Shown here: positions 1 through 19,898 of the stretch, piece by piece | Layout of the letters: the number at the start of each line of letters is the position of its first letter | Position numbering within the stretch: position 1 is the first letter of the stretch | Assembly: GCA_001803565.1 (NCBI GenBank) | Contig: MHDQ01000314.1 | Location: forward strand, 1 to 19,898 | Length of the DNA stretch: 19,898 nucleotides | Source: Nitrospinae bacterium RIFCSPLOWO2_12_FULL_45_22 | Lineage (GTDB): Bacteria; 2-12-FULL-45-22 | Reading direction: 5' to 3' | Made by a program: the position numbers and the translations under genes | Notes under the pieces: model-generated | What the model was told of the DNA's origin: nothing | The model's input: only the letters and a program-made list of their open reading frames with translations | Databases searched by the model: none

Positions 1-2
1 AT

Positions 3-143
3 TTCCACTTTTCTGTTCTTGTAAATCATCTGTTCCTGGTAGAAGATAAATTTTGGCGAATGTCCAGATTTTTTAATGATGAAAATTTAGAGAAAATAGA
101 GCAAAATATAAAAACGATCACCAGGAGGAGGAATTTATGGTAA
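3..143 (+). CDS. Possible 3' end of an upstream gene cut by the window edge
   Basis: One frame stays open for 46 codons from the window start to a TAA at 141-143. It overlaps the ATG of the next gene in an ATGGTAA arrangement, which is typical of translationally coupled genes. The translation ends with a helical-looking acidic segment (NDENLEKIEQNIKTI) followed by a basic tail (TRRRNLW). The DNA is AT-rich, where chance stops are common, so an open frame this long is mild evidence for coding. No family is recognisable and no start is visible. It could also be noncoding leader DNA of the oxidoreductase gene. Confidence 0.3.
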   Translation, partial: FHFSVLVNHLFLVEDKFWRMSRFFNDENLEKIEQNIKTITRRRNLW

Positions 144-1093
144 AGTCTCAAATCCTTGAGCTGATTATTGTTGGTGCTGGCCCGGCAGGGTTGGGAGCGG
201 CTTATGCTGCTAAGAAGCAAGGGTTCAGCTATCGGGTCTTGGAAGCGGGTAAGATTGTAAATACAGTTCATGAATTCCCCCTCAATAAAACTCTCTTTTC
301 TCAACCGGAGGAGTTGGAACTCGAAAAAGGGAGCTTCCTATGCCTTAATAAACACCCTACCAGGGAAGAAACCATTGCTTACTATACTAATTTTGCCAGG
401 GAAAATCAACTAGAAATAGAGACTTACAATCAGGTAGTAGATATTACCAAACAAGGTGATCTCTTTGAAGTCCATTCTGAAAAAAGTATTTATCTATGCC
501 GTTATGTCATTGTTTGTATAGGCGTAAATGCCATTCCGAGGAGGTTAGGGGTACCGGGAGAGGATTTGTCCAAGGTATCCCACCGGTTCTGGAAAGCTGA
601 TCCATATCGTTATAAGAAGATACTGGTAGTGGGTGGTGGCGATTCCGCCCTGGAGACGGCCCTTTCCTTGTGCCAGGTAGAAGCAGAGGTTTCCTTGTCA
701 TATCGCCGTGCCCGGTTTGTTAGACCCCAAAAGATAAACCTGCTCCCCTTTTTAGAGAGAGTAGAAGGTGGCTTGATAAAGGTATTGTTCGAAACTGTGG
801 TAAAGGAGATACGGCTTAAATCTGTTATCCTTCAGAGGAAGAGTGAGAGTGGGAGAGAGGAGGAATTGCTCAATGATTTTATTTTCCTCATGACTGGTAC
901 AGAACCAGCCCTGGATTTCCTTTCCCGTATTGGTATAGAGATCAGAGGCCGGTATCCAGTCTATGATGAAGAGACCTTTGAGACTAGAATAAGCGGTTTG
1001 TATCTGGCGGGCCACATTACTAAACAAAGATTTATTAAAAATGCCTTAGACCATGGCCCCAAAATTATAGAGCAACTGCCTAGTTATGCCTAA
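137..1093 (+). CDS. YpdA-like FAD/NAD(P)-dependent oxidoreductase (thioredoxin reductase fold)
   Basis: A 318-residue two-dinucleotide-binding-domain flavoprotein. The FAD-binding Rossmann motif GAGPAG is at residues 13-18 and the NAD(P)H-binding motif GGGDSA at 166-171. A C-terminal LAGHI segment sits where thioredoxin reductases carry their second FAD-contacting motif. The CxxC redox-active pair of true thioredoxin reductase is absent, which points to the YpdA/bacillithiol disulfide reductase-like or ferredoxin-NADP reductase-like branches. The substrate cannot be inferred; it probably passes electrons between NAD(P)H and a partner protein or low-molecular-weight thiol in the cytoplasm. The ATG has a strong ribosome binding site (AGGAGGAGG at 123-131). 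It is followed 40 bp later by a small zinc-ribbon gene on the same strand, probably cotranscribed. Length and motif spacing are normal for the family. Confidence 0.88.
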   Translation: MVKSQILELIIVGAGPAGLGAAYAAKKQGFSYRVLEAGKIVNTVHEFPLNKTLFSQPEELELEKGSFLCLNKHPTREETIAYYTNFARENQLEIETYNQVVDITKQGDLFEVHSEKSIYLCRYVIVCIGVNAIPRRLGVPGEDLSKVSHRFWKADPYRYKKILVVGGGDSALETALSLCQVEAEVSLSYRRARFVRPQKINLLPFLERVEGGLIKVLFETVVKEIRLKSVILQRKSESGREEELLNDFIFLMTGTEPALDFLSRIGIEIRGRYPVYDEETFETRISGLYLAGHITKQRFIKNALDHGPKIIEQLPSYA

Positions 1094-1133
1094 CTGTATT
1101 TATGAAATGAACTGCTAAGGAGGGATGAAAACG

Positions 1134-1304
1134 ATGGTCGAGAAAGAGAAGCTTTGTCCTATATGCGGCAAGAAAGGAGAGTTTAAGGGATTTGCCTGTG
1201 ATCCTTGTCAGGACAAGATCAGGCGAGAAGCATTAGGAGAGAGGCAAAAGATCAAAGCGGAAGCGGATAAAGAGATCAAAAAATATGGCGGAAAAGGTGA
1301 CTAG
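1134..1304 (+). CDS. Small zinc-ribbon protein, 56 residues, function unknown
   Basis: The protein has two CxxC knuckles, C8-P-I-C11 and C22-D-P-C25, followed by a long charged, Lys/Glu/Arg-rich helical tail ending KKYGGKGD. The four cysteines should bind one zinc. The spacing differs from DksA/TraR, whose knuckles are further apart. An AAGGAGGG ribosome binding site at 1117-1124 lies 9 bp before this ATG. An in-frame ATG at 1125 touches the Shine-Dalgarno and is a less likely start. The gene begins 40 bp after the YpdA-like oxidoreductase and probably shares its transcript, so the two may act together, though nothing in the sequence proves this. It ends 8 bp before the convergent mreB stop, leaving no room for a dedicated terminator. 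Confidence 0.75.
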   Translation: MVEKEKLCPICGKKGEFKGFACDPCQDKIRREALGERQKIKAEADKEIKKYGGKGD

Positions 1305-1312
1305 CAGCTCCC

Positions 1313-2341
1313 TCAAGAAACACATACCTTGCTCCAGAGCTTAAAATTCTCCAGGACTATGCCGGAACCCCGGACAATGGCCCTGAGGGGGTCTTCAGCC
1401 AGGAAAAATTTCAACCCAATTTCTTTGTTTAATCGCTCCGGTAAACCCCGGAGTAATGAGCCACCACCAGCCAGCATTACCCCTCTATCATAGATATCTG
1501 AGGCCAATTCAGGTGTAGTCTTATCCAGCGTACGGCGGATAGAATCCACAATAGCCACTACAGGTATATCCAGGCTTTCCCTTATCATATCATCAGTAAT
1601 AGTCATTATCTTAGGGATCCCTTCAATTATATCTCTACCTCTGATCTGGCATTCCAACTTCTCTTTTTGGGGAAACGTTGTCCCAATTTCTATCTTAACC
1701 CTCTCTGCTTCAAAAGGGCCAACTTGTAAGTGATATTGATGCCGCATAAAGTGCATAATGGCCTCGTCCATCTCATCTCCCGCCACTCTAATAGATTCAG
1801 AGGTGGCAATAGCGGAGGAGGCAATTACCGCTACCTCAGTAGTACCACCACCTATATCTACCACCATATTACCTTTGGGGCCATTAATTGGCAGGTTAGA
1901 GCCAATAGCCGCTGCCATGGGTTCTTCTATGAGAAAGACCTTCCTGGCGCCGGATTGATCGGCAGAGTCAATAACGGCTCGCTTCTCTACCTGCGTTATT
2001 CCTGATGGTATACAGATTACCATGCGGGGGTGTATGAGTGGTCTTCTTCGTAATATCTGTCTTATAAAATAGCTTATCATCAGCTTGGTCACATCAAAGT
2101 CGGCAATCACCCCATCTTTCATGGGCCTAATGGTTTTTATATGTCCTGGGGTCTTGCCATACATCTCCTTAGCGGCGCTACCTACTGCTAAGACCTGGCC
2201 GTCCCTCTCAGAAATAGCTACCATAGAAGGTTCGTCTAAGACCAGACCCCTGCCTTTAACATGAACCAGCGTATTAGCAGTGCCCAGATCTATCGCTAAG
2301 TCGTTAGATAATAAGTTTAAGAGAGATGATCCCCACCCCAT
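1313..2341 (-). CDS. mreB: MreB, actin-like rod-shape determining protein
   Basis: A full-length 342-residue MreB. This family polymerises on the inner face of the cytoplasmic membrane and guides lateral peptidoglycan synthesis. The phosphate 1 loop (AIDLGTANT) is near residues 16-24, the second nucleotide-binding segment DIGGGTTE at 162-169, and the EEPMAAAIG motif at 139-147. A short hydrophobic N-terminus (MGWGSSLLNLL) could be the membrane-binding amphipathic helix known in Gram-negative MreB. The Shine-Dalgarno AAGGAG (2350-2355, read on the minus strand) overlaps the stop codon of the upstream GAF/GGDEF-like gene, so the two are almost certainly one operon with coupled translation. The usual mreC and mreD partners are not downstream: the next gene is convergent, only 8 bp away. 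Confidence 0.97.
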   Translation of the reverse strand: MGWGSSLLNLLSNDLAIDLGTANTLVHVKGRGLVLDEPSMVAISERDGQVLAVGSAAKEMYGKTPGHIKTIRPMKDGVIADFDVTKLMISYFIRQILRRRPLIHPRMVICIPSGITQVEKRAVIDSADQSGARKVFLIEEPMAAAIGSNLPINGPKGNMVVDIGGGTTEVAVIASSAIATSESIRVAGDEMDEAIMHFMRHQYHLQVGPFEAERVKIEIGTTFPQKEKLECQIRGRDIIEGIPKIMTITDDMIRESLDIPVVAIVDSIRRTLDKTTPELASDIYDRGVMLAGGGSLLRGLPERLNKEIGLKFFLAEDPLRAIVRGSGIVLENFKLWSKVCVS

Positions 2342-2353
2342 ATAATCTGCTCC

Positions 2354-3838
2354 TTATGCCGATAAGGTTGAAATAAAAGAATCTGCTAGTACCCGATTTT
2401 TACCTTTAAATTTATCAAGGTTATTCGAATTGAAGCTAGTGATAGATCTGAACAGATGCGCCTGTATATCATGTTTATTCCTGGAAGGAAGCAGAGGAGT
2501 GATTCCGATGGTCACGGTAAGATGTATTTCTTTGTTGCAGACCAATAGAATAGTCTCTTCCACTACCTTTCTGATATACTCGGCATGTTTGTAAGCTGCT
2601 TCGCTATCGGTTTGAGCTAGGGCCAAAAGAAAACCATCACTGACAGAGCGAGAAACTAGGTCTTCATCCTTTGCCGTCATTAGCAGTATCTGGGCAATTT
2701 GTTTAGTGGCTTCTTCGCAAATAGTGTGACTGTAACGGTTTCCTAATTGCTCAAGATTATCCGGCTCAATAATCAATAATTGATAATCTATTCCTTGAGC
2801 CAATTTATCTGAAATGGTCTTGACGAATTGCCGGAAGTTATAAATACCAGTAGAAGGGTCCAAAGAACCCAGGGTTTGCCGCTCCTCCTTCATGGTGGCA
2901 TAAGCCAGGGCCATAGCTGCCTGGGTAGCTATTAATGAACCTACCTGCAGATGCTGGTCATTGAAGCATGCTGACTTATTGCTCAAAAAACCCCATCCCC
3001 CCAGGACCTTCCTATCAGCGGTCAGAGGGATTCCTAAAAAAGAATTTACCTTCATCTGGGGTTCGTTGGGGCAAAGGATATAGGTCTTACCTGGATAGCC
3101 TTTTAATTCCACCAGTTTCAACGGGGATGCATTCTTTATTACCCATCCTACCAGGCTCTGAGAAAGGGATACAGTGATACCTTTTAGTTTATGGAGGCCC
3201 TCCCCGGCCGTTTTAACTATGGAGTAAGACCCATTAATCTTGTCTAATAAGACTACCAGCAAGCCTTCATAGGGTATAATTTTATTGCTGAGCGATCCTA
3301 AAAAGTCTAATACCCACGGCCTTTCCGGATGGCTACACAATCCCTGGCTCATTTCTAATAATGTTATTATATCTAATGTTATTATATCTTTATCATTGTC
3401 CTTATTTTCAGACTGATGCCCAGTTAAGAGTCTAGCAAACTCCTGGGCAAAGCCCGTTAAAATCTTTTCTACTTTAGAGGTAAAAACATAATGTCTTTTA
3501 CTATCTATACACAATACCCCGGTTAACTCATTTAGCTCTACAGGAACAGCCAAAAAAGACTTTATCTCTTCATCGTGGGAATATAACTGGAGAGTTTTAG
3601 TATCCCGTTGGAATTCTGAAACATTCAGATTTTGTCTGGTTTGGGCTACCCAGCCAATTAACCCATGACCTATCTGAATAGTAGCACCTTTCTGGATATG
3701 GTGACTGAGGGAATGGAAAGAAGTCAATTTTAGGACTGTCCCTGCCTCGTTGGGCAAGAAAAGGGCCGCGGTAAAGGCATCAGTCACATTACTTACCAGT
3801 CTGATGAGACTATCAAGACCTTTTTGGGAATTTATCAT
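2354..3838 (-). CDS. Double-GAF sensor protein with a degenerate GGDEF domain
   Basis: A 494-residue soluble protein with no membrane segment or signal peptide. Two GAF-like sensory domains are visible (about 10-138 and 157-312), each with the GLIGWVAQT or SLVGWVIKN signature helix. A C-terminal GGDEF-type domain (about 325-488) begins LDPSTGIYNFRQF, equivalent to the D-x-LTGLYNRR lead-in. The active-site GGDEF is replaced by VSDGF (399-403), which loses both glycines and the catalytic Glu. Diguanylate cyclase activity is therefore unlikely, and a receptor or scaffold role is the better guess. The linker carries a DIITL repeat made by a 15-bp tandem duplication. The gene precedes mreB, whose ribosome binding site overlaps its stop, which hints at a link to cell-shape control. 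No good Shine-Dalgarno is seen, but an in-frame stop directly precedes this ATG, so it is the first possible ATG start. Confidence 0.85.
   Translation of the reverse strand: MINSQKGLDSLIRLVSNVTDAFTAALFLPNEAGTVLKLTSFHSLSHHIQKGATIQIGHGLIGWVAQTRQNLNVSEFQRDTKTLQLYSHDEEIKSFLAVPVELNELTGVLCIDSKRHYVFTSKVEKILTGFAQEFARLLTGHQSENKDNDKDIITLDIITLLEMSQGLCSHPERPWVLDFLGSLSNKIIPYEGLLVVLLDKINGSYSIVKTAGEGLHKLKGITVSLSQSLVGWVIKNASPLKLVELKGYPGKTYILCPNEPQMKVNSFLGIPLTADRKVLGGWGFLSNKSACFNDQHLQVGSLIATQAAMALAYATMKEERQTLGSLDPSTGIYNFRQFVKTISDKLAQGIDYQLLIIEPDNLEQLGNRYSHTICEEATKQIAQILLMTAKDEDLVSRSVSDGFLLALAQTDSEAAYKHAEYIRKVVEETILLVCNKEIHLTVTIGITPLLPSRNKHDIQAHLFRSITSFNSNNLDKFKGKNRVLADSFISTLSA
3359..3388 (-). repeat. Perfect 15-bp tandem duplication inside the GAF/GGDEF-like gene
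   Basis: The 15-mer TAATGTTATTATATC occurs twice back to back at 3359-3373 and 3374-3388. It keeps the reading frame and encodes DIITL twice, at the linker entering the second GAF domain. Two identical copies suggest a recent slippage event that could vary between strains. Confidence 0.85.
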
Positions 3839-3924
3839 TCAGGCAGCAAAACCCCCTGTTCTGGTTCCAGAGCTATTTACTCCACCGCGCCAAAAAAATC
3901 AAAAAAATATATGATTTATGTGAT

Positions 3925-3954
3925 AATGTAATGCAAATCCTCTTTTCCTGTCAA
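3925..3954 (-). promoter_or_regulatory. Candidate sigma-70 type promoter of the GAF/mreB operon
   Basis: Read on the minus strand, a perfect TTGACA (3949-3954) is followed after 18 bp by TACATT (3925-3930, 4 of 6 matches to TATAAT). Transcription would start roughly 75-80 bp before the ATG at 3838. This assignment rests on sequence matches alone. Confidence 0.4.
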
Positions 3955-3989
3955 TAAAAAATTGCTATAGAGATGTTGTTTGAACATAA

Positions 3990-4277
3990 ATTAACCGCAA
4001 AGGCACTAAGATCGCAAAGGTTTTACAAGATTTTCAACAATAGCAGTCCCCATAATAATGTCATCCTGCCTGCCTGATCGACAGACAGGAACTTGATTCA
4101 GGATTGGTTTGCTAGTTCATCTTCTTCACACAAAGGCACGAAAGATCACGAAGACACGAAAATGGATTAAGTTATCTTACCTCCGTGTTTATGCTTTCGT
4201 GCCTTTGGATTGTTTCGTGTTTTCGTGTTCCTTCTCTGGTCAATCTTCGCGCCCTTTGCGTCTTGGCGGTTCTATTT
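3990..4277 (+). repeat. Intergenic CACAAAG/CTTTGTG repeat tract, copy 1
   Basis: This fills most of the 443-bp gap between the GAF gene and the dehydratase gene. The left part carries direct near-repeats such as TTAACCGCAAAGGCAC and CACAAAGGCACGAAAG. The right part carries the inverted forms (TTCGTGCCTTTGG, TTTCGTGTTTTCGTG, CGCCCTTTGCGTCTTGGCGG). The tract could fold into a large imperfect hairpin. An open frame of about 100 codons on the plus strand is composed of these repeats and is not considered a gene. Related tracts lie in four other gaps of this window. Confidence 0.7.
4065..4089. repeat. CCTGCCTG hairpin, copy 1
   Basis: CCTGCCTG and CAGACAGG form imperfect inverted arms around a short loop. 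A closely related hairpin lies at 11413-11442. Both are embedded in CACAAAG-type repeat tracts. Confidence 0.6.
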
Positions 4278-4281
4278 TAAC

Positions 4282-5415
4282 TTATGAGACTTTGTGGGCA
4301 ATCATCTCCAGGAAGGCCTCTATCCGGGTCCTGGCCTGCTCTATGCCTAGGGAAGGGTGTTCCAGGGTAAGTAAAAGCACCGGTATTTGGGCCTCTTCGA
4401 GCCTCTTTTTAAACAGGACAAAGTCGTAGGCAAAGGTATCGCAAAAAATTAGGCTATAAAGAATGACCCCCTGGGCATTGAATCCTTTGACCATATTGAT
4501 GAGGTGCTCTAGCCTCGCCTCTGGGGGATGGATACAGGCACAGGGTACCTTTTCCAGATAGAACCGGCTAATATTGAGCAGGGGATTGCTGTCTAACTCG
4601 GCCTCTGACCAGAAATAGCGAGTGCCTATACAAAGATCATCACTGACCACCATGGCACCACAGGCATCTATTAGCTCTAATAAGTCGGTCTCATTCATCA
4701 TACTACCTGATACCACTAGCCTTAGTCTTTTCTCAGGGGCTACTTCTCTGGCTTCTAACTCTGCCAGGGCTTCTCGCAAGAGGCGGTTATGTTCCTCTTT
4801 AGGCATGACAGTACCGGCCTTAATAACCTTTAATACCTCCGAGGCGGTTATTGGTGGAGTTTCTCGCTTTCGCAATTCATAGAGTCTTCTTAGTAAGATA
4901 CGATTCTCTTGATAGACCTGGAATGCCCACCCTAAAGCCGCATCATTAATGCCATTTCCCCCAAAAAGCTCTAGGGCCTGCTTAAATTTCTCTAACTGCT
5001 GGAGGTGGTATTTATGCCCGGAGGGGGAACTTTTATGGGGATGATCCATAATATAGAAAAAGGGTATGGGGATATAGAGCTTCCATAGATCGTATAGTCG
5101 GCAGATAGCATCACAAGTATGGGTAGCTACTATACCATCCAGGAAATCATATTCGGTCTCTAAGGCTGAGCCTAAACAACTACGGGCATAAGGGCAGGTA
5201 TTAGGCTGCAGATAAGCATCGCCTAAAGAGATCCTTTGCGGGTTACCATGGATCCTGATAGGGAGCATACCAGCGGCATAAATAATTTCCTCGGGGGTAT
5301 AAGTACAAAGCCAGCCAATAACTTTCTTACCCTGAGATTTCCAGTTCTTCACAGCCGGGTTAGCAGGAGTTTCATCGGCTTCCCGTAACAATCTTGTCAG
5401 ACTATTCATTTCCAT
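4282..5415 (-). CDS. Stand-alone 2-hydroxyacyl-CoA dehydratase D-type protein (HgdB/BcrC/YjiM family)
   Basis: A 377-residue member of the iron-sulfur family that includes HgdB, the benzoyl-CoA reductase subunits, YjiM and the double-cubane cluster proteins. The N-terminal hallmark is GWLCTYTPEEIIYAAGMLP (34-52). Candidate cluster cysteines include C37, C74, C80, C101, C105, C292, C294 and C325. The C-terminal RTRIEAFLE is also typical. True dehydratases need a second homologous subunit and an ATPase activator (HgdC type), and neither is in the window. The solo arrangement resembles YjiM or double-cubane cluster proteins, so the substrate is open. The start at 5415 was chosen because AAGGAGG (5421-5427) lies 5 bp upstream; an ATG at 5454 would extend the frame 13 codons into the preceding gene. 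It is the third gene of the uvrC operon. Confidence 0.85.
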   Translation of the reverse strand: MEMNSLTRLLREADETPANPAVKNWKSQGKKVIGWLCTYTPEEIIYAAGMLPIRIHGNPQRISLGDAYLQPNTCPYARSCLGSALETEYDFLDGIVATHTCDAICRLYDLWKLYIPIPFFYIMDHPHKSSPSGHKYHLQQLEKFKQALELFGGNGINDAALGWAFQVYQENRILLRRLYELRKRETPPITASEVLKVIKAGTVMPKEEHNRLLREALAELEAREVAPEKRLRLVVSGSMMNETDLLELIDACGAMVVSDDLCIGTRYFWSEAELDSNPLLNISRFYLEKVPCACIHPPEARLEHLINMVKGFNAQGVILYSLIFCDTFAYDFVLFKKRLEEAQIPVLLLTLEHPSLGIEQARTRIEAFLEMIAHKVS

Positions 5416-5425
5416 CTCTGCCTCC

Positions 5426-5995
5426 TTAAGGCTTCTGGGCAATGATACTAGCAAGGGCCTTTTCTTTGCCCGCCTCTTTTACGTTCAGCACCAACTCTCG
5501 ATAGACTATCACTTTATAATCAATAAAAGAGTGTAATAATTCATTGGTTTTTAAGAGATACGCAGGGTTTTTAGGATGACCGTACCGGCCCTGTTCTTCA
5601 GTATATGTCTCAAATACTACCATCCCACCAGGCCTTAAGCCAGACTTGATCTTTGGGATCAAATCCCGTTGCAGATAATAAAAATTTATTATCAGGTCAT
5701 ACTCTTCTGGAGGAATAGAGTAGCAGGTAAGATCACCGACTACCCCATTAATCAATACACCTCGTTCCCTGGCCAGTTGGAGACATTTCTCTACTGCAGC
5801 CTCTGATCCATCAATCGCGGTTACTACATAACCATGGCTGGCGAGATAGAGGGCATTACGACCCTCGCCCATAGCCAGGTCTAATGCCTTACCTTTAGGG
5901 AGTAGGGCTATATTGTCTTGCAGAAACTGGGCTGGAGCCAGCTTAGAGACATGGCCCTGACCATGATATGTTTTATCCCAGTCCTTTATTTCCAT
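5426..5995 (-). CDS. Class I SAM-dependent methyltransferase
   Basis: A 189-residue Rossmann-fold methyltransferase. Motif I reads ALDLAMGEGRN (37-47), in the variant style of TehB-like and related small methyltransferases. An acidic residue at the end of strand 2 (AIDGSE, 60-65) should bind the ribose of SAM, and VVGDLT (85-90) and LRPGGMVVFET (120-130) are later conserved strands. The substrate is unknown. Its ATG lies inside the 3' end of uvrC (23-bp overlap) and its stop overlaps the Shine-Dalgarno of the dehydratase-type gene, so it is the middle gene of a tightly coupled operon. Only a distant GGAG is visible before the ATG, which fits translation by coupling. Confidence 0.85.
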   Translation of the reverse strand: MEIKDWDKTYHGQGHVSKLAPAQFLQDNIALLPKGKALDLAMGEGRNALYLASHGYVVTAIDGSEAAVEKCLQLARERGVLINGVVGDLTCYSIPPEEYDLIINFYYLQRDLIPKIKSGLRPGGMVVFETYTEEQGRYGHPKNPAYLLKTNELLHSFIDYKVIVYRELVLNVKEAGKEKALASIIAQKP

Positions 5996-7826
5996 GAAAG
6001 AAGTTGAAGATCTCCTGGGCTAATCCCTTGTTTAATTTAGATACCGCTTGCAACTCTTCTACCGTAGCCTCGGCTATTCGGTCTAAACTGCCAAAATGCT
6101 TCAAGAGCTGCTGTTTACGCCTGGGACCAATACCTGGAATATCGTCCAGAGAAGAATATAATCCCTCCTTCTCTCTGATCTTTTTATGATAGCTGATAGC
6201 AAAACGGTGGGCTTCATCCCGAATCTGCTGTAATAGGAATAGAGCTGGAGAGCGTCGGGAAAGGATCACCGGGTTCTTTCGACCCAGCAGATATACCTTT
6301 TCCTCTCCTTTGCTTTTCCTCGCTCTTAATCTATCATCCCGGGCCTTCGCCAGGCTGATGAGGTCCGGGGTATGAATCGCCAACTTATCCAATATATCCC
6401 GTGCGATATTTAATTGCCCTTTGCCTCCATCTACCATGATTAAGTCTGGTAGGTTCTCTGCGACTGATGCCTGGCGATAATGCCTTTCTAGTACTTCAGC
6501 CATCATCCCATAATCATCGGCCTGGTGTACGGTTTTGATCCTGTAACGCCGATACCATTGCTTATCAGGGGTCCCCTGGATAAACCGTACGGCTGAGCCT
6601 ACAGCCTGATTCCCACCGATATTGGAGATATCGAAACACTCGATCTTAACTGGCAGGTTGTGCAATGAAAGTTTTTTCTGGAGTTCGTCCAATTGGTCCG
6701 GGTATGACTCTAGGTTGCCCTGATCCTTCTGGAAGGCCATTTTTGCATTTTTACCGGCCATCAAAACTAATTGTCTCTTCTCACCTTTTTGCGGACAGAG
6801 GATTTGTACCTTACTACCCCGTCGTTCAGAGAGGATCTCTACTAGCACCCCCGAACCTTCCACGAGAAATGGTAGATATATCTCTTCTGGAATATAGCTA
6901 CTACCATAGTACTGATTAAGAAAAGAACTCAACAACTCAGGAGCCGGTGTAAGGGGCTGGACAAAGGTGTCAGCTTTACCACCAACGAGCTTTCCATGGC
7001 GGATATGGAGTCTCTGGATGGCAAGGGCTTTCCCTTCTCGGTAAAAGCCAAAAATATCTATGTCCTTCAACTGGCTTGAGACTACCTTCTGTCGCTCGAT
7101 AGTCTTCTCGACCGCCTGGATTCGATTATAAATCCGGTTGGCCTCCTCAAAATTTAGCTTCCTCGATTCTTCCTCCATCTTCTTTTTTAATATCCGGATT
7201 AATTCCTCATTCTGACCCTGGAGGAAAAGGATAACCTGGTCAATAAGTTGCCGGTATTCTTCCTCCTTGATCTCTTTACCGGCACAGGCGCCGAGGCATT
7301 GACCAATCTGGTAATAGAGGCAGGGACGATCTCTCTGGCTAAATACGGTATCGGTGCAAGAACGGATAGGGAAGGTACGGTAAATGATCCGCAAGGTCTC
7401 TCTTACTGCCCGGGCAGAAGAGTAAGGCCCAAAGTAAAGACAGCCATCTTTCTTAGCTCCTTTAGGCAAGCGGACAATAGAGAGCCGGGGGAAGGGTTTG
7501 CGGAGATCAAGGCGGAGGCTGACATAGGTCTTATCATCCTTAAATTTTACATTATACCGGGGCTGGTATTGCTTGATCAGGTTATTTTCTAAAATAAGGG
7601 CCTCTTTCTCGGTATCAGTAGCAATAAAGTCTATATCTGCTACATTACTCCTCAGAAATCTCACCTGGAGCCGATTATCTCCAGAATCCCTAAAATAGGA
7701 TCTTACTCGGTTGCGCAGCTCCTTAGCCTTACCTACATATACTACCTTCCCCCCTTTATTCTTCATCAAATAAACCCCAGGGCTCTTGGGGAGCCGCTCA
7801 ACCTTATCCATTAAATCTAAATCCAT
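5973..7826 (-). CDS. uvrC: UvrC, excinuclease ABC subunit C
   Basis: A full-length 617-residue UvrC, the dual-incision nuclease of nucleotide excision repair. The N-terminal GIY-YIG domain has GVYLM (17-21) and VYVGKAKELRNRV (29-41). The cysteines C157, C169, C177 and C181 match the spacing of the four that hold the iron-sulfur cluster in E. coli UvrC. A UVR helical segment (about 208-244) should contact UvrB. The RNase H-like second nuclease domain follows, then a C-terminal helix-hairpin-helix pair (DIPGIGPRRKQQLLKHFGSL). The start is the ATG at 7826; an in-frame ATG at 7811 is possible and neither has a clear Shine-Dalgarno. It is the first gene of a three-gene operon with a methyltransferase and a dehydratase-type protein. 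Confidence 0.97.
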   Translation of the reverse strand: MDLDLMDKVERLPKSPGVYLMKNKGGKVVYVGKAKELRNRVRSYFRDSGDNRLQVRFLRSNVADIDFIATDTEKEALILENNLIKQYQPRYNVKFKDDKTYVSLRLDLRKPFPRLSIVRLPKGAKKDGCLYFGPYSSARAVRETLRIIYRTFPIRSCTDTVFSQRDRPCLYYQIGQCLGACAGKEIKEEEYRQLIDQVILFLQGQNEELIRILKKKMEEESRKLNFEEANRIYNRIQAVEKTIERQKVVSSQLKDIDIFGFYREGKALAIQRLHIRHGKLVGGKADTFVQPLTPAPELLSSFLNQYYGSSYIPEEIYLPFLVEGSGVLVEILSERRGSKVQILCPQKGEKRQLVLMAGKNAKMAFQKDQGNLESYPDQLDELQKKLSLHNLPVKIECFDISNIGGNQAVGSAVRFIQGTPDKQWYRRYRIKTVHQADDYGMMAEVLERHYRQASVAENLPDLIMVDGGKGQLNIARDILDKLAIHTPDLISLAKARDDRLRARKSKGEEKVYLLGRKNPVILSRRSPALFLLQQIRDEAHRFAISYHKKIREKEGLYSSLDDIPGIGPRRKQQLLKHFGSLDRIAEATVEELQAVSKLNKGLAQEIFNFFHGNKGLG

Positions 7827-7855
7827 AGCTGATCTTTATCAAACATTATTAAATA

Positions 7856-8066
7856 AACCAGACGCGAAGGACGCAAAGAACGTATCCGGGAGGCGTAAAC
7901 AGAGAACAAATAATAGTTCTTTATTCTTTTTTCCTTAGCTTTGCGTTTTGCGCTCTGAGTTTTACGCCTTTTTCACGGACACCGACACGGCTTCAAGGTT
8001 TCTCCTGGCGCTCTTTGCGGCTTTGCGGTATATAACTTGGGTTTATATCTTTGTGTTCTTGGCCTT
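7856..8066 (+). repeat. Intergenic CGCAAAG/CTTTGCG repeat tract, copy 2
   Basis: The left arm has GACGCGAAGGACGCAAAG. The right arms have TAGCTTTGCGTTTTGCGC and GGCGCTCTTTGCGGCTTTGC, then TTTGTGTTCTTGG. It occupies about half of the 465-bp gap between uvrC and the VWA gene. Apart from a DnaA-box-like pair near 8235, I see nothing else in that gap. Confidence 0.65.
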
Positions 8067-8224
8067 AATTATGAATTATAATCTTTGGGAGAAGATCAAG
8101 AAAGGGTAAAAAAAGGAAGGATTGGCTAAATCATTGTTTTTATTGACTTTTTCTCCTGTCTACTACTTAGGCAATCTAATATTTTTGCCCCAAAAATATA
8201 TCTTTTAAGGACCTAATTAACAAG

Positions 8225-8247
8225 TTTTCCCACAAGCTATCCACAAC
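8225..8247 (+). other. Pair of DnaA-box-like 9-mers
   Basis: CTATCCACA (8237-8245) matches the DnaA box TTATCCACA at 8 of 9 positions. TTTCCCACA just before it matches at 7 of 9. The spacing resembles the TTTTCCACA/TTATCCACA pair found in many bacterial origins. AT-rich DNA lies next to it. There is no dnaA, dnaN or strand switch nearby, so this is more likely a titration site or chance than an origin. Confidence 0.25.
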
Positions 8248-8291
8248 CAATGTTATTAATCAATAGTTAGTGGTTAGGGGCATCTAAGGCG

Positions 8292-9413
8292 CTATATATT
8301 GACTTTTCTGGCCAACCTCTTTATCGCCAGATTCAACCCCTCCAGGGTTAAAGGATACATGGGGAAGATATTCTTGACCATGCGGATAGTGGGTTGATCC
8401 CAGTAACGAGGTTCTTCAGGATTTAGCCATACGGTATGGGGGAAATGACTGGCTATACGTTTAAGCCACATTATTCCAGGGATTTCATTCTTCTCTGCCG
8501 AATAGATGGCCCCGTGGCGCCTGGTCAATTCTTCGGGGGCCATACAGGCATCCCCTACCAGGATAAGTTTATAGTCCATCCCTAAGGTACTTAATACCTG
8601 GGGAGTGGGAAATGCCTTCTGACGTTCGATATCCTCAAAGACCTTATCATAAACGCAGTTATGAAAATAATAATATCTAAAATCCTTAAAGTGTGTGGCG
8701 GAATGGGCGGCGGAAAAGAGTCGGCTGCATAGCCGGGAGAATGGGGCCATGGACCCCCCTACATCCAGGAGTAGTAGGAGTTTTACCGCGTTTTTCTTGC
8801 TCCGGCGCCAGATGAGCTCTAATTCGCCCGCATTCTTGCTGGTAGCCTCGATAGTCTTTGCCAGGTCTAATTCATCGTCTGGCCCTTGCCGGTAGAGTTG
8901 CCTTAGGTGTTTCAAGGCTACTTTGAACTGCCTGACATCCAGGGTTAAGTCCTGGCGCAAGTTTTTGAAATGCCTCTCCGCCGCAATCTGGATCGCAGAG
9001 CGCGAACTAGGCCCTTCATCCTTCTCTTTGGTTTGTGACGGATAATTAGAATCTGTTTCCTTAATTTTTATCTTTTTATTGGAGATACGCTCCTCAAAAT
9101 CTTCTATCCAACGGTTAAACCCTATGGGTTTAAGCAGGGTCATTTCTTCCGGGGTCAGATTCTTTGACCACTCCAATATTTCTTCTATCATATCCTCTGG
9201 GTTTTTTATCCCTCGGAAATATTCTTCAAAGGCCATATCGTAATGATCGAAATAGGCCTCATCTTTTATCAGGATAGCCCGGGCTAGATAATAAAAGACC
9301 TGCAAATCAGAAAGGGCATGGCCTTGAACTAATGCCTCCATAAGGGTCATCCATTCGGTTATAGAAACCGGGACTTTTCGCTGTCGCAAAGCATAGAAAA
9401 AATCTATAAACAT
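8292..9413 (-). CDS. CoxE-like von Willebrand factor A (VWA) domain protein
   Basis: A 373-residue cytoplasmic-looking protein without signal peptide or membrane helix. The N-terminal helical half (MFIDFFYALRQRKVPVSITE) is typical of CoxE-family VWA proteins. A charged low-complexity linker spans about 111-140. The C-terminal VWA domain contains the metal-ion-dependent adhesion site as DVGGS (217-221), where the canonical motif is DxSxS, and a later acidic loop GDACM (287-291). CoxE-type proteins usually work with a MoxR AAA+ ATPase in assembling or activating metalloenzymes, but no MoxR gene is in the window. It is the last gene of the rpoH operon, starting 6 bp after the EamA stop, with GAGAG close before the ATG. 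The function beyond metal-dependent protein binding is unknown. Confidence 0.8.
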   Translation of the reverse strand: MFIDFFYALRQRKVPVSITEWMTLMEALVQGHALSDLQVFYYLARAILIKDEAYFDHYDMAFEEYFRGIKNPEDMIEEILEWSKNLTPEEMTLLKPIGFNRWIEDFEERISNKKIKIKETDSNYPSQTKEKDEGPSSRSAIQIAAERHFKNLRQDLTLDVRQFKVALKHLRQLYRQGPDDELDLAKTIEATSKNAGELELIWRRSKKNAVKLLLLLDVGGSMAPFSRLCSRLFSAAHSATHFKDFRYYYFHNCVYDKVFEDIERQKAFPTPQVLSTLGMDYKLILVGDACMAPEELTRRHGAIYSAEKNEIPGIMWLKRIASHFPHTVWLNPEEPRYWDQPTIRMVKNIFPMYPLTLEGLNLAIKRLARKVNI

Positions 9414-9419
9414 TGTCTC

Positions 9420-10316
9420 TCAAAAGGTCAATAATGCCAAACCAGTTATTATCATCACAATAGCTATGCCCTGGATGCCGTTTATCTGCTCAGCCAAATA
9501 TACCCGGGCAATAAAAATGGTTATCAATGGGTAGAGATTAGCTAGAGGAGCAACTAAAGAGACTGCCCCGCTACTCATAGACATTAAGAAAAAGATTCCG
9601 CCTACGCAGAAAGATAGTTGAGAAAGTTCGGAAATAACCCACCCTCTCCTACTTACCGAGATCGCCCTACGCCGCTGCCACCACCAGAGAGGGAGCAGGG
9701 CAACCGGGGTCAAAAAGGCATAAATGCCTATTAGGTTCATATAACCAACTTCTCTTATCAATACTTTGCTTATTACTACGGAAATGCCCCATGCTAGACA
9801 AGAGAGAAAAGACCAGTATAACCACCCACTGGAGTGGTTCTTGATCCCTTCTGTACCAGCAGGATTTGCGGGATTATTAGCGGGATTGTTATATGATAAG
9901 GCTATGATGCTAATAAACACCAGGAATAAGCCCTGGTATTGCCAATAATTCAATATCTCATCCAAAAACAGCCAGGCTCCAATAATGGTAACTAAGGAAT
10001 AAGCGCTGGTAATAGGTGCTACCAATGAGACTTTACCCCTTTGCAAGGCCAGGTAATAAAAAAGCCAGCCCGCGGCAGACAAGATACTGCTCAGTATAAC
10101 CAATAGCCAGGCCTTCCAGGAAGTGGTAAGTATAAATGACTGAGAGAGGGAAAAATATCCTCCCCAGATAATTAAAGTATTTAAGGCATAGAGGAGCAAC
10201 ATATTGGCCGGGCCAACTATTGAAATACCTTCTTTGGCCAAGACCTGTCCAATACCCCACAATACTATCGTCACTATTAATGCCAAAGCCCAGTATGATT
10301 CCAGAATTGCAACCAT
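9420..10316 (-). CDS. EamA/DMT-family inner-membrane transporter
   Basis: A 298-residue, very hydrophobic protein with about ten predicted membrane helices in two EamA repeats, split by a short hydrophilic loop near residues 145-165 (NNPANNPANPAGTEG). Typical family segments include APITSAYSLVTIIGAWLFLDE in the first repeat and APLANLYPLITIFIARVYLAEQ in the second. The family exports or imports small metabolites such as amino acids, nucleosides or sugars; the substrate cannot be read from sequence. Its ATG directly abuts the rpoH stop (TAAATG), with GGGAG a few bases upstream inside rpoH, so its translation is coupled to the sigma factor. The VWA gene follows after 6 bp. Confidence 0.88.
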   Translation of the reverse strand: MVAILESYWALALIVTIVLWGIGQVLAKEGISIVGPANMLLLYALNTLIIWGGYFSLSQSFILTTSWKAWLLVILSSILSAAGWLFYYLALQRGKVSLVAPITSAYSLVTIIGAWLFLDEILNYWQYQGLFLVFISIIALSYNNPANNPANPAGTEGIKNHSSGWLYWSFLSCLAWGISVVISKVLIREVGYMNLIGIYAFLTPVALLPLWWWQRRRAISVSRRGWVISELSQLSFCVGGIFFLMSMSSGAVSLVAPLANLYPLITIFIARVYLAEQINGIQGIAIVMIITGLALLTF

Positions 10317-11303
10317 TTACGCTCCCATAGTTTTATTACCCAAATAGCTGATATCAATGTAGTCAGGTAATTCCTTTTTCAGATAGACCTTTAGCTTATT
10401 CATCAATTTTTTCTCTTTTTGCCGGATAGCCTCGCGGGTAATGCCAAATTTATCACCGATCTCCTGAAGGGTCACAGGCTCCTCAGCAATCAACCTATGT
10501 TCCAGGATATAGCGTTCCTTTTCCTTAAGTCCCTGGGCAAAAGCCTGAATCTTTGCTCGGAAGAGTTCCGCAAATTCCTCATCCTCCAATTTTTCCGCGA
10601 TTGGTGGGTCGGGGGAGGAGAGAAGATCAGCATAAGTTCTTTTGCCCTGGTCATCTATAGGGGCATCTATAGATATGTCTACCGCGGATAAACTCTTATT
10701 TACTTCTATAACATCTTCTTCTGTTACATCTAAACGCTCAGCTAAAAGTTTTGGACCGTAATGAAATCCCTGGGCCTCTAACCTTTCTTTTTCCTTTTGG
10801 AGATTATACAATAACTTCCTCCGGGCATTGGTAGTCCCTACTTTTACTAGCCTCCAATTGTCCAGGATAAACTTAAGGATATAAGCCCTGACCCACCACG
10901 AAGCATAGGTAGAAAACCTTGTGCCGGCAAAGGGATCAAAATGTTTTACCGCCTGCATAAGGCCAACATTACCTTCCTGAATAAGGTCCATAATGTTGTA
11001 ATAGACCCGTTTAAAAAGAAAAGCTATCTTCACTACAAGTTGCAGGTGGGAAGTGACTAGCCGGTGAGCAGCTTCTATATCTCCTTCTGTTTTATATTTC
11101 AAGGCTAGCCGGAATTCTTCTTCTTTAGATAATGAAGGGAAGCGGCGGACTTCGGCCAGATAGCGGTGGAAGGGATCGTAATATACTAAAGAGGTACTAG
11201 CCGAGGTTGGTTCTTCTTTCTTCTCATCTTCCCCTATGCCTATTTCTTCTGAGGCCAACTCTTCTTCTAATTGTTCTTTTATAAAAGTGTCCATCTCAAC
11301 CAT
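10317..11303 (-). CDS. rpoH: RpoH-type heat-shock sigma factor (sigma-32)
   Basis: A 328-residue group 3 sigma-70 protein. Region 1.2 to 2 begins PFHRYLAEVRRFPSLSKEEE (44-63). The core-binding region 2.2 is DLIQEGNVGLMQAVKHFD and the promoter-melting region 2.3/2.4 is TRFSTYASWWVRAYI. The RpoH box, the stretch used in regulated degradation in proteobacteria, is visible as RRKLLYNLQ (161-169, compare QRKLFFNL). Region 4 ends with a helix-turn-helix (VTLQEIGDKFGITREAIRQ). An acidic N-terminal extension of about 40 residues is longer than in E. coli RpoH. It leads an operon with an EamA transporter and a VWA protein. No convincing Shine-Dalgarno precedes the first ATG; an in-frame ATG at 11294 is an alternative. 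ftsH and degP, members of the classical heat-shock/envelope-stress set, lie about 3-6 kb away. Confidence 0.93.
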   Translation of the reverse strand: MVEMDTFIKEQLEEELASEEIGIGEDEKKEEPTSASTSLVYYDPFHRYLAEVRRFPSLSKEEEFRLALKYKTEGDIEAAHRLVTSHLQLVVKIAFLFKRVYYNIMDLIQEGNVGLMQAVKHFDPFAGTRFSTYASWWVRAYILKFILDNWRLVKVGTTNARRKLLYNLQKEKERLEAQGFHYGPKLLAERLDVTEEDVIEVNKSLSAVDISIDAPIDDQGKRTYADLLSSPDPPIAEKLEDEEFAELFRAKIQAFAQGLKEKERYILEHRLIAEEPVTLQEIGDKFGITREAIRQKEKKLMNKLKVYLKKELPDYIDISYLGNKTMGA

Positions 11304-11329
11304 AAAATATCATGATTACTCTAGGTTTA

Positions 11330-11344
11330 TAACCGTTTAGCCAA
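11330..11344 (-). repeat. 16-mer motif TTGGCTAAACAGTTAC, copy before rpoH
   Basis: The minus strand reads TTGGCTAAACGGTTA, one mismatch from the consensus of four copies. It ends about 26 bp before the rpoH ATG and points toward it, so it could be a promoter element or operator. Confidence 0.5.
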
Positions 11345-11401
11345 ATAAAGTCTCTCAAATATGGCTCATCAGGAATCTAAAACTAAATAAAAGCTAAAGA
11401 C

Positions 11402-11525
11402 TTAACCACAAACCTGCCTGTGCCGCCAGCACGGCAGACAGGTGACACGAAGTAACGAATGACACAAATAGCTTTTATATCTCATCATTCGCGCTATTTG
11501 TATATTCGTGTAATTCGTGATCCAT
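11402..11525 (+). repeat. Intergenic CACAAA/TTTGTG repeat tract, copy 3, with CCTGCCTG hairpin
   Basis: The left arm holds TTAACCACAAAC and GACACGAAGTAACGAATGAC. The right arm holds the inverted GCGCTATTTGTATATTCGTG. Between them, CCTGCCTGTGCCG (11413-11425) and CGGCAGACAGG (11432-11442) form a second copy of the hairpin at 4065-4089. The tract lies in the 418-bp gap between rpoH and the TonB gene. The rest of the gap holds two 16-mer motif copies and no gene; an 82-codon open frame there is repeat-derived. Confidence 0.65.
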
Positions 11526-11572
11526 CTCTTACCGGCCCTGGCAAGTGTTCATCCTCGGCTAAGATCATAATT

Positions 11573-11588
11573 TTGGCTAAACAGTTGC
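11573..11588 (+). repeat. 16-mer motif TTGGCTAAACAGTTAC, second copy
   Basis: The plus strand reads TTGGCTAAACAGTTGC, one mismatch from consensus. No gene starts nearby on this strand. Confidence 0.5.
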
Positions 11589-11643
11589 TCTTTTTCTCGG
11601 TGTCTTCAGCGCCTCTCTGGCTAAATTGGAGCGAAGCCTTTAA

Positions 11644-11659
11644 TTGGCTAAGCTGTTAC
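11644..11659 (+). repeat. 16-mer motif TTGGCTAAACAGTTAC, third copy
   Basis: The plus strand reads TTGGCTAAGCTGTTAC, two mismatches from consensus, 71 bp after the second copy and in the same orientation. Confidence 0.45.
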
Positions 11660-11721
11660 CTAAGTTTATATTTTTCAGCTACTCTTTTCAATGGATTCGA
11701 GGAATAAGTATGTCCCAAGGG

Positions 11722-12720
11722 CTAATTCTTGGGCTGGTTTGGAGAATAACCGGGTTTATTATAAATAAAGGTGCCTAGCAAAGGTAGTCTCTTTTCTTTA
11801 ATCTCTAGCGGGATTGGTTTGAACGGGGCTGCACGCTCTATGGCACTTAAAACCCCTTTATCTAAGACCTTATATTGGGAAGAAGTAACCAGCTTGATCT
11901 CGGAAACATTGCCATCCCGTTCTACAGTAAAAGCCAGGTCTATTTGGCCTTTTAAGGCCGGCTGGGCTTCTTCTGGATATCGCCAAAACTGCAATATCCT
12001 CTCCTTTATATAAGCCAGATAGGGGGCTAAATCTGGGTCTTTGCTGTCCAACGGAATATACTTGCGCCCCATTAGTGGGGGATTGATTTCCCGGAGACTA
12101 TCCCCAATAGCCAGGGCTTCTGCGGGTTGCTTAAAGCCAGATCTTTCTCCTTCTATAAGCCCAAAAATCTCTTTTCCTTGCCTCGATCCAGGAAAAGTGG
12201 CGATCTGCGCGGGTTTTGCTACGTCAGTTGATTCGGTTCCTATATCTATAGGGTTTGCGGATAAGAGCTTTTTATCAGTAATCTGGGGATAGTGCAATAG
12301 CTCTTCTTTTCCCTCATTTAAGAGATTCTGGAGGATATGAGCCTTATGCTTAACACCAGGTAAAACAGGTTTTTCTAATACGGCTGGAGGAGCGACTGAT
12401 TTTGTCCTATTCAAGGATAAGGGTAGGGGTAGTTGCTTCAGGAAATCCTGCTTCTTAAGGATAGGGGGATTTGTTGTGGGCTTTGGCACCTTTCTAGTCT
12501 GGAGGAGCTTTGTTCTTTTCGGTGGTTCAGAAATAGTTATCTGGCGCTGCTCGGCAATATCCATTAGTTTTACTACTAACGGGGATTCCTCTGGATTACT
12601 TGGTGACGCCAATATAACGATTTTGCTAATCAACAGGATGCTTAAATGGAACATCAGAGATAAAAACAAGTAGGGGGTAAAAGTTCTTTTCTTCCCCATA
12701 CTATATACTACAAAAGCCAT
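11722..12720 (-). CDS. TonB-family energy-transducing protein
   Basis: A 332-residue protein with TonB layout. A short cytoplasmic N-terminus is followed by one membrane anchor (about 16-38, TPYLFLSLMFHLSILLISKI), then a long Pro/Lys-rich periplasmic linker (about 40-228). The C-terminal TonB domain (about 230-321) includes YIKERILQFWRYPEEAQ, the GQIDLAFTVERDGNV strand pair and the helix VLSAIERAAPF. TonB couples the ExbBD proton channel to outer-membrane transporters; neither exbB, exbD nor a receptor is in the window. It could equally be a TonB-like protein of another envelope complex. AAAGGGG about 7 bp before the ATG serves as Shine-Dalgarno. An in-frame ATG at 12699 would remove seven residues. 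Confidence 0.85.
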   Translation of the reverse strand: MAFVVYSMGKKRTFTPYLFLSLMFHLSILLISKIVILASPSNPEESPLVVKLMDIAEQRQITISEPPKRTKLLQTRKVPKPTTNPPILKKQDFLKQLPLPLSLNRTKSVAPPAVLEKPVLPGVKHKAHILQNLLNEGKEELLHYPQITDKKLLSANPIDIGTESTDVAKPAQIATFPGSRQGKEIFGLIEGERSGFKQPAEALAIGDSLREINPPLMGRKYIPLDSKDPDLAPYLAYIKERILQFWRYPEEAQPALKGQIDLAFTVERDGNVSEIKLVTSSQYKVLDKGVLSAIERAAPFKPIPLEIKEKRLPLLGTFIYNKPGYSPNQPKN

Positions 12721-12775
12721 ATTAAAGCCCCTTTAATGAAACCCCGGTTAAAAAACTTGTTGTTTCTAAAAAAAA

Positions 12776-12791
12776 ATTATAATGTTATAAT
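12776..12791. promoter_or_regulatory. AT-rich palindrome containing TATAAT on both strands
   Basis: ATTATAATGTTATAAT is a perfect inverted repeat with 7-bp arms. It contains a TATAAT on each strand, about 60 bp upstream of the TonB-family ATG and about 260 bp upstream of the lipoprotein gene on the other strand. It could be the -10 region of the TonB gene and possibly an operator. No good -35 is visible on the minus strand. Confidence 0.35.
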
Positions 12792-12887
12792 AGTTTTATT
12801 ACCATCCTTTTCTTTTTTCTGTAGATCTGTAGAAAAAATATTGTAACTACCAGACACCAGGGACACATTTTTTAATGAAGAGTTAGC

Positions 12888-12980
12888 AGTAAGGAGGGAG
12901 GAGCTTACTCCTCACGGTAGTCTCTTAGAGTGCTTTGTGCCTTTGTGGTTCATCATACTTTTTGCGCTTTTTGGCGGCTA
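12888..12980 (-). repeat. Intergenic CTTTGTG repeat, copy 4 (half element)
   Basis: TGCTTTGTGCCTTTGTGGTT (12931-12950) and TTTTTGCGCTTTTTGGCGGC are right-arm sequences of the repeat family without a matching left arm. They are preceded by a GGAGGGAGGAGCTTACTCCTC purine-rich segment similar to one at 15255-15295. The tract lies in the 330-bp divergent gap between the TonB-family and lipoprotein genes. Confidence 0.6.
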
Positions 12981-12996
12981 TTTTTAGAAGAACGTG

Positions 12997-13027
12997 TTGA
13001 CTAAACAGTTACAGAATTTCCTATTTT
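12997..13027 (+). promoter_or_regulatory. Candidate promoter of the lipoprotein gene, overlapping 16-mer motif copy 4
   Basis: TTGACT (12997-13002) and TATTTT (13022-13027) are separated by 19 bp, wider than ideal. The first hexamer is the start of TTGACTAAACAGTTAC (12997-13012), one mismatch from the 16-mer motif. The motif has the same orientation relative to its gene as the copy before rpoH. Confidence 0.35.
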
Positions 13028-13050
13028 ATAAAAAAAGGAGGTGAGAAAAT

Positions 13051-13302
13051 ATGAAACGGTTATTTGCCCTAATTACCCTAGCTTTTTTCCTGGTATTTTC
13101 TGCGAATATCCTCACTGCTTGCAAACAGAAGCCGAAAGAAGAGCCAGCAGTAGAGGAAGGTGCGGGAAAAGCTGAGGAACCACAGGCCGTAACCCCAGCA
13201 CCCGCTGAACAACCGGCACCAGCACCCGCTGAACAACCGGCACCAGCACCGGCACCAGCACCGGAACAACCCCAGGAACAGCCTCAAACACCTGGGCAAT
13301 AG
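13051..13302 (+). CDS. Small Pro/Ala/Glu-rich lipoprotein
   Basis: An 83-residue predicted lipoprotein. It has a basic start (MKRLF), a hydrophobic core to residue 20 and the lipobox LTAC with C24 as the acylated cysteine. The mature part is entirely low complexity: an acidic Lys/Glu stretch, then Pro-Ala-Glu-Gln repeats (PAPAEQPAPAPAEQ). Such extended chains often act as spacers across the periplasm, but no function can be assigned. AAAGGAGGTGAG before the ATG is a very strong Shine-Dalgarno. A strong terminator follows 24 bp after the stop, so the gene is probably monocistronic and well expressed. The open frames on the opposite strand are shadows of the repeat. Confidence 0.85.
   Translation: MKRLFALITLAFFLVFSANILTACKQKPKEEPAVEEGAGKAEEPQAVTPAPAEQPAPAPAEQPAPAPAPAPEQPQEQPQTPGQ
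13195..13242 (+). repeat. 24-bp tandem repeat in the lipoprotein gene
   Basis: Two perfect in-frame copies of a 24-bp unit (13195-13218, 13219-13242), beginning CCAGCACCCGCTGAAC, are followed by a partial CCAGCACCGGCA series. It encodes the PAPAEQ units, and copy number could vary between strains. Confidence 0.9.
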
Positions 13303-13326
13303 TAAAGGGTAAACCATTCCCGAAGT

Positions 13327-13366
13327 AAAGGGGTAAAAACTTGCGGTAGTTTTTACCCCTTTTTTT
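13327..13366 (+). terminator. Strong rho-independent terminator after the lipoprotein gene
   Basis: A perfect 14-bp stem (AAAGGGGTAAAAAC with GTTTTTACCCCTTT) closes an 8-base loop and runs into a T tract. It separates the lipoprotein transcript from degP. Confidence 0.93.
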
Positions 13367-13441
13367 ATTGGACTGGTATTGCTCTCTTGACCTTTTTTGC
13401 AATCTCTGCTACTTTTTAATCGCATAAGGATCTTAATCTAG

Positions 13442-13617
13442 TGCCCATCCAGAAATGAAATCGTGGCACTAATTAGTTTCCAATCCAGAAATGAGGAATT
13501 TTCCGCAAGGTCAAGGAAATCAAGGGATTATGCGGAGTCGTACTTTAGTACGTCGCACAAATAATCCCGCAGATTGACGCAGAGATTGTGGAAAAGGGCC
13601 ATTTATGGATGGAAACG
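13442..13617. mobile_element. MITE-like palindromic element between the lipoprotein and degP
   Basis: The region 13476-13616 is a long imperfect palindrome centred on GTACTTTAGTAC (13540-13551). Its halves start GTTTCC and end GGAAAC and share GGGATTAT/ATAATCCC and TTTTCC/GGAAAA blocks symmetrically about the centre. An extra copy of the end motif, CCATCCAGAAATG, lies at 13445, matching the right-end CCATCCATAAATG read inverted. A 7-bp direct repeat AATCTAG (13435-13441 and 13618-13624) flanks the whole unit and could be a target-site duplication. There is no transposase or long open frame inside. The right end is about 60 bp before the degP start, so it may shape degP transcription. Confidence 0.6.
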
Positions 13618-13675
13618 AATCTAGATGACCGTATTGAGTATGCTTAAGAGAATAATAATCGGGAGAGAAAAGGTG

Positions 13676-15157
13676 ATGAAAAAAATCTTATCAGGAGTAA
13701 TAATTTTTTTAATCGCGGTAAGTGTTGTATTAGTAAGCTGTAATAGCCAATCAGAATCGGTAAGTGGTAATTTCTGGAAAGAAAAAAAAGGTGATGTTAG
13801 TAAAACCAACCCGCAGATTAGCGCCCCTCAATCCTTTGCTGAATTAGCAAAAGAACTTAATCCTGCCGTAGTGAATATAAATACTACGCAGGTGATAAAT
13901 CCCCGTGAATTCGGCCCCTCGATGCCGTTTCCGGGCCCTGGCCCCTGGGGAGAGAGGGACCCTTTCCAAGAGTTCTGGGAAAGGTTCTTTGGGGAGATGC
14001 CTCATAGAGAATTTAAGCAGCGCAGCTTAGGTTCGGGCTTTATCGTTAGTAAGGATGGCTATATCATAACCAACAACCATGTGGTAGAAAAGGCTACAGA
14101 AATAAAAGTTACCATTGGAGACGGGAAGGATTATGATGCTAAGGTAGTAGGAACGGATGCTAAGACCGATCTGGCATTGCTAAAAATCAATCCAAAAGAT
14201 GACTTGCTCGGAGTAGCCCTGGGCGATTCAGACAAGCTACAGGTAGGCGATTGGGTTATAGCTATCGGTAACCCTTTTGGGTTGGAACATACGGTTACTG
14301 CCGGGATAGTCAGTGCTAAGGGGAGGGTTATTGGCGCCGGGCCTTATGACAATTTTATCCAGACCGATGCCTCTATTAATCCGGGCAATAGTGGCGGTCC
14401 GCTCTTTAATCTGGCTGGTGAGGTGGTGGGGATCAATACTGCTATAATTGCTTCCGGTCAAGGGATTGGTTTTGCTATCCCGATTAATATGGCTAAAGAG
14501 CTATTACCTCAGCTTAAAGAAAAAGGTAAGGTCACCAGGGGTTGGCTGGGTGTAGCCGTGCAGAAGGTTACCGAAGACCTGGCAAAATCTTTTAATTTAA
14601 AGGAGGAAAAAGGGGCATTAGTAGCTGATGTAGTAGCCGGTGGACCAGCAGAAAAAGCCGGGATAAAGCGTGGTGATGTGATTATTGAGTTCGACGGGAA
14701 AGAGATTAAAGAGATGAGCGAGCTGCCCCGAATGGTAGCTAACATGCCCATAGGAAAAGAGGTAGAGGTAAGGATGCTGAGGAATGGCAGGGAAAAGACC
14801 CTTAAAGTAACCATTGGAGAGCTTAAAGAAGAGCGAGAAGCAGCCGTCAAACCTACCAGCAGGGAGTTTGAAGAGGAACTAGGCCTCACTGTCCAACCTC
14901 TTACTTCGGAAATGGCCAGGCGCTTCGGCCTCAGTGAAACTAAAGGAGTAATGGTGTCTAATGTCTCTCCAGATAGCCCATCTGATGAAGCTGGTATCCG
15001 TCGGGGGGATATTATTCAGGAAATAAATCGGTGGCCCATAAAAGATATGGACGACTATCAAAAGGCATTACGAGAGGCAAAAGATAAAAAGAGCTTACTG
15101 CTTTTAGTAAGACGGGGTGATAATACCATCTATTTAGCGCTAAATATCCCTGGCTAG
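13676..15157 (+). CDS. degP: DegP/HtrA-family periplasmic serine protease, predicted lipoprotein
   Basis: A 493-residue Do-like protease that degrades or refolds damaged envelope proteins. Counting from this start, the catalytic triad is H135 (NNHVVE), D165 (AKTDLALL) and S239 (GNSGGP). Two PDZ domains follow at about 289-385 and 397-490. A Pro/Gly/Phe-rich segment at 75-105 (GPSMPFPGPGPWG) corresponds to the flexible LA-loop region. The signal peptide ends with a lipobox-like LVSC (C22), followed by Asn, so the protein may be lipid-anchored, unlike soluble E. coli DegP. The ATG at 13676 was chosen over one at 13625 because it gives a clean signal peptide and has GGAGAG and AAAGG upstream. 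It lies just downstream of a MITE-like element and 203 bp before ftsH. Confidence 0.93.
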   Translation: MKKILSGVIIFLIAVSVVLVSCNSQSESVSGNFWKEKKGDVSKTNPQISAPQSFAELAKELNPAVVNINTTQVINPREFGPSMPFPGPGPWGERDPFQEFWERFFGEMPHREFKQRSLGSGFIVSKDGYIITNNHVVEKATEIKVTIGDGKDYDAKVVGTDAKTDLALLKINPKDDLLGVALGDSDKLQVGDWVIAIGNPFGLEHTVTAGIVSAKGRVIGAGPYDNFIQTDASINPGNSGGPLFNLAGEVVGINTAIIASGQGIGFAIPINMAKELLPQLKEKGKVTRGWLGVAVQKVTEDLAKSFNLKEEKGALVADVVAGGPAEKAGIKRGDVIIEFDGKEIKEMSELPRMVANMPIGKEVEVRMLRNGREKTLKVTIGELKEEREAAVKPTSREFEEELGLTVQPLTSEMARRFGLSETKGVMVSNVSPDSPSDEAGIRRGDIIQEINRWPIKDMDDYQKALREAKDKKSLLLLVRRGDNTIYLALNIPG

Positions 15158-15188
15158 CTATACTTTTGCAGAAACGCTTTTTAAGTTC

Positions 15189-15344
15189 TAACCACAAAGT
15201 ACACAGAAAACATAGTAATTGATGCACCACAAAGAGCACAAAGATATGCACCTCGTAAGGAGTGAGGAGTTAGGGGTGAGGCGAAAGGGGATGAGGAGTT
15301 ATCGCCTTACGCCTTACGGCTTTTTGTGTCCTTGGTGTGGTAAC
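15189..15344 (+). repeat. Intergenic CACAAAG/CTTGGTGTGG repeat tract, copy 5
   Basis: The left arm has TAACCACAAAGTACACAG and ACCACAAAGAGCACAAAG. The right arm has TTTTTGTGTCCTTGGTGTGG followed by TAAC, the inverted partner of the left end. A GGAGTGAGGAGTTAGGGGTG segment lies between them. It fills the degP-ftsH gap, which shows no obvious terminator. Confidence 0.65.
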
Positions 15345-15360
15345 AAAACTTGATTAAATT

Positions 15361-17253
15361 ATGAATGGCCAGCGTGATAGAGAAAACCTCTCTTTTAAAA
15401 AATGGCTCCAGAAACAGCTTCAAGCTAGAGGGGGTGAAGATGACAAGAAAAAAATTCCTAAGAAGGCAGTCCATTTTTCTGTCTGGTATTTCATCCTGGC
15501 CCTCTTAATCCTCCTCTCTATTCAAAGTTATTTTTCCGCCCAAGAATATCAAGAGCTTAACTATAGTCAATTTAAAGCCTTCCTCAAAAAAAACCAGATC
15601 AATGACCTTACCATAGACCCTAATTATATCAGAGGGGTTATCAAACAGGAGGAGAAAAGTAAGGGAGCTCATAAAAGATTCATCACGATCAGGGTTACAG
15701 ACCCGGAACTAACCAAAGAACTTGAGAAATACGGGATTGTTTACCGGGGAAAAATAGAAAACACCTGGTTCAGGTCTTTACTGGCATGGGTTTTACCCAT
15801 GTTGATATTCTTTGCTATCTGGGGATTTATCTTTAAGAAGATAGGCGCCTCGGGTTATAATGTCATGTCTTTTGGCCGTAATAAGGCCAAAATTTATGCC
15901 GAAAATGAGACTAAGGTGACCTTTGATGATGTAGCGGGTGTTGATGAGGCTACGGAGGAATTGCAGGAGATCATAGAATTCCTCAAGACCCCTAAGAAAT
16001 TCCAAATACTGGGCGGCAAGATCCCTAAAGGGGTATTATTGGTGGGCCCACCCGGTACGGGCAAGACTTTGCTGGCTAAGGCAGTGGCCGGAGAAGCAAA
16101 AGTGCCTTTCTTCAGCATTAGTGGGTCAGATTTTGTCGAGATGTTTGTGGGTGTGGGGGCAGCACGGGTCAGGGACCTATTTTCCCAGGCCCAGCAACAG
16201 GCCCCTTGCATCGTCTTTATTGATGAGCTGGATGCCCTGGGTAAGACTCGGGGCTTCAATCCTTTAGGGGGTCATGATGAGAGAGAACAGACCCTCAATC
16301 AGCTCTTAGTCGAGATGGATGGCTTTGATACCAAGAATGGGGTCATCATCATGGCCGCTACTAACCGGCCTGAGATATTGGACCCAGCCTTGCTCCGGCC
16401 CGGCCGGTTTGACCGGCAGATACTGGTAGATAGGCCCGATATTAAAGGCCGGGAGGAGATATTACAGGTCCATACTCGAAAGGTAAAGCTAGCGCCGGGT
16501 ATAGATTTGAAGATTCTGGCTGGCCGTACACCGGGCTTTGTTGGCTCTGACCTTGCCAACATTGTTAATGAAGCGGCCTTGCTGGCAGCAAGGAGGAATA
16601 AAAATCAGGTAGAGATGGAGGATTTTGAAGAGGCTATTGACCGGGCACTTACGGGTTTAGAAAAGAAAAGCCGGGTAATGAACGAAAATGAGAAACGGAT
16701 TATAGCGTTTCACGAATCAGGCCATGCCCTGGTAGCAGAATCGGTCCCCCATACTGATCCCGTCCATAAAATCTCTATTATCCCGCGCGGTATTGCCGCC
16801 CTTGGTTATACCTTACAACTGCCTACAGAAGACCGCTATCTGATGACCAGGGCAGAGCTACTAGATCGGTTGGCAGTATTGCTGGGGGGTAGGGTAGCAG
16901 AGGAGTTGATGTTTGAAGAGGTATCTACCGGCGCCCATAACGATCTGCAGCGCGCTACTGATATTGCCCGGAAGATGGTCAAAGATTACGGTATGAGTGA
17001 GAAACTCGGGCTGGTTACCTTCAATGGAGAGAGGAGCTCTTTCTTGTTCCCGGCTTCTTTCCCGAGCACTAAGGAATATAGCGAAGTTACTGCTAAAGAG
17101 ATTGATGATGAAGTTAAATCCTTTATTGATGCTACCTATCAGCGAGTAAAAGAAATCCTTACTCTGAAAAAAGATAAACTCCAACGGCTAGCTGAAACTC
17201 TCTTAGAAAAAGAGACCCTGGAAGGAGAGGAATTGCGAAAAATTATAGGATAA
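15361..17253 (+). CDS. ftsH: FtsH, ATP-dependent zinc metalloprotease
   Basis: A full-length 630-residue FtsH, the hexameric inner-membrane AAA+ protease for misfolded membrane proteins and short-lived regulators. The N-terminal cytoplasmic part is longer than usual (about 38 charged residues). It is followed by membrane helix 1 (about 39-58), a periplasmic domain and helix 2 (about 139-158). The AAA module has Walker A GPPGTGKT (229-236), Walker [11 protein letters not shown] (284-293), and second region of homology [19 protein letters not shown]. The protease has HESGH (451-455), with D528 in HNDLQ as the likely third zinc ligand. No Shine-Dalgarno is evident at the ATG. In E. coli FtsH degrades RpoH, which is also in this window. 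The last 11 bp overlap the end of convergent mtnA. Confidence 0.97.
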
Positions 17254-18274
17254 AGGAAAAAGGTGGTCTGATAATGCCTTTTTCGGTGATAATGGCCTGG
17301 ATATACTGGTGTGGGGTGATGTCAAAGGCCGGGTTTGTTACCTCAGTTTTTTCCGGCGCAATTCTCCTATCCATGATATAAGTGATCTCTTGCGGAGCCC
17401 TCTCCTCTATCGGGATCTGGTGGCCTGAAGGGATAGTCGAGTCAATAGTAGATGTGGGTGCGGCAACATAAAAGGGTATCTTATGTTCTTTAGCCAATAC
17501 TGCCAGGGTATAAGTCCCGATCTTATTAGCTACATCCCCATTAGCCGCTATCCGGTCCGCCCCTACCATCACCATACTGACCTCTCCCTTTTGCATTAAA
17601 TGACCGGCCATATTATCGGTGATAAGCCGATGGGGTATATTGCATTGTCTAAGTTCCCAGGTGGTCAGTCGTGCCCCCTGGAGAAAGGGCCGGGTTTCAC
17701 TTACCCATACCATTATCCTTTTCCCTTCCCATAAAGCCGTTTTGATGATCCCTAGAGCTGTCCCTATACCACCAGTAGCTAAGGAGCCGGTATTACAATA
17801 GGTGAGGATCTGGTCCCCTTCTTTGATCAACTCTTTTCCCCAACGGCCGATGGCTTCATTAGCAGATTTCTCTTCTTCCATGATCTTTAATGCCTCTTGC
17901 ACCAATAGCTGCTTAAGACTATGGAGTTCTAAACCTTTGTTCTGGAGAACAACCTCCTTTAGTCGCTCTAAGGCCCAGAACAGGTTCACGGCGGTAGGTC
18001 TGGTATTGGCCAGTAGTTCGATGACCGGGTTCAACTGACTAAAAAAATCATTAAAATTGCTGGCTGGAATGGTATTAGCGCCCAGGCATACCCCTAAGGC
18101 CGCTGTAATGCCGATAGCCGGGGCACCCCGTACCACCATATCTCTTATGGCCTGAGCCACCTGATAATGATCCCGGCATTCTATATATACCTCTTCTAGC
18201 GGGAGCTTCCGCTGATCCAGCAGCCTGACTAATCCTTCTTCATAAATTATCGGTGTAATCATTTCTCTAGCCAA
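17243..18274 (-). CDS. mtnA: MtnA, S-methyl-5-thioribose-1-phosphate isomerase
   Basis: A 343-residue member of the eIF2B-like isomerase family. It converts methylthioribose-1-phosphate to methylthioribulose-1-phosphate in methionine salvage. Signatures are VRGAPAIGITAALG (48-61), the catalytic cysteine C160 in ILTYCNTGSLATGG, and the catalytic D240 in GADRIAANGDVANKIGTY. These are the same positions as in the Bacillus enzyme. The family also contains ribose-1,5-bisphosphate isomerase-like proteins, but these motifs favour MtnA. The frame begins with TTG at 18274, preceded by GGAAGGGG at a short distance; the ATG at 18262, four codons in, is an alternative start. No other methionine-salvage gene is in the window. 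Its 3' end overlaps ftsH by 11 bp tail to tail. Confidence 0.94.
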   Translation of the reverse strand: MAREMITPIIYEEGLVRLLDQRKLPLEEVYIECRDHYQVAQAIRDMVVRGAPAIGITAALGVCLGANTIPASNFNDFFSQLNPVIELLANTRPTAVNLFWALERLKEVVLQNKGLELHSLKQLLVQEALKIMEEEKSANEAIGRWGKELIKEGDQILTYCNTGSLATGGIGTALGIIKTALWEGKRIMVWVSETRPFLQGARLTTWELRQCNIPHRLITDNMAGHLMQKGEVSMVMVGADRIAANGDVANKIGTYTLAVLAKEHKIPFYVAAPTSTIDSTIPSGHQIPIEERAPQEITYIMDRRIAPEKTEVTNPAFDITPHQYIQAIITEKGIIRPPFSFIL

Positions 18275-18334
18275 AAACCCCTTCCCGCTATTCCATAGTA
18301 GAAACCTAAAGCCTCACCCTATGCGTACTTATTT

Positions 18335-18373
18335 TTAGCGTTTGTGATAGATTGTATAGTTATATTCTTTCAT
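18335..18373 (-). pseudogene. Very short ORF, possible start of a lost HicB-like gene
   Basis: A 12-codon frame (MKEYNYTIYHKR) follows a good GGGAGG Shine-Dalgarno (18383-18388). HicB-type antitoxins often begin MKEYxYTV, so this may be the stump of a deleted gene. It is too short to be sure and could be chance. Confidence 0.15.
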
Positions 18374-18464
18374 CCCTTATTACCTCCCAAAAAGTTTCTC
18401 TCGCTCTAATTATATAATCCCACATTACGCAACGATTTAGGAAGGAGCGTTCGTATTGCCATTC

Positions 18465-18566
18465 CTATACAATCAAGATATGGTCGATTTTCTCTTCATA
18501 GACAACTCTTAGAACATGATCTTTATCGAATCGCTTCTGAACGATTAGTCTCTCCTTATGACCCAT
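18465..18566 (-). pseudogene. Remnant of a small DUF4258/RelE-like accessory gene
   Basis: A 33-codon frame contains RLIVQKRFDKDHVLRVVYEE followed by KIDHILIV, then a TAG. The VLRVVYEE-x-ILIV pattern resembles the C-terminal half of DUF4258-type small toxin-like proteins, which normally continue to a TAYP...ERY ending. Here the end is lost and the upstream half has stops in all frames. It is best read as a decayed toxin-antitoxin-type gene. Together with the 12-codon stump at 18335-18373 it explains part of the 365-bp gap between mtnA and the small antitoxin-like gene; I see nothing else there. Confidence 0.35.
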
Positions 18567-18639
18567 AACTTATGTAGAGTTCCACATAACATAGACCAAT
18601 TAAGCCAAAATGGCCTCTTATTTGCTCTGCCAGCCGTTG

Positions 18640-18813
18640 TTATCCAACCCTTGATTTTTTCTGAGGAGCGGGTGATTCCTTAAGAATTCTAATAGCATAT
18701 TTCTGCTCCATATTTTTATAATGTGCCAAAAGGGCTTTGGTATCATGCCCAAATTGAGCGGAAATTTGATGACGTACCAATCTTATCGCTTCAATTGCTG
18801 GATCCTTCTTCAT
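18640..18813 (-). CDS. Small putative antitoxin partner of the PIN-domain protein
   Basis: A 57-residue basic protein, MKKDPAIEAIRLVRHQIS at its start, then FGHDTKALLAHYKNMEQKY. It has a strong Shine-Dalgarno GGGAGG (18823-18828) located inside the end of the PIN gene, and its first 23 bp overlap the PIN coding region, so the two are cotranscribed and coupled. Short proteins of this appearance (DPxxEEIRxxRxxxxxxFGHD) commonly sit directly downstream of PIN genes of this subtype, from my memory of the family. An antitoxin role is inferred from context; no DNA-binding fold is recognisable. Confidence 0.7.
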   Translation of the reverse strand: MKKDPAIEAIRLVRHQISAQFGHDTKALLAHYKNMEQKYAIRILKESPAPQKKSRVG

Positions 18814-19294
18814 TATGTTTTTCCTCCCAGGAAATAAGTTCGACTGGTGTTGTTAAAATAGGTACAAATAGCCCGAGAATCGTATTGACATGCCTAATAT
18901 GCTCAAATTTATTGGCATTTGCAAGGTGAACACAATTCCAGGTCAATAGGAAATGACAACGGTGATATGAGGCAAGGGCCAAATGTAAGGCATCGCCCTT
19001 GGGATCTATAGGCATTACACGTCGTGTAATATATGTATCAACAATTTCCTCAATGGGATCGTGAATTGGTAGTATCGGCAATTCAGCTATGAGACCCAGA
19101 GCATCTTCTTTTGCTGGATGACTTCCGCGCTCTAGCTCTTCAATAACTGGAAGGCTTGTCACCAGTTCGTAATGCATCCGTTGGTAATCCCACCAATCGC
19201 GAGTCCACTGATGTCGAGCCACCATTTCTGGTTCCCTACGAGTTTCATAATAGAAACTCGGGATGGTTGTTTCTATATAAACGCGTCTAATCAT
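18791..19294 (-). CDS. PIN-domain ribonuclease, VapC-like toxin
   Basis: A 167-residue PIN-domain protein. The first acidic position is in VYIETTIPSFYYE, where E8 takes the place of the usual Asp, as in other members of this subtype. Further conserved acidic positions are E52/E53 (VIEELERG) and D101 (GDALHLALA). LLTWNCVHLANA (116-127) forms the last strand and loop, with Asn in place of the more common Asp. VapC-type toxins cleave tRNA or rRNA when released from their antitoxin. It starts at an ATG with a strong AGGAGG 2-3 bp further upstream than minimal spacing. The toxin lies upstream of the small partner gene, the reverse of the classical vapBC order. A perfect hairpin lies 43 bp upstream. 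Confidence 0.88.
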   Translation of the reverse strand: MIRRVYIETTIPSFYYETRREPEMVARHQWTRDWWDYQRMHYELVTSLPVIEELERGSHPAKEDALGLIAELPILPIHDPIEEIVDTYITRRVMPIDPKGDALHLALASYHRCHFLLTWNCVHLANANKFEHIRHVNTILGLFVPILTTPVELISWEEKHNEEGSSN

Positions 19295-19336
19295 ATCCTC
19301 CTAAGATCCAGCTAATATCTATGCAGTTCCAATTCC

Positions 19337-19352
19337 TTCCCTTGGTAGGGAA
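19337..19352. promoter_or_regulatory. Short perfect hairpin upstream of the PIN operon
   Basis: TTCCCT and AGGGAA form a 6-bp perfect stem around TGGT, with AATT on both outer sides. It lies between the 60-residue membrane protein and the PIN gene. It lacks a T tract in the direction of these genes, so an operator or a weak terminator is possible. Confidence 0.3.
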
Positions 19353-19359
19353 TCAATTT

Positions 19360-19542
19360 TTATTGAATGTTTTTTACCGAAATAGGGGTAGCATAAGGAA
19401 CTCTAGCCCCATCTATCTGGACGATGTTAACATCTTGGATATCAGAGGCTTGGAGCCTTTCAGACGTAACTATGGGTTTTAACAATAAACCCCATAGGGC
19501 AACAGCAATTAGAGTCAAAATAATCTTGGAATAGGTGTCCAT
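19360..19542 (-). CDS. Small single-pass membrane protein, unknown function
   Basis: A 60-residue protein with an N-terminal hydrophobic helix (about 6-25, KIILTLIAVALWGLLLKPIV) and a short hydrophilic tail containing DVNIVQIDGARVP. I recall similar tiny proteins with a helix plus a DVNIxxIGG-like tail in several environmental genomes, but no function is known to me. It is probably an inner-membrane protein with its tail in the periplasm, or an uncleaved signal anchor. The ATG is preceded by an excellent GGAGGAAGGGAAG ribosome binding site and a perfect TATAAT about 45 bp upstream. It lies 65 bp before the PIN gene on the same strand. Confidence 0.7.
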   Translation of the reverse strand: MDTYSKIILTLIAVALWGLLLKPIVTSERLQASDIQDVNIVQIDGARVPYATPISVKNIQ

Positions 19543-19586
19543 CTTCCCTTCCTCCTCTAGATTTAAGCTTCGGTGTCAGGGCATCT

Positions 19587-19592
19587 ATTATA
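19587..19592 (-). promoter_or_regulatory. Perfect -10 hexamer before the small membrane protein gene
   Basis: The minus strand reads TATAAT 45 bp before the ATG at 19542. No convincing -35 hexamer is present at 16-18 bp, so this is a partial promoter call. Confidence 0.35.
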
Positions 19593-19645
19593 ATCTCTAG
19601 GATATTGCAGGATTCCAGATATTTTTAATGTCTCCTTAAATAAGC

Positions 19646-19774
19646 TTAAGGATTAGCCGATACCTCAGGCAAACCATTTAGGAAGTTTAGCCCATGTCTG
19701 GTCCATTTCGTAAAAAATTTAGCTGCATTCAGGAAAAAATTGGCCATTACTTCAGGAAGCATATAATTTACCAT
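19646..19774 (-). CDS. Possible 42-residue small protein
   Basis: The frame begins MVNYMLPEVMANFFLNAAKF and ends LPEVSANP, so the heptad-like LPEV-x-AN occurs at both ends. The middle is aromatic and basic (FFTKWTRHGLNFLNG). Only a weak AGGCGGA precedes the ATG. It lies in the 355-bp stretch 19543-19898, which otherwise holds a -10 box and an edge fragment. It could be a small membrane-active peptide, a gene remnant or chance. Confidence 0.25.
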   Translation of the reverse strand: MVNYMLPEVMANFFLNAAKFFTKWTRHGLNFLNGLPEVSANP

Positions 19775-19859
19775 CTTATGTCCGCCTCAATATGCCTATA
19801 ATCTCAAAATAATAACTAAGGTAACTTTCAAAGGTGGTATGGAATTATTACCATATTTT

Positions 19860-19898
19860 TTAAGGGTTATCCTCCACTATTTTTATTTCATCGTCATT
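19860..19898 (-). CDS. Possible C-terminal tail of a gene cut by the window edge
   Basis: Reading in from the right edge, 12 codons encode NDDEIKIVEDNP before a TAA at 19860-19862. The acidic tail looks protein-like but is too short to assign. Confidence 0.25.
   Translation of the reverse strand, partial: NDDEIKIVEDNP

Follow-up and report, generated by a model that had tools for sequence, protein, structure and literature searches.

The closest described counterparts of the element discussed here are the bacterial MITEs, of which Correia, RUP and ERIC have TA as their direct repeat. The element resembles this group (Correia/NEMIS, RUP, ERIC, QMITE and Chunjie) in being shorter than 500 bp and devoid of genes, in its inverted ends and stable hairpin, in its intergenic sites, in the direct repeats of its young copies and in the occurrence of close copies together with truncated relatives (PMC10969869, PMC2229807). 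It differs from them in having no sequence match in the collections searched, in the low number of five copies seen here, in carrying a further hairpin module of 29 bp on one side and in a TARYTA-like site with a repeat of about 6 bp, whereas the repeat of QMITE2 is 7–9 bp long (PMC10969869, PMC2229807). YPAL/RU-2 of Yersinia is alike in size (168 bp for YPAL) and is also an intergenic palindrome with direct repeats longer than 2 bp and dyad-symmetric targets; however, the YPAL repeats are internal and its duplications span 3–26 bp (PMC2229807), whereas the ends of the present element are terminal and its duplication is about 6 bp. The REP/BIME sequences with RAYT share the character of intergenic palindromes, but the present element has target duplications as well as inverted ends, and a linked RAYT was not found at the five Y1 loci examined.

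The element was recognized in a stretch of 19,898 nucleotides from a Nitrospinae bacterium, which is called the window below. The earlier note had described a long palindrome at the degP locus, and all of the letters that it cited are present. GTTTCC (13476–13481) and GGAAAC (13611–13616) have a common center at 13546, the central hairpin tip GTAC-TTTA-GTAC, seen in both the sequence and the fold, occupies 13540–13551 with its center at 13545.5, and the end motif CCATCCAGAAATG matches the inverted opposite end at 12 of 13 positions. Pairing of the arms requires bulges, and an ungapped self-comparison reaches an unremarkable 38%, so the case is carried by the fold and by the copies and not by a simple count of symmetric positions. 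Folding, proposed earlier as a check, showed that the palindrome folds much better than chance: the 176-nt unit has an MFE of −58.8 kcal/mol against −38.3 ± 3.9 for the shuffled sequences (z = −5.3), and the inner 141 nt reach z = −7.15. The other full copies have z values of −5.8 to −6.9, a strong hairpin being present in all full copies, and the hairpin is stable on both strands.

The organism's own genome (3.67 Mb in 321 contigs, 85% complete) was searched for the unit, as had been suggested, and multiple copies were found at unrelated loci, each with its own flanking repeat. Instead of being single-copy and conserved before degP, the element is present as four full copies with 93–99% identity, together with one 49-bp fragment, and all five are intergenic. 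With the window copy (C314:13441–13616, plus strand) as the reference, the copy at C38:6350–6525 (minus strand) differs by two bases, that at C319:1539–1711 lacks 3 bp of the hairpin tip, and that at C14:2339–2514 differs at 12 positions; the fragment lies at C268:9692–9740 on the minus strand. Five copies, the fragment included, is a low number, counted in an assembly that is 85% complete. Weak matches on two further contigs (C282 and C101) were discarded, as they lacked the element structure on inspection. All full copies begin with GTGCCCATCC and finish with GGATGGAAAC, and in four of four the identity ends at the same bases, beyond which the flanks are unrelated.

These four copies set the ends of the 176-bp element at 13441–13616 of the window (plus strand), with GTGCCC and GGAAAC as its outer ends, and reveal a bipartite layout. 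On the left is a 29-bp hairpin module, GTGCC...GGCAC (13441–13469, plus strand), whose stem pairs are kept in all four copies; then comes an internal TAATTA (13470–13475), which is like the external target sites and reads TAGGTA in the C14 copy; the remainder is the 141-bp imperfect palindrome GTTTCC...GGAAAC (13476–13616, plus strand). Each of the two modules contains the end motif ATCCAGAAATG, the left hairpin module thus holding an extra copy of it. The terminal inverted repeats, GTGCCCATCCAGAAATG and GTTTCCATCCATAAATG, agree at 14 of 17 positions in three copies and at 15 of 17 in the C38 copy. No ORF of at least 80 aa was found inside the 176-bp element, and no coding capacity was seen.

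The flanks were also informative. A 7-bp duplication, AATCTAG, had been proposed at 13435–13441 and 13618–13624; both stretches are present, but the last G of the left one is the first base of the element. Because the other copies place the element ends at 13441–13616, which is a shift of one base, the duplication is the 6-bp AATCTA, whose left (13435–13440) and right (13618–13623) occurrences are defined by copy comparison and by matching of own and cross flanks. A single extra G, absent from the other copies, stands at 13617 between the element and the right duplication; alternatively, the flanks of the window copy can be read as a 7-bp TAATCTA/GAATCTA with one mismatch. The C14 copy is flanked by TAATTA on both sides and the C319 copy by TAGTTA on both sides (6 bp in each case), while the C38 copy lies between TAGCTA and TAGCTT, a match of 5 bp with one mismatch. 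When the left and right flanks of different copies were paired, only 3–4 bp matched in all 12 cross-pairings, and at random genomic points a flank match of at least 6 bp occurred in about 0.5% of cases and one of at least 5 bp in about 2.6%. The simplest reading of the flanks is that the copies inserted independently at TARYTA-like sites, with duplication of about 6 bp.

The genes next to the copies, named from a reading of their translations, are diverse. The window copy lies before degP, one full copy is between convergent radical-SAM and CoA-ligase genes, one is after der, and one is flanked by a divergent flavoprotein gene and a gene for a sensor kinase. The fragment follows a clpX-like gene, whose TAG stop codon consists of TA from the flank and the first G of the element (C268:9692–9742). 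The suggestion that the element acts on degP as a promoter or through its hairpin found no support: the window copy contains no promoter-like site, and the other copies adjoin unrelated genes, for which reason a degP-specific regulator was rejected too. Effects on neighboring transcripts are known for other MITEs (PMC10969869, PMC2229807) and may occur here. Upstream of the window copy, a separate strong hairpin ending in a T tail (13327–13362) resembles an intrinsic terminator; it follows a short proline/alanine-rich lipoprotein-like ORF (13051–13302), the C-terminal half of which consists of a PAPAEQ-type repeat. A Pfam check of three window proteins gave one TonB C-terminal match, one PIN match below the threshold and one protein with no match; the weak PIN-domain protein (PF01850, below the cutoff) is encoded at 18791–19294.

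Outside its own genome, the element was absent from the 59 other genomes searched (one of the same phylum, from another family, and 58 other prokaryotes), and the plasmid, phage and E. coli records gave no match. The 17-bp end gave nineteen matches in viral contigs, none of them accompanied by the second end, as expected by chance; the central 21-mer was absent from these contigs, and a 22-bp plasmid match with an E value of 0.5 was likewise dismissed as chance. The best DegP relatives in a scan of genome contigs are 49–61% identical, come mostly from Deltaproteobacteria and are too distant for an empty-site comparison. The element is lineage-specific, and among the bacterial MITEs, a well-known kind, it would count as a new family.

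A partner transposase was sought in the own genome with the 17-bp end, which at up to three mismatches found only the known copies and a background of 16 other sites, against 12 for a reversed control pattern. The transposase loci examined for matching ends (six PF01609, one rve, one DDE_3, one Transposase_mut and five Y1; profiles PF01609, PF00665, PF13358, PF00872 and PF01797) gave no match and carry other ends or none that are recognizable. On contig C28, a PF01609 transposase gene (an open frame of 396 aa) lies between inverted ends CACTACTGTCCG and is also flanked by a direct repeat, ATAAAATAA, 9 bp or more in length. The locus C23:7577–8500 holds an IS5/IS1031-like element in a single copy; its inverted ends, about 20 bp long (AGAGCTTATCCGTAAATAACT), are near-perfect, its flank repeat is TAA and its transposase is split over two overlapping frames. 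That the palindrome derives from this C23 element, a special case of the MITE reading in which the partner is named, is improbable. The two do have the core ATCC[GA]TAAAT in common, equally far from the tip, and 11 of the 20 end bases agree in register, which random 20-mers reach in 0.6% of cases, a figure that is not significant because about ten comparisons were made; but the outer six bases differ at five positions, the flank repeat is of the TAA type with 3 bp and not 6 bp, and the C23 element is single-copy with a gene split in two frames. The autonomous partner may have been lost, may lie in the missing 15% of the assembly or may belong to a transposase family other than those examined.

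Two readings dispense with a DDE enzyme or with mobility altogether. A REP/BIME-like hairpin mobilized by a RAYT (Y1 transposase) would also be palindromic, intergenic and multicopy, and the own genome has five Y1_Tnp matches; however, beside the Y1 genes there is no plausible pair of MITE ends, and the element has copy-specific direct repeats of 5–6 bp and true inverted ends, neither of which is expected of the IS200/IS605/RAYT type, so this origin is very unlikely. A regulatory RNA structure or a terminator, kept by selection at several genes for its usefulness to them, would suit a hairpin that is stable on either strand, as well as the placement of one copy between two convergent genes and of others directly behind a gene. 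Insertion alone, though, explains exact ends with target duplications. Moreover, the window has no Rfam match above the gathering score, and inside the element the plus strand has no U-tract terminator and the minus strand no more than a weak candidate of 6 pairs. Compensatory changes are lacking as well: the few varying pairs are broken, nearly all of them in the C14 copy. Such uncompensated breaks would be expected of a drifting mobile palindrome, but with four close copies they are weak evidence either way. Taken with the evidence against it, a selected RNA function is hardly credible as the explanation. An integron attC site was rejected, as its core sites are not matched by the ends of the element.

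The earlier proposal of a nonautonomous mobile palindrome is thus borne out by dispersed, near-identical copies with precise common ends, inverted ends and copy-specific direct repeats. With a probability of roughly nine in ten, the palindrome is a recently active MITE, a gene-less unit of 176 bp moved as a whole by a DDE-type transposase supplied in trans. This mechanism is the likeliest because of the inverted ends and the duplications: the enzyme would act in trans on GTGCCCATCC and the inverted GTTTCCATCC, and the unit would move, probably by cut-and-paste, into AT-rich, TARYTA-like intergenic sites, duplicating about 6 bp. The composite moved as a unit, since three of the full copies have an identical inner TAATTA but unlike outer duplications. 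A 29-bp end fragment and a 141-bp palindrome would then have become one unit, perhaps when one member of the family inserted beside the end of another at a TAATTA site. It is possible, but rather unlikely, that this unusual bipartite MITE reflects two family members joined end to end, or that it was moved by a transposase from an as yet undescribed family, active in a candidate phylum and duplicating 6 bp at TARYTA.

The fragment behind the clpX-like gene is a minor case in which a MITE reaches into a core gene, and the element is otherwise ordinary. It documents recent activity of a small mobile element in a poorly sampled bacterial phylum, and its exact ends and target preference can be used to seek its transposase.
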